A stretch of DNA of 64,000 nucleotides from Bifidobacterium vansinderenii (lineage in GTDB: Bacteria; Actinomycetota; Actinomycetes; Actinomycetales; Bifidobacteriaceae). The DNA is taken from contig NZ_NEWD01000014.1 of NCBI RefSeq assembly GCF_002234915.1, forward strand, positions 1 through 64,000. Direction: 5' to 3'. Shown piece after piece: positions 1 to 64,000 of the stretch. How positions within the stretch are numbered: position 1 is the first letter of the stretch; each line of letters opens with the position of its first letter. The position numbers were made by a program, and so were the translations under genes. The notes beneath the pieces were generated by a model. The model was given only the letters and a program-made list of their open reading frames with translations. It made no database searches and was not told the DNA's origin.

Positions 1-906
1 CGTCGTTCCATCGGCCAGACGTAGCGGGGCGCGCCCGGTACGGTCACGGCTGACGGAGCGGATGGCCTCGCCGGGGTCGGCCAGCGTGAATCGTTCGAAG
101 CCGGAGGGGCGGTTCTCGCGCCACGCCTGTTCGATCACGCAAAGCACCAGATGAGTGGCCGCCAGTTTCATCCATGTAACGGTCTGCGAACGGTTGGAGT
201 CCCCCACGATCACATGCAGGCGTCGGAACAGATCGGAGTCGGCGTGCGGTTCGTCACGCGTGTTGACCATGGGCCGGGAGCGCGTGGTGGCGCTGGAGAC
301 CGCATCGTCGAGAAATTCCGCACGCTGCGAGATCTCGAATCCGTCGGGAATCGTGGGGTCGGCGGTGAACCTGCCAGCGCCGGTGTACAGCTGTCGGGTG
401 ACCAGGAACGGAATGAGCTCATGTTCGATGGCGCTGAGCGGCACCTGCCGACGCAGCAGATAGTTCTCATGGCAGCCGAAGGAGTGTCCGGCGGAGTCCA
501 CGTTGTTCTTGAACAGATGGATGCGGGCATGCGCGCCATGGGTTTTGCGCAGTTCGTCCTGCGCCTCGACGGCAAGACGGCGCATGACCCGCTCCCCCGC
601 CAGATCCTGAGCCAATGCGGTCAGTGGATCCAACGCCTCGGCGGTGGCATACTCCGGATGGCTGCCAACGTCGAGGTACAGGCGCGAACCGTTCGACAGA
701 TACGTGTTGGTGGAACGCGAGCGCGACACCACGGGACGGAACATGGTCATCGCCACCTGGCCGGGGTCGGCCGGCCTGTCCGTTCCGGTCACGGCCACGC
801 CGTATTCGGTCTCGACGCCGAAGATGCGCTCGAATCCCGCTGCATGCTCGGCACCGGCATGGACTCCCGCGGTGCCGCTGTCGCGGCTGTCACGAAGCTG
901 CGGCAC
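1..906 (-). CDS. pafA: Pup ligase PafA (3' end outside window)
   Basis: PafA uses ATP to form an isopeptide bond between the C-terminal Glu of Pup and a lysine of the target. About 302 N-terminal residues are visible; the family is about 480 long, so the C-terminal part lies left of base 1. The glutamine-synthetase-like core starts with RIFGVETEYGVAV, followed by the catalytic-Asp segment LYLDVGSHPEYATAE and the nucleotide-site segment VNTRDEPHAD. The only in-frame start upstream of the core is GTG at 906-904, which follows the pup TGA directly and in the same frame. It is the last visible gene of an arc-dop-phosphatase-pup-pafA run and probably depends on translational coupling to pup. It has an N-terminal extension of about 24 residues before the conserved core. 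Confidence 0.93.
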   Translation of the reverse strand, partial: MPQLRDSRDSGTAGVHAGAEHAAGFERIFGVETEYGVAVTGTDRPADPGQVAMTMFRPVVSRSRSTNTYLSNGSRLYLDVGSHPEYATAEALDPLTALAQDLAGERVMRRLAVEAQDELRKTHGAHARIHLFKNNVDSAGHSFGCHENYLLRRQVPLSAIEHELIPFLVTRQLYTGAGRFTADPTIPDGFEISQRAEFLDDAVSSATTRSRPMVNTRDEPHADSDLFRRLHVIVGDSNRSQTVTWMKLAATHLVLCVIEQAWRENRPSGFERFTLADPGEAIRSVSRDRTGRAPLRLADGTT

Positions 907-1104
907 TCACTCGCCGCCCTTCTGCACAAAGCTGGAGACGTATTCCTCGGCATTGGTCTCCAGCGTCGATTCGATGTCGTCGAGCAGCGCGTCGAGGCCG
1001 GAAGCCTGCTCGGCGAAGTCGGACTCCACGCGGGCGGTCTCCTGGCCTTCGGCCTGCGTCGACTGCTGGGACTGCTGCGAACGACGTTCCTGTTCCTGCG
1101 GCAT
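907..1104 (-). CDS. pup: Prokaryotic ubiquitin-like protein Pup
   Basis: This 65-residue protein is rich in Q, E and S and ends in VQKGGE, the Pup signature. The last residue is already Glu, so Dop deamidation of a terminal Gln is not needed to make it ligatable. The N-terminal third is low-complexity and disordered in the family; the middle (about residues 25-55, acidic, with [16 protein letters not shown]) is the helix that binds the ARC coiled coil. A strong ribosome binding site (AAAGGAGC) lies just upstream of the ATG. The gene sits between an inositol-phosphatase-like gene and pafA. No prcB/prcA genes are present, unlike in mycobacteria. Confidence 0.95.
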
Positions 1105-1121
1105 GTGTGCTCCTTTGTTCT

Positions 1122-1153
1122 CCGGAATTTCCGGGAAGGCGGGAAGCCCCGCC
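1122..1153 (-). promoter_or_regulatory. Palindrome plus hairpin upstream of pup
   Basis: In the 74-bp gap before pup there is a perfect 13-nt palindrome CCGGAATTTCCGG (1122-1134) beside the pup ribosome binding site. Next to it is a GC-rich hairpin, GGCGGG-aag/c-CCCGCC (1138-1153). There is no U-tract, so it looks more like an mRNA processing or stability element, or an operator, than a terminator. Role inferred only. Confidence 0.4.
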
Positions 1154-1178
1154 TTCGGTTGTATTCAGTTCTAGTCGT

Positions 1179-2021
1179 CTAGTTGAGGTAGGGACGCAGT
1201 TCGTCCATGATCGGGCCGTTGGAGGCCACGATGTCGTTGTTCGCTCCCCATACCACGTCGGTGCCGTCCCAGCGTTCGATGTGTCCCTGGGCCTCGCGCA
1301 GCACCACGGATCCCGCGGACACGCCGGGAACGTCCCAGGAATGCAGGGACGGTTCGAAGTAGGCGTCGTACGTGCCGTCGGCCACCTTGCACAGATCCAT
1401 CGAGACCGGGCCCACTCGCTTGACGTCGGCGGGCTTGCCGGCGATGGCGGCCACGGTCTTCAGGGCGCGGGCGGATTCATCGGAGAAGTACGACATGCCG
1501 AAGCTCACCACCGAGTCCTTGAGCGTGTTGGTGGTGGACGGCATGATCTTCTCGCGCTTGGGCCCCTGCTTGGTCTCGCGCACGCGGATCGCGCCCTTGC
1601 CCTGGGCGGCCATGTAGGTCAGGCCGAGCGCCGGCGCGTGCACCACGCCGAGGATCGGGGTGCCGTTGTTGTCGTCGTCCACCTCGAACAGGGAGACGGT
1701 GACCGTCCATTCGGGCATGTTGCGCACGTAGTTGATGGATCCGTCTACGTGGCCGATGCACCAGTAGAGGCCGCCCGGCTTGATGTCGGATCCGACCTCC
1801 TCCCAGCATTCGTGCGGTTCGATCGCATTGATCCGCTCATGGCAGTATCGCACCAGGCGCTCGTCCACTTCGGAGGAGAACATGCTGCCGTGACGGGTCT
1901 TGGTGTGCATGGCCTTGGTGAGATCGTGCGGCTTGATCTGATCCTGCAGGGCCAGTTCGCCGGCGTCCTTGAGTACTTCGGCCACCTTCACGGTGAGTTC
2001 TCGCATGTCCCTGTCTGTCAT
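1179..2021 (-). CDS. Inositol monophosphatase / histidinol-phosphatase-like protein, metal site altered
   Basis: This 280-residue protein has the overall IMPase (FIG superfamily) pattern. An acidic segment WEEVGSD stands where the GEE motif lies, then YWCIGHVDGSINYVRNMP where the family has WxIDPxDGTxNF, and near the C terminus SWDVPGVSAG in place of WDxAAG. The first Asp of DPxDG, a metal ligand in active enzymes, is Gly here; the second Asp and the WD Asp are kept. It may therefore be weakly active, use a different metal arrangement, or act as a non-catalytic protein. It has a good ribosome binding site (GGAAGGAGA). It lies between dop and pup, where proteasome genes sit in mycobacteria. 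Its substrate cannot be told from sequence. Confidence 0.8.
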   Translation of the reverse strand: MTDRDMRELTVKVAEVLKDAGELALQDQIKPHDLTKAMHTKTRHGSMFSSEVDERLVRYCHERINAIEPHECWEEVGSDIKPGGLYWCIGHVDGSINYVRNMPEWTVTVSLFEVDDDNNGTPILGVVHAPALGLTYMAAQGKGAIRVRETKQGPKREKIMPSTTNTLKDSVVSFGMSYFSDESARALKTVAAIAGKPADVKRVGPVSMDLCKVADGTYDAYFEPSLHSWDVPGVSAGSVVLREAQGHIERWDGTDVVWGANNDIVASNGPIMDELRPYLN

Positions 2022-2037
2022 CGTGTCTCCTTCCAGC

Positions 2038-2053
2038 GGCGTATCGATACGCC
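2038..2053 (-). promoter_or_regulatory. Perfect 16-bp palindrome upstream of the IMPase-like gene
   Basis: GGCGTATCGATACGCC is a perfect palindrome placed directly upstream of the ribosome binding site of the gene starting at 2021, inside the 198-bp dop-IMPase gap. A TATAGT hexamer that could serve as a -10 box lies at 2211-2206, without a convincing -35. Together these suggest a separate, regulated promoter for the phosphatase-pup-pafA half of the locus. Inference from sequence only. Confidence 0.4.
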
Positions 2054-2219
2054 TGTCATCCGTCCTTCATCAACCGTTTTGTCGGTGCTGTTTCGTCGGT
2101 GCCGTCTCGGTGTCTTCGTCAATGCCATCTCCATCGCCGGTTTCGGCGCCTTGTCGGAGGCCGTCGACCGTGGGCTTCGCACCGTGGGAGCCCTGATTGC
2201 CGGCCACTATAGTACCGTC

Positions 2220-3791
2220 TTATCGATCGGCGGAAAACGCCTGAACGAGATCGTCCACGTTTTCCACGGTTTCCAGCAAGGCGAGGCAGTCGGATTCGGT
2301 GTGTTCGCCGGGATCGGCGATGTCGATGTCGTGCAGCTGGCCGTCGCCTCCCCGTACGGTGATCGACCGCCAGGATGCGGCCACCACGTCGTTCGGGAAT
2401 CGACGGACCACTTCGGCGCGCAGCCACGCACGGGTGTCGGACGGCGCCTGAGAGCAGGCGTCGCCGAGCGCGGTGTTATCGATGAGCGAGATGGCGTGAG
2501 CGCGCACGGCCTCGAATACCGAGGCCTTGGGCTCCAACGCGGCCCATGCGATGTCCATGGCGCGGATCTTCGGATCGTCCCAGCCCAGACCGCGCTTGGT
2601 GCGCAGCCGCTCCATGAGCTGCCATTTGAGCAGCCATTCGAGCCGTCCGGCGGCGCCGGTCATGCCCATGCGTTCCTCGTCATCGGCATGGGATACGCGC
2701 GCCACGTCCTCGAGCGCCGTGCCCCACATGGCCATGATGCGCTTGGTGGGCTCGTCCGGCCAGAGCGGTTCGCCGTCGATGTCGGTGCCGTATACGCCGG
2801 CGGCCACCTCGTAGACGGCCGATCGCAGCAGCACCTGCGTCTGCCATGCCGTGATGGTGCCGCCGTCCTCGGTGGCGTACGGCTGCCGCAGCGTCAGATC
2901 GTGGGAGACCATGTGGATGGCCTCGACCGGATCGGCCGGCGTGAGTCGGTCTGCGAGTGCCTGCAGATCGTAGCCGGCCTCGTCGGCATGCTCGGCGAGC
3001 CATGCGATCATGCTGGTCGTGCCCAGTCGCAGCGCCTCCGGCGTATCCATGCGGTTGGCGTCGCCGACGATCACGTGCAGGCGACGGTATCGGTCGGTGC
3101 TGTGCGATTCGTCGCGCGTGTTGATGATCGGACGGTCGAAGGTGGTCTGCAGTCCGACCTTGGCGTGCACGTAGTCGGCGCGCTGGGATAACTGGAATCC
3201 CGCGGTCTCGCATCGTTCGCCCAGTCCGACGCGTCCGGTGCCGCAGTAGGTCTGGCGGGTGACGAAGTGCGGCGTCATGATCGCGATGAGCAGGTCGAAC
3301 GGCACGGATCTGAGGATTTGGTAGCTTTCGTGCGACCCCCAGCTGGCGCCCTTGCCGTCCACGTTGTTGCGGAACAGTTCGATGCGCTTGCCGGTGCGGG
3401 CGGATGCCTCGCGCGCGGCGGCGAGCATGAGCCGGTCTCCGGCGCGATCGTAGAGCAGCGCCTGGAATGGGTCGAGGGTCTCGGGCGCCGAATACTCGGG
3501 GTGGGCGTGGTCCACGTAGATGCGGCCACCGTTGGGGGCGATGGTGTTGACCACCTGCAGCTGCGGGGAGTCGGTGAGCATGTCGCGCCGGGCGGACGCG
3601 CGTTCCAGACGGTAGCCGCGCGCATCGTTGACCGGATCCTCGCCTCGGTAGTCCCAGCGGATGTGGCGGTGTTCGTCGTCGGCGGCGCCGTCCACCACGT
3701 CGAACGACAGTTGCACGGGGTTTGCACGGGGATTGGTCCTGTCGGTCACGGCGTATTCGGTTTCCGTGCCCATCACGCGCAGTACGGTCAT
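2220..3791 (-). CDS. dop: Depupylase / Pup deamidase Dop
   Basis: Dop is a PafA homologue that removes Pup from substrates and deamidates Pup-Gln where needed. The core begins with VLRVMGTETEYAVTD. A long insertion after it (about residues 25-65) is the Dop loop, which distinguishes it from PafA. The catalytic Asp segment RIYVDHAHPEYSAPE and the nucleotide segment INTRDESHSTDRYRRLHV follow. An upstream in-frame ATG exists at 3809, but GGGAG stands 11 nt before the ATG at 3791, so I prefer 3791 (523 residues). Because Pup here already ends in Glu, its main job is probably depupylation. It is downstream of arc on the same strand with a gap of about 80 bp. Confidence 0.93.
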   Translation of the reverse strand: MTVLRVMGTETEYAVTDRTNPRANPVQLSFDVVDGAADDEHRHIRWDYRGEDPVNDARGYRLERASARRDMLTDSPQLQVVNTIAPNGGRIYVDHAHPEYSAPETLDPFQALLYDRAGDRLMLAAAREASARTGKRIELFRNNVDGKGASWGSHESYQILRSVPFDLLIAIMTPHFVTRQTYCGTGRVGLGERCETAGFQLSQRADYVHAKVGLQTTFDRPIINTRDESHSTDRYRRLHVIVGDANRMDTPEALRLGTTSMIAWLAEHADEAGYDLQALADRLTPADPVEAIHMVSHDLTLRQPYATEDGGTITAWQTQVLLRSAVYEVAAGVYGTDIDGEPLWPDEPTKRIMAMWGTALEDVARVSHADDEERMGMTGAAGRLEWLLKWQLMERLRTKRGLGWDDPKIRAMDIAWAALEPKASVFEAVRAHAISLIDNTALGDACSQAPSDTRAWLRAEVVRRFPNDVVAASWRSITVRGGDGQLHDIDIADPGEHTESDCLALLETVENVDDLVQAFSADR

Positions 3792-3873
3792 GGTCTGTTC
3801 TGCTCCCATCTGGTCGCTGTTGTTGTCGCTGTCGTCGTTATTGCCGTCGCCGAGATCGGCTCGGTATGGTCGT

Positions 3874-5523
3874 TTATCGGCGTACGGGGATCATGGCGGT
3901 CACGCGTCCCGATTCGATGCCGTTGAGCCGCGCCCACTGTTCGGGGTTGGCTCCGGTGATCGAATCCACGGATTCGCCGTATTCCTCCTCGATGCCGCGG
4001 CCGAGCATCGCGGCGTCCAGTCTGGCCGGGCGGCCGCCGGCGATCGACGCCTTGACCGCCGCCGTCTTGGCACGGTCCACGATGTTCTTGAGCATGGCTC
4101 CGGAGATCAGGTCGCCGAAGTATATGCTCGTCCACTTGCCCTGCTCGTCGGCGATGTCGCATACGTGGCGGCTTTCGTCCCTGCGGAAGATGTCTCCCAC
4201 CATCACGGCGATCAGAGCGTCGGCGGTCATGCCGTCGGCCAGCGGCAGGTCGTCGGTCAGATAATGCCGCAGAATGGATGCGGCCTGCGGACCCTTGGGC
4301 CTGTCGATGCGGATCTTCACGTCGAGGCGCCCCGGACGCAGCACCGCGGGGTCGATCATGTCCACGCGGTTCGACGCGCCGATCACCATCACGTTGTTGA
4401 GCTCCTCGATGCCGTCGAGTTCGGCGAGGAACTGCGGCACGATCGTCGTCTCCACGTCGGAGGAGACGCCCGAGCCGCGGGTACGCAGCAGCGAATCCAT
4501 TTCGTCGATGAACACGATGACCGGGGATCCGCCCGCCGCACGGCGACGCGCCCGTTCGAAGATCGAACGGATGATGCGTTCGGATTCACCCACGAACTTG
4601 CTCAGGATCTCCGGCCCCTTGACCGACAGGAACACGCCGGTTCCGCCGCCGGATCCCTGTGCCAGCGAATGGGCCACGGCCTTGGCGATCAACGTTTTGC
4701 CGTTGCCCGGAGGACCGTACAGCAGCACGCCGCGCGGAGGATTGAGATCGTAGCGTTCGAACAGGTCCCGGTGCAGGAACGGCAGCTCCACGGCGTCGCG
4801 GATCTGCCCGATCTGCGCGTCCAGGCCACCGATGTCGTCGAACGAGACGTCGGGAGTCTCCTCCAATACCAGATCGTCCTCGTCCGGACGGGCCAGTTTT
4901 TCGATCGCGATCGAACAGGACTGGTCCACCACCACACGGTCGCCGCGCGTCAGCTCCGCGTTGGCGAGCGCGCCTGCCCGCCCCGCCACGGACAGCTGCC
5001 CCGACTGGTCGGCGAGCAGCAGCCGGCCCGATGCCAGCGTCTCCTCGACCGTGCGCACCTGACCGGTGATCGGCAGATCGCGTGTGGCCACGATCACCAT
5101 GTTCTCGTTGAGCAGTACGGTCTGTCCGCAGGAGAGCCGGTCGACGTTCACCAGCGACGAGATGGGCACCACCATGCGGCGTGATCCCATCACCACTTCG
5201 GCCGCCGCATGACGCACGCCGTCCTCGTCGATATGGCTGGAATCCACGCGGACGAACAGTGCGAAGTTCTCCGGAGGCTGTGCCAGGGAGTTGAGCTGGG
5301 ACTTGGCCTGCCTCAGTTCCTTGCCCGCGCGGTTGAGCGCCTGGGCGAGCGCGTGGTTCTTCGCCTGCAGCACGTCGGCGTGCTCGGCCATGCGCGTGTA
5401 GCGTTCCTGCAGATCGTTCATGTCGTCGTTCCCGGTGGCCGGCTCGCCCGTCCCGCCCGACTTGTCCTTCCCTCGCATCGTCTCGGTCTTATCCATCGTC
5501 CGCACGATTCCTTCCCGGGGCAT
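3874..5523 (-). CDS. arc: Proteasome-associated AAA+ ATPase ARC/Mpa
   Basis: This hexameric unfoldase recognises pupylated proteins. Domains in order: N-terminal coiled coil (about residues 38-80) that binds Pup, tandem OB folds (about 85-210), and the AAA+ module with Walker A GPPGNGKT, Walker B VIVFIDEMDS, pore loop KFVGESE and arginine-finger region LRPGRLD. The C terminus ends MIPVRR and lacks the GQYL-type tail that docks Mpa onto the 20S proteasome, in keeping with the absence of prcBA here. The start is ambiguous: ATG 5523, or GTG 5505, which has AAGGA close upstream. It is the first gene of the pupylation run and divergent from serB. Confidence 0.93.
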   Translation of the reverse strand: MPREGIVRTMDKTETMRGKDKSGGTGEPATGNDDMNDLQERYTRMAEHADVLQAKNHALAQALNRAGKELRQAKSQLNSLAQPPENFALFVRVDSSHIDEDGVRHAAAEVVMGSRRMVVPISSLVNVDRLSCGQTVLLNENMVIVATRDLPITGQVRTVEETLASGRLLLADQSGQLSVAGRAGALANAELTRGDRVVVDQSCSIAIEKLARPDEDDLVLEETPDVSFDDIGGLDAQIGQIRDAVELPFLHRDLFERYDLNPPRGVLLYGPPGNGKTLIAKAVAHSLAQGSGGGTGVFLSVKGPEILSKFVGESERIIRSIFERARRRAAGGSPVIVFIDEMDSLLRTRGSGVSSDVETTIVPQFLAELDGIEELNNVMVIGASNRVDMIDPAVLRPGRLDVKIRIDRPKGPQAASILRHYLTDDLPLADGMTADALIAVMVGDIFRRDESRHVCDIADEQGKWTSIYFGDLISGAMLKNIVDRAKTAAVKASIAGGRPARLDAAMLGRGIEEEYGESVDSITGANPEQWARLNGIESGRVTAMIPVRR

Positions 5524-5641
5524 GCCCCGTCCGTCATATCCACTCCTAGCCTACGCGACACCGGCCGCACGCCGTACCGTGTTCGCGACGATTCACGGCG
5601 ATTCGCGATGATTGTCCCCGCGCATGGAAACAATGGGTGGA

Positions 5642-6367
5642 ATGCGTACACGTTCCTTCACCATCAGCCGTCCGACCATGTTCTCCTCCCCCGCCATCAC
5701 CGGCGCCGATGAATCCACCGGCGGCGCCCACGACGGAATGCGATTGATTGTCATGGACATCGACTCCACGCTGATCAACGAGGAGGTCATCGACATGCTG
5801 GGCGCCGAGGCCGGCATCGGCAACAAGGTGGCGGCCATCACCGAACGCGCCATGCGCGGCGAACTTGACTTCCGTCAGGCGCTCACCGAACGCGTGGGGC
5901 TTCTGGCCGGCATGGATGTGTCGGTGTTCGACCGTGTGTACCGGCGCACCAGTTTCACGCCGGGTGCGCTTGATCTGGTTCGTACCGCGCATGCGCGCGG
6001 CTGGAAGGTAGGCGTGGTCTCCGGAGGATTCCATGAGGTGGCCGATCGTCTGGTCGCCGACGCCGGCATCGACTATTGTCTGGCGAACACGCTGGAAGTG
6101 ACGGACGGCAGGATCACCGGCCGTCTGATCGGCGATATTGTGACCAAGGAGACGAAGCTCGCCGCCCTGCGACGCTGGGCCGGCGAATGCGGCATCGACA
6201 TGGCGCACACCGTGGCGATCGGCGACGGCGCCAACGACATTCCCATGATTCAGGCGGCGGGCGTGGGCATCGCGTTCTGCGCCAAGCCCAAGACGCGTGC
6301 CGCGGCACCGCATGCGATCGACGAACGCGATCTCATGCGCGCGTTTGCAATCATCGATCAGGCCTGA
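5642..6367 (+). CDS. serB: Phosphoserine phosphatase SerB
   Basis: SerB is a HAD-family phosphatase that makes L-serine from O-phosphoserine. Motif I is MDIDSTLINEE, the cap region matches SerB (MRGELDFRQALTERVGLL), motif II is VVSGGF, and motifs III/IV are seen as the lysine after RLIGDIVTKETK and IGDGANDIPM. The N-terminal ACT-like domain of the E. coli protein is missing. Several in-frame starts exist (TTG 5612, ATG 5624, 5633, 5642, 5738); none has a clear ribosome binding site. ATG 5642 is a compromise, and the catalytic core begins at 5738. It is divergent from arc and about 85 bp before ktrB. Confidence 0.88.
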   Translation: MRTRSFTISRPTMFSSPAITGADESTGGAHDGMRLIVMDIDSTLINEEVIDMLGAEAGIGNKVAAITERAMRGELDFRQALTERVGLLAGMDVSVFDRVYRRTSFTPGALDLVRTAHARGWKVGVVSGGFHEVADRLVADAGIDYCLANTLEVTDGRITGRLIGDIVTKETKLAALRRWAGECGIDMAHTVAIGDGANDIPMIQAAGVGIAFCAKPKTRAAAPHAIDERDLMRAFAIIDQA

Positions 6368-6402
6368 CCGGCTCTCGGCCGCACGATCGTCCACACGATC
6401 AA

Positions 6403-6424
6403 TGTGATCAACTTGTGATCGACT
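6403..6424 (+). repeat. Two tandem 11-nt repeats before ktrB
   Basis: TGTGATCAACT and TGTGATCGACT stand head to tail with one mismatch, spaced one helical turn apart, about 30 bp upstream of the ktrB start. Further GATC-containing half copies lie just upstream. This arrangement suits a regulator binding one DNA face; no known motif is recognised. Confidence 0.35.
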
Positions 6425-6452
6425 TGTCTGCCTACGGAGTTAGCGTGCTGAG

Positions 6453-7865
6453 GTGGACAACGACAGACGATCCGTGTGGCGTGGGTTCTCATCCTCGCAA
6501 ACCAAGACTCCGTCCGTGCGCAGAGCGTTTACCGAACGCATGCTCTCGCACCCTGGACGCTTGTCTCTCGCATACTTTCTGGTGCTGATCGTGATGGGCA
6601 CGGTACTGCTCATCCTTCCGGCGACGTCGAGGGACGGGCAGCCCACCGACTTCAACACCGCGTTCTTCACCACCGTATCGGCGCTGTCCACGTGCGGCAT
6701 CGTCATCGTGGACACCGCGGAATACTGGAACCTGTTCGGCCAGGCGGTGATTCTGCTGTGCATTCAGTTCGGCGGTCTCGGCGTCATGACGTTCGCGTCG
6801 CTGATCACCATGACGATCAGCCGTCGTATCCGCGTCACCCAGCAACTGCTCGCCGCCGACGAGCTCGGCGCCTCGAAGCTCAGCGAGGTGCGATCGGTGA
6901 TCAACGTGGTGTTGATCTGCACGTTCAGTGTGGAGATCATCGCGTTCAGCATGCTGTTCCCGGCCCTGCTGCGCCTTAACGAGGGGCAGATGTCGCAGTC
7001 CCTGTGGGAGGCTATCTTCTTCGCCGTCGCCTCGTACAACAACGCCGGCTTCACGCCGGACACGGCCGGCCTGTACATCAACAGCTGGTCGGTCGGCCTG
7101 CCGATCCTGCTCAGCGCGTTCGTCGGCACGCTCGGCTTCCCTGTGATCCTCAACGTGTTCCAGTGCGCGCACCGCCGGCAGGGCCCCAAGCGCTGGAATC
7201 TGCATACCAAGCTCACCGTGGTGACCACGATGTCGATCGTCACCACGTCGCTGCTGTGGTTCCTGTCCGTGGAGTGGAACAACACCACGCTGTTCCATAA
7301 CGCCGACCTGTCGTCGAAGCTCTGGCACGCCCTAGTGGCGGCGGTCATGCCACGTTCGGCCGGATTCGACATCTCGTGGATGCCGCACGTGAGCGAGCAG
7401 ACGAAACTGTTCATGTCGTGGATCATGTTCATCGGCGGCGGTTCGGCATCTACGGCCGGAGGCATTCGCGTTACCACGTTCGCCGTGCTGATTCTGGTGT
7501 GTCGGGCCGCGTTCCTGCGCCGCAAGGACGATTCCGTGTTCGGCAAGCGTCTGCACACGCAGACCGTGATCATGTCGGTCGCCATCACGGCCACCTGCAG
7601 CATCCTGATCTACGTCGCGTCGCTGATCCTGCTGACCATCACGAACCGTTCGCTCACCGACATCGTGTTCGAATGCTGCTCCGCGTTCGGTCTGGGCGGA
7701 TACACGCTGGGCGTGGCCGATCCAAGCAATCCCGGCACGCTGTATGTGCTGGCGGCGCTGATGGTCATCGGCCGACTTGGCCCCATGACGGTGGCGTACG
7801 CCATCTCCAAGCCTCAGCCTCCGCAGGCGGTACGGTACCCGGCTGAAAGTATCATTGTCGGTTAG
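6453..7865 (+). CDS. ktrB: Potassium uptake channel subunit, TrkH/KtrB type
   Basis: This 470-residue integral membrane protein has four repeated membrane-pore-membrane units. The selectivity-filter glycines are visible in STCGIV, NNAGFTP, RSAGFD and GLGGYT. The N-terminal 30 residues are hydrophilic and cytoplasmic. It imports K+ together with the RCK-domain protein encoded next. It starts at GTG 6453; the ORF is open well upstream of the first membrane segment. The pairing with a single-RCK subunit points to a Ktr-type rather than TrkH/TrkA system, but the two names are used interchangeably for such proteins. Confidence 0.9.
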   Translation: MDNDRRSVWRGFSSSQTKTPSVRRAFTERMLSHPGRLSLAYFLVLIVMGTVLLILPATSRDGQPTDFNTAFFTTVSALSTCGIVIVDTAEYWNLFGQAVILLCIQFGGLGVMTFASLITMTISRRIRVTQQLLAADELGASKLSEVRSVINVVLICTFSVEIIAFSMLFPALLRLNEGQMSQSLWEAIFFAVASYNNAGFTPDTAGLYINSWSVGLPILLSAFVGTLGFPVILNVFQCAHRRQGPKRWNLHTKLTVVTTMSIVTTSLLWFLSVEWNNTTLFHNADLSSKLWHALVAAVMPRSAGFDISWMPHVSEQTKLFMSWIMFIGGGSASTAGGIRVTTFAVLILVCRAAFLRRKDDSVFGKRLHTQTVIMSVAITATCSILIYVASLILLTITNRSLTDIVFECCSAFGLGGYTLGVADPSNPGTLYVLAALMVIGRLGPMTVAYAISKPQPPQAVRYPAESIIVG

Positions 7866-7941
7866 TTTTCGATAGGTGGTGACGATGATTCCCGCATTGC
7901 AGCAACTGTTCACGCATGGCACTACGAGAGGGAAGGAACAG

Positions 7942-8604
7942 ATGGGCGCCATACACAGCGAAAGCCGTTCGATCCTTGTGGTTGGTTTGGGACGATTCGG
8001 CACCGCGGCGGCTCGCACGTTGGGCGAACTCGGCGAGGACGTGCTCGCCGTGGACAAGGATCCGATGATCGTGGCCCGATGGGCCGGCAACGTGCCGGTG
8101 ATGGAGGCCGATCTGACCGATCCGCTCGCCGTGGAGCAGATCAACGCCTCGAACTTCGACGCGGCGCTCGTGGCGATCGGAGACAGTGTTGAGGCATCGA
8201 TCCTCGCCACCGGCAACCTGCTCGACGCCGGCATTCCCGATGTGTGGGCCAAATCGGTGTCGCACCAGCATACGCGTATTCTGCAGCGCATCGGCGCCAG
8301 CCACGTGTTCCGCCCGGAAACCGACGGCGGCAAGCGCGTGGGGCATCTGCTGGCCAGCCGCTTCCTTGACTACATCGAGATCGAAGGCCCGTATTCGGTG
8401 GTGAAGGTGCTCACGCCCTCCTCCGTCTGCGGGCAGAGCATCGCCGATTCGCTGATCCGCGAACGGTTCGGCGTGAGCGTGATCGGCGTGAAGAACCCCG
8501 GCGAGGAGTTCCAGTACGGTTCCACCGACATCGTGATCCGTCACAACGCCGAGCTGATCATCCTCGGTGCCCAGAAGCAGATCGACCGCTTCATCGAAAG
8601 CTGA
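7942..8604 (+). CDS. ktrA: Potassium uptake regulatory subunit, KtrA/TrkA type
   Basis: A peripheral cytoplasmic ring protein that gates KtrB in response to nucleotides. RCK-N Rossmann domain begins ILVVGLGRFGTAAARTL (GxGxxG) with an acidic residue at the end of strand 2 (VDKDP). A C-terminal TrkA_C domain spans about residues 140-221. An in-frame ATG at 7876 exists, but the ATG at 7942 has AAGGA 5 nt upstream, giving 221 residues, the usual KtrA length. It follows ktrB by 76 bp on the same strand. Confidence 0.9.
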   Translation: MGAIHSESRSILVVGLGRFGTAAARTLGELGEDVLAVDKDPMIVARWAGNVPVMEADLTDPLAVEQINASNFDAALVAIGDSVEASILATGNLLDAGIPDVWAKSVSHQHTRILQRIGASHVFRPETDGGKRVGHLLASRFLDYIEIEGPYSVVKVLTPSSVCGQSIADSLIRERFGVSVIGVKNPGEEFQYGSTDIVIRHNAELIILGAQKQIDRFIES

Positions 8605-8680
8605 TTCTAGGGCTCCGGCCTGCAACGTGGCGGGTGCGGCCATAGCCCTGAACATCACGCATGTTGGTGTTGGGGCCGTA

Positions 8681-8727
8681 CTCCCCTCAGTCGGCGTTGC
8701 CGACAGCTCCCCTCACAGAGGGGAGCC
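8681..8727. repeat. Dispersed palindromic repeat of the GAGGGGAG family
   Basis: CTCCCCTCAGTCGGC, then a TGCCGAC arm and GCTCCCCTC followed by acaGAGGGGAGC, form nested inverted repeats in the gap between ktrA and the convergent rsmB. Related elements are at 18551-18684. Such intergenic elements are common in bifidobacteria; here it could act as a terminator for the two convergent genes. The rest of the 146-bp gap shows nothing else. Confidence 0.6.
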
Positions 8728-8750
8728 AGAGGCCGGGACCGTGCCAAGGT

Positions 8751-10262
8751 TCAGTGCTTGCGGATGAGGCTGATGAACATCTGATCGGTGCCGTGCAGGT
8801 GTTCGAAAAGCTGCACATCGCCGGGATTCTCCGGCAGCGGGATCGCGGGATTCACCGCTCGCAGCGCCGCGACCGCGTCAAGCCGTTCGGCGTCCTTCCG
8901 GGATTCCAGCACCGCGTCCACGATCTCGCGCGTCTCGGCGAGCGCGGGAGAACAGGTCACATAGGCGACCGTGCCGCCGGAGCGGGTGGCGTCGAGTGCG
9001 GAGTTCAGCAGTGCACGCTGGATCTCCGCCAGCTCGGTGATGTCTTCCGGCTTCTTGCGCCAGCGGGCCTCGGGGCGGCGGCGCAGCGATCCCAGTCCCG
9101 AACAGGGGGCGTCCACAAGTACGCGATCGAACTCCCCGGCATGCGCGGCACCCAGTTCACGGCCGTCGCGCTCCCAGATCTCACCGATCGTGCCGTCCGG
9201 CAGGGCACGCACATTGTCGCGCACCAGCTTGGCGCGATGGGCGCTGGGTTCGTTGGCGTTGAGCACGGCGTGCCGCTGTGCGGCCAGGGATCCCAGCAGT
9301 GCGGTCTTGCCGCCGGGGCCAGCGCACATGTCGAGCCATGCGGAGTCCTTGTCTCCCTCGATCGGCGCATAGGCCAAGGCCAGTGCGGCGAGCTGGCTGC
9401 CCTCGTCCTCCACGCCGGCCAGTCCGGCACGCACGTAGGCCAGACGTTCCGGGTTCACGCCGTGCACGCGCACGGCATAGGGACTCCAGCGTCCGGGCTC
9501 ATGCTCGGCACGTTCGGGCAGCTGGGCGATGAGCTCGTCACGGGTCACCAGACCCGGGCGTGCCACCAGTGTGACGTCGGGGGCTTCGTTGTCGGCGGTC
9601 AGCATGGCGCTGATCGGATCATCGGCGGCGTTCTGCGCACCGGCGTCCGCCACATAGCCGGCGGCGTTCCACGCTTTCTCCAGTTCCTCCACGATCCATG
9701 CGGGATGCGAGTATCGAACACCCAGTCGCTCGGCGGGCTTGTCCTTGCCGATGCGAGAGACGACGATGGATTCCCACTCCTGACGGCTGCGGGCGACGAT
9801 CCGATGCATCACGGCGTTGACGAATCCCGCGCTGCGGGCGCCGGCCTTGGCGCGAGCCAGATCCACGCTCTTGGAGACGACGGCATGGTCGGGCACGTTC
9901 ATGAACAGTGCCTGGAACGCGCCGATGCGCAGTACGTCGAGGATGGTGCCGTCGATGTCGGATGCCGGACGTTTGGCAGCCAAGACGATCACCGCATCGA
10001 GCAGCCCGAGCCAGCGTTGCGTGCCGTAGACCAGTTCGGTGGCGAAAGCGTTGCCGCGTGCGTCCATGCCCGCCGCGGCCAGCGCTCTCGGCAGCAGCAG
10101 GTTCGCAAAGCTATCGGAGGTGCTGACGCGCGAAGTGACGTCGTAGGCGATGGCGCGAGGATCCGCCGCCGGCTTGTTCGCCGGGCGCCGCCCCCGCGCG
10201 TTCTTCGCACGACCGGGCCTACGGGAGTCGCGCCTGCCGGAACGGGAATCGAACTCAGGCAC
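8751..10262 (-). CDS. rsmB: 16S rRNA m5C967 methyltransferase RsmB/Sun
   Basis: This SAM-dependent RNA cytosine-C5 methyltransferase has an N-terminal NusB-like RNA-binding domain (about residues 30-160) and a C-terminal Rossmann methyltransferase. Visible motifs are the SAM loop [17 protein letters not shown], the first catalytic-Cys region [16 protein letters not shown] and the second [13 protein letters not shown]. The GTG at 10262 has GGAGG six nucleotides upstream and overlaps the fmt stop by 8 bp, so translation is coupled to fmt. The first 30 residues are Arg-rich and poorly conserved. An upstream in-frame extension into fmt is not credible. Confidence 0.9.
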
Positions 10263-11220
10263 AGCGGGCCTCCGAACCGAGTCGTGCGCCACGGGCCCAG
10301 TCGGCCGCGCGCATGGCCTTCTTGCCCTGGGCCTTGACCTCGAGCAGTTCCAACGGCGTGGTGGCGGTGCCCACCCATACGTTGCGCTTGCCAGCACGCA
10401 GCTCGCCGGGGGCAAGGTCAGCGGGCACGTTGGGAGCGTCCGAGGCCGGAGCCGCGGCGAGGATGTGCAGGGTCAACGGCTGCGCATCGACGGCGTCGGC
10501 GTCCGCCGTGAACGCGCACCAGGCACCCGGTTCGGGCGTGCATGCGCGAATCTGACGATCGACGTTCTCCACCGGGGCATCGAAGATCACGTGGGCGTCA
10601 TCGGTGCGGATCTTGTCGGCGATGGTCACGCCTTCCTCCGGCTGATCGACCGGCTGTGCGGTGCCGTCGGCCACGGATCGCATGGCGTCCACCAGCAGCG
10701 GGGCTCCGCTGATCGCCATACGGTCCAGCAGTTCTCCGGATGTTTCACGATCACTGATGTCAGTGTGGTTCTGCAATAGGATCGGCCCCTCATCCATGCC
10801 CAGCGTGATGCGGAACACCGTGGCGCCGGTGCTTGGCTGGCCGGACCAGACGGCACGCTGTGCCGGCGCGGCGCCACGCCACTGCGGCAGCAGCGAAAAG
10901 TGCAGGTTGTACCAGCCCTTGGGCAATGCGTCGAGCACGTTCTGCGGCAGGATGCGGCCATAAGCCACCACGGCGGCAGCCTCGACGTTCAGCGAAGTGA
11001 GTTCGTCGACGAATCCCTCGTCGCGCGGATTGCCGTCGATCACCGGAATGCCAAGCTCCTGCGCCGCCATCTTGACGGAACTGGGCGTCAGGCGGCGTCC
11101 ACGGCCTCGCGGGGCGTCGGGACGGGTGAGCACGCAGGCCACCTCAATGCCATCGGCCTCGGCCAGCGCCTTCAGCGACGGCACGGCAACATCGGGAGTG
11201 CCACAGAACAGAATCCTCAA
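10255..11220 (-). CDS. fmt: Methionyl-tRNA formyltransferase
   Basis: Fmt transfers a formyl group from 10-formyl-THF to Met-tRNAi. The N terminus [15 protein letters not shown] is diagnostic, followed by [19 protein letters not shown] and the [15 protein letters not shown] catalytic region with the SLLP loop and Asn/His. A C-terminal OB domain carries the tRNA contacts. The start is most likely TTG 11220 (321 residues) because AAAGG lies 9 nt upstream and it aligns with the usual N terminus; TTG 11250 is an alternative. Order HAD-fmt-rsmB on one strand. Confidence 0.92.
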
Positions 11221-11262
11221 TACACTAATCCTTTCGTAATCATCAAACAATCAGTATCGCGG

Positions 11263-11967
11263 TCACTGCACGGCGGGAATGTTCACGCCATGCTCGATGA
11301 GCAGCGCACGCAGCTTGCACGGGTCGGAGAATCGCACACCGCGAATGCCGGCCTCGTTGGCGCCCACGATGTTCATGGCCTTGTCGTCAATGAACACGCT
11401 GCTCTCGGCGCTGATGCCGAACTCCTCAAGAGCCTTCTCGTAGATGTCACGATGCGGTTTGCGCATCTTCACGAATCCGGAGACGAGCTTGCCGCCGAGC
11501 TCTCGAATGATGTCGCACTGCTCCTCGGCCACGTGGAACAGACCGGCCTCCCAGTTGGACAGTCCCCATACGCCCAGTCCAGCGGCCTTAAGATCGTTGA
11601 CCAGCACGCGTGCGCCCGGCACGATGCCGGTGAGCGAATCACGGAAGTTGTCGATGTAGTAGCGCAGGATGTCAGCCCACTTGTCACCATGCGTGGCGCG
11701 CATCCATGCGATCGCCTCATCCGGGTCGGCGCCGCCGTCCATCATGTCGTTGGCGTCGTAGAAGCCGGACACGTCGTTGTCGAGGAACGCGTCGATGGTC
11801 TGCTGGCTGTAGCGCGGCAGCAGCACCGCTTCGGGATGCCAGTAGATCAGCACGTTGCCGAAGTCGAAGATCACGTTCTCGATCGGCTTGCCCATCGCGC
11901 CGGCGGCATTGCCCTCCCCCACCAGCACGTCGTATTCCATCTGCGGTTCTCCAGGCCAACCCTTCAT
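11263..11967 (-). CDS. HAD-superfamily hydrolase, YihX-like
   Basis: This 234-residue protein has HAD motif I as IFDFGNVLIYW, motif II GLSNW, the motif III lysine in RKPHRDIYEKAL and motif IV VFIDDKAMN. The second motif I acid is Gly, as in YihX-type sugar-phosphate phosphatases. Its substrate is unknown. In-frame ATGs extend to 12168, but the ATG at 11967 has AAGGAG at ideal spacing. The upstream gap to priA (11968-12106) shows no other gene. It may be co-transcribed with fmt (43-bp gap). Confidence 0.85.
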   Translation of the reverse strand: MKGWPGEPQMEYDVLVGEGNAAGAMGKPIENVIFDFGNVLIYWHPEAVLLPRYSQQTIDAFLDNDVSGFYDANDMMDGGADPDEAIAWMRATHGDKWADILRYYIDNFRDSLTGIVPGARVLVNDLKAAGLGVWGLSNWEAGLFHVAEEQCDIIRELGGKLVSGFVKMRKPHRDIYEKALEEFGISAESSVFIDDKAMNIVGANEAGIRGVRFSDPCKLRALLIEHGVNIPAVQ

Positions 11968-12106
11968 GACGGCTCCTTGTCCCATGTCGTAGTTCACGTA
12001 GTTCATGCCGGATGTCATTGCCTCATCCATCGAAACACGCCGCACGGACGACGACACGGCCCGTGCCGCATGCTCCTCGAGCATGGCCGGCGGCGGCGAA
12101 CAGGCC

Positions 12107-14359
12107 TCAGAGTACGTCCTTGGGATTGATCTTGAAACGGAGCTCGCCGGCCGTGCGCGAGGCCACATGCTTGGCGACGGCGACGCGCAGCCGTTCCGCG
12201 AGCTCGCCGCACCGCCCTCGTGGAACGCGGACCAACGCGCGCACGCGATCGGTCACGCCGTCGAGCTGACGGTTCAGCCCCGGCTCCGCGGGAATCTCCA
12301 CCGGACCGAGCACGCCCGGCCACTCCTCCATCGCGCCATCCTCGCCTCCCGCTCCCCCATCGGCAGTGGGCATGCTGATCACCGAAAAGTCGCCGGACAG
12401 TGCACCGATGCGGTCCAGCAGCGTCATCACGGCGGCTCGGTCACCCCATACCACGGCCGCGGCCACGCTGGGGGGCAGCACCGTTTCGGCGCGTTCGGCG
12501 ACCTCCCTGGTGGCGAGGATCCGTGAATCCCAGACCACCAGGGACTGGGCGAGCGCCGGATCGGACTCGCCGATCAGCATCACCTGACCGCCGAGCGTTC
12601 GCGGCACGCACAACGCGGCGGCGCGCATCCATGCCGTCAGAGCGTCCACGCGCGCGTCGATGCCCGGTGCATACAGGCTGGTCCACGCGTCCAGAATCGC
12701 CACGGCCTGATAGCCGTTGGTCTCCGACGCCATGCCGCGGATGGGCACCACGCGCGGTTCGGCACCGGGCGTGGCGATGACGATCTGCGGCTTGTAGGCC
12801 ACGTCCTCGATGATGCCACGCGGCTGGTTCGGCGTGGAGATCATGACCGGCACACCGCGGAACAGGCCCTGCAGCTCCTGCATGGTACCTTCCGCGTCCA
12901 CGCGCACGCCGTACAGGCGTTCATCGCCGCATTCCCGGCATTTCCAGTCCACGGCCGCGGCTCCGCACCACAGGCATTGCGGGGCCGCGCCGGGCATGCC
13001 ACGCAAAGGCCCGGAGCATCTGCGGCAGCGGGCCTGACGACGGCATCGGGAACAGGCAAGCACGGTGCCCGCGCCCCGATGCGGCACGGACAGCAGCACC
13101 GGGCCGCCCTGCTTCAACGCACGGTTGATGACGCCGACGGCCACGTGGGGAACACGAGCCCCGAGGGCCGGCTCGGCGAGCCTCATCAGCTCCTCGCGGT
13201 TGAGCCATCGGGTCCATGGCGTGAGGTCCTTGGCCGCGGCACGATTGGCCGTCACCTCGACCACCCGGGAGTCGTGATCGACGTCCCACTGGCTTTGCGG
13301 GCTTCGGGCGTGGCCGGCCACCAGGAACGTGCCGCCATGCGCCTGGGCGCGCAGACGCAGCACGTCACGGGCGTTGGCATACGGCATGAGACCGTCGGCA
13401 TTCTGATAGGCGGCGTCGTCGACGATGGCGAACAGCGCATTGCCCTCCACCGGCGCGTACATGGCCGCGCGCACGCCGATCACGCACCGCACCGCTCCCG
13501 TGGCCACGGCCATGTAGGACCGGTAGCGCAGCTCGGGCGCCATGGATGCGCCGAGTGTGGCCACGTCGCCCGACCAGATGCCGTTGCCGCTCGACGACGG
13601 CGCATAGGGTCGCAATCCATAGGAGGCGAGGCATCGTGCCAGATCGACCACGTGCCGCATATCGGGCAGTACCACGACCGCGGAACGGCCATGCATCAAC
13701 GTGTGAGCGACAGTCCAAGCCAGGTCCCTGGCCCATAGCCTCGGGCCGGGCAGATTATCCCAGACCACCTGGGCGTATGAGTGGGAGTCCAGCGCCTGCG
13801 TGAGTGCGCGGACGGACGAGTACGTGGATTCTATGCGGGAGAGTCCCTTAAATACCGGTTCGGCGAGCAGGGTCTCCAGTTCGATGGCTCGGGATGCGAC
13901 GGCCTTGTCTCCCGGCGACCATTCACGATCGACCTTGGCGCTGCGGGGAGGCACCGCCACACGGATGATGTTGGCGCGGGTACCGCCGAAGGCGTCGGCC
14001 ACGCGGGCGATGTCCTGTCGCATCTGTTGCGACAGCACCACACGCGGGGACACCACGCGTTCCAGAAATCGCAATGAGGAGGTGGGAGTGTCGCTGTCGG
14101 ACGCCCGCTGCCAGATGAAGCCGTCGAGCAACTTGTGGCCGAACCGAACGCGAACGCGAACGCCGGGCATGGCATCCTTGTCCTGCCTGTCATCGACCAG
14201 ATAGTCGAAGGTGCGTCCAAGATGCGTGGCCTGCACATCGATGACCACACGGGCTATGGGATCGTGGTCGGCCGGGGTCTTCTCCGCCGGGGCACGCTTG
14301 CGCCTGCGCCGCGGTGCCAGACCGTCGAGCGCCGGCTGTTCGGCATGCGTCCCCGTCAT
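12107..14359 (-). CDS. priA: Probable primosomal protein PriA, actinobacterial form without helicase motifs
   Basis: Replication-restart protein homologue of 750 residues. The N-terminal 3'-DNA-binding domain (about residues 30-150, IARVVIDVQATHLGRTFDYL) and the zinc-binding cysteines (CSRCRRQARCRRC, then CLWCG and CRECG) are intact. The region where Walker A should lie reads DNLPGPRLWARDLAW, with no GKT. The DEAH region is IVDDAAYQNADG. Loss of ATPase motifs is known for actinobacterial PriA, so it is probably a structural restart factor, not a helicase. metK precedes it and has its own terminator. Confidence 0.85.
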   Translation of the reverse strand: MTGTHAEQPALDGLAPRRRRKRAPAEKTPADHDPIARVVIDVQATHLGRTFDYLVDDRQDKDAMPGVRVRVRFGHKLLDGFIWQRASDSDTPTSSLRFLERVVSPRVVLSQQMRQDIARVADAFGGTRANIIRVAVPPRSAKVDREWSPGDKAVASRAIELETLLAEPVFKGLSRIESTYSSVRALTQALDSHSYAQVVWDNLPGPRLWARDLAWTVAHTLMHGRSAVVVLPDMRHVVDLARCLASYGLRPYAPSSSGNGIWSGDVATLGASMAPELRYRSYMAVATGAVRCVIGVRAAMYAPVEGNALFAIVDDAAYQNADGLMPYANARDVLRLRAQAHGGTFLVAGHARSPQSQWDVDHDSRVVEVTANRAAAKDLTPWTRWLNREELMRLAEPALGARVPHVAVGVINRALKQGGPVLLSVPHRGAGTVLACSRCRRQARCRRCSGPLRGMPGAAPQCLWCGAAAVDWKCRECGDERLYGVRVDAEGTMQELQGLFRGVPVMISTPNQPRGIIEDVAYKPQIVIATPGAEPRVVPIRGMASETNGYQAVAILDAWTSLYAPGIDARVDALTAWMRAAALCVPRTLGGQVMLIGESDPALAQSLVVWDSRILATREVAERAETVLPPSVAAAVVWGDRAAVMTLLDRIGALSGDFSVISMPTADGGAGGEDGAMEEWPGVLGPVEIPAEPGLNRQLDGVTDRVRALVRVPRGRCGELAERLRVAVAKHVASRTAGELRFKINPKDVL

Positions 14360-14408
14360 TCCTCCAACGTATCACGCGGGACTGTGCGAACGCGGAAGGC
14401 GACAAACG

Positions 14409-14445
14409 AAAAATCGGCACGCACCCGGAACGGATGCGTGCCGAT
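14409..14445 (-). terminator. Rho-independent terminator after metK
   Basis: On the minus strand, ATCGGCACGCA pairs with TGCGTGCCGAT (11 bp) around an 11-nt loop, followed by TTTTT. It lies about 50 bp after the metK stop. Confidence 0.85.
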
Positions 14446-14496
14446 GATCGTTTGCCTCACTTATGCCTTCGTATTGTCCGGCATGTCATTCGGCGA

Positions 14497-15723
14497 TCAG
14501 ATGGCGGCGATGGCGGACTTGAGCTCCTCGACGCGGTTGGTCTCCTCCCACGGGAACTGCACGTCCTTGCGGCCGAAGTGGCCGTAGGCCGCGGTCTTCG
14601 CGTAGATCGGACGCTTGAGATCGAGCTCGTCGATGATGGCGGCGGGGCGCAGGTCGAACACCTTGCGCACGGCCTGCTGGATCTGCTCGCGGGTCACGCC
14701 GCCGATCTCGGTGCCGAAGGTCTCCACGTTGATCGAGACGGGGTCGGCCACGCCGATCGCGTACGCCACCTGTACCTCGACGCGGTGGGCGAGGCCGGCG
14801 GCCACGATGTTCTTGGCGACCCAACGGGTGGCGTACGCGGCGGAACGGTCCACCTTGGACGGGTCCTTGCCGCTGAACGCGCCGCCGCCGTGATGAGCGG
14901 CGCCACCGTAGGTGTCGACGATGATCTTACGACCGGTCAGGCCTGCGTCGGCGGCCGGACCGCCGAGCACGAACGAGCCGGTGGGGTTGACGAGCTGACG
15001 GTAGTCGTTGTGCTTCACGGTGTCGTCGAGCACATCGGCCAGCACGGGGTCGATCACATGCTCCTTGAGCTGGCCGCGAAGCCAGTCCTGCGTGACCTCG
15101 GGATCATGCTGGGTGGAGATGAGCACGGTGTCCACGCGCAGCGGATGGTCGTTCTCGTCGTATTCGATGGTCACCTGGGTCTTGCCGTCCGGGCGCAGGT
15201 GCGGCACTTCGCCGGACTTGCGCACCTCGGCCAAGCGGAAGGCGAGTCGATGGGCCAGGTACACGGGCAGCGGCATGAGCACGTCGGTCTCGTCGGTGGC
15301 GTATCCGAACATCACGCCCTGATCGCCGGCGCCCTGGGCCTCGTATCGTTCCTCGCGGCTGGCGGCGGATTCCTGTTCGGTGTTGAGACGGGCGACGCCC
15401 TGGTTGATTTCGGCGCTCTGGCCGGTGATGGCGACGATCACGCCACACGAGTCGGCGTCAAGGCCGACCTCGGAGGAGGTGTAGCCAATGCGGCGCAGCG
15501 TCTCGCGCACCTTGGCCTGCACGTCTACGTAGCCTTCGGAAGTCACCTCGCCGAATACAAGGAACACGCCCGTGGCGGCCGAGGTCTCTACGGCGACGTG
15601 GGACTGGGGGTCCTGACGAAGCAGATCGTCGAGGATCTCGTCGGAGATCTGATCGCAGACCTTGTCGGGGTGGCCTTCGGTTACGGATTCGGCGGAGATG
15701 AGCTTGCGCTCCTGATTGGACAT
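14497..15723 (-). CDS. metK: S-adenosylmethionine synthase
   Basis: MetK makes AdoMet from methionine and ATP. The 408-residue protein shows the N-terminal [20 protein letters not shown] with ATP-binding His-Pro-Asp, the central [13 protein letters not shown] and the [20 protein letters not shown] phosphate loop. An ATG at 15723 with AAAGGAAT just upstream fits the usual N terminus. The upstream 87 bp is too short for and does not resemble a SAM riboswitch. Confidence 0.97.
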
Positions 15724-15809
15724 ATCATTCCTTTCCGGACTTATCGCCCCGCTCTATGGCGAAGCACAATGATACGGTTTGATTTTCTGTTGTGTGGAGG
15801 GAAGGCTGT

Positions 15810-15860
15810 AAAAAAGGGCCCGTGCCTGCCCGATCATGATCGATCGGACGGCGCGAGCCC
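15810..15860 (-). terminator. Rho-independent terminator, rpoZ side
   Basis: On the minus strand a long interrupted stem (GGGC-CG-GCC-CCGATC arms, small bulges) closes on a short loop and is followed by TTTTTT. It is about 200 bp after rpoZ and also insulates metK. Confidence 0.8.
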
Positions 15861-16058
15861 TCAGTTCGTTCGCTCCTGTCGTTTAGTTCTACACGTCGGC
15901 AAGGTCATCGGCAAGTATGTCGGCGATATTCAGCTCGCCGCATCATTCGGCCATGACGTCGTCAACGCATACGCAACGATGGGATCGCCACGAAACAATG
16001 GTGTCGGACATCGTCCGAGAACCGGGATGCCCGATACAAGACGGCGAAATCGGAGGGA
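15861..16058. other. Gap between rpoZ and its terminator; no gene seen
   Basis: No ORF with a ribosome binding site, no tRNA and no strong repeat is visible. It is best read as a long 3' untranslated region of rpoZ. In many actinobacteria coaBC lies between rpoZ and metK; it is absent here. Confidence 0.5.
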
Positions 16059-16343
16059 TCAGTTGCCCTCGTTCAGATCGTCCTCGCCGAGCGTTTCCTC
16101 GAGAAGACCGTTGTTGATCTCGCGGAAGGCGATGGACAGCGGCTTCTCCTGGTTCTGGTATTCCACCAGCGGGCCGACGTTCTGCAGCAGGCCTTCATTG
16201 AGCTGGGTGAAATAGGAGTTGATCTGACGTGCGCGCTTCGCTGCGAAGATGGCGAGCGCGTACTTGGAGTCGGCGTGCTGCATCAGATCGTCGATGGGCG
16301 GGTCTGCAAGTCCCTGAGGTTCCGGGCTGGTACCAAGTGCCAT
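16059..16343 (-). CDS. rpoZ: RNA polymerase omega subunit
   Basis: This 94-residue protein helps assemble RNA polymerase. It contains the omega signature [20 protein letters not shown] (about residues 18-38) followed by ARQIN, and an acidic C terminus. GGAG lies just before the ATG. It is divergent from ilvD and has a clear promoter upstream. In other actinobacteria it follows gmk directly; here ilvD separates them. Confidence 0.95.
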
Positions 16344-16392
16344 TGGTTCTCCAAACTTGAATATATGTGAAAGTACTTTCCTAGGCGAGTGG

Positions 16393-16421
16393 ATTTTACC
16401 CCAAACAGGCCGTTTTGTGAA
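16393..16421 (-). promoter_or_regulatory. Sigma-70-type promoter of rpoZ
   Basis: On the minus strand TTCACA, a 17-bp spacer and TAAAAT form a well-spaced -35/-10 pair about 50 bp upstream of the rpoZ ATG. The same 150-bp gap must also hold the divergent ilvD promoter, for which I see no clear boxes. Confidence 0.65.
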
Positions 16422-16497
16422 GACCTATTGTGAAAATCCTTCCATATATCGACATTAGCATGCTCATAGGTTCGGCCCGAATGGTTGAATGGGAGCC

Positions 16498-18360
16498 ATG
16501 ACAGAAATGCGATCCGCAAAACTCATGAATGGGCGCGTATTCGCTGGCGCCCGTGCCCTCTACCGTGCCGCCGGTGTCGACGGCAAGGACTTTGGCAAGC
16601 CGATCGTGGCTATCGCAAACTCCTTCGATGAGTTCCTGCCCGGCCATGTCCACCTGAACAAGGTGGGTCGTCTGGTTTCCGAGGCCATCAAGCAGGCGGG
16701 CGGTATCCCCCGCGAATTCAACACCATGGCCGTCGACGACGGCATCGCCATGGGCCACACCGGCATGCTGTACTCGCTGCCGAGCCGTGACATCATCGCC
16801 GATACTGTCGAATACCAGGTGAACGCGCACTGCGCCGATGCCCTGATCTGCATCCCGAACTGCGACAAGGTGGTCCCGGGTATGCTCATGGCCGCCCTGC
16901 GTCTGAACATCCCGACCATCTTCGTTTCCGGAGGTCCGATGGAGGCCGGCACCACGGTGCTCGCCGACGGCACCGTGAAGAAGAACACCGATCTGATCTC
17001 CGTGATGTACGCGTCCGCCGACGACAACGTCACCGAGGAGGATCTGCTCAACTACGAGAAGACCGTGTGCCCCACCTGTGGTTCCTGCGCCGGCATGTTC
17101 ACCGCCAATTCGATGAACTGCCTGACGGAGGCCATCGGCCTGGCTCTGCCGGGCAACGGCACCGTGCTCGCCTCGCACAAGTACCGCAAGGAGCTGTTCG
17201 AGAAGGCCGGCCGTGAGATCGTGCATATCGCGAACCGCTACTACCACGAGGACGATGACTCGGTGCTTCCGCGTTCCATCGCCACCAAGCACGCGTTTGA
17301 GAACGCCATGACCATGGACGTGGCCATGGGCGGTTCCACCAACACCGTGCTGCACATCCTCGCCATGGCGCAGTCGGCCGACGTGGACTTCACACTTGAC
17401 GACATCGAACGCATCAGCCACACCGTGCCGTGCATCTGCAAGGCCAGCCCGTCCGGCAAGTGGGAGATCTCCGACGTGCATCGCGCCGGCGGCATCACCG
17501 GCATTCTCGGCGAGCTCGATCGCGCCGGCAAGCTGCACCGTGACACGCATTCGGTGGATTACCCGTCGCTTGAGGCCAAGCTTGACGCGTGGGACATCAT
17601 GCGCCCCACCTGCATCGACGAAGCCAAGCGTCTGTTCCACGCCGCTCCGGGTCATATCATCTCCCCGGATCCGTGGACGCACGAGACGACGTTCGACACG
17701 CTCGACACCGATCGTGAGAACGGTGCCATTCACGATATTGATCATCCGGAGATTCACGAGGGCGGTCTGGCCGTGCTGCGTGGCAACCTTGCTCCCGACG
17801 GCTGCGTGGTGAAGACCGCCGGCGTGCCGGAGGAGATCTGGAAGTTCCGCGGACCGGCTCTGGTGGTCGAGTCCCAGGAGCAGGCCATCGAGGTGATTCT
17901 GAACGATACGCTGAAGCCGGGCATGGCTCTGGTGATTCGCTACGAGGGTCCGAAGGGCGGCCCGGGCATGCAGGAGATGCTGTACCCGACGTCGTTCGTG
18001 AAGGGCAAGGGCATCGGCAAGCAGGTGGCCATGCTGACCGATGGTCGTTACTCCGGTGGTTCCTCGGGTCTGGCGATCGGTCATATCGCCCCGGAGGCCG
18101 CGAACAAGGGTCCGATCGCGCTGATCAAGAACGGCGATATCATCAACATCGATATCGAGAATCGTCAGGTGAATGTGGAGCTGTCCGATGAGGAGCTGGC
18201 TCAGCGTCGCGCCGAGCTGGAGGCCGGTGACGGTTATGTGGCTCACCGCGATCGTAAGGTGTCGCAGGCGCTGAAGGTCTACGCCGCGTTCGCTCGTTCC
18301 GCCGACAAGGGCGCAACCCGCGACCCGGAGCTCATCAACAAGCTCTCCGGTCTGGCGTGA
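16498..18360 (+). CDS. ilvD: Dihydroxy-acid dehydratase
   Basis: IlvD catalyses the third common step of valine, leucine and isoleucine synthesis. The Fe-S cysteines are visible in [10 protein letters not shown] and [19 protein letters not shown]; the C-terminal [11 protein letters not shown] is also typical. The start is one of three close ATGs (16489, 16498, 16507); 16498 gives the usual [14 protein letters not shown] terminus (620 residues). It is a single-gene unit with its own strong terminator, inserted on the opposite strand between gmk and rpoZ. Confidence 0.96.
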
Positions 18361-18404
18361 TCCGGTTGATTGCGGCCCGCTGATTTCGTAAGGTCGCGCA
18401 ACGC

Positions 18405-18466
18405 ATAAAACGGCGGGGCCGGGATACCACCTTTTTGGTGGATGTCCCGGCCCCGCCGTTTATGTT
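18405..18466. terminator. Strong bidirectional terminator after ilvD
   Basis: ATAAAACGGCGGGGCCGGGA pairs with TCCCGGCCCCGCCGTTTAT, with an inner ACCACC/GGTGG closing on TTTTT. Runs of A and T on the outside make it usable from both strands. Confidence 0.9.
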
Positions 18467-18550
18467 TTCGTACTGTTGTGGAGTATGAATCTTTTACTGT
18501 TTGTGCCGTTTGAGGCATGAAGGCATGGAGTTCGTACGTCTCGGTTGAAG

Positions 18551-18684
18551 CCCTCCCTCAGTCCGGCTATGCCGGCCAGCTCCCTCCCCCGGAGGGAGCA
18601 CGATCTCTGCAAGTCCCAACCCCAGTGTTCTCCCTCCCCGGGAGGGAGATGTCACGACAACGTCGTGACAGAGGGAGGGGCCCC
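18551..18684. repeat. Two GAGGGAG-family palindromic repeats in opposite orientation
   Basis: Copy 1 (18551-18599) is CCTCCCTCAGTCCGGC, TGCCGG and CAGCTCCCTC plus GGAGGGAGC. Copy 2 (18630-18684) runs the other way: a 19-nt palindrome CTCCCTCCCCGGGAGGGAG, then a hairpin TGTCACGAC-aac-GTCGTGACA (18650-18670), then GAGGGAGGGG. The shape matches the 8681-8727 element but the stem tip differs, as expected of a structured dispersed repeat. No gene is visible between 18467 and 18832. Confidence 0.6.
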
Positions 18685-18738
18685 AATCAAATCCCCGACC
18701 GAAGGACCTCACAATTTCACAGTCCATACCCATCCACC

Positions 18739-18848
18739 CCAAATCAACGCATGATGCGTGCGGCATCGGCCGGACAGAAGGCGCAGGCGTATATCAATAC
18801 GTCAAGTCTTCTGCCCGGCCGATGACGCTCCATCATGCGTTGATTTGG
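18739..18848. repeat. Long inverted repeat overlapping the gmk 3' end
   Basis: CCAAATCAACGCATGATG (18739-18756) is matched exactly by CATCATGCGTTGATTTGG (18831-18848). After a 6-7 nt mismatch on both sides, CATCGGCCGG-a-CAGAAG pairs with CTTCTG-c-CCGGCCGATG, leaving a loop of about 27 nt. The right arm contains the last codons and stop of gmk, so the left arm is an inverted copy of the gmk tail. The hairpin would form at the end of the gmk transcript; there is no U-tract. Confidence 0.7.
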
Positions 18849-19423
18849 TATTCGCGGGCGATGAGGGTCCACAGCTCCTGCGCCGCCTGGTCGACGGTGG
18901 TGTTGGTGATGGTGACGTCGAATTCGGATTCGGCGGCGAGTTCGATTTTGGCGGTTTCAAGGCGGCGGGCTTGCTGTTCGGGGGTTTCGGTGCCGCGGCC
19001 GATGAGGCGGCGCTTGAGTTCTTCGAAGCTGGGGGGTGCGAGGAAGACGTAGAGGACGTCGAGGCCGAGTTCGGAGGCGCGCTGCTTGACGCGGCGGGCG
19101 CCTTGGAGGTCGATTTCGAGGATGGTGGGGGTGTTGGAGGCGAGGTGGTCGAGGACGGGCTGGAGGAGGGTGCCGTAGTGGGCCATGCCGTGGACGACGG
19201 CGGTTTCGAGGAATTCGCCGGAGGCTTCTTTGGCTTGGAATTCCTGTTCGGTGAGGAACCAGTAGTTGACGCCGTTGATTTCGCCGGGGCGGGGGGCGCG
19301 GGTAGTGGCGGAGACGGAGACCCAGATTTCGGGGTGGTTTTCGCGGAGTTTGGCTTCGACGGTGCCTTTGCCGACGGCGGTGGGACCGGTGAGGACGATG
19401 AGGCGGCGGGGACTGGTGGTCAT
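18833..19423 (-). CDS. gmk: Guanylate kinase
   Basis: Gmk phosphorylates GMP to GDP. P-loop VLTGPTAVGKGT, the GMP-binding segment SVSATTRAPRPGEINGVNYW and the lid region RRLIGRGTETPEQQARRL are visible. The ATG at 19423 (196 residues) has AGAGAAG upstream; an in-frame ATG at 19459 would add 12 residues. It is the last gene of the efp-nusB-carAB-pyrF-like run, with a hairpin between it and the pyrF-like gene. The very G-rich plus-strand sequence here reflects unusual codon choice in the gene. Confidence 0.94.
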   Translation of the reverse strand: MTTSPRRLIVLTGPTAVGKGTVEAKLRENHPEIWVSVSATTRAPRPGEINGVNYWFLTEQEFQAKEASGEFLETAVVHGMAHYGTLLQPVLDHLASNTPTILEIDLQGARRVKQRASELGLDVLYVFLAPPSFEELKRRLIGRGTETPEQQARRLETAKIELAAESEFDVTITNTTVDQAAQELWTLIAREYQINA

Positions 19424-19455
19424 GGTCTTCTCTTTTCTGGTTGGTGGGAACAAAT

Positions 19456-19494
19456 GCACCCGGCGTCCCGCAGGGTGGGCGGGGTGCCGGGTGC
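19456..19494 (-). terminator. Hairpin between the pyrF-like gene and gmk
   Basis: GCACCCGGC and GCCGGGTGC form a 9-bp stem right after the pyrF-like stop codon. The minus-strand follow-on (ATTTGTT) is only weakly U-rich, so it may be a partial terminator or a processing site between two genes. Confidence 0.5.
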
Positions 19495-19508
19495 GTTTTC
19501 GAGTTGGG

Positions 19509-20752
19509 TCAGAGCTTGGCGGAGCGGCCGTTGATCTTGAAGCGGTCGTTGTTGTTGCCGAGGGTGTCGTTGGCGCGCGGCGTGGTGGCGACGCGTGCCG
19601 TGGAGGGCACGTATCGGGTGGACTTCACCGTGGTGGCGGATGACTGGCGACTCTGACTTTGCTGCTGGGTGGCCTGCTGGGAGTAGGAGGCCTGCGGGTT
19701 CTGCGGCATCTGGTGGGATGCTGCGGGAATGGTGACCTTAGGCAGTGGCTTGATGTGGACCTGAGGCGGATTGCCGTCGGCCAGATGAGCGGCGGTCAGT
19801 GCCGGGTCGATGCCAGGATGGGGGGCTTCGGGTTCGACTGCCTGTTCCTTGTCGCCTTCTTCCATGGCCTCGTAGAGCGCCTGTCGTACGTCGAGGGCGA
19901 TGGCCTCGGTGGCGGCGGACAGGTCGGCGATTTCGGGGCCTTTGGAGGAGATGGAACGGGAGACGGTGACAAGCACGTTGCCTTTGGTGCCTTTGAAGAC
20001 GGTTTTGAGGTCCTTGGCTTCGGCGCCTTGCCATCCGTAGCCCGGGGACAGGATCGGGCCGGTGAAGACGGAGGGGTCGACACCGCTGGTCTTCATCCAC
20101 TGGCCGATGGTGGCGCCGATGATCAGACCGACGGATCCCATGCCTTCCACGCCTTCATTGAAGTTCTGGGCGGCGTGGGCGACGCCGTAGGCCACGGTCT
20201 GGCCGGGGAAGTCGCCGCGCTGTCGGATGGCGGACTGCAGGGAGATGCCTTCGGTGTTGGAGGTCACGGAGGCGACGAACACTCCCCTGCCGTTTTCGAG
20301 GGCTTCACCGACCAAGTTGGTCAGGGATCGGAAGCCGTAGTACGGCAGCAGGGTGATGGCGTCGGCAAGCATGGGAGCGCCGGGCTTGAGATAGGCGTCG
20401 GCCAGTGCCGACACGGTGGTGGGCAGACCGCCACGCAGGCAGTCGACGATGGTGATGACGCCCATCTGGCGGGCGGCGAAGAGTGCCCGCTCGAGCGCAG
20501 CGAATCCTTTGGATCCGTAGCGCTCGAACATGGGCATCTGGAACTTCACCGCCGCGGCACGGCCCTGCGCGGCCTGCAGCATGCGCATGGCGAACAGTTC
20601 GGCACCTTGCGCATCTACGTTGTAGCCCCATTTGGCCAGAAGTTTACGATGCGGATCGATGCCGACACACAGAGGCCCATACATGTCCATGGACGCCTTG
20701 AGTCGTTTACCGAATTCCGAACGTTGGACGATAGTCTGGGCCTCTGCTGCTG

Positions 20753-20756
<4 letters not shown>
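19509..20756 (-). CDS. OMP decarboxylase (type 2) paralogue with altered active site and Q/S-rich tail
   Basis: Residues 1-290 align by eye with type 2 Pyr[48 protein letters not shown] and [10 protein letters not shown]. The catalytic DxKRxDI motif, however, reads DCLRGGL, so both the catalytic Lys and its Asp partner are gone; KTSNP is VTSNT. A C-terminal extension of about 120 residues is low-complexity, rich in Gln, Ser and Thr. It is therefore unlikely to decarboxylate OMP; a true pyrF is expected elsewhere in the genome. Its ATG overlaps the carB stop (ATGA), so it is translationally coupled to carbamoyl-phosphate synthase. Confidence 0.85.
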
Positions 20757-24122
<3,366 letters not shown>

Positions 24123-24130
<8 letters not shown>

Positions 24131-25358
24131 TGACACTACCTTCCTTGGAATCCTTGTGATTGAGCATGAGATCGACGAAGCGATCGAACAGATACGATGC
24201 GTCGTGTGGACCGGCGGCGGCCTCGGGGTGGTACTGCACGGAGAACGCCGGGATATCGATGCATTCGAGGCCCTCGACCACGTCGTCGTTGAGATCGACG
24301 TGGCTGACGCGGGCCTTGCCGTAGTGGCCGTTGTCGTATGGGGTGACGACGGGATCGCCGATCGGCGCATCGACGGCGAAGCCATGGTTGTGGGCGGTGA
24401 CCTCCACCTTGCCGGTGGTCAGGTCCTTGACCGGCTGATTAATGCCGCGATGACCGAACTTGAGCTTGTAGGTACCGAATCCGAGGGCACGACCCAGGAT
24501 CTGGTTGCCGAAGCAGATGCCGAAGAACGGGTAGCCAGCGTCGAGCACCTGACGCAGCAGCGCCACGGTGTCATCGGCGGTGGACGGGTCACCGGGGCCG
24601 TTGGAGAAGAAGACGCCGGTGGGGTTCAGAGCCTGAATCTGCTCGAACGTGGTGGTCATGGGCACGACATGCACACGGCAGCCGCGCTCGGCGAGACGGT
24701 GCGGGGTCATGGCCTTGATACCGAGATCCACGGCGACGACGGTGGCCAGCGGATCCTTGCCTTCAAACTCGCCGGTGGGCTCAACGGTGTACGTCTCCTT
24801 GGTGGAGACCTCCGGGCCCAGGTTGGAACCGCTCATGGTGGGCTGCGCAGCCACTTTGGCGAGCAGATCGGCGATGGGAAGGACCTTGCCCGACTCGTCG
24901 GTCAGGGCGGCGCCGGAGAAGATGCCGGCGCGCATCACACCGGCGGAGCGCAGGTGGCGGACCAGCTTGCGGGTGTCGATGTCGCAGATGCCGACGATGC
25001 TCTGCTCCTGCAGGTCATCGTCGAGGCTGCCGGTGGCACGCCAGTTGCTCACCACCGGGCTGGGGTCACGCACCACATAGCCGGACACCCAGATGCGCGA
25101 GGATTCGGGATCCTCGCGGTTCACGCCGGTATCACCGATGTGGGGGAATGTCTGGACGACGATCTGACGGTCGTAACTCGGGTCGGTCAGCGTTTCCTGG
25201 TAGCCGGTCATGCCCGTGGCGAAGACGATCTCGCCATAGGTCTCGCCAGCGGCTCCATACGGCTGGCCGACGTAGACCTGCCCGTCCTCGAGGACGAGAA
25301 CGGCATTCGTTGCATCATAGCTACCCACGGCAGTGGGCTCGGACTCGTTGAGGCTCAC
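24123..25358 (-). CDS. carA: Carbamoyl-phosphate synthase small subunit
   Basis: The glutaminase subunit (411 residues) hydrolyses glutamine and channels ammonia to CarB. The class I amidotransferase domain shows [14 protein letters not shown] with the nucleophilic Cys and [10 protein letters not shown] with the catalytic His-Glu; SNGPGDP is also present. The N-terminal CPSase domain begins with [18 protein letters not shown]. The start is GTG 25358 with AAGGGGGA upstream. It follows nusB by 67 bp. Confidence 0.97.
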
Positions 25359-25425
25359 TAAATCCCCCTTAACAGCGGATTATTTCTGAATTCACCATAC
25401 CCACGGGCGTGGATATAGGCGTGGT

Positions 25426-25854
25426 TCAGTCATTGGTGTTTTCTTCTGGTTTTTCTTCGGATTTCGCGGCCACTGCGGTCAGCAGGCCGTGAATGAAGTT
25501 GGGCGATTCGGCGTCGCACAGCGTCTTCGCGAGCGACAGCGCCTCATCGATGGCCACGCCGGCGGGAACCTCGTCGTTGTAGACGATCTCCCATGCGGCG
25601 ATGCGCATGATGTTGCGGTCGACCACCGGCATGCGGGAGACCTTCCAGCTGGTGGAGCACTCCCCCAGCAGAGAGTCGATGTCCTTGCGGTGTTCGGCCA
25701 CGCCACGCACAATTTCGATGGCGTACTCGGGCAGCGGCGTCTGTGCGCCGGGGTGTTCAATGCGCTCAGCAAGAAGGGACAGGATGTCCTGTCCCTTCTC
25801 GTCGGCTTCATACAACGTGTTCAGAGCCCTTTTGCGGGCGGTGGAACGTGCCAT
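25426..25854 (-). CDS. nusB: Transcription antitermination factor NusB
   Basis: This 142-residue all-helical RNA-binding protein works in rRNA antitermination with NusE. The N terminus MARSTARKRALNTLYEAD and the C-terminal NEVPAGVAIDEALSLAK-like segment (DEVPAGVAIDEALSLAKTL) followed by FIHGLL are family hallmarks. The last 15 residues are acidic and low-complexity. It lies 21 bp after efp on the same strand. Confidence 0.94.
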   Translation of the reverse strand: MARSTARKRALNTLYEADEKGQDILSLLAERIEHPGAQTPLPEYAIEIVRGVAEHRKDIDSLLGECSTSWKVSRMPVVDRNIMRIAAWEIVYNDEVPAGVAIDEALSLAKTLCDAESPNFIHGLLTAVAAKSEEKPEENTND

Positions 25855-25875
25855 GAAGGTGTGATCCCCTTACGA

Positions 25876-26439
25876 TCAGTTCTCGCGACCGAGGTAGGAG
25901 CCGTCGCGGGTGTCGACCTTGACCTTCTCGCCCTCGTTGATGAACAGCGGGACCTGGATCTCGGCGCCGGTCTCCACGGTGGCGGGCTTGGTGCCGGCGT
26001 TGGAGCGGTTGCCCTGCAGGCCGGGCTCGGTGTGCGTGATGGTCAGCACGACGGAGGCGGGAAGTTCCACGCTCAGCGGGGTGCCGTCGTGGAAGGACAC
26101 GATGCAGTCGGTGCCTTCCAGCAGGAACTTGGAGTCGACCAGATCGCGCGGGATCATGATCTGATCGTAGGTGGTCATGTCCATGAAGACGAAGTTGTCG
26201 CCGTCCTCGTAGGAGTACTGCAGCGTGCGGTTGTCGACGGTCTCGAACTGCATCTTCATGCCGGCGTTGAAGGTCTTGTCGACGATCTTGCCCGACAGCA
26301 CGTTCTTGATGGTGGTACGCACGAAGGCGGGGCCCTTGCCCGGCTTGACGTGCTGGAACTTGATGACGGTCCACAGCTGGCCGTCGAGGTTCAGGACGGA
26401 ACCGTTCTTGATGTCATTGGTAGTCTGTGCCACGTTCAC
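25876..26439 (-). CDS. efp: Translation elongation factor P
   Basis: EF-P relieves ribosome stalling at proline runs. The 187-residue protein has the three OB-like domains; the functional loop reads VKPGKGPAF. The PGKGP loop is the actinobacterial subclass reported to work with an unmodified lysine, in keeping with no modification gene nearby. Start is GTG 26439 or GTG 26433; AGGTGA is better spaced for 26433. It heads the efp-nusB-carAB run. Confidence 0.95.
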
Positions 26440-26475
26440 TCACCTATTTCGTAATTGATTACAGTGAAGCTTAAA

Positions 26476-26491
26476 AATAGCCTTGGCTATT
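26476..26491 (-). promoter_or_regulatory. Perfect inverted repeat in the efp leader
   Basis: AATAGCC-tt-GGCTATT lies about 40-55 nt upstream of the efp start. On the minus strand it is followed by TTTAA, so it could be a weak attenuator; it could also be an operator near the promoter. No -35/-10 pair stands out. Confidence 0.4.
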
Positions 26492-26538
26492 ATGCCATAC
26501 CGTCTATACAGGTATGTTCATGCTCCGTTCATATATAC

Positions 26539-26575
26539 GAAAATGCCCCGGACCCGTAGGATCCGAGGCATTTTC
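26539..26575 (-). terminator. Rho-independent terminator upstream of tuf's stop-distal side (between efp and tuf)
   Basis: AAAATGCC-CGGA pairs with TCCG-GGCATTTT around a short loop, flanked by A/T on both sides. It lies about 40 bp past the tuf stop and ends the str operon; it is near-symmetric. Confidence 0.8.
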
Positions 26576-26615
26576 TATGACGCTAGTTCAAGCGTGTCGA
26601 TCGCTCTGAATGAAA

Positions 26616-27815
<1,200 letters not shown>

Positions 27816-27908
27816 GTGTTTTTGTCCTCCTGGACGTCTCGTAGTTTGCCTGTGCAAACCATGCACAAGACACTCTCGACATATTACTGGGTTTTTTGGA
27901 TTTACGCC

Positions 27909-27953
27909 ACTATATGCGCCTGTCGCCCCAGCGAACAGTAGAAATTCTACTGT
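27909..27953 (-). promoter_or_regulatory. Candidate tuf promoter with a 19-nt palindromic operator
   Basis: ACAGTAGAAATTCTACTGT (27935-27953) is a perfect palindrome with 9-bp arms and a single central base. A TATAGT -10 candidate lies at 27914-27909 on the minus strand, so the palindrome covers the -35 region of a tuf promoter about 95 nt before the ATG. The -35 itself is poor, which would fit activator or repressor control. A further hairpin (GATCGCCG/CGGCGATC, about 27986-28016) after fusA may be its weak terminator. Confidence 0.5.
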
Positions 27954-28025
27954 CCGCCAAAGACGAAAAGGCGCATGGCGTGGCGCCGATCGCCGACCGT
28001 CGCCGGCCGGCGATCAAAGCGTGGC

Positions 28026-30152
28026 TCACTCGCCGCGCTGGGCCTTGATGATCTCGTCCGAGACGCTCTTCGGCACCTCGGCGTAGGAGTCCATCTGCAT
28101 GGTGAACATGGCGCGGCCCTGGGTCTTGGAACGCAGGTCGCCGATGTAGCCGAACATCTCGCTCAGCGGCACCTTGGCGTCGATGACCTTGACGCCGGTG
28201 GCGTCGGTCATGGACTGGATGTTGCCACGACGCTGGTTCAGATCGCCGATGACGTCGCCCATGTACTCCTCCGGAGTACGGACCTCGACGGCCATGATGG
28301 GCTCGAGGATGACGGGCTTGGCCTTCGGAGCAGCCTCCTTGAACGCCATGGAACCGGCGATCTTGAAGGCCATTTCGGAGGAATCGACCGGGTGCATGGC
28401 ACCGTCGGTGACGGTGGCCTTGACGCCCACGACCGGGAAGCCGGCGAGCACGCCGGACTCCATGGCTTCCTTGACGCCGTCCTCGATCGGCTTGATGAAC
28501 TCGCCCGAGATGTGACCGCCGGTGACGGTGTTCTCGAACTCGAAGGTCTCGCCGGCCTCGGTGTCGAGCGGCTCGAAGTTCATCAGGACCTTTGCGAACT
28601 GGCCGGAACCACCGGTCTGCTTCTTGTGGGTGTATTCCTGGTTCATGACGGCCTTGCGGATGGTCTCGCGGTAGGCCACCTGCGGCTTGCCCTGGTTGCA
28701 CTCCACCTTGAACTCGCGACGCATACGGTCGACGATGATGTCGAGCTGGAGCTCGCCCATGCCGGAGATCAGGGTCTGGCCGGACTCTTCGTCGGTCTTC
28801 ACCTGGAAGGTCGGATCCTCTTCGGAGAGCTTCGCCAGAGCGATGCCCATCTTCTCCTGATCGGCCTTGGTCTTCGGCTCCACAGCCACCTCGATCACGG
28901 GATCGGGGAAGGTCATGGAATCGAGGGTGATCGGGTTGGCCAGATCGCACAGGGTGTCACCGGTGGTGACGTTCTTCAGACCCACGAAGGTGTAGATGTT
29001 ACCGGCGGACGCGGAGTCCATCGGGTTCTCCTTGTCGGCGTGCATCTGGAAGATCTTGCCGATGCGCTCCTTCTTCTCGCGGGTGGAGTCGAGCACGGAA
29101 TCGCCCTGCTTGACCTCGCCGGAGTAGACGCGCACGAACACCAGCTTGCCGTAGAACGGGTGAGTGGAGATCTTGAAGACCAGCGCGGAGAACGGATCCT
29201 CCTTGGTGGGCTTGCGGTCGATCTCGACGGACTCGTCGCCGGGCTTGAAGCCCTTGATGGCCGGCACGTCCTCCGGGGACGGCAGGTAGTCGACGACGGC
29301 GTCCAGCATCGGCTGCACACCCTTGTCCTTGAAGGCGGAGCCGCAGAACACCGGGAAGGCCTCACGGTTGATGGTGAGCTTGCGCACGGCAGCACGGATC
29401 TCCTCGGTGGAGAGCTCCTCGCCACCGAAGTACTTCTCCATCAGAGCGTCGTCGGTCTCGGCCACGGCCTCGATCAGCGCGGTGTGGTACTCCTCGGCCT
29501 TGTCCTTGAGGTCCTCAGGAATATCGGTGGTCTCGTACTTGGCGCCGAGGCCCTCGGTGCCGTTCCAGACGTAGGCCTTCATCTCGACCAGGTCGATGAC
29601 GCCGGCGAAGTCGTTCTCGGCGCCGATCGGCAGCTGCATGACGAGCGGGGTGGCACCCAGCTTGTCCTTGATGGTGTCGACCGAGTAGTAGAAGTTAGCG
29701 CCCAGCTTGTCCATCTTGTTGATGAAGCAGATACGCGGGACGGAGTACTTGTCGGCCTGACGCCACACGGTCTCGGACTGCGGCTCCACACCTTCCTTGC
29801 CGTCGAACACGGCAACGGCGCCATCGAGCACGCGCAGGGAGCGCTCCACCTCGGCCGTGAAGTCCACGTGGCCGGGGGTGTCGATGATGTTGATCTGGAA
29901 CTTGTCCTTGGTGTCGTGGGTCTGACGGTTCCAGAAGCAGGTGGTGGCGGCGGACTGGATGGTGATGCCGCGCTCCTGCTCCTGAGCCATGAAGTCCATC
30001 GTCGCGGCGCCGTCGTGCACCTCGCCGATCTTGTAGTTCACGCCGGTGTAGTACAGGATACGTTCCGTCGTGGTGGTCTTACCGGCATCGATGTGGGCCA
30101 TGATGCCGATGTTGCGGACCTTGTTCAGATCCGAAAGCACGTCTTGTGCCAT
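28026..30152 (-). CDS. fusA: Elongation factor G
   Basis: EF-G (708 residues) drives ribosomal translocation. G1 [16 protein letters not shown]2 [12 protein letters not shown]3 DTPGHVDF and G4 NKMDKLGA are present, with domains II-V in the usual order up to the C-terminal [14 protein letters not shown]. Start ATG 30152. It follows rpsG by 30 bp in the str operon. Confidence 0.98.
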
Positions 30153-30182
30153 TGGTATTCCTTAACTCTTATCCGAACGAAA

Positions 30183-30653
30183 TTACCAGCGGTAATGAGC
30201 GAAGGCCTTGTTGGCCTCTGCCATCTTATGAGTATCCTCGCGACGCTTGACAGAAGCACCGAGACCGTTGGAGGCATCGAGGATTTCGTTGGCCAGACGC
30301 TCGGCCATGGTCTTCTCACGACGGGCGCGAGAGAAGTCGGTCAGCCAGCGCAGGGACAGGGTGTTGGCGCGGTTCGGCTTGACCTCGACCGGCACCTGGT
30401 AGGTGGCGCCACCGACACGGCGGGAACGCACCTCGAGGGACGGACGGATGTTGTCCAGAGCGCGCTTCAGCACGGAAACGGGCTCCTGGTCGGTCTTCTC
30501 CTTGACGATATCGAGCGCGGAGTACACGATGTTCTCGGCGATCGACTTCTTGCCGTCGAGCAGAATCTTGTTGATGAGCTGGGCAACCACCGTCGAACCG
30601 TAGATCGGATCGGGCAGGAGCTGGTGCTTCTTAGCGGGTCCTTTACGTGACAT
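30183..30653 (-). CDS. rpsG: 30S ribosomal protein S7
   Basis: S7 (156 residues) nucleates assembly of the 30S head. [20 protein letters not shown] and the [14 protein letters not shown] signature are visible, and the C terminus FAHYRW is typical. It starts 5 bp after the rpsL stop. Confidence 0.98.
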
Positions 30654-30658
30654 TTCTC

Positions 30659-31030
30659 TTACTTCGCCTTCTTTGCTCCGTACAGGGAACGACCCTGCTT
30701 GCGGTCCTTGACACCCTGGGTATCGAGCGCACCACGCACGATGTGGTAACGCACACCCGGCAGATCCTTCACACGGCCGCCGCGCACGAGCACGATGGAG
30801 TGCTCCTGCAGGTTGTGGCCCTCGCCCGGAATGTAGGCGGTGACTTCGATGCCGGAGGAAAGGCGCACACGGGCGACCTTACGCAGAGCCGAGTTCGGCT
30901 TCTTCGGGGTGGTGGTGTAGACACGGGTGCACACGCCGCGACGCAGCGGGCTGCCCTTCAGCGCCAAGGTCTTCGACTTCTTGGGCTTCGGCTGACGTCC
31001 CTTACGGACGAGCTGTTCAATCGTAGGCAA
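30659..31030 (-). CDS. rpsL: 30S ribosomal protein S12
   Basis: S12 (123 residues) lies in the decoding centre. [12 protein letters not shown] starts the protein; the streptomycin-relevant lysines in [13 protein letters not shown] and [14 protein letters not shown] are wild type. The start codon is TTG at 31030 with GGAG 9 nt upstream; no ATG or GTG fits the conserved N terminus. First gene of the str operon. Confidence 0.97.
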
Positions 31031-31314
31031 CTTAAGTTCTCCGATTCACATGGATTACTGTTCTTCTGTGGAACCGCCACACTGCGGCACCAAGACACGT
31101 TCCACAAATCGGAAAGTCGTATCAGCCACAGTCCACCGGCCCGATGGCCCTTCATCCTCAACTCGCCGTTACCGGTTCGTTTCCTTGGAATCCGGGATGT
31201 CCCACTCGAACGCAGCCCTAACATATGCCGCGTTAATGGCACACACGAATATTTACTATATCACGAGGCAAGACATTGCGACACGCCGTCGGCCAGAACC
31301 CAGCATTGTGCGAG
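31031..31314 (-). promoter_or_regulatory. Leader and promoter region of the str operon
   Basis: This 284-bp stretch carries no gene. An AT-rich patch near 31250-31265 includes TATAGT on the minus strand and could be the -10 of the operon promoter, giving a leader of about 220 nt, but no matching -35 is clear. The long leader leaves room for translational feedback by a ribosomal protein. Confidence 0.4.
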
Positions 31315-31460
31315 GATTTGGTAGTCACAACGAACTTGGTAGTCCAAACGCGACAGTGTGAGCCTTCACAAGGCATCGATCATGTCGCGTTCGGACTACC
31401 AAATCAGAACGGACTACCACATTGTCTCGTTCGGACTACCAAAATGGATTGAGCTACCAA
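31315..31460. repeat. Palindromic repeat array C (GGTAGTC family)
   Basis: Two forward units (TTTGGTAGTCACAACGA, then CTTGGTAGTCCAAACGCGACA) are followed by inverted units such as TGTCGCGTTCGGACTACCAA (31383-31402) and TGTCTCGTTCGGACTACCAA (31423-31442). The core between the arms, read on the minus strand, is GCCTTGTGAAGGCTCACAC then TGTCGCG, the same core as in the arrays at 54.2 and 55.7 kb. It lies 19 bp after the def stop. Confidence 0.75.
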
Positions 31461-31478
31461 TCGGCCCGATCGCGCCGA

Positions 31479-32135
31479 TCAGAGGTCGAAACCGAGCTCG
31501 CGGGCGGCGTCGGTGGGCACCGGGTCCTCGCACCAGTAGTCCTCAAGGTTGTCGTAGGTGGTCAGGCTGCGGATCTCGGCCTTGTCGATGTACAGCTCGC
31601 CGCTCAGGTGGTCGGTCTCATGCTGGAAGATGCGCGCCGGCCATCCGTGCAACTGTTCCTTGTGGTGCTGGCCGTTCTCGTCGTCCCACTCGGCCGTGAT
31701 GTCGAGCCAGCGGCGACGCACCGCCTGGTAGCCATCGAAGCTCAGGCAACCCTCGTAGAAGCTGGCGGTCTTGTCTCCCACCGGCGTGTACACGGGGTTG
31801 ATGATCACGTGGAACGGGAACTCGGCCACCTCGCGCGGATCGTCCTCGTCATCACGGATGTGATCCTCCACCACGGCCATGGCGAGACCCAGACCGATCT
31901 GAGTGGCCGCGAGTCCGACGCCGGGGGCCTCAAGCATGGTGTGGCGCATGGTCTCGATAAGCTTCTTCAGCGTATTCTTCGACAGCTGCCCCGCGTAGCG
32001 CACGGTCTGTTGACGCAGCACCGGCTCGCCGGCCTGCACGATGGGTAGCAGTCCGTCGTTGGCCTTGGCGTCCTTGAGCATGAGCTCCACATCGCGATTG
32101 AGCGCCATGTCGACCTTGCTGTTCTTTCCAAACAT
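31479..32135 (-). CDS. def: Peptide deformylase
   Basis: Removes the formyl group from new proteins. The three metal-site motifs are GVGLAATQIG, EGCLS and QHETDHLSGELYID (His-Glu-x-x-His with the upstream Cys). The ATG at 32135 has GGAGA upstream and gives 217 residues; the in-frame extension to 32183 is not supported. It lies about 100 bp after glmM on the same strand. Confidence 0.95.
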   Translation of the reverse strand: MFGKNSKVDMALNRDVELMLKDAKANDGLLPIVQAGEPVLRQQTVRYAGQLSKNTLKKLIETMRHTMLEAPGVGLAATQIGLGLAMAVVEDHIRDDEDDPREVAEFPFHVIINPVYTPVGDKTASFYEGCLSFDGYQAVRRRWLDITAEWDDENGQHHKEQLHGWPARIFQHETDHLSGELYIDKAEIRSLTTYDNLEDYWCEDPVPTDAARELGFDL

Positions 32136-32236
32136 ATCGATTCTCCTTTGAATAGGTCGCGCCTCGCGCTGCCGGCGCGGCAACGAGAGGCGCGAACATA
32201 CGGGATACGGGATCGCCTATGGGCGAATACCGACGA

Positions 32237-33607
32237 TTACAGGGCGAGCTCGTCGGCCACGACCTGGGCCAGACGGGCGCACACCTCGTCGGCCTGCTCC
32301 TGCGTGGCGGCCTCGGCCATCACGCGCACCAGCGGCTCGGTGCCGGACGGGCGCAGCAGCACGCGGCCGGTGTCGCCGAGCAGCTTCTCTTCGCGTTCCA
32401 CAGCAGCCTGCACCTTGGCATTCGTGCTGGCGGCCATCTTGTCGACGTTCGGCACGTTGACGAGCTGCTGCGGCAGCTGCGGGAAGTCGGCGGCCAGCTC
32501 CTTGAGGCTCTTGCCGGACTTGACGACCTCGTTGCACAGCGTGAGCGCGGTGAGCGTGCCGTCGCCGGTGGTGGCGAACTCGCGGTTGATCACATGGCCG
32601 GACTGCTCGCCGCCCAGCGAGTAGTCGCCCTTGAGCATCTCCTCGAGCACGTAGCGGTCGCCCACGCTGGTCTGCACGGTCTTGATGCCCATGTCCTTGA
32701 GGGCCAGCTTGAGGCCGAGGTTGCTCATCACGGTCACGACGAGCGTGTCGTGGTTGAGCTTGCCCTCGCGCTTCTTGGCGCGGGCGAGGATGCCCATGAT
32801 CTGATCGCCGTTGACCATGTTGCCGTCCTCGTCCACGGCGAGGCAGCGATCGGCGTCGCCGTCGAACGCCACGCCCATCACGGCGTCAGACGCCTTGACC
32901 ATGGCCTGCAGCTGCTCGGGGTGCGTGCTGCCGGCGTGCTTGTTGATGTTGTAGCCGTCGGGGGACGCGTTGATCACGATCACGTCGGCGCCGGCGCGGC
33001 GCAGCGCGGTGGGGGCCACCACGGAGGTGGCACCGTTAGCACAGTCGGCCACGATCTTCAGGCCCTTGAGCGGCTTGGTCTGCGTCTTGTCGTCGTTGAG
33101 CGGCGCGATAGCGGAGACCAGATGGTCGATGTACAGCTTGGTGGCGGTCTCCGTGTCATGCGAGATACGGCCGACGCCGGCACCGGTCGGACGGTCCCAG
33201 TCCTTGCCGAGCACGTCCTCGATCTCGTCCTCCTTGCTGTCGGGCAGCTTGAAGCCGCCGCGCGCGAAGAACTTGATGCCGTTGTCGGGCATGGGGTTGT
33301 GGGACGCGGAGATCACGGCGCCCATCTCGACGTTGAGTACGCTGGTCAGGAAGGCCACGCCGGGCGTGGGGATGATACCGGCGTCGATCACGTCGAATCC
33401 GCCGGCGCTCATGCCTGCGGACAGTGCGGCCGCAAGAAAATCACCGGAAACGCGGGTGTCTCGGCCGACCAAGGCACGTCGACGTCCCTCGCTCTGCTCA
33501 TCCCCCAACACACGGACGGCGGCATCGCCCAGATCGAGCGCAAGCTGTGCGGTCAGATCACGGTTCGCCAATCCACGAACACCATCGGTTCCGAACATAC
33601 GTGGCAT
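32237..33607 (-). CDS. glmM: Phosphoglucosamine mutase
   Basis: GlmM converts glucosamine-6-P to glucosamine-1-P for peptidoglycan. MPRMFGTDGVRGLAN starts the protein; the phosphoserine loop is ISASHNPMPDNGIKFF, the metal loop is FDGDADRCL, and the sugar-binding GGEQSGHVI and C-terminal RPSGTEPLVRVM are present. 456 residues, intact. GAGG lies 10 nt before the ATG. Divergent from the AAA+ gene. Confidence 0.97.
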   Translation of the reverse strand: MPRMFGTDGVRGLANRDLTAQLALDLGDAAVRVLGDEQSEGRRRALVGRDTRVSGDFLAAALSAGMSAGGFDVIDAGIIPTPGVAFLTSVLNVEMGAVISASHNPMPDNGIKFFARGGFKLPDSKEDEIEDVLGKDWDRPTGAGVGRISHDTETATKLYIDHLVSAIAPLNDDKTQTKPLKGLKIVADCANGATSVVAPTALRRAGADVIVINASPDGYNINKHAGSTHPEQLQAMVKASDAVMGVAFDGDADRCLAVDEDGNMVNGDQIMGILARAKKREGKLNHDTLVVTVMSNLGLKLALKDMGIKTVQTSVGDRYVLEEMLKGDYSLGGEQSGHVINREFATTGDGTLTALTLCNEVVKSGKSLKELAADFPQLPQQLVNVPNVDKMAASTNAKVQAAVEREEKLLGDTGRVLLRPSGTEPLVRVMAEAATQEQADEVCARLAQVVADELAL

Positions 33608-33795
33608 GTTCTGTCATCCTCGCTATCTTAGAAGCATTGATACGTGCACCATGGTACTCAAGACTCCCCATCAACCGCCGTCGTTGACAAAAATACTGCC
33701 CGTTTTCCCCGCATTTGCCGTATGGGCCGCCGACGTCGATCCTCGGCCGGCGAATCGTATGATGTGATAGGTTCCGATTAGTCGATCGAGGAGAC

Positions 33796-35004
33796 ATGAT
33801 GGGCGAAGGCGCGATGCGTCAGGACGGCGTACTGGTCCGAATCACGGGATACGACGAGGGGCGCGCGCACTACTACGGCGTGATGCCGAACGGTCATGCC
33901 ACCCAGCTGACCTTTCCCAACCAGGAGGTGCTCGACATCGGCGACGTGATGCTGGTGGGCACGGATTTCTATGTGAAGGCGCCGGAATCTGCGTGGCCCG
34001 TGAAGCCCCGCGTGGGCGTGGTCCGGCGTGCACTCGACGACTGCGTGATCCTGGAAACCTCCGACGGACTGGAGATCCTGGAGGGGGATTATCCGCAGAG
34101 CATCACGCCGGGCAACACGGTGGAGTTCACCGACCTGTTCGGCATCGAACGCGTGCTGTGGCCCACGGCCATCCGTCCGGGGGAAAGCGACCACGACGAC
34201 GACATCAAGCAGTATCGGATCACGCCGGGCGACGATCCGTCGCTCACCTTCGCCTCGTTCGGCGGCTATGAGCAGGTGATCGTCCGCGCCAAGGAGTTGA
34301 TCGAGACCCAGCTCGGCAACAGCGAGCAGATGCGAGCGATCGGCGCGAAGCCGATCAAGGGCGTGATCTTCACCGGCGCGCCGGGAACCGGTAAGACCCA
34401 TCTGGCAAGGATCATCGCCAACGTGGCGGACGCGCAGTTCTATCTCGTCTCCGGGCCGACGATCGTCAGCAAATACGTGGGCGACAGCGAGGAGACGCTG
34501 CGCATGATCTTCGCCGCAGCGCAGAGCGACCGGAGGGCGATCATCTTCTTCGATGAGATCGATTCCATCGCCGGTTCCCGTGAATCCGACACGAACGGCG
34601 TGGGCAAGCGTCTGGTGGCACAGCTGCTGACGCTAATGGACGGGTTCGCGTCCAAGGGCAATGTGGTGGTGGTCGCGGCGACCAACCGCATCGAGGACGT
34701 CGATCCGGCGCTGCTGCGCCCGGGGCGGTTCGACTGGCAGATCCCGTTCCCCATGCCCAGCGAACATGACCGACTGGGGATCCTGCGCGTGCAGGAGCGC
34801 GCGCTGCGCACCGAAGGCGAGCTGCCGCTGGCCGAGATCGCCGCCCGTACGGAGGGCTGGAGCGGGGCGGAGGTGTGCGCTATCTGGACCGAGGCGGCGC
34901 TGGTTGCGGCCAGGGACCGGCGCAGCGCAATCCGATCGGATGATCTCATGACCGCGTTCGAACGGGTCGAGCGCCGTCCGGAGTTGCATCGACACGTCGG
35001 GTGA
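33796..35004 (+). CDS. Stand-alone ARC-like AAA+ ATPase
   Basis: This 402-residue protein has a beta-rich N-terminal half (about residues 8-120) resembling the tandem OB folds of ARC, then one AAA+ module: Walker A GAPGTGKTH, pore loop SKYVGDSEE, Walker B IIFFDEIDS, and LRPGRFD with the arginine finger. There is no N-terminal coiled coil, so Pup binding of the ARC type is unlikely. No C-terminal proteasome-docking tail is present. GAGGAG lies just before the ATG (33796 or 33799). It is a single-gene unit, divergent from glmM and convergent with thiC. Role unknown; a protein remodelling ATPase is the likeliest reading. Confidence 0.85.
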   Translation: MMGEGAMRQDGVLVRITGYDEGRAHYYGVMPNGHATQLTFPNQEVLDIGDVMLVGTDFYVKAPESAWPVKPRVGVVRRALDDCVILETSDGLEILEGDYPQSITPGNTVEFTDLFGIERVLWPTAIRPGESDHDDDIKQYRITPGDDPSLTFASFGGYEQVIVRAKELIETQLGNSEQMRAIGAKPIKGVIFTGAPGTGKTHLARIIANVADAQFYLVSGPTIVSKYVGDSEETLRMIFAAAQSDRRAIIFFDEIDSIAGSRESDTNGVGKRLVAQLLTLMDGFASKGNVVVVAATNRIEDVDPALLRPGRFDWQIPFPMPSEHDRLGILRVQERALRTEGELPLAEIAARTEGWSGAEVCAIWTEAALVAARDRRSAIRSDDLMTAFERVERRPELHRHVG

Positions 35005-35038
35005 ACGACCGGCAACAAGACGACAACAAGACGACAAA

Positions 35039-35081
35039 GGGTGCCGTCCCTGCCCGGCAAAACCGGTACGGAACGGCACCC
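35039..35081. terminator. Hairpin terminator between the AAA+ gene and thiC
   Basis: GGGTGCCGT pairs with ACGGCACCC around an inner CCGG/CCGG hairpin. On the minus strand it is followed by TTTGTCGTC, so it serves thiC best. Confidence 0.65.
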
Positions 35082-35118
35082 GTGAAAGTCGACGATGCTC
35101 AGCCGATGATCGAACAGG

Positions 35119-37875
<2,757 letters not shown>

Positions 37876-37879
37876 CTAA

Positions 37880-37960
37880 CTTCCTACGGCGGCATTACCC
37901 GGCCAGGTTCTACGGTCTCGGACGCTTTCCGATCTCAGCCCTCGCATTTGGGCACCCGTG
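37880..37960 (-). promoter_or_regulatory. TPP riboswitch (thi box)
   Basis: On the minus strand the aptamer runs CACGGGTGCC, GGCTGAGATC, ACCGTAGAACCTGG, GGGTAATGCC, GCCGTAGGAAG: all conserved thi-box blocks in order. Its 3' edge is about 14 nt from the thiC start and touches the ribosome binding site, with no room for a terminator hairpin. Translation-level control is therefore inferred. The 115 bp upstream (37961-38076) holds the promoter; no clear boxes. Confidence 0.95.
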
Positions 37961-38076
37961 TGGACGTCTTCTACGCTATCACCGCATGCAATGATTTCCA
38001 CTATCGCTCTGGCGTGTCGTGTAAGTTCGTGGTAGGTAATCACGTTCTGCGAGCGTCGGTTCACGCCGTTCCTGCA

Positions 38077-39624
38077 CTACTCCCGTGCGATGGTGGTGTC
38101 GGCGAGCTTGTACTCCCCCAATGTGGTGACGGTGAAATCCTTCACCTGGTCGCGTACGGCGAACAGGCCGGGCTTATACACCAGTGGAATCTCGGGGGCC
38201 TCGTCGGCGATGATCTGCTGTACTTCGGCGTAGTACTTGAGTCTGGTCGCACGGTCGGAGTCGGCGGCGGCCTTGTTGATCAGATCGTCCACTTGGGGAT
38301 TGTCGTATCCGGAGTTCACGTTCGCGCTGGACGAGAACATGTACTGCATCCATTCGTCGGGGTCGGAGATGTCGTTGGTCATCTCGAACATGGCCACATC
38401 GAAGTCGCCGGACGTGCGATTGGAATACACGGTGGTGGAGTCCAGCGTCTGCAATGTCACGTCCACGCCGAGTTCCTTCCACGACTCCTGCAGGATCTGC
38501 GCCAGCATCGACTTTTCCGGATCGCCGGACTGCACCTGGATCGTCAGCGAGAAATGTTTGGGAGCGTTCGACTTGGCGAGTTCGCCCTTGGCCTTCTTCA
38601 TGCTGTATTGGAGGTCCTTCACGTCCTTGGAGTAGCCCATGAGGTTCTTCGACAGCATGGAGTTCGCCGATTCGGCCTGACCGTAGTACACGGCGCGCAC
38701 GATGGCCTGCTTGTCGATGGCGTAGGCGAGCGCGCGGCGTACGTGCACGTCGTCGAGCGGCTTTTTGCGGTTGTTGAGGTTCACCCAGATCAATGATGTG
38801 GACGGGAACGATGCGACGTGCACGTTCTTGGTCTTGTTGAGCGCCGATACGGATACCGCGGTGGGGAATTCGTCGATCTGCGCCTGGCCGGACTGGACCA
38901 TCTGACTGCGCGTGTTGGCGTCGGCCACGTATTTGAAGGTCACCGAGTTCAGCCGCGGCCTATTCTTCTCCCAGTAGTCGTCGTTTCGTACGAATCTGAT
39001 GTAGTCGCCCTTCTTCCATTCGCCCACCTTGTATGGTCCGGTGCCAATGGGATGGGAGCGGAATTCGGTCTCGCTCATGCCGGCGAAGTCGGCGGGCATG
39101 ATCGATATGGCGGACATCGATAGGTCGCTGAGCAGCGGCGCCCATGGTTCGGACAGATCGAGCCGTACCGTGTAGTCGTCGATCACGTCCACGCCGCTGA
39201 TCGCCTCGAACAGGAACTGCCACGGCTTGTCGTCGCGGGCGGTGCGGGCGAAGTCGATGGAGAACTTCACGTCCTTGGCGGTCATTTCGGCACCGTTGTG
39301 GAAGGTCACGCCGTGACGCAGACGGAACGTCCATGACAATCCGTCGTCGGACTCCTGCCAGGATTCCGCCAGTCCCGGTTCCACGCCCGAACCGTCGGTC
39401 TTGTTGCGGGTAAGGGTCTGGTAGACCTGCTGGATGGCCCAGATGTCACCGTTGCTGTATCCGGTGGCGGGCAGCATGTCGGTGGTCTCCAGCGAGCGCG
39501 CCACTACCAAGTCCTGGGTGTCGGCCGCGGTCGATTGGGAGCCGCATGCCGCCATGGATACGGTCATCACCACGGCAAGCGCCACGGCCGCCGCCCTGCG
39601 CATCATCGATATCGTTCGCATCAT
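38077..39624 (-). CDS. Oligopeptide/dipeptide ABC transporter substrate-binding lipoprotein
   Basis: 515-residue family 5 solute-binding protein. It has a lipoprotein signal (hydrophobic AVALAVVMTVSMAACGS with the lipobox Cys near residue 27). The SBP5 fold is shown by LAESWQESDDGLSWTFRLR, GVTFHNGAEMTAKDVKFS and RRALAYAIDKQAIV. Its ATG overlaps the stop of the upstream ATPase gene (ATGA). It is the last gene of the transporter operon, which is unusual as binding-protein genes often come first. Peptide substrate is the likeliest, but nickel or other ligands cannot be excluded. Confidence 0.9.
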   Translation of the reverse strand: MMRTISMMRRAAAVALAVVMTVSMAACGSQSTAADTQDLVVARSLETTDMLPATGYSNGDIWAIQQVYQTLTRNKTDGSGVEPGLAESWQESDDGLSWTFRLRHGVTFHNGAEMTAKDVKFSIDFARTARDDKPWQFLFEAISGVDVIDDYTVRLDLSEPWAPLLSDLSMSAISIMPADFAGMSETEFRSHPIGTGPYKVGEWKKGDYIRFVRNDDYWEKNRPRLNSVTFKYVADANTRSQMVQSGQAQIDEFPTAVSVSALNKTKNVHVASFPSTSLIWVNLNNRKKPLDDVHVRRALAYAIDKQAIVRAVYYGQAESANSMLSKNLMGYSKDVKDLQYSMKKAKGELAKSNAPKHFSLTIQVQSGDPEKSMLAQILQESWKELGVDVTLQTLDSTTVYSNRTSGDFDVAMFEMTNDISDPDEWMQYMFSSSANVNSGYDNPQVDDLINKAAADSDRATRLKYYAEVQQIIADEAPEIPLVYKPGLFAVRDQVKDFTVTTLGEYKLADTTIARE

Positions 39625-40550
39625 GCCTGCTCCTTGTTCCGTTCCGCCGACAGTCGTTCCACATAGGCGCTAGACAGTTTGGGAATGGCGTCGATCAGCC
39701 GTCGCGTATACGCGTTCGTCGGATTGCTGAACACCTGCTCGGTGGGGCCTTCCTCCACCAGATCGCCGTGGTAGATCACATAGGTGCGTTCGCAGATGGA
39801 GCGCACGATGTTCAGGTCGTGCGAGATGAACAGGATCGACAGGTCGAGTCGTCGGTTGAGGTCCATGAGCAGGTTGATGATGCCCGCCTGCACGGAGACG
39901 TCGAGCGCGGCAGTGGGTTCGTCGGCGATGAGCAGCCATGGGCGTACGGCGAGCGCACGGGCGATGGCCACGCGTTGGCGTTGGCCGCCGGACATCTCCG
40001 CGGGCAGCGCGTCGAGCATTTCCGCCGGCAGTTCGACCAGGTTCATCAGGTATTCGCAGTAGTCGTCGGCCTGCGTGACCATGACCACCTTGTGGTAGAG
40101 GATCACTTCGCGCAGCATCTTGCGTACGGTCAGGCGCGGGTCGAGCGAGGCGTATGGGTCCTGAAAGACCATTTGGATTTCGCGCCATTGTTCGCGTGTG
40201 CGTTGGTGTCCGAGCTCGTGACCGTCGAATTCGATGACGCCCGTGTAGTTGTCGTTGAGTCCGACGACGGCGCGGGAGATGGTGGATTTGCCTGAGCCGG
40301 ATTCGCCTACGAGTCCGACGATCTCGCCGAGATCCACATGCAGGTTGGCGTGTTTGACGGCGGTGAATCGGGTCTTGCGGCCGTGCTGGCGGGTGACGAA
40401 TTCGATGTTCAGGCCGCGTACGTCGAGCAGTCGGGTCTGGCGTGGGCTTGGTTTGGAGGCGTCGCCGAAGGGGTTGATGATGCGCCCTTCGATGCCGGAC
40501 CGTTCCGCCTTGGCTTCTGCCGTGGCGATCATGTCGTTCCATGTGGCCAT
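39621..40550 (-). CDS. Peptide ABC transporter ATP-binding protein (DppF/OppF type)
   Basis: 309 residues with Walker [10 protein letters not shown], signature MSGGQRQRVAIARAL, Walker B LLIADEPTAALDVS and the switch His in LFISHDL; the C-terminal oligopeptide-transporter extension with VFSNPTNAYTRRL is present. ATG 40550 has GGGAG 8 nt upstream and is 2 bp past the previous stop. Longer readings overlap the upstream gene and are rejected. Confidence 0.94.
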   Translation of the reverse strand: MATWNDMIATAEAKAERSGIEGRIINPFGDASKPSPRQTRLLDVRGLNIEFVTRQHGRKTRFTAVKHANLHVDLGEIVGLVGESGSGKSTISRAVVGLNDNYTGVIEFDGHELGHQRTREQWREIQMVFQDPYASLDPRLTVRKMLREVILYHKVVMVTQADDYCEYLMNLVELPAEMLDALPAEMSGGQRQRVAIARALAVRPWLLIADEPTAALDVSVQAGIINLLMDLNRRLDLSILFISHDLNIVRSICERTYVIYHGDLVEEGPTEQVFSNPTNAYTRRLIDAIPKLSSAYVERLSAERNKEQA

Positions 40551-40552
40551 GA

Positions 40553-41419
40553 TCAGTCTCCCTTCTCGCTGGTCTTGTCGTCGATTGCGCCGGTGTTCGT
40601 CGCGGCCCGCATGGCGCCTTTGAGATATGGCGTGGAGCTGAGCAGCTGGCGTGTGTAGTCGTCCTGTGGGGTGTCGAATACGTCGCGCAGCGTACCGTCC
40701 TCCACGATCGAACCGTGATAGATCACGCTGAGTGTTTCGCACAGTTGGGAGACGACGGCCAGATCATGCGTCACGTACAGCAGTGCGGTGCCGGAGTCGG
40801 CGACGGATCGGAAGATGTCGAGGATCTGACGCTGGATGGTCACGTCGAGCGCGGTGGTGGGCTCGTCGCATAGCAGTACCTTGGGCTTGCAGGCGATGGC
40901 CGCGGCGATCATCACACGCTGCCGCATGCCGCCGGACAATTCGAATGGGTAAGAGTCGAACCGGTCCTCGGGATTGGTGATGCCCACGCTCGTCATGAGT
41001 TCGATGGCCCGGGATCTGGCGGCGGCACGGCTGAGATGCTCCTGCTCGCGCAGCGCGTCCACAATCTGCCAGCCGACCTTCATGATGGGGTTCAACGCCA
41101 CGGCGGGCTCCTGAAACACCATGGACACACCCTTGCCGCGCATGGAGGAATCGTAGTTCGGCGCATCCGGTCCAAGCACTTCGTGTCCGCAGATTCGAAT
41201 GAGGCCAGAGCGGTAGTGGGCGCCTTTGGAGAACAGTCCCATCACGGCGCGCAACGTCAGGCTTTTGCCGGAACCGGATTCGCCCACCAGACCGTGGGAT
41301 TCGCCGGGACGCACGCGGATGGTGAGGCCCTTCACTGCGGGCACGCGTTCGCCGTGCTTGTCCACGTCGATGGTGAGATCGACGATTTCGAGTGCGTATT
41401 CGTAATCATGGGCGGTCAT
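40553..41419 (-). CDS. Peptide ABC transporter ATP-binding protein (DppD/OppD type)
   Basis: 288 residues. Walker [10 protein letters not shown], signature [13 protein letters not shown], Walker [15 protein letters not shown] and [11 protein letters not shown] are all intact; the C-terminal [14 protein letters not shown] matches the family. It starts 1 bp after the permease stop. Confidence 0.94.
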
Positions 41420-41420
41420 G

Positions 41421-42311
41421 TTAGCGCCTCACTTTCAGCACATTGGCAAGTCCGTCGCCGATGAACGACAGTGCCAGGGAGATCAGGACGATGACGATGG
41501 TGGGGATGACGGTGAGGCTGTAGACGCCGGCGGCGAGGAACTGCTGTCCGTCGTTCATCATCTGTCCCCAATCGGGGGTGGGTGGCACGATGCCGAGTCC
41601 GAAGTAGCTGAGCGTGACGATGATGCCGAGGTTCACCACGATGTCGCTCATGGCGTAGACGATGCCCTGCGAGGCGATGTTGGGGATCACGTGCCGGAAC
41701 AGGACCCACCCGTCGGAGAAGCCTGACGCCTTGCAGCTGGCGATGAACTCGCGATCACGCAGGATCAGCGTCTCGCCGCGGCTGATGCGCGTGTATGGCA
41801 CCCAAGAGACGGCGGAGATGGCGATGAAGATGGACATGCCGCCGTTGCCGAGCACGAACACCAGTACGATGACCAGCACGTAGAACGGGAAGGACGAGAC
41901 CAGATCGGCGAGTCGCATGATCACGGTGGGCAACGGACCATCGAAGTAGCCGGCCACCGCGCCCAGGATAGTGCCGATCACCAGCGGTGTGAATACGGCC
42001 ATGACGGCGACGAACAGATCAATGCGTCCGCCGTACAGCAGTCTCGCCCAGATGTCGCGCCCATACTGGTCGGTGCCGAGCGGATGCGCGGACGACGATC
42101 CCAGCATGGCCTCACGCAGGCTCTGATGCGTGGGATCGTAGGGGGTGAGCAGTGGCGCGGCGATGACGAGCAGTGCGATCAGCCCGAGCAGTACGCAGCC
42201 GATGACGATCTCGACGTTGACGTGGCGCCGTGTGCGTAGCTTGGTTCCGGTGAGCTTGATCCGGGCATAGTCCTTGCTGGCCTGAGCCACGGGAATCCTG
42301 GTTTCCGACAT
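41421..42311 (-). CDS. Peptide ABC transporter permease (DppC/OppC type)
   Basis: About 296 residues. An N-terminal membrane helix is followed by the OppC N-terminal motif HPLGTDQYGRDIWARLLYGG and five more helices; the EAA loop is seen in EFIASCKASGFSDGWVLFRHV. ATG 42311 has GAGAGGAG upstream; an ATG at 42329 overlaps the previous stop but lacks a good ribosome binding site. Confidence 0.93.
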   Translation of the reverse strand: MSETRIPVAQASKDYARIKLTGTKLRTRRHVNVEIVIGCVLLGLIALLVIAAPLLTPYDPTHQSLREAMLGSSSAHPLGTDQYGRDIWARLLYGGRIDLFVAVMAVFTPLVIGTILGAVAGYFDGPLPTVIMRLADLVSSFPFYVLVIVLVFVLGNGGMSIFIAISAVSWVPYTRISRGETLILRDREFIASCKASGFSDGWVLFRHVIPNIASQGIVYAMSDIVVNLGIIVTLSYFGLGIVPPTPDWGQMMNDGQQFLAAGVYSLTVIPTIVIVLISLALSFIGDGLANVLKVRR

Positions 42312-42325
42312 GTCGTTCTCCTCTC

Positions 42326-43270
42326 TCATCCACGTTTGGCGGCACGCGGATCGAGTGCGCCGTATACGAGATCGGTGATCAGGTAGACCAGCACCACGAT
42401 GATGCCGAACACCACGGTGAGGGTCTGCACCACGGGAAGGTCGCGCTTCATCACGGAATCCATGAGCAGCTGGCCAAGGCCGGGGACCGCGAACACGTTC
42501 TCCACCACGAGCGTGCCTCCCACCAGGAATCCGACCTGGATGCCGAGCACGGAGACCGCGGAGATGGACCCGTTACGCAACGCGTAGTCGAACAGCACGG
42601 CGTGGGAGCTCAGCCCCTTGGCCCTGCCGAAGTTCACGTATTCGCTGTTCACGGAGTCCTGCAACGACTGCGTGAGGCTACGGATGATGATCGGCGCGAT
42701 GGAGACGGCCACCGCGAACGAGGGCAGGACGAGCGCGGCGATATCTACTCCTCCGGAGACCGAGCCGATGGGGAACCATCCAAGCTGGATGGCGAAGATC
42801 TGCAACAGGATCGCGCCGAGGAAGAACGTGGGCCATCCCTGTGCCACGGCGTTGAGCACGCGAACGAATTCGGTCACCACGCGCGAACCGCTGGTGGCCA
42901 CCCAGACGCTCAGTGGCAGGGCGATGAGCACGGCGAATACCGCTGCCAGCACCATGATGATCAACGTGACCGGCAGACGAGTGGCAATGAGTTCCGACAC
43001 CGGCGCCTTGGCGGAATATGAGGTGCCGAGGTTCCCGGTGCACAGATCGCCGAGGAATCGCAGATACTGTCGCCAGAGCGGATCGTTGAGCCCCCAGGAT
43101 TCACGCAGCGCGGCTAGCGCCTGTCTGCTGGCCTTGGGGCCGAGCGCCTGCACGGCCGGGTCTCCGGGGGTGAGCTTGAGCAGGAAGAAGGTGAGTGTGG
43201 CGCAACCCCATACGGTGGGGATGAGCAGCAGCAGTCGTTTTCCTATGTATAGCCATTTCAATCCACTCAT
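42326..43270 (-). CDS. Peptide ABC transporter permease (DppB/OppB type)
   Basis: 314 residues, six membrane helices. The N terminus with LIPTVWGCATLTFFLLKLTP and PGDPAVQALGP, the EAA loop YVNFGRAKGLSSHAVLFDYA and the C-terminal PGLGQLLMDSVMKRDLPVVQ are typical of DppB. First gene of the transporter operon; a promoter lies about 100 bp upstream. Confidence 0.93.
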   Translation of the reverse strand: MSGLKWLYIGKRLLLLIPTVWGCATLTFFLLKLTPGDPAVQALGPKASRQALAALRESWGLNDPLWRQYLRFLGDLCTGNLGTSYSAKAPVSELIATRLPVTLIIMVLAAVFAVLIALPLSVWVATSGSRVVTEFVRVLNAVAQGWPTFFLGAILLQIFAIQLGWFPIGSVSGGVDIAALVLPSFAVAVSIAPIIIRSLTQSLQDSVNSEYVNFGRAKGLSSHAVLFDYALRNGSISAVSVLGIQVGFLVGGTLVVENVFAVPGLGQLLMDSVMKRDLPVVQTLTVVFGIIVVLVYLITDLVYGALDPRAAKRG

Positions 43271-43370
43271 GGTCCTTGCTTCCTCTCGTATAGGGTTCTG
43301 TACGGGATTGTTCCTCGCCGGGAAGCCTTGGACAATGGACGATCAATACAGTTGATTCACGATAATGGAC

Positions 43371-43398
43371 ACTATATCCATCAATGCATTGGTGTGAA
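43371..43398 (-). promoter_or_regulatory. Promoter of the peptide transporter operon with a palindrome in the spacer
   Basis: On the minus strand TTCACA, a 16-bp spacer and TATAGT. The spacer contains the palindrome CAATGCATTG, a good position for a repressor. A second small inverted repeat (ATCAA-tacag-TTGAT) lies in the leader near 43352-43366. The rest of the 271-bp gap (43271-43541) shows nothing else. Confidence 0.55.
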
Positions 43399-43541
43399 AC
43401 AATGCCTATCATATGGATGATGATGGCCGATAACCGTTGGAATTACAGACGATTCGTGTGATTCCGCCGATGTCGGCACACCATTGTGCGTAACATGCGG
43501 AACACATGACCGCAGAAAGAATCTAACGTGGAATTTACATG

Positions 43542-45239
43542 TCAGCCGCGTAGGAACGAACAGGCGATCCACAGCCTCACGCGCGACGCCTCCTGGCCAA
43601 GATCCAATCCGAGCAGACGTTCGATCTTGGCCAGACGATTCTCCACGGTATGACGATGCACGCCGAGCGCCTTGGCCGTGGCACCCACGTTGAACGAGAC
43701 GGCAAGCAGCTCGCGGATGGTCACCATCAGCGCGTCGGATTCCTGCCGCGGCAGTCGGCGCAGTGGCCGAAGCAGTTCGACGGCGTAGGCGGTCGCCAGT
43801 TCCGAGCGAATCAGTTCATGCGCGGAAAGGTCGATGAGCGTTCGCTCGCCGCCCAGACGGTTGCGATGCATGTCCTGCACGGCCGGAGCGAAGCATTCCC
43901 CCACGGAACGCCATGAAGGACATGTCGCGGAACCGCAGTAGCAGTCGTCGCGCGTGCACAGGGCTCCCAATACGGTCGACGAGTCGTCCTCGCCGACGAT
44001 CAGCCACAACCGTCGATCATATATGCCGAAGACCGCCGCGCCGGAGCCGGGCATGGGGTCTGCGCCGGCATCTAGACGCTCATACAGTCGTTGTACGGCG
44101 TCATCACCATCCACACAGATCAGCCGCAGCGGCGGTCGTGGCATGGACGGCCAGAGCTCGCCTATCATCGTCAGCATGGCGCCGCTGTGGCCGTCGGCGA
44201 GCGCGGAGAGCACCGCAGTGCGCAGCCGGCCGATGCGTCGTGCCGATGATTGCAGTCGCGGCACGATGACCGACAGCACGTCGGCAGCGATCATGGTCAG
44301 CGAACGTAATTGCACGTCAGTGCGTGCGTCCTGTGGTGCGGCGATCACGATGATGCCGGTGAGCACGCCGCCGGGCGCGCCGTCGGATGGGGCACGGACC
44401 GCGCATGCGCAGTGGCTGTGGCCGTTCTGCGTGCCGAACACGGTGGTCAGTCCCGGGTTGGCGTGTGCCTGCGCGGCTTTGGAGGCGAGGCGCATGGCCC
44501 AGTCCTGGGCCTGTTTGCCGAAGGTGCGGTTGGAGATGTCGATCACCGTGCCGTCGGCGTCCACATAGGCCGCCCATCCTCCGAGTAGCCGGGCTGCGGC
44601 CGTGATCACGCCGTGAAGCGGGTTATCGTCGGCCGCGGCCTTGAGCATCTGCCGTTGCATGAGCAGGGACCGGCGCATGGTCTCGTCGTGGCGGTCGGCG
44701 ATGGCCTGCGAGACGGTTTTGACGACGGCGAGGAACGGGATTTCCAATGGCACGTCGAACATCGGCAGTCCCGCGCGTGACGCCGCGTCGATGAGGGCGG
44801 CCGGCGCGGCCGGATGCTTGACGCCCACGCCGAATCCGACGGCGAGCACGCCGGCCTGTACCAGCTGGGAGATGTAGCAGTCGCACCACTGCCGGTATGC
44901 CTCGCGTTCGTCCGTGAAGCGGGCGGGCAGTCCGACGGCCTTGCGCGCGGACACCAGCAGCGCGTGATCGTCGTCGGCGTCCATGGATTCCGTGGGGAAA
45001 TTCGTGCCGGTGGTGAGCAGCACCTCGCCGGGCTCGCTCCACATGGCGATGTCGGCGATCTCGGCGGGGTGCACCCAGGATATGGGTCGATCGAGCGCGC
45101 CGGGCTCTCCGGGGCAGGTCAGTCGCAGACCCAGCCCCGGTTCGTCGAGCAGTCGACGAAGCGTGATGCCGTCGGGCGTCTGGTCACGCTTCGATGAGGC
45201 GACGTTCATGTCGTTCGCGATTCCGGCCGGTTTCTCCAT
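43542..45239 (-). CDS. PucR-family transcriptional regulator
   Basis: 565 residues. The N-terminal PucR domain (about residues 25-175, LDRPISWVHPAEIADIAMW with GEVLLTTG) is followed by a GAF-like middle and a C-terminal helix-turn-helix: NVGATAKALGVHRHTVENRLAKIERLLG (read as positions about 515-545). Such proteins sense small nitrogen compounds and often act next to catabolic or transport genes. The start is ATG 45239 or ATG 45209; neither ribosome binding site is strong. It begins 18 bp after the pepN stop, so it is probably co-transcribed with pepN, and lies directly upstream of the peptide transporter operon. Confidence 0.88.
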   Translation of the reverse strand: MEKPAGIANDMNVASSKRDQTPDGITLRRLLDEPGLGLRLTCPGEPGALDRPISWVHPAEIADIAMWSEPGEVLLTTGTNFPTESMDADDDHALLVSARKAVGLPARFTDEREAYRQWCDCYISQLVQAGVLAVGFGVGVKHPAAPAALIDAASRAGLPMFDVPLEIPFLAVVKTVSQAIADRHDETMRRSLLMQRQMLKAAADDNPLHGVITAAARLLGGWAAYVDADGTVIDISNRTFGKQAQDWAMRLASKAAQAHANPGLTTVFGTQNGHSHCACAVRAPSDGAPGGVLTGIIVIAAPQDARTDVQLRSLTMIAADVLSVIVPRLQSSARRIGRLRTAVLSALADGHSGAMLTMIGELWPSMPRPPLRLICVDGDDAVQRLYERLDAGADPMPGSGAAVFGIYDRRLWLIVGEDDSSTVLGALCTRDDCYCGSATCPSWRSVGECFAPAVQDMHRNRLGGERTLIDLSAHELIRSELATAYAVELLRPLRRLPRQESDALMVTIRELLAVSFNVGATAKALGVHRHTVENRLAKIERLLGLDLGQEASRVRLWIACSFLRG

Positions 45240-45257
45240 GGATCCACGGATCCGCTA

Positions 45258-47855
45258 CTACTGCAAGGACTCGTTGTAGCGCTGCACGGCGAGGGTTCGC
45301 TTGGAACCGGCGAGGTTCTCGACGACGAGGCGCTTCAGCGCACGGTCGGCGTCCTCGTGGGCGGCGAGCCACTTGTCGCCGGCGGCCACCAGCGCGGCCG
45401 GGTCGGCGTAGCCCGGGTACAGACCGTTTAGCAGCGTTTCCGCCATGTGGTAGGTCTTGTTCTTCCACACCCAGTCGATCACGTCGAAGTATTCGCTCAC
45501 GTACGGGTCGGCGAGTTCGCGGCTGTCGGTGCCGGAGAACGCGTATGCCACGGCCTCCATCTGCGAGTTGGTCAGATCGTCGTTGTGCAGGGACTGGTCC
45601 CATGCCCAGCGCTTGGCCTCCACGGTGTTGATCGCGGCCTTGGCGCCCACGGCGAACTCACGGTTCTCGGTGGTGTCGCGGCGGGCCAGCTCCTCGTCGA
45701 TGCCGGCGGCGTCGATGAGTCCCTGATCGGCGAGCGCGTGGACGAGCGACCAGCGCAGGTTGTTGTCGATGTCGAGTCCGGGCAGCGTGAGCGTGCCGTC
45801 GAGCAGTCCGCGCACGTGGGATTCGAACGCGTCGTCGTGACCGTAGCCGAGGTAGGCCTTGAGCAGCTGGAACTGGTTGTCGGAGCCGGCTTCGGCGGCG
45901 AGCGTGAGGGCCCACAGCTGTTCGGACACGTCCTTGAGCACGTCGGCGCGGCGAGCGGACGCCACGTAGTGGTGCGCGGTGGTGCTCACCTGGGCGATCG
46001 CGTAGCGGAAGGTGGTGGATTCGGTCTCGCTGGCAAGGACCTTGAGGCTCACAGCGATGAAGTCCTCGGCGGGCAGTTCGCCGTCGCGGGTCATGTCCCA
46101 CAGACTCAGCCAGACCACGGCGCGGGTGAGTGCGTCGGCGAAGCGGTGGAGGTTCTTCAGGGCGAAGTCGAGCGAGGCGGCGTCGAGACGCAGCTTGGTG
46201 TAGGTCAGGTCGTCGTCGTTCACCATGATGAACGCCGGACGCTTGGCGCCTTCCGCTTCGGCGACCTCGGTGAGCTCGCCGTCCACGTCGAGTTCGATGC
46301 GCTTGGTGCGTACGACCTTGCCGGATTCATCGACGTCGTAGAAGCCGACGGCGAGGCGATGCACGCGCAGCACGTCATGCTCGGCGGGCGCGCTCTGGCG
46401 CAGCGCCAGTTTGGTAATCGTGCCGTCGGCGGCGGTCTCCAGTTCGGTGGCGATGGTGTTGATGCCGGCGGATTCAAGCCACTGGCGGCTCCATGCCGTC
46501 AGATCGCGACCGCTGGTCTTCTCGAGTTCGCCGAGCAGATCGGCCAGTGTGGCGTTGCCGTACGAGTGGGCGGTCAGATAGTTGTGGATGCCCTGGAAGA
46601 AGCGTTCGCGGCCCACGTAGAACACGAGCTGCTTGAGCACGGAGGCGCCCTTGGCGTAGGTGATGCCGTCGAAGTTCACGTACGTGTCGTTGAGGTCGTT
46701 GATGGGGGCGACGATCGGATGCGTGGTGGGCAGCTGGTCCTGGCGCAGCGCCCAGCTCTTCTCGCCGGCGCAGAACGTGGCCCAGTCGTTCGACCAGTCG
46801 GTGGCCTCCGCGGTGGCGAGCGTGGACATGAATTCGGCGAACGACTCGTTGAGCCACAGGTCGTTCCACCACTTCATGGTCACCAGGTCGCCGAACCACA
46901 TGTGGGCGAGCTCGTGCAGGATGGTCTCCACGCGGCGGTTGGCCAGCGCGTCGGTCACCTTGGATTCGAACACGTAGGAGTCGCGGATCGTCACGGTGCC
47001 GATGTTCTCCATGGCGCCGGCGTTGTATTCGGGCACGAACAGCTGGTCGTACTTGGCGTACGGGTAGGGCACGCCCCACTGTTCGTTGTAGAACGCGAAG
47101 CCCTTCTTGGTCACGTCGAACAGGTAGTCCACGTCCTTGGCCATGGCGTCCTTGAGTGCCTGACGGCAGTAGATGCCCATGGGCACGGTGCGACCGTCCT
47201 CGTTGGCGTATTCGGTGTGCCAGCTGGCGTACGGGCCGGCCACCAGTGCGGTCAAGTAGGAGCTCATCACGGGCGTGGTGGCGAACGTCCAGCGACGGGA
47301 GGTCTCGGCGGACTTGTCGCCGAGCGTGCCGGGCTCGGTCGTCTGGTCCACGTCCTCGACGGATGCCACGGTGCCGATGGAGATGACGTCCCACGACTTG
47401 GGCGCGGTCACCGTGAAGTCGAACGTGGCCTTGATGTCGGGCTGGTCGAACACGGCGTACATGCGGCGGGCGTCCGGCACCTCGAACTGCGTGTACAGGT
47501 ATACATTGCCGTCGGAGGGGTCCACGCTGCGGTGCAGACCCTCGCCGGTGGTCGAATAGCGGCACAGCGCCCTGACGACGACCGTGTTGTGTTCGGCGAG
47601 ATCGGCGAGCGCGACGCGCGAGTCGTCATAGACCGCGGCGTCGAGTACGGTGCCGTTGAGCGTGACGGATTCGACGGAGTCGGCGATCAGGTCGAGATAG
47701 GTCGTCTCCCCCGGCTTGGCGTCGAAGGTGACGGTGGTGTTCGACATGAAGGTCTTCGCGCCCTTCGTCAGATCAAGGTCGACCGTGTAGGCGGCGTTCG
47801 AGACGATGCCCGCGCGCTCCTCGGCTTCGGTTCTGGTGAGATTTGCTCCCGGCAT
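45258..47855 (-). CDS. pepN: Aminopeptidase N (M1 metallopeptidase)
   Basis: 865-residue cytoplasmic zinc aminopeptidase that trims N-terminal residues from peptides. The substrate motif GAMEN (YNAGAMENIGTVTIRD) and the zinc motif HELAHMWFGDLVTMKWW with the third ligand in LNESFAEFM are intact, followed by the ERAP1-like C-terminal helical domain. ATG 47855 has GGAAGGGGA upstream; the in-frame extension to 47927 is not coding. Confidence 0.96.
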   Translation of the reverse strand: MPGANLTRTEAEERAGIVSNAAYTVDLDLTKGAKTFMSNTTVTFDAKPGETTYLDLIADSVESVTLNGTVLDAAVYDDSRVALADLAEHNTVVVRALCRYSTTGEGLHRSVDPSDGNVYLYTQFEVPDARRMYAVFDQPDIKATFDFTVTAPKSWDVISIGTVASVEDVDQTTEPGTLGDKSAETSRRWTFATTPVMSSYLTALVAGPYASWHTEYANEDGRTVPMGIYCRQALKDAMAKDVDYLFDVTKKGFAFYNEQWGVPYPYAKYDQLFVPEYNAGAMENIGTVTIRDSYVFESKVTDALANRRVETILHELAHMWFGDLVTMKWWNDLWLNESFAEFMSTLATAEATDWSNDWATFCAGEKSWALRQDQLPTTHPIVAPINDLNDTYVNFDGITYAKGASVLKQLVFYVGRERFFQGIHNYLTAHSYGNATLADLLGELEKTSGRDLTAWSRQWLESAGINTIATELETAADGTITKLALRQSAPAEHDVLRVHRLAVGFYDVDESGKVVRTKRIELDVDGELTEVAEAEGAKRPAFIMVNDDDLTYTKLRLDAASLDFALKNLHRFADALTRAVVWLSLWDMTRDGELPAEDFIAVSLKVLASETESTTFRYAIAQVSTTAHHYVASARRADVLKDVSEQLWALTLAAEAGSDNQFQLLKAYLGYGHDDAFESHVRGLLDGTLTLPGLDIDNNLRWSLVHALADQGLIDAAGIDEELARRDTTENREFAVGAKAAINTVEAKRWAWDQSLHNDDLTNSQMEAVAYAFSGTDSRELADPYVSEYFDVIDWVWKNKTYHMAETLLNGLYPGYADPAALVAAGDKWLAAHEDADRALKRLVVENLAGSKRTLAVQRYNESLQ

Positions 47856-47928
47856 GGATTCCCCTTCCTTGTTCGTTTGCATGTCGCCATACATATTGCC
47901 GCATGCATATGCCGCGTATATATACAAC

Positions 47929-47955
47929 GCTCCCCTCCGTAGGGCGGAGGGGAGC
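47929..47955 (-). terminator. Hairpin after RNase J gene
   Basis: GCTCCCCTCCG and CGGAGGGGAGC form a perfect 11-bp stem with a 5-nt loop, 28 bp past the rnj stop. The U-tract is weak (GTTGTATATATA). It may belong to the GAGGGGAG palindrome family. Confidence 0.65.
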
Positions 47956-47982
47956 CGATGCGTGATATGGCCGTGGTGCCGG

Positions 47983-49797
47983 CTACTGCTGGTCCACGTC
48001 CTGGGCGATGTCGGCCACGACGGGCACGATCATCGGACGACGGTGCAGCTTGCGGGCGACCCAGCTGCCCAGCGTACGGCGCATGATCTGCTGCAGCTGG
48101 TGGGTGCTCTTGGTGCCCTGCATCATGGCGTCCTCGAGGTTCTGCACGATCTGCGACTGCACCTGCTTGAACTCGCTCTCGTCCTCGGCCACGGCGTTGA
48201 GGTAGATCTTCGGGCCGTTGACCACTTCGCTGGTCTCGGTGTCCACCACCACGAAGCTGGAGACAAAGCCCTCGGTGCCGAGGATGCGACGCTTCTCGAG
48301 CTCGTCGTCGGTGAGTTCGCCGACCGAGTCGCCGTCCACGTACACGTAGTTGCACGGCACGGAGCCGACGATCGCGGCCTGACCGTGGTAGAGATCCACC
48401 ACGTCGCCGTCCTCGGCGAGCACCACGTTCTGCGGATCCACGCCGGTCTTCACGGCGATCAGGCCGTTGGCGACCAGATGGCGGTTCTCGCCGTGGATCG
48501 GCATAGCGCACTTGGGCTTGACGATGTTGTACATGTACAGCAGCTCGCCCTCGTTGCAGTGGCCGGACACGTGCACAGCCGCGTTGTCGCGGTTCACCAC
48601 GCGGGCGCCCAGCTGCACGAGCTTGTTGATCACCTTGTACACGCCGTGCTCGTTGCCCGGGATCAGGGAGCTGGCGAGGATCACGGTGTCGAACTCGTTG
48701 ACCTTGATGTACGGGTGGTTGCCGTCGGCGATGCGGCCGAGCGCGGCCATCGGCTCGCCCTGGGAGCCGGTGCACATGAAGACGAGCTTGTCGTCCTGCA
48801 CGTCGTCGGCCTGCTTCATGTCGATGACGGTGTTCTCGGGGATGTGCAGATAGCCCAGATCGGAGGCGATGCCCATGTTGCGAACCATGGAGCGGCCCAC
48901 GAACACCACCTTGCGGCCGTACTTGTGCGCGGCGTCGACCACCTGCTGCACGCGGTGCACGTGGCTGGAGAAGCTGGCGACGATGATCTTGCGCTTCGCC
49001 TCGGCGAACACGCGGTCGAGCGCCGGGCCGATGGAGGTTTCCGGCTTGACGAAGCCGGGCACCTCGGCGTTGGTGGAATCCATCATGAGCAGATCGACGC
49101 CCTGCTCGCCCAGACGGCCGAACTCCACCAGATCGGTGATGCGGTGGTCGAGCGGCAGCTGGTCGAGCTTGATGTCGCCCGTGTCGATGAGGCTGCCGGC
49201 CGGGGTCTTGACGAACACGGCGAGCGCATCGGGGATGGAGTGGGTCACGGTGACGAACTCGAGGTTGAACGGACCGACCTTGAGACGGTCGCGGCCCTCG
49301 ACCTCCACCTTGGTGGGGTTGAGGTGATGCTCCTTGCACTTGGCGTCCACGAAGCCGAGCGTGAGCTTGGAGCCGATCAGCGGGATGTCGGGACGCAGCT
49401 TGAGCAGGTAGGGCACGCCGCCGATGTGGTCCTCGTGGCCGTGCGTGAGCACCAGGGCCTCGACCTTGTCGAGACGGTCCTTGATGTAGCTGAAATCAGG
49501 CAGGATGAGATCGACGCCCGGCTGTTCCTCCTCGGGGAAGAGCACGCCGCAGTCGATGAGCAGCAGGTGACCGTTGTATTCGATCACGTTCATGTTGCGG
49601 CCGATCTCGCCCAGACCGCCCAGCGGCACGATGCGCATGGAGCCCTTGCGGTACTTCGGAGGAGCGATCAGCTCCTGCTGCTGGGGCTTGGACTGCTGGG
49701 CGGGCTTGCGGCCGCCGCGACGGGAGCCACCGCTCCTGCGGGATCCGCCGCGCTTCTTGTTGTTGGAATTGGTGTTCTGGTTTGTTTCTTTGGCCAT
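47983..49797 (-). CDS. rnj: Ribonuclease J
   Basis: 604-residue metallo-beta-lactamase/beta-CASP RNase with endo- and 5'-exonuclease activity in mRNA decay and rRNA maturation. Metal motif LTHGHEDHIGG, beta-CASP segments (FTGSQGEPMAAL-like, here MCTGSQGEPMAALGRIA) and VSGHCNEGEL are intact. A basic, Asn/Gly/Arg-rich N-terminal tail of about 45 residues (KKRGGSRRSGGSRRGGRK) probably binds RNA. It follows dapA by 63 bp, an order conserved in actinobacteria. Confidence 0.95.
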   Translation of the reverse strand: MAKETNQNTNSNNKKRGGSRRSGGSRRGGRKPAQQSKPQQQELIAPPKYRKGSMRIVPLGGLGEIGRNMNVIEYNGHLLLIDCGVLFPEEEQPGVDLILPDFSYIKDRLDKVEALVLTHGHEDHIGGVPYLLKLRPDIPLIGSKLTLGFVDAKCKEHHLNPTKVEVEGRDRLKVGPFNLEFVTVTHSIPDALAVFVKTPAGSLIDTGDIKLDQLPLDHRITDLVEFGRLGEQGVDLLMMDSTNAEVPGFVKPETSIGPALDRVFAEAKRKIIVASFSSHVHRVQQVVDAAHKYGRKVVFVGRSMVRNMGIASDLGYLHIPENTVIDMKQADDVQDDKLVFMCTGSQGEPMAALGRIADGNHPYIKVNEFDTVILASSLIPGNEHGVYKVINKLVQLGARVVNRDNAAVHVSGHCNEGELLYMYNIVKPKCAMPIHGENRHLVANGLIAVKTGVDPQNVVLAEDGDVVDLYHGQAAIVGSVPCNYVYVDGDSVGELTDDELEKRRILGTEGFVSSFVVVDTETSEVVNGPKIYLNAVAEDESEFKQVQSQIVQNLEDAMMQGTKSTHQLQQIMRRTLGSWVARKLHRRPMIVPVVADIAQDVDQQ

Positions 49798-49860
49798 TCT
49801 CTTGTTTTCTGTTGTTACTTGCCCCCGCCTATACGGGAGCGACGCTTGGTTGGTCTGCGA

Positions 49861-50766
49861 TCAGAGCAGACCGGCAGCGCGCATGCCGGCTTCGGCCTTG
49901 GCGATCTGCGCCGCATTGGGGCCGATGTTGGGCAGACGCATGGTGGTGTCGGGAATGTAGCCCTTGACCTTGCAGGCGGCCTTGGCCATCACGGCCTGAT
50001 AGCCGTCGCCGTTCAGGGAGTGCACCAGCGGCGCCAGCTGGTTGGCAAGACGGCGCGCGGTGGCGATATCACCCTCGTTGAAGGCCTCGACGAGCTGACG
50101 CATCGGGTTGCTGGCCACGTGGGCGATCACCGAGATGATGCCGACCGCGCCGATGGACAGGAACGGCAGGAACAGGCCGTCGTCGCCGGAGTACCATGCC
50201 AGTCCGGTGCGCTGCTGCTTCTCGACCGCCGCGGCGAGATCGCCGGTGGCGTCCTTGACGGCCTTAACATGCTCGAGCTCGGCGAGACGATCGTAGGTCT
50301 CGACGGACACCTTCAGTCCGGTGCGGCCCGGCACGTCGTACACGATGATCGGCTTCTCCGCAACCTCATCGACGGCCTTGTAGTGGCCGACGACGCCCTC
50401 CTGGCTCGGACGCGAATAGTACGGCATGACGACGAGCACGGCATCCGCGCCCGCCTCCTGGGTCTGCTCCACCATGCGCACGGTGTGCGCGGTGTCGTTG
50501 GAGCCGGCGCCGGAAATCACCGGCACGTCCACGGCTTCCTTGACGGCCTTGACCAGCGCCACCTTCTCATCCATGTGCGTGACCGGGGATTCACCGGTGG
50601 TGCCATTGACCACCAGGCCATCGGCGCCATCGGCGACCAGATGCCGGGCCAGAGCCTGAGCGGCCTCGTAATCCACGTGGCCGTCAGCGGTCATCGGCGT
50701 GACCATGGCGGGAAGGATGCGCCCGAACGGGGCAGGGTCAAGAAGATGCATAGTACCGTCACTCAT
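49861..50766 (-). CDS. dapA: 4-Hydroxy-tetrahydrodipicolinate synthase
   Basis: DapA condenses pyruvate with aspartate semialdehyde in lysine/diaminopimelate synthesis. Signature VNGTTGESPVTHMDEK, the active-site Tyr in MPYYSRPSQEG and the Schiff-base Lys in AVKDATGDL are visible. The ATG at 50766 gives 301 residues; an in-frame ATG at 50814 and open frame to 50979 exist but lack support. The ribosome binding site is weak and sits behind a structured leader. Confidence 0.95.
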   Translation of the reverse strand: MSDGTMHLLDPAPFGRILPAMVTPMTADGHVDYEAAQALARHLVADGADGLVVNGTTGESPVTHMDEKVALVKAVKEAVDVPVISGAGSNDTAHTVRMVEQTQEAGADAVLVVMPYYSRPSQEGVVGHYKAVDEVAEKPIIVYDVPGRTGLKVSVETYDRLAELEHVKAVKDATGDLAAAVEKQQRTGLAWYSGDDGLFLPFLSIGAVGIISVIAHVASNPMRQLVEAFNEGDIATARRLANQLAPLVHSLNGDGYQAVMAKAACKVKGYIPDTTMRLPNIGPNAAQIAKAEAGMRAAGLL

Positions 50767-50773
50767 ATCGCTT

Positions 50774-50852
50774 ACCGTACTTCGGATTGTGGACTCGGAC
50801 ACGGCAATGTCCATAATCCGCGAGTGCGGATAACCGCGATTCCATTGCCGTG
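50774..50852 (-). promoter_or_regulatory. Structured leader of dapA with alternative hairpins
   Basis: On the minus strand CACGGCAATG pairs with CATTGCCGTG (10 bp, 50843-50852 with 50800-50809), enclosing a smaller hairpin ATCCGC-actc-GCGGAT. A competing pair, GGATTATGGAC with GTCCACAATCC (10 of 11), reuses the 3' arms of both. The two folds exclude each other, as in an attenuator or riboswitch. It does not match the lysine riboswitch I know. Confidence 0.5.
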
Positions 50853-50921
50853 CCCCAGCCGGCGATACTCGGTTTCGGATCCGGTCACGAAGCCGTCCTT
50901 GATCGCCCGTTCGCCCGACTT

Positions 50922-51839
50922 CTACTCCGCGGATTCGGGCTGCCAGTCGGGCAGCGACGAGACCGCCTTGCCGATCCATTGGTCCAGCAAATTCGCACCG
51001 CGTATCTCACCGGCCCATGGATTGGCGTCGAATCCGTAGACGATGCCGGCGAGCGCCCCGGCCACCGCCGCCGTGGTATCGGAATCGCTGCCCAGATTCA
51101 CCGCCGCACGCACGCAGTCGGCATAGCAGTCGGTCGTCACCAGACACCAGAACGCGGCCCTGAGCGTATCGAGCACGAATCCCCCGGACCTGATCTGGTT
51201 GCGGGGCGCAGTGCGGATGTTCTCCAGTCCGGCGATCCCGCAGGCCTTGTCGATCGCCGCGATCCGGCGCGCACGCACTATTTTGCCGTCTCCGGCAGGC
51301 GTGCCGGACAACCATCCATCCGATTCCGCGATCAGCAACCGTGCGGCATGGATGAACCGCACACATGCGCTCGCGCTGATCTCATGCGCATGGGTGACGG
51401 CGCTCGCCGCGCGGATGTCGTCGTCGGAGCAGTCGACGAACGCCAGCGGGATGATGCGCATCAGGCTGCCGTTGCCGTTGTCACGCTCGCCGGTCTGCCC
51501 CTTGCCGCTGCCCAGAGCGATGCTGGTCGTGTTGCCGATGTCGAACACGTCGCCGTCGGGCGTGTATTCGCCGTTTCGCGCCCATGCAAGGAACTTCCCC
51601 CGCATGTCGTCGGCATTCACCACACCGTTGGTGTCGGCCAGAGAATCGAGCGTGCCGAGCATCATCGCGGTGTCGTCGGACCAGGTGCCGGCCGGCTTGT
51701 AATGGGTGCCATTGCCGATCATGTCGGTGCACTGGAAGGAATCACGCGACTTGAACTCGAACGGCACACCAAGCGCGTCGCCGACCGCCTGTCCATACAC
51801 CGCACCCCTGAGTCGTGCAGACATTACATCATTCAACAT
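50922..51839 (-). CDS. ADP-ribosylglycohydrolase family protein
   Basis: 305 residues of the ARH/DraG fold, which removes ADP-ribose from proteins, nucleic acids or small molecules. The metal motifs GTWSDDTAMM and LGSDSDTTAAVAGALAG are complete, with YGQAVGDALGVPFEF at the N terminus. The target is unknown; no ADP-ribosyltransferase is near. Transcribed towards dapA, about 155 bp before it, and divergent from the MFS gene. Confidence 0.9.
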   Translation of the reverse strand: MLNDVMSARLRGAVYGQAVGDALGVPFEFKSRDSFQCTDMIGNGTHYKPAGTWSDDTAMMLGTLDSLADTNGVVNADDMRGKFLAWARNGEYTPDGDVFDIGNTTSIALGSGKGQTGERDNGNGSLMRIIPLAFVDCSDDDIRAASAVTHAHEISASACVRFIHAARLLIAESDGWLSGTPAGDGKIVRARRIAAIDKACGIAGLENIRTAPRNQIRSGGFVLDTLRAAFWCLVTTDCYADCVRAAVNLGSDSDTTAAVAGALAGIVYGFDANPWAGEIRGANLLDQWIGKAVSSLPDWQPESAE

Positions 51840-51967
51840 TTCATACCCCCTTCATCTCGACGATCATTGTCATTCCTTATGGTAGCCGCCCACACAAAGG
51901 GTGGCAGAATTTTGCAGTCGCCGAACAAAACCGCTGCCATACGCAATCACGGCGATATGATGTGCGG

Positions 51968-53281
51968 GTGAGTGAGAGTGAAAACAGGGCACATTCGTCC
52001 GAGCAATCCCCACGACTGGGCGGCGGCAAGGCGTACGCGATGTGGGGCGTGGCCATGGCCGGCTACGTGTTCGCCGTCACCTGCCGCTCGTCGCTGTCCG
52101 CGACGGGCATCGAGGCGGCCCATCATTTCGGCACCACCAGCACCGCGCTATCGATGTTCCTCTACCTGCAGCTGTTCGTCTACGCGATCATGCAGATCCC
52201 GGCCGGCGTGCTACTCGACCGGTTCGGCGCACGCAAGCTCATCGCCACGGGCGGCCTGTTCATGGCGGTCGGGCAGGCGCTCATGGCCATCGCCCCCGTG
52301 ACCGCGCTCGCCATCGTTGGCCGAGGTATCGTCGGCATGGGCGACGCGATGACGTTCATCTCCGTGATCCGTCTGGTGTCCGCATGGTTCCCATTCCGCC
52401 GTGTGCCGCTGATGAACCAGCTCACCTCCATGCTCGGCGGCATGGGGCAGATCATCTCCATCTACCCGTTCGTCTGGCTGCTGAATCTGACGAACTGGCA
52501 GATCGCGTTCCTGTCATTGACCGGCGTGGGCGTATGCATCGCCGCCGCCGTGCTGATGGGCGTACGCGACGATCCACGACAGACCGGCCGGCATCACGAG
52601 CGACCGCAGGGCGGACTGCGCGCGGCGATGGGCGGGCTCAAGGCGGCGTTGAAGACGCCCGGCACGTTCTGCGGATTCTGGGTGCACGCCACCACCTGGT
52701 TCTCCATCAACATGATGAACCAGCTGTGGGGATTCCCGTTCCTGCTCGCCGTGGAGCACTATTCGCGCGAGCAGGCCAGCGCCTACCTCGCCATCGGCAT
52801 GGTGATCAACGTGGCGTGGGCGCTCATCATGGGCCGCGTGGCCGGAATCCATCCCATCCACGGCCGTGCGGCGATCGTATACATCACCGTGGGCGCGCAG
52901 ATGATCTGCTGGACCATCCTGCTGCTGACGCCGGGTCCGCATCCCACGTGGTTCATGGTGCTTCTGCTGCTGGCCATGTCGAGCGGCGGCCCGGCGTCCA
53001 ACATCGCGTTCGACTTCGCGCGCGACACGAACAATCCCACCAATCTCGGCGCGGCCACCGGATTCGCCAACACCGGCGGATTCCTGTCGTCGGCGATCGT
53101 GTTCCTCGGCGTGGGCATGCTGCTCGACGCGCAGGGCGCCACCAATCCGAACCTGTACACCGATCACGTGATGCGCGTGGCCGTGCTCATCCAATACCCG
53201 CTGTGGATTCTCGGCCTGACCGCGTTCACGATCATGCTGCCGCGCACCATACGGATACTGCGCACGCGGTTCGACCGGTGA
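51968..53281 (+). CDS. MFS transporter
   Basis: About 437 residues, twelve membrane helices. The MFS loop motif after helix 2 is GVLLDRFGARKLI. The two halves are separated by a basic loop near residues 200-220 (RDDPRQTGRHHERPQGG). The start is a GTG at 51968 (or 51962) in front of a hydrophilic Ser/Glu-rich tail; the open frame further upstream is not credible. Substrate cannot be told. Confidence 0.85.
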   Translation: MSESENRAHSSEQSPRLGGGKAYAMWGVAMAGYVFAVTCRSSLSATGIEAAHHFGTTSTALSMFLYLQLFVYAIMQIPAGVLLDRFGARKLIATGGLFMAVGQALMAIAPVTALAIVGRGIVGMGDAMTFISVIRLVSAWFPFRRVPLMNQLTSMLGGMGQIISIYPFVWLLNLTNWQIAFLSLTGVGVCIAAAVLMGVRDDPRQTGRHHERPQGGLRAAMGGLKAALKTPGTFCGFWVHATTWFSINMMNQLWGFPFLLAVEHYSREQASAYLAIGMVINVAWALIMGRVAGIHPIHGRAAIVYITVGAQMICWTILLLTPGPHPTWFMVLLLLAMSSGGPASNIAFDFARDTNNPTNLGAATGFANTGGFLSSAIVFLGVGMLLDAQGATNPNLYTDHVMRVAVLIQYPLWILGLTAFTIMLPRTIRILRTRFDR

Positions 53282-53346
53282 CGTCGGCGTGGGATTCGAC
53301 CGGTGATGATAGACACGTACATATCAGCAATACCGTTGCGGATGAC

Positions 53347-53369
53347 GATGTTCGGCGTCGTCGAACATC
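53347..53369 (+). promoter_or_regulatory. Inverted repeat upstream of dapB
   Basis: GATGTTCG-gcgtcgt-CGAACATC has perfect 8-bp arms, about 30 bp before the dapB start. It may be a hairpin in the leader or an operator. Confidence 0.4.
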
Positions 53370-53397
53370 ATTCGATGAACAAACAAAGGAGATACCG

Positions 53398-54144
53398 ATG
53401 ATCAAGGTTTCCGTGATCGGCGCCAAGGGCCGCATGGGCGGCAACGTGGTCAACGCCGTCAACCAGGCCGACGACACCGAACTGGCACTCGCGCTCGACG
53501 CCGGCGACGATCTGACGCAGGTGAACCCCGACAACACTGACGTGGCCGTGGAGTTCACCGTACCGTCCGTGGCGCTCGACAACGTGCTCGCGCTGATCGG
53601 TCAGGGCGTGGACGTGGTGGTGGGCACCACCGGCTGGACCGACGAGAAGCTCGACCAGGTGCGCAAGGCGCTCGCCGAGGCACCGCGCGCGGATCAGGCC
53701 GTGTTCATCGCGCCGAACTTCGCCATCTCCGCAGTGCTGGCCGACTACTTCGCAGGTCTGGCCGCCAAGTACTTCGAATCCGCCGAGGTGGTGGAGCTGC
53801 ATCATCCGAACAAGGTGGACGCCCCGAGCGGTACCGCCATCCACACCGCGCACACCATCGCCGACGCCCGTCGCGCCACCGGCCTTGGCCCCATGCCCGA
53901 CGCCACGGAGACCGATGGCGGCTCTCGCGGTCAGGTGGTCGACGGCGTGCACGTGCATGCGGTGCGTCTGCGCGGTCTGAACGCGCACGAGGAGGTGCTG
54001 CTGGGCAATGCCGGCGAGCAGCTCACCATTCGCGCCGACAGCTTCGACCGCGGCTCCTTCATGCCCGGCGTGCTGCTCGCCGTGCGCAACGTGTCCGCGC
54101 ATCCTGGACTCACCATCGGCCTCGACAAGTTCCTCGACCTGTAG
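53398..54144 (+). CDS. dapB: 4-Hydroxy-tetrahydrodipicolinate reductase
   Basis: DapB (248 residues) uses NAD(P)H in the second lysine-branch step. The Rossmann motif VIGAKGRMGGNVV, the catalytic VVELHHPNKVDAPSGTA and the C-terminal SFMPGVLLAVR are present. AAGGAG lies at ideal spacing before ATG 53398. It is followed at once by a palindromic repeat block. Confidence 0.96.
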   Translation: MIKVSVIGAKGRMGGNVVNAVNQADDTELALALDAGDDLTQVNPDNTDVAVEFTVPSVALDNVLALIGQGVDVVVGTTGWTDEKLDQVRKALAEAPRADQAVFIAPNFAISAVLADYFAGLAAKYFESAEVVELHHPNKVDAPSGTAIHTAHTIADARRATGLGPMPDATETDGGSRGQVVDGVHVHAVRLRGLNAHEEVLLGNAGEQLTIRADSFDRGSFMPGVLLAVRNVSAHPGLTIGLDKFLDL

Positions 54145-54167
54145 ACCGAAACGCAACACCGCACCAA

Positions 54168-54404
54168 TTTGGTAGTCCGAACGCGATACCGGCATGGTTC
54201 GGATGCGGTCATGCAGCCCAACTTGGTAGTCGAAACGAGACACTTTCCCGATTTGGGAGTCGAAACGAGACAGATCAGACGCCTTGTGCGCGCTCACACT
54301 GTCGCGTTCCGACTACCAACTTCGTTTTGACTCCCAAAATGTCCGCTACCGACTACCAAAGTACCCGCATTCGACTCCCAAAATGTCGCGTCCGGACTAC
54401 CAAA
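54168..54404. repeat. Palindromic repeat array A (GGTAGTC family)
   Basis: Three forward units of about 21 nt (54168, 54222, 54251; type TTGGTAGTCGAAACGAGACA) face five inverted units (54300 to 54404; type TGTCGCGTTCCGACTACCAA). The core is GCCTTGTGCGCGCTCACAC then TGTCGCG. Units alternate GGTAGTC and GGGAGTC. The block can fold into a long cruciform. About 153 bp (54196-54348) are nearly identical to 55668-55820. It begins 24 bp after the dapB stop. Nothing else is visible in 54405-54499. Confidence 0.85.
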
Positions 54405-54499
54405 CACAATCAGCCATGGCATCATTTGCACGAGCCGAAGGAATACATTCGAGTTTCCCGGAGAACGAAACGATGAGACGCCAGCTTCGATCATCGTCG

Positions 54500-55504
54500 T
54501 CACCGACCGCCGATCAATGACGCGATCCTCGGATAATCAGGATTCCTCGGAACTCCGGCAAGCTCCAGTTTCCTTCGCAAAGTTCCGTCATACACATCGT
54601 TCATCGTGAAATGTACGACGGTATGTACGCCGGCCAAATACAGATTGCCGTCACGGTTCTTCTCCTCCAGCACCTTGTCGACCGAATCCCGACCATTCAG
54701 CATCTGCACGTCAACATACTTCTGTCGCCCGTCAAGCTCCGCCACGATCAGATTCCCATCGTCGGCGGTCCAGCAGTAATCCGCATACATGGCGCCGCCC
54801 TTCACCGGATCGACGAAACGCCGCTGCAGATCGGGAGGAAGGAAACCCCACTGGATCATGTATCCGCGCGCTATGGATTCGCCTCCGTTGGCGCTTGACG
54901 GATCGGCGTGATGCAGTACGACCATCGCACGTCCACCGCCATATTTACCGGTTCGTTGCGAACAATACCGCCGCAGATGATCGTGCGTCTGATCGATGTC
55001 CGTGGCATACAGTTGCAAGGATTTATCGACGATGGCCAAAGCCTCCGGATATTGCAGCAATCGGGCGCAATCGAACACCGTTTCCGTAAGCGACGTGACG
55101 GGAATTCCCTCATGTTCGACCGATGAATAATTCTTACGCTGATGAAAACGGATTCTGGAACTATCACGATTCTTGCAATGCGTGTGCCTCACCACATGAA
55201 TGTCACTGCACAATGTCGTCGAATCCGTGAGCCCCCAGACCACGGCCGCCGACGGACCGCAGTACGTCCAGCCCTTCTGACGTCGATGACGATGCGCATC
55301 CGTTCGCAGTATGTGCAGCAACCGCTCCCGAACCGACAAGGCATTCCAATATTGCGGATCGGCGTAGAATCGCGGGAACGGCGTGCAGATGATGCCTGAT
55401 TTCAGATGACGTTGCAGACGGGTTCTCTCCGTACCGTTGCTGGCGTATGCGCATCGTAGTTCCTGATGCGCGGTTTGAATCATGCTTTCCGTCGTGGTTC
55501 CCAT
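54500..55504 (-). CDS. Orphan AbiEi-like / DUF559-like protein with PD-(D/E)XK-type C terminus
   Basis: 334 residues. The N-terminal part looks like the winged-helix AbiEi-type region of actinobacterial orphan proteins: ERLLHILRTDAHRHRR, GPSAAVVWGLT, then GIPVTSLTETVFDCARLL. The C-terminal part fits a DUF559/Vsr-like nuclease fold: GGESIARGYMIQWGFLPPD, then ADYCW, then AELDGRQKY, giving E...D...ExD...K. GC content is visibly lower than in its neighbours. It lies between repeat arrays A and B and has no partner toxin gene. Start ATG 55504 or 55483; weak ribosome binding site. Function inferred, not shown. Confidence 0.65.
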   Translation of the reverse strand: MGTTTESMIQTAHQELRCAYASNGTERTRLQRHLKSGIICTPFPRFYADPQYWNALSVRERLLHILRTDAHRHRRQKGWTYCGPSAAVVWGLTDSTTLCSDIHVVRHTHCKNRDSSRIRFHQRKNYSSVEHEGIPVTSLTETVFDCARLLQYPEALAIVDKSLQLYATDIDQTHDHLRRYCSQRTGKYGGGRAMVVLHHADPSSANGGESIARGYMIQWGFLPPDLQRRFVDPVKGGAMYADYCWTADDGNLIVAELDGRQKYVDVQMLNGRDSVDKVLEEKNRDGNLYLAGVHTVVHFTMNDVYDGTLRRKLELAGVPRNPDYPRIASLIGGR

Positions 55505-55609
55505 GACGGCACGATAGATACGGGGCGATCGTCTTCACCACTGCCTTAGATGAATGTGGTCGAACGTATCCCCCGCCTTGAGGTGCCACACGCTGCGACG
55601 AGCACACAA

Positions 55610-55855
55610 TTTGGTAGTCGAAACACGACACCACATCAACTTGGGAGTCGAAACACGACACCGGCAGGGTTCGGATGCGGTCATGCAGCCCAACTTGGTA
55701 GTCGAAACGAGACACTTTCCCGATTTGGGAGTCGAAACGCGACATATCAGGCGCCTTGTGCGCGCTCACACTGTCGCGTTCCGACTACCAAGTTCGTTTC
55801 GACTCCCAAAATGTCCGCTTTCGACTACCAAAATGTCGCGTTCGGACTACCAAAA
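55610..55855. repeat. Palindromic repeat array B (GGTAGTC family)
   Basis: Four forward units (55610, 55640, 55694, 55723) face four inverted units (55771 to 55855), around the same core as array A and in the same orientation. It is thus a direct repeat of array A across 1.4 kb. It ends 19 bp past the MFS stop at 55875. The stretch 55505-55609 shows nothing else. Confidence 0.85.
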
Positions 55856-55874
55856 AGGCCTGATTCCAGCTCAA

Positions 55875-57221
55875 TCACGCGCTTCGGCGGCGACGGGCAA
55901 GGGCCCAGGCGAGCGCGGCGAGCGGCACAGCGCAGGCGGTGGCGATGAACGGCAGCGTCATGCCGGCGGGGATGCCCAGGGAATCGAGCACCACGCCCGC
56001 GATGGAGCTGCCGAGCGAAACGCCCAGCGAATTGCCGGTGGCCAGCCACGACAGGCCCTCGGTCAGTGATTCGGCCGGCACGATCTCCTTGATCAGCAGA
56101 TTGCCCGTAGCGAAGGTGGGGGCCACAAACAGTCCGGCGAGCACCTCGACCACGCCGAGCGCGATCAGATTGCCCGTGCACAGACGGAATCCCACATACC
56201 ATGCCGACAGGATGGCCAGCAGCACCACCATGTGACTCCAGTGCGAGCCCTTGAGCTTGATCGAACCGAAGACCAAGGCGCCGACCAGCGATCCCACGGC
56301 GAACATGGCCAGCTGCAGCCCCACGACCTTCTCCATGCCCATCGCCTTGGTCATGGCCGTCACCGACACGTCGAACGCGGAGAAGCTGGTGTTGAACGCC
56401 ACGAACACGACCACCAGCAGCGCCACGCCCGGATACACCAACGCGCTTTTGACATGACGTCGGGCGCTCATGGCGTTGATCTTCCGTGACGACTCCCCCT
56501 CACGAACGTTGCCGCCCTCGCCGATCACGCTGCCACCAGCGCTGGCCTCCACCGGGGTGAGCGTGATGACGGGCGGCTGCGTGGATTTGAGCGAGAAGAA
56601 CACGCTGCCGCCGACCAGCGCGCACAATGCCGGAAACACCAGCTGCGAGACGGGGTGCACACTTGTGGCAAGGAACGCGGCCAGAATCGGGCCGAGCACG
56701 AACACGGTCTCATCGATCGCGGATTCGAAGGCGTAGGCGGCGTTGAGCAGCGTGTCATCCTTCTGACCGCGCAGCGCCCACGCCCAACGGGTGCGCACCA
56801 GCGCGCCGAACGCGAACTGCGTGATGCCAGTGAGCACGGCCAGTACGAACAGCACGGCCAGCGGAATACGGAATAGGGCACCCATGGCGAAGGACAGCAT
56901 GGCCACCACCTGCAGCGCCAGCGCGATACGCCCCACCTTGAGCTGGCCGAACCGGTCGAACATGCGGGCGTAGAACGGGGTGACCACGGCGGCGGACAGC
57001 ACGTACACCGCATTCATGGTGCCGGCCACGGTCCAGTTATCGTACAGGTGGTTCAGCGCGAGCACGATGCCCAGGCCCATCATGGAGATCGGCATGCGCG
57101 CCACGGCGGCGGCCGCGCAGAACGCCTTGGCCCCCGACACGCGGAAGATCAGGGCGTAGGGCGAGACGCGTCTGGCACGCACACCCCGGTCACGAGACAT
57201 GTCGGACTGTGTATTCGTCAT
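55875..57221 (-). CDS. MFS transporter
   Basis: 448 residues, about twelve membrane helices. Signature loop RMFDRFGQLKVGR after helix 2; a long hydrophilic central loop (about residues 215-265). The overall pattern resembles drug or metabolite efflux proteins of the MFS_1 type, but the substrate is unknown. ATG 57221 has GAGG 8 nt upstream; the in-frame extension to 57548 is not coding. No gene is seen in the 160-bp gap to the next CDS. Confidence 0.83.
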   Translation of the reverse strand: MTNTQSDMSRDRGVRARRVSPYALIFRVSGAKAFCAAAAVARMPISMMGLGIVLALNHLYDNWTVAGTMNAVYVLSAAVVTPFYARMFDRFGQLKVGRIALALQVVAMLSFAMGALFRIPLAVLFVLAVLTGITQFAFGALVRTRWAWALRGQKDDTLLNAAYAFESAIDETVFVLGPILAAFLATSVHPVSQLVFPALCALVGGSVFFSLKSTQPPVITLTPVEASAGGSVIGEGGNVREGESSRKINAMSARRHVKSALVYPGVALLVVVFVAFNTSFSAFDVSVTAMTKAMGMEKVVGLQLAMFAVGSLVGALVFGSIKLKGSHWSHMVVLLAILSAWYVGFRLCTGNLIALGVVEVLAGLFVAPTFATGNLLIKEIVPAESLTEGLSWLATGNSLGVSLGSSIAGVVLDSLGIPAGMTLPFIATACAVPLAALAWALARRRRSA

Positions 57222-57382
57222 GGTTACAACCTCATGGAACTCTTGGTTTCGGCTGGTCGTCATCGGACCGATCGACTCATACGGGCAATCCGATGAGCAA
57301 GGGTTCCGGCCGCTCGCATGGATCTCGAAAGACCTATGAGAAGACGAATGCCGGGCGGCTTGGCTTCCGCGGCATGCGTGCG

Positions 57383-60300
57383 TCAGTCGTTGTCGGATTG
57401 CGTGGGCAAGCCCTTGCGCACACGGGCGAGAATCTCGTCCTCGCTCTTGGGAAGGGCATACAGTTCGCGTTCCGATTCGTCGTCGACGCTGAGGTAGTAC
57501 AACGTGGCGTCGATGCGTTCCAGCGGTACTTCCTTGATGCGGGACCACAGTAACCGATACAGGTCAAGTTGGGCAAGTTTCACTTCGATGTCCTGCGTGT
57601 TGACCGGTTTGCGGCCGGTCTTCCAATCCACCACGGTGAAGCGGCCTGCATCGGACGGGTCGTCGAGCCCGCCGGAGAACACGGCGTCGAGTTTGCCGTT
57701 GATGATATGCCCGTCGATGTTCGCCGCGATCGACTGTTCCACGCACACCGCGGCACGACCGGCCCATCGTGAATCAACCAGTCGATGCTGCCAGATGAGC
57801 AGATGACGGTCCCGGGCATCCAACTGTCCGTCGGCAAGCATCTGATCCCGCTCCGTGAGATTGGCGAGCATGGACGCGCGCATATCCTGCGGCAGCATGG
57901 CGATCGATTCGGCGGTCTGGATCATGCCGTCGCCCTGCGGGCAGATGAACCGTGCAGCCCAGTCGTGGAATCGGGTGCCCGCCTCGGCGGCCGGCGAGGA
58001 ACTGCGCGGAATCGGGCGGATGATACCGGCCCACATCCGGTAGCGTTTACGGTCAAGCTCTTTCCGAACCCTGGCGCCGGCTTCGCCGGTTCCACTGCCG
58101 TTCGCGTTGTCGTCCATGAGCGTCATACGCGTCTGGATGGCGGTCACGTTCTGTCGTCCGGCGGCAAGGATGCGTTCGCCCTGCTTCTCGAGCGAGGATA
58201 TGTCGTCGGGACTGATCGCCGAATCGGCACGCGCCTCCATCACCTTGTGCGCGTACCCGAGCAAGGTCCGAGGTACGACGTTCCCGTTGGGATCCTTCGC
58301 ATCAGATCGATCGACGGTCGTCTGGACGGTGCTGCCGGCACTGCCGGCACCATCGGCACCGCCGGTACCGTCATCCACGTTCCGCACCGCATCCACGCTA
58401 CGTCTGACGGCGGCGGCCACGCGGTCCTCCAACGGCCTCGGCCATGGCACGTGCTCGTCCTCGGCTTCGGCGGGCGGCTCGAGCCATGCGGCGCCGACCA
58501 CGGCGTTCTCGTAATCCTCGGCGTGATCGCCCGCAAAGAATCCGTACAGCGGGCGCAGCAGACCGTCCGGCCTGCAATCCTCCCGATCCGGCAGCCCCGT
58601 CGGAGCCATCACCGCATCGTCTCGTCCAGCGAGCGCCTCATGCACCTCCATCCAGAAGTTCGACGCCTTCTTCTCCATGGTTTCGTCGTCGATCGGCGTG
58701 TCCATGGAAGGCATGCGCGACAGGTTGGATTCCACGCTGAAGGTGAGCAGCGCGGCCTGCTTGGCGCGGGTGAGCGCCACATACATGAGTCGCCGTTCGT
58801 CGGCATGCAGCCGGCGACCGTATTCCTCCCTCTGGCTGAGGAAGCGCTCGCCGTCGGATGCCGAATCATCGGCGTACACCTCTGCATCCACACGTTCCAC
58901 GGTGTCGAGCACGTCGAGCTGTGCCACCGGGTCGCCGTCCACATCCGCATCGTGCGGGAATCGTGGCAGGATGGCCGAATCCACGCGGACCGGCACCGGC
59001 ACCGCGGTCAGATCGGTCAGCCATGTTCCCGCGGTCTCGTGGTATTCCGGCGGCGTCCAGCCGCCGTCCGCATCCACACCGCCGAGGTGATCGCCATCGG
59101 CCTTCACATTGAGGTGGTCTCCCTGGTTGCTGGGGAATCCCTTATTGGTCATGCCCACCACGGCGACGGCATCCCATTCGAGGCCCTTGGCCTGATGAAT
59201 GGTCATCAACGTCACGTCGGCGGTGCCGGAGCTCTGTCCGGAGCCGGTTTCGGGGATCTTGCTCAACGCGTCCACCCAGGCGATGAATCCGCGCAGCGAC
59301 GGCGCGACAGCTGCCGGCAGCTCCTGCAGATACGTGTCGGACAGGTCGGCGATGGCGTCGAGCGACGCGCGCGCCGCGGTGGGGGCATGTTCGCCGTCAC
59401 GGCCGGCGATGGCCTGGGCCACCACGCAGTCGATGTCGAGTCCAAGCTGTTCCACGGCGATGCGCAGCACGTCGGGCAACGGCAGGTGCATGCTGGATTC
59501 CATGACGCGCAGCATGGATGCCACGGCGAAGAACAGTCGACGACCACGCGGCGAAACCGCCGACCCGTCGAGCTTCCGTTTGAATCCGGAGTCAAGCAGC
59601 AGGTCGGCGAGGAACACTCCGTTGGGCACGATGTCGCGATGCCGTTTGACAATACTGGCCCATTCGCGCTTCGGCTCGTCCCCGGTGGCGAATCCCGCGG
59701 TGACAAGTGCCCGATACCGGTATTCGGTGTTCGCTTCGTCGGCGAGTCCGGCCACGGTCTTGAGGTCGTCGGCGTCGATGGAGAAGCGGGGCGTGGCCAT
59801 GAGCCGCATCAGCGAGCCGGTGTCCGTGTGATCGGCCACCGCATGCAGCAGGGCAAGCAGGTCCTTGACCTCCGGACGGTCCAGCAGTGCGGAATAGCCC
59901 ACCACCTCGCAGGTGAGTCCCGCATTCTCCAAGGCCTCGCGATAGTCGGGAATCGACTTCTTGGAGCGGAACAGGACCGCGGTATGCGTACCGGGAACGG
60001 GATTGCCCTCCTTGTCCCTGCCGTACAACTCCTTCGCCTTTCCGGCGAAGCGGACCACGGCGTCGATCTCCTGACCGCGCGTCACGTACCCTTGCACACC
60101 GATCGTGCCCAGCGGAGAGGTGACGCCGCCTTCCGCGATCCACGGGTTGAGCACGTCCACGTCCACCTCGCGCATCAGCGAACTGCTCGGTCGTCGCGGC
60201 GTGTCGCGCAGCGGTATGGTCAGATCGTTGGCGGCCTCGAGCACGATGCGCGGATTGCGCCGGGTGAAGGTCAGCGCGTACGGCTTGCGCAAGGTGTCCA

Positions 60301-61495
60301 TGCCGAAATCACGTTGGAACATGCGGAACGCACCGGGGCTGGCGCCACGCCACGCGTAGATCGACTGGAACGGATCGCCCACCGCGTTGACGGCCGTGGG
60401 GGTACCGCCCTTGCCGCCCGTGTGAAACAGTGCGGCAAGCAGCGTGGCCTGAGTGGTGGAGGTGTCCTGGTATTCGTCCAGGAACACGTGCGAGTAGCGA
60501 CGCCGGTATTCCTCGCCGATCGAGGGGAATCGGCGGATGAGCTGGAACGCGGCGATGGTGAAGTCGCTGAACTCCGCCATACCGGCGCGCCGCTTGGCGT
60601 CCTGGAACTCCTCGGCCAGCGTGAGCAGCAGTTCACGACGACGGGTCACGGTTCGTAACGCATCGGCGCGGTACAAGCCGCGTTCATGCTCGATGTCGGT
60701 CATCGTCTTGGCGTATGCGGCCAGTTTTTCGGCGAAGGAGTCGTCGGTGTCCTTCTTCGTGCGCTTCGGCGGCTTCTTCGGGCTCGGCTCCTTCTCGGGA
60801 ATCGGCTCGTCCCCGATGAGCGAGTCCAACCGTGCGATGAACGCGGAATCCCATCGGCGGATACGATCCACGGCGTCGTGGAAGGTCAGCACATCGCCGC
60901 CGATCATGGAGCTCGCGATGGCGTGCGACAGATCCATGAGCCGTGCGGTGAGTGTGGGGAATTGTCCCATGTCCTCGGAATCGTCGCCCGTGCCGGACGA
61001 TGCGGCATCACCGCCGCCTAGGGCGTCAACGTCCGCATCGGTGCCCGAAAACAGCATCGCCATGTGCCTGCCGACCACGTCGGAGGCCAGCTGGTAGGCT
61101 CCCGCCTCACTCAACGGCTGCGTGTTCTGATCCATGCCGACGAGCAGACCGTACTGGCGCACGATCGATTGGAAAAACGCATCGTAGGTGAAGATCTCCG
61201 GCTTGAGGAACGCCCGATCCGGATCAGCCGTCGTTCCTCCGACGCCGCCCGCTTCCGTGCCGTCGCCATTCATGGCCTTGGACACGGCACCGGACACGCG
61301 GTCGAGCAGTTCGGACGCCGCCTTGCGAGTGAAGGTGAGTCCGAGAATACGCTCGGCCGGCACTCCCCGGTTGATCAGGCCGATGATGCGGTTCGTCATC
61401 GTGTAGGTCTTGCCCGAGCCGGCACCGGCCACCACCAGGATGTCGTCATTCACCGGGGCGTCGATGACCGCCGCCTGTTCGAAAGTCGCTGCCAT
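57383..61495 (-). CDS. UvrD-type helicase with RecB-like nuclease domain (AdnB-like)
   Basis: 1370 residues. SF1 helicase motifs: AGAGSGKTYTMTNRI (I), FLDEYQDTS (II), GDPFQSIYAWRGA (III), TLMTIHQAKGLEWDAV (V), RRLMYVALTRAK (VI). The C-terminal nuclease shows GKLDAV and VVDWKTGRKP, then QLDLYRLLW. This fits the actinobacterial AdnAB end-resection machine, which replaces RecBCD. Its ATG overlaps the upstream stop by one base (TAATG). An Ala/Asp/Gly-rich, probably flexible stretch interrupts the first helicase domain. AdnB rather than AdnA is inferred from gene order. Confidence 0.82.
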   Translation of the reverse strand: MAATFEQAAVIDAPVNDDILVVAGAGSGKTYTMTNRIIGLINRGVPAERILGLTFTRKAASELLDRVSGAVSKAMNGDGTEAGGVGGTTADPDRAFLKPEIFTYDAFFQSIVRQYGLLVGMDQNTQPLSEAGAYQLASDVVGRHMAMLFSGTDADVDALGGGDAASSGTGDDSEDMGQFPTLTARLMDLSHAIASSMIGGDVLTFHDAVDRIRRWDSAFIARLDSLIGDEPIPEKEPSPKKPPKRTKKDTDDSFAEKLAAYAKTMTDIEHERGLYRADALRTVTRRRELLLTLAEEFQDAKRRAGMAEFSDFTIAAFQLIRRFPSIGEEYRRRYSHVFLDEYQDTSTTQATLLAALFHTGGKGGTPTAVNAVGDPFQSIYAWRGASPGAFRMFQRDFGMDTLRKPYALTFTRRNPRIVLEAANDLTIPLRDTPRRPSSSLMREVDVDVLNPWIAEGGVTSPLGTIGVQGYVTRGQEIDAVVRFAGKAKELYGRDKEGNPVPGTHTAVLFRSKKSIPDYREALENAGLTCEVVGYSALLDRPEVKDLLALLHAVADHTDTGSLMRLMATPRFSIDADDLKTVAGLADEANTEYRYRALVTAGFATGDEPKREWASIVKRHRDIVPNGVFLADLLLDSGFKRKLDGSAVSPRGRRLFFAVASMLRVMESSMHLPLPDVLRIAVEQLGLDIDCVVAQAIAGRDGEHAPTAARASLDAIADLSDTYLQELPAAVAPSLRGFIAWVDALSKIPETGSGQSSGTADVTLMTIHQAKGLEWDAVAVVGMTNKGFPSNQGDHLNVKADGDHLGGVDADGGWTPPEYHETAGTWLTDLTAVPVPVRVDSAILPRFPHDADVDGDPVAQLDVLDTVERVDAEVYADDSASDGERFLSQREEYGRRLHADERRLMYVALTRAKQAALLTFSVESNLSRMPSMDTPIDDETMEKKASNFWMEVHEALAGRDDAVMAPTGLPDREDCRPDGLLRPLYGFFAGDHAEDYENAVVGAAWLEPPAEAEDEHVPWPRPLEDRVAAAVRRSVDAVRNVDDGTGGADGAGSAGSTVQTTVDRSDAKDPNGNVVPRTLLGYAHKVMEARADSAISPDDISSLEKQGERILAAGRQNVTAIQTRMTLMDDNANGSGTGEAGARVRKELDRKRYRMWAGIIRPIPRSSSPAAEAGTRFHDWAARFICPQGDGMIQTAESIAMLPQDMRASMLANLTERDQMLADGQLDARDRHLLIWQHRLVDSRWAGRAAVCVEQSIAANIDGHIINGKLDAVFSGGLDDPSDAGRFTVVDWKTGRKPVNTQDIEVKLAQLDLYRLLWSRIKEVPLERIDATLYYLSVDDESERELYALPKSEDEILARVRKGLPTQSDND

Positions 61496-64000
61496 TATCG
61501 GACCTCCAATACGGATGTGATGTCGTCGGCACAGGCGGGGCAGGCGTCCTTGTGCCAGCAATGCTTGACGTGTTCGTCATCAGGGTCGGCAAACAGTCTC
61601 GTCGACTGCACGGCTCCGGCCGCATACAGCACGCGTGCGATCATGGTCAACGCCCATATGGTCTGCGTGCCACGCATGTCGAGCAGGATCTTCCATGCGG
61701 TGTCGCTTACGCCCGACGGCGGCACGGTCGGCAGGACAGGCTCGTCGAACAGTTTGCCGATCGACGACGCGTAGTAGCGCGGTGTGAACGGCTGATCGTT
61801 GATGTGCCCGTTGCGGAACAGGGCCGGCTGATGGCAGGATTCGGCCACGCGATTGTATGAGGGCGATGCCTTGTCCTTAACGAAGAACAGTCCGGACTGG
61901 CCGATGAACGGAATCCTGGGGAGCTTTCGCGGCTTCCCGTCCGTACCGCTGCCCGCGTTCACGGTTCTCAGCAGCTGTTCGTCGAACTGCTCGCCCAGCT
62001 GGTAGCACACCAGTTGCAGGTCGCTGAAGTTCTGTTTGGCACTTCGTGACTTGCCGGTCTTGTAGTCGATGAGTCGCAGCTGCCGGGTGCCGTCGTCCAT
62101 CACGCGCGTCTCCTCGCGGTCCATACGGCCCGAGATGCATACCTGCAGATTCTTGCTCATGCCTTCCGGCCAGCCGCCGACCAACGCGCCGAGCATGCCG
62201 TAGAAGTCGTCGAGCCCCACCTGCTTGACGCCCGGTGTGGCGTTGTATGCGGTCAGGATCCAGTTCAGATCGAACCGGGCGAGGAACGGCTTCTCGCATG
62301 TCGCGGATTCGATGGCACCGACCGGAACGGGCGACGTCTTGCTTCCCTGACGTCCGTACGTGCCGGCGGCGCCCGGTCCTCCCATGGCCGTGGCGCTGTC
62401 CACGAAGTATTCGGCGATGTGGCGCAGCAGCGTGCCGGCGGAACGGTCCTTATACATGGCGTCGTATCGTTCGGCCACGGACGGGATGTCCTCGGGATCC
62501 ACCCGCAGTTCGGCGTAGATGTCGAGCATGCGGTCGGTGATCGCGGCGGTCTTCTCCTCTGGCGTCGCTCCCGGCTGTCCATCCGGCAGATCCAGTCCTT
62601 CGGCGCTGGCACGTTCGGCCACGGCGTGGATGATGGTGCCGAAGCTCGTGGCCACGCTCGACGGGCGTGGTCCGACGAACTGGTTGTCCATCAGCCAGCA
62701 CACCGGGCAGTTCCAGATGCCGTCGACGGCGGACGGGGAGAGTCGGACCATGGGACCGGCCGTCTTGTCTCCGTCCGATGCCGTCTGTTCATCCACCTGA
62801 TTCCGTTCCTGTTTCGACAGCCCATCGGGCAGTGCCTTGGTGTCGAAAATCACGGCGTCGTCGGGCAGATCGTCGTCACGGGCGCCGTCGGCATACGCGG
62901 CATCCACGAACGGCCAGTTCCTCGGATCGGCGTACGCGACTCCCTGATCGCTCAGATACCGCAGCGTATCCGCAGCGTCGCGGAAGGCCTTGTCTCCGAC
63001 GATATCCCTTCCGGCGGCGAGTATGGCCCTGGCCTCGGTCACGATGCCGCGAACACTGAGCTCCAGACCGTGGTAGCGTTCCGACTGCCCCACCTCGGTG
63101 TAGTGGGTGAACGGCACGTCCTTGTTCTCCGGATCCTTGCGCACGAACAGTTCAGGCATGAATCCGTACAGGAAGTCGGACGGTACATGATCGTCGTCCG
63201 ATACCGCGCTCACCTGCACTCGTGATTCGGCTCTGGTGATCGCCATGAGGAAGCTTCGCTTCTCGCCATACAGCACCGATGCCACCCGTTCGGAACGCGT
63301 CGGCGCCACATCGCCGGCCCCGGTTCCGGCGAGCGAGGATGCGAGCCGTCCGTGCAGCATCACATCGGCCAGATCGTCGACGCCGAACATGGTGTTGCGC
63401 GCCGCCAGATTCGGCCACACGCCCTGTTGCACGGCGGGCATCCACACCAGAGGCCAACTGTGTCCGATCGCGCCGGCCGGCGTGGTGAGCGTCACCGCCT
63501 CTTCCACCGGTCGGACATGGGCCAGCGAATCCGCCTCGAGCTCCATGGCACGCACCTGTTCCACGAACGCCGTCACATCGTGCTGCGCGCCGCTGGACTC
63601 GGCGAACTGGAACAGTCGCATGGCGGTGTCGAGCCGGTCGTTGGCAGCACGGCCATCGGCATCATCACGCAACGCCTGACGCTGCCATCGTTCGGCCACG
63701 CCGGCCGCCTGCCATGCCTCCCACAGCACATAGCGGGACTCTTTCAGCGGCATGGACCGCAGCTTTTCGACCACAACGTCGATCATCGCCCAGGCCCGTT
63801 CAAACGCTGCGGCCTCCGGGTCGGTCCACGCCCGCTTTGCACGCGGTTTTCCGCTGTCAGCGCCCGCGGCCGCATCCGAACCGTTCTGATTCGTCTTCTC
63901 CTGTTTCGCATCGCGAGAGCCAAGCACCGAATGAATCGCCTGAATCACCCGTTCGGAGGGCTCGCCGCCCTCGGCCAGCAGCAGGTTCATGGCATCCGTG
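61495..64000 (-). CDS. Helicase-nuclease partner (AdnA-like), 5' end outside window
   Basis: About 835 C-terminal residues are visible and the frame stays open at the right edge. Helicase motifs V and VI are present in altered form (VTLTTPAGAIGHSWPLVW, SFLMAITRAESRV). The nuclease domain shows RMDREET and LRLIDYKTGKSR. One cysteine pair before it (WNCPVCW) and three at the C terminus (HCWHKDACPACADD) could hold a 4Fe-4S cluster, as in AddB-type nucleases. It precedes and overlaps the AdnB-like gene, as in mycobacteria. Confidence 0.78.
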   Translation of the reverse strand, partial: TDAMNLLLAEGGEPSERVIQAIHSVLGSRDAKQEKTNQNGSDAAAGADSGKPRAKRAWTDPEAAAFERAWAMIDVVVEKLRSMPLKESRYVLWEAWQAAGVAERWQRQALRDDADGRAANDRLDTAMRLFQFAESSGAQHDVTAFVEQVRAMELEADSLAHVRPVEEAVTLTTPAGAIGHSWPLVWMPAVQQGVWPNLAARNTMFGVDDLADVMLHGRLASSLAGTGAGDVAPTRSERVASVLYGEKRSFLMAITRAESRVQVSAVSDDDHVPSDFLYGFMPELFVRKDPENKDVPFTHYTEVGQSERYHGLELSVRGIVTEARAILAAGRDIVGDKAFRDAADTLRYLSDQGVAYADPRNWPFVDAAYADGARDDDLPDDAVIFDTKALPDGLSKQERNQVDEQTASDGDKTAGPMVRLSPSAVDGIWNCPVCWLMDNQFVGPRPSSVATSFGTIIHAVAERASAEGLDLPDGQPGATPEEKTAAITDRMLDIYAELRVDPEDIPSVAERYDAMYKDRSAGTLLRHIAEYFVDSATAMGGPGAAGTYGRQGSKTSPVPVGAIESATCEKPFLARFDLNWILTAYNATPGVKQVGLDDFYGMLGALVGGWPEGMSKNLQVCISGRMDREETRVMDDGTRQLRLIDYKTGKSRSAKQNFSDLQLVCYQLGEQFDEQLLRTVNAGSGTDGKPRKLPRIPFIGQSGLFFVKDKASPSYNRVAESCHQPALFRNGHINDQPFTPRYYASSIGKLFDEPVLPTVPPSGVSDTAWKILLDMRGTQTIWALTMIARVLYAAGAVQSTRLFADPDDEHVKHCWHKDACPACADDITSVLEVR

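Follow-up and report, generated by a model that had tools for sequence, protein, structure and literature searches.

Introduction

In the open-access literature covered, only one type of protein, the RAYTs, is linked to dispersed palindromic repeats as their dedicated driver. RAYT genes are flanked by two REPs, co-evolve with them and evolve fast, and REP abundance tracks the gene, as described in parts of PMC2817692. According to a passage of PMC8049555, REPINs are more numerous in E. coli genomes that carry a RAYT. AbiEi-type proteins, a different group, are described in a section of PMC7319586 as binding inverted repeats in their own promoters. Here we describe a gene from Bifidobacterium vansinderenii that encodes a nuclease-like protein and lies between two copies of a palindromic array. 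It was analysed in a stretch of 64,000 nucleotides, called the window in the following. An earlier reading of the letters alone (the sequence-only reading) had noted the gene, its low GC content and both arrays, and had proposed a small transferable or excisable cassette with a possible role in defence.

Results

The window gene lies between dapB and an MFS gene (Table 1), and its GC content is low, as noted before. Searches of the encoded protein against Pfam and NCBIfam gave no match, and none was found in the PDB by sequence. A structure was predicted with a mean pLDDT of 88.7 and a pTM of 0.85. The N-terminal part of this model matches the AbiEi fold (6y8q and 1zel; including Rv2827c), as expected for an AbiEi-type antitoxin fold, and residues 205-317 gave candidate matches to the PD-(D/E)XK folds of TnsA, Bax1, XisH, Can2/Cdn1 and BamHI; at E 0.001, Foldseek gave no match. 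The candidate active-site residues E209, D242, E256 and K262, in the order E, D, ExDGxxK, are invariant across an alignment of 22 relatives, one of which shows a weak match to the Pfam family REase_MTES_1575. According to this prediction, the protein joins an AbiEi-like half, which would bind DNA, to a PD-(D/E)XK-like domain, and the solitary nuclease-like gene suggested by the sequence-only reading is supported.

Table 1. Features of the nuclease-like gene and its arrays in the window
Feature	Position	Strand	Details
Third array of the window family, without gene	31336..31442		unit matches in the window; locus L045
Array 1, between dapB and 3' end of the gene	54147..54404		units 54169, 54223, 54253 (+); 54300, 54340, 54384 (-)
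Core of array 1	54253..54319		unit, 27-nt centre, inverted unit
LacI-operator-like dyad, centre of array 1	54284..54299		dyad search; LacI likeness presumed
Nuclease-like gene, 334 aa	54500..55504	-	AbiEi-like N-terminal ~1-201, PD-(D/E)XK-like C-terminal ~205-317
DnaA-box-like sequence TCGACCACA	55555..55563	-	59 nt before start codon of the gene
Array 2, between gene start and MFS gene	55611..55854		units 55611, 55641, 55695, 55725 (+); 55772, 55812, 55834 (-)
Core of array 2	55725..55791		unit, 27-nt centre, inverted unit
LacI-operator-like dyad, centre of array 2	55756..55771		dyad search; LacI likeness presumed

Both arrays are as described by the sequence-only reading; they are direct copies of 237 nt with 88% identity, and each is the closest relative of the other. 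Their unit TTGGTAGTCNRAACGNGACA (K allowed at the fifth base) gave 76 matches with at most 2 mismatches at 26 places in the 3.11-Mb genome, 21 of these places having at least two matches, and the pattern read backwards gave 0 matches in the same genome. Nine congeneric genomes were compared, with G000 as the window genome, G001 as a sister species and G007 as B. simiarum. The core layout of unit, 25-27 nt and inverted unit was detected at 20/20 fetched sites of G000, one of them poor (L060, 7 mismatches), and at 11/12 fetched sites of G001. At the centre of 32 of the 34 cores from G000 and G001 a dyad of the GTGAGNNNTCACA type, which we take to resemble the LacI operator, was present with at most 2 mismatches (about 0.3 of 34 expected from shuffles); it abuts one arm or the other. 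Gaps between called ORFs, which make up 13% of the respective DNA, harbour 27/36 sites of the window and G007 families. The window family and a second element of the same genome often lie in one intergenic neighbourhood (L047, L063, L059, L060 and L061 in G000).

Relatives of the window gene were found in Bifidobacteriaceae and Coriobacteriia, which belong to two classes of mostly gut-dwelling bacteria. A contig search with the single window protein as query found no relative, but an alignment as query led to 160 relatives among 175 matches, and the best 80 of the 160 were analysed and are covered by all later counts. Together with loci from another search they gave 103 loci, 95 of them unique and 92 with full flanks. 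A common repeat was assigned when the two 400-nt flanks of a gene shared a repeat of at least 40 bits, and other ORFs of the same loci served as controls. Such repeats were detected for 58/92 genes and 6/283 control ORFs (Bifidobacteriaceae, 30/54 versus 6/183; Coriobacteriia, 28/38 versus 0/100), with the best match being direct in 44 and inverted in 14 of the 58 cases; among the 34 genes failing the test, some have one-sided or more distant arrays. These numbers supersede two smaller rounds with a few doubled loci and rough starts (17/23 genes versus 2/111 ORFs; 47/77 versus 4/188). Counting 10-mers around the genes agreed with the flank test, the best controls being neighbours on the same arrays. 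Unrelated paralogues carry entirely different flanking elements. Common flank repeats were observed for all gene pairs of at least 80% identity, all of which are syntenic, for 13/53 pairs at 60-70% and for 7/4564 pairs below 60% identity, a few loci being counted twice throughout. The pairing of the nuclease-like gene with cognate repeats is well supported, and the recurrence of this kind of pairing at other loci, which the sequence-only reading had proposed to look for, is supported.

Five element families were searched for, and three of them occurred exclusively in genomes carrying the cognate gene. Among the nine congeneric genomes, the window family occurs in G000 and G001 only, the latter of which appears to have lost the gene. 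The second element has 18 sites each in G000 and G001 and none in the 7 other genomes; its cognate gene forms an 88%-identical pair in G000 and G001, and the next best gene in the nine genomes is 59% identical. Similarly, the B. simiarum element has 19 sites in G007 and none in the 8 other genomes, where the nearest genes are at most 62% identical, and a Collinsella element was detected in 3/3 genomes with an 87-100% identical gene and in 0/4 with genes at 42% or less. The fifth element (G002 and G001) is hardly dispersed and gave two weak matches in each of the genomes G005 and G006, which lack its gene. Repeat abundance follows the cognate gene for four families, and the G002/G001 element does not show this. 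Each element family has a single gene in a given genome, where its arrays occupy 18-26 places.

At the locus itself, dapB is present in 9/9 congeneric genomes. Only in G000 and G004 does the gene directly adjoin this MFS gene; in G007, a 33% identical relative is found 1.3 kb past it. No gene is present at the site in G001, the closest genome by dapB (99% identical), which has about 190 bp there with an array fragment and one copy of another element. The G004 copy is truncated, 47-50% identical over the aligned part and located in the same orientation on the same side of the MFS gene, and it is flanked by two direct copies of a wholly different palindromic element. These flanking repeats are still 90% identical, although the orthologue between them is truncated (L111 ~4886-5620). 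As dapB is 88% and the two MFS genes are 76% and 79% identical between G000 and G004, the gene changes fast. The shared side and orientation and the unrelated flanking element of the G004 copy indicate that residence beside the MFS gene may be old and that loss is as likely as gain. The presence/absence pattern that the sequence-only reading proposed to look for in this interval is partly supported, with a fragment of one array in G001. No target-site duplication or clean empty site for the gene was seen, though gene-less relatives of the site exist; of two G000 sites queried for empty counterparts, one has an array in G001 too and one had no syntenic match. Presence of the gene at this site in all related species with vertical phylogeny, or homologues consistently without flanking arrays and nuclease fold, had been named beforehand as evidence against the proposal, and neither was found. 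A sub-family of the second element (GCTCTTTACAGCG...) occurs at an orthologous site in both G000 and G001 (L230/L238), with a similar copy in the dapB-MFS gap of G001 (G001:C12:209091-209135).

In G001, arrays are still found at orthologous places without the window gene, which this genome presumably once had. For the scoring of orthologous units, a leave-one-site-out model was trained on G000 and G001 together. The consensus fit was better in G000 for 22/28 units, equal for 2 and worse for 4 (p 0.003); only 2/28 unit columns were found from the G001 side, both favouring G001 with a score gap that suggests misalignment, and some bias towards G000 may remain. One of the 11 locus pairs gave no ungapped unit. 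For the second family, whose gene is kept in both genomes, the fit was 7 versus 4 (p 0.32) and showed no comparable difference. An element of this family seemingly missing in L226/L233 is probably located outside the fetched stretch.

Folding is possible for single cores, with z from -4.0 to -8.7 in four of them. Hairpin selection on the inverted doublets was not supported, with variable arm positions mostly lacking covariation. In the 34 cores of the window family, position 10 gave p 0.011, positions 5 and 15 about 0.07 and all others at least 0.12; in the B. simiarum element, p was at least 0.11 at all tested positions (18 of 19 elements, the poorest, L212, left out). The largely independent variation of paired arms makes paired double-stranded half-sites more likely than hairpins.

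Reading orthologous sites of G000 and G001 by eye revealed that the centre of the second element can be inverted (L227/L236) or replaced (L225/L092). Moreover, two window-family arrays in G001 bracket a 5.4-kb segment (L197 ~2600-8300, G001:C3), where G000 has a single array (L056). The ORFs of this segment, again judged by eye, resemble a sugar-utilisation locus with an MFS transporter, a GH127-like hydrolase and a LacI-like regulator. Therefore, the arrays take part in rearrangement, and they may act as recombination sites for cargo. The proposed transferable cassette is partly supported. Both the two direct copies and the G001 segment fit recombination between arrays; movement of gene and arrays as a unit found no such backing, since neither a target-site duplication nor a clean insertion was seen.

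TTATCCACA and TTGTCCACA correspond to the DnaA-box types A and B of B. longum, as given in a part of PMC2430713. Within 200 nt upstream, the exact TTATCCACA was detected for 28/55 Bifidobacteriaceae relatives versus 0/202 control ORFs, and the looser TYRWCCACA for 43/55 versus 2/202. For 21/24 plus-strand TCGWCCACA or TTGTCCACA sites, the distance from the start of the site to the start codon is 58-60 nt. In Coriobacteriia, the upstream regions showed the exact motif in 0/39 and the loose motif in 1/39 cases versus 1/116 controls. The fixed spacing of about 59 nt is common to paralogues with unrelated flanking elements. From these motifs, DnaA would bind at the promoters, and expression is probably tied to DnaA in Bifidobacteriaceae.

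Discussion

We see about an even chance that the window gene encodes a solitary DNA-binding nuclease with cognate dispersed intergenic sites, organised like RAYT-REP/REPIN with an unrelated protein. The AbiEi-like half would bind the inverted 20-nt arms as double-stranded half-sites, with two protomers whose start points are 46-47 bp apart, and the PD-(D/E)XK domain would nick or cut in or beside the core centre. Repair from other copies might then keep the array copies alike and occasionally seed a new intergenic site. We infer cutting and repair-copying, as well as the spread of the repeats and any benefit.

A possible, though rather unlikely, alternative is a regulatory or chromosome-organising protein that would regulate adjacent genes or serve in chromosome folding by binding of its AbiEi-like half to the arrays. 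Selection would keep the arrays as binding sites, ordinary recombination would spread them, and they would decay upon loss of the protein, with the nuclease activity being secondary or lost. Arms behaving as double-stranded half-sites, the central dyad of window-family cores with its presumed likeness to the LacI operator, and the persistence of array copies at orthologous intergenic places are all consistent with this. So is the promoter binding of AbiEi-type proteins reported in a section of PMC7319586. However, the E, D and ExDGxxK residues are invariant in 22 relatives, array copies are also located downstream of the gene, and the contexts of the array sites (9 convergent, 9 divergent, 9 tandem) fit no single regulatory position.

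We regard as improbable a homing-type selfish gene that is copied into gene-less arrays when cuts made there by its nuclease are repaired. Homing would explain why two array copies surround the gene, and it agrees with the order of array, gene and array, with the solitary or partial elements found where the orthologous place lacks the gene, and with the patchy occurrence, but it should have filled more of the 18-26 array places than one per family and genome, and intact arrays on both sides would stay cleavable. A solitary restriction or defence nuclease, with the arrays as protected or regulatory self sites, is very improbable despite the AbiEi likeness, the PD-(D/E)XK-like domain and the low GC of the gene. 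Phage records and one scan of viral contigs yielded no relative of the window gene, and plasmid records only two, one of them a 900-kb Collinsella record. Among the direct neighbours of the window gene, neither an AbiEii-like toxin partner nor a methylase was seen, and a restriction enzyme would not be expected to have self sites scattered over the genome, so that the defence role suggested by the sequence-only reading was not substantiated. That the genes merely land in repeat-rich intergenic regions where unrelated repeats accumulate is hardly credible, even if different element families share neighbourhoods (e.g. L047, L063), as the control ORFs of the same loci (6/283 versus 58/92 genes) and the confinement of element families to genomes with the cognate gene disfavour it.

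For the solitary nuclease with its own repeats, the closest comparison is RAYT-REP/REPIN. In both, as far as parts of PMC2817692, PMC3116915 and PMC8049555 describe it, copies of the gene's own palindromic repeat stand on both sides of it, the two change in concert, the gene evolves fast, and the repeats are abundant where the gene is present, intergenic, species-specific and arranged as inverted doublets; the array decay in G001 parallels the link between REPIN abundance and RAYT in E. coli (a passage of PMC8049555). A RAYT as driver was rejected, with PF01797 (Y1 transposase, including RAYTs) occurring in 1/9 genomes (G003), which is not the window genome. The protein described here is AbiEi-like and PD-(D/E)XK-like instead of a Y1/HUH transposase, its flanking copies are mostly direct (44 versus 14) whereas RAYT genes lie between inverted REPs, its repeats occupy about 18-26 places whereas REPs usually exceed 100 copies (both for REPs as given in the parts cited), the arms look like double-stranded half-sites and not hairpins, and its promoters carry DnaA boxes. 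Since its protein is unrelated to RAYTs and hairpin selection was not supported, the system does not belong to RAYT-REP.

With AbiEi antitoxins, including Rv2827c, the protein shares the N-terminal fold of a family described as inverted-repeat binding (a section of PMC7319586), but it differs in the extra nuclease-like domain, the genome-wide dispersed sites and the absence of a nucleotidyltransferase-type toxin beside the window gene. The order of the invariant residues is that of PD-(D/E)XK nucleases, and the C-terminal domain of the model gave candidate matches to members such as TnsA, Bax1, XisH, Can2/Cdn1 and BamHI. The open-access literature searched names no such nuclease-repeat system. 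From this literature and the failed tests for a RAYT protein and hairpins, we regard the pairing of gene and repeat as one of a new kind, with an organisational logic in common with REP/RAYT.

Tentatively, and with a somewhat less than even chance of being right, we propose a second, independently built genome-resident pair of repeat and driver in Actinomycetota, in which an AbiEi-PD-(D/E)XK nuclease, DnaA-timed in Bifidobacteriaceae, would copy and homogenise its own family of double-stranded intergenic sites by break and repair, a REP/RAYT way of life made from unrelated parts. An additional pairing of unrelated parts, represented by many protein-element families within a single genus, would provide replicate cases for studying the function of such repeats and the reasons for their retention by hosts, and it would supply a natural code between protein sequences and long recognition sites. 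It would also help to explain the species-specific intergenic repeats of bifidobacteria and Collinsella. With respect to genome ecology, the system may work like RAYT-REP.
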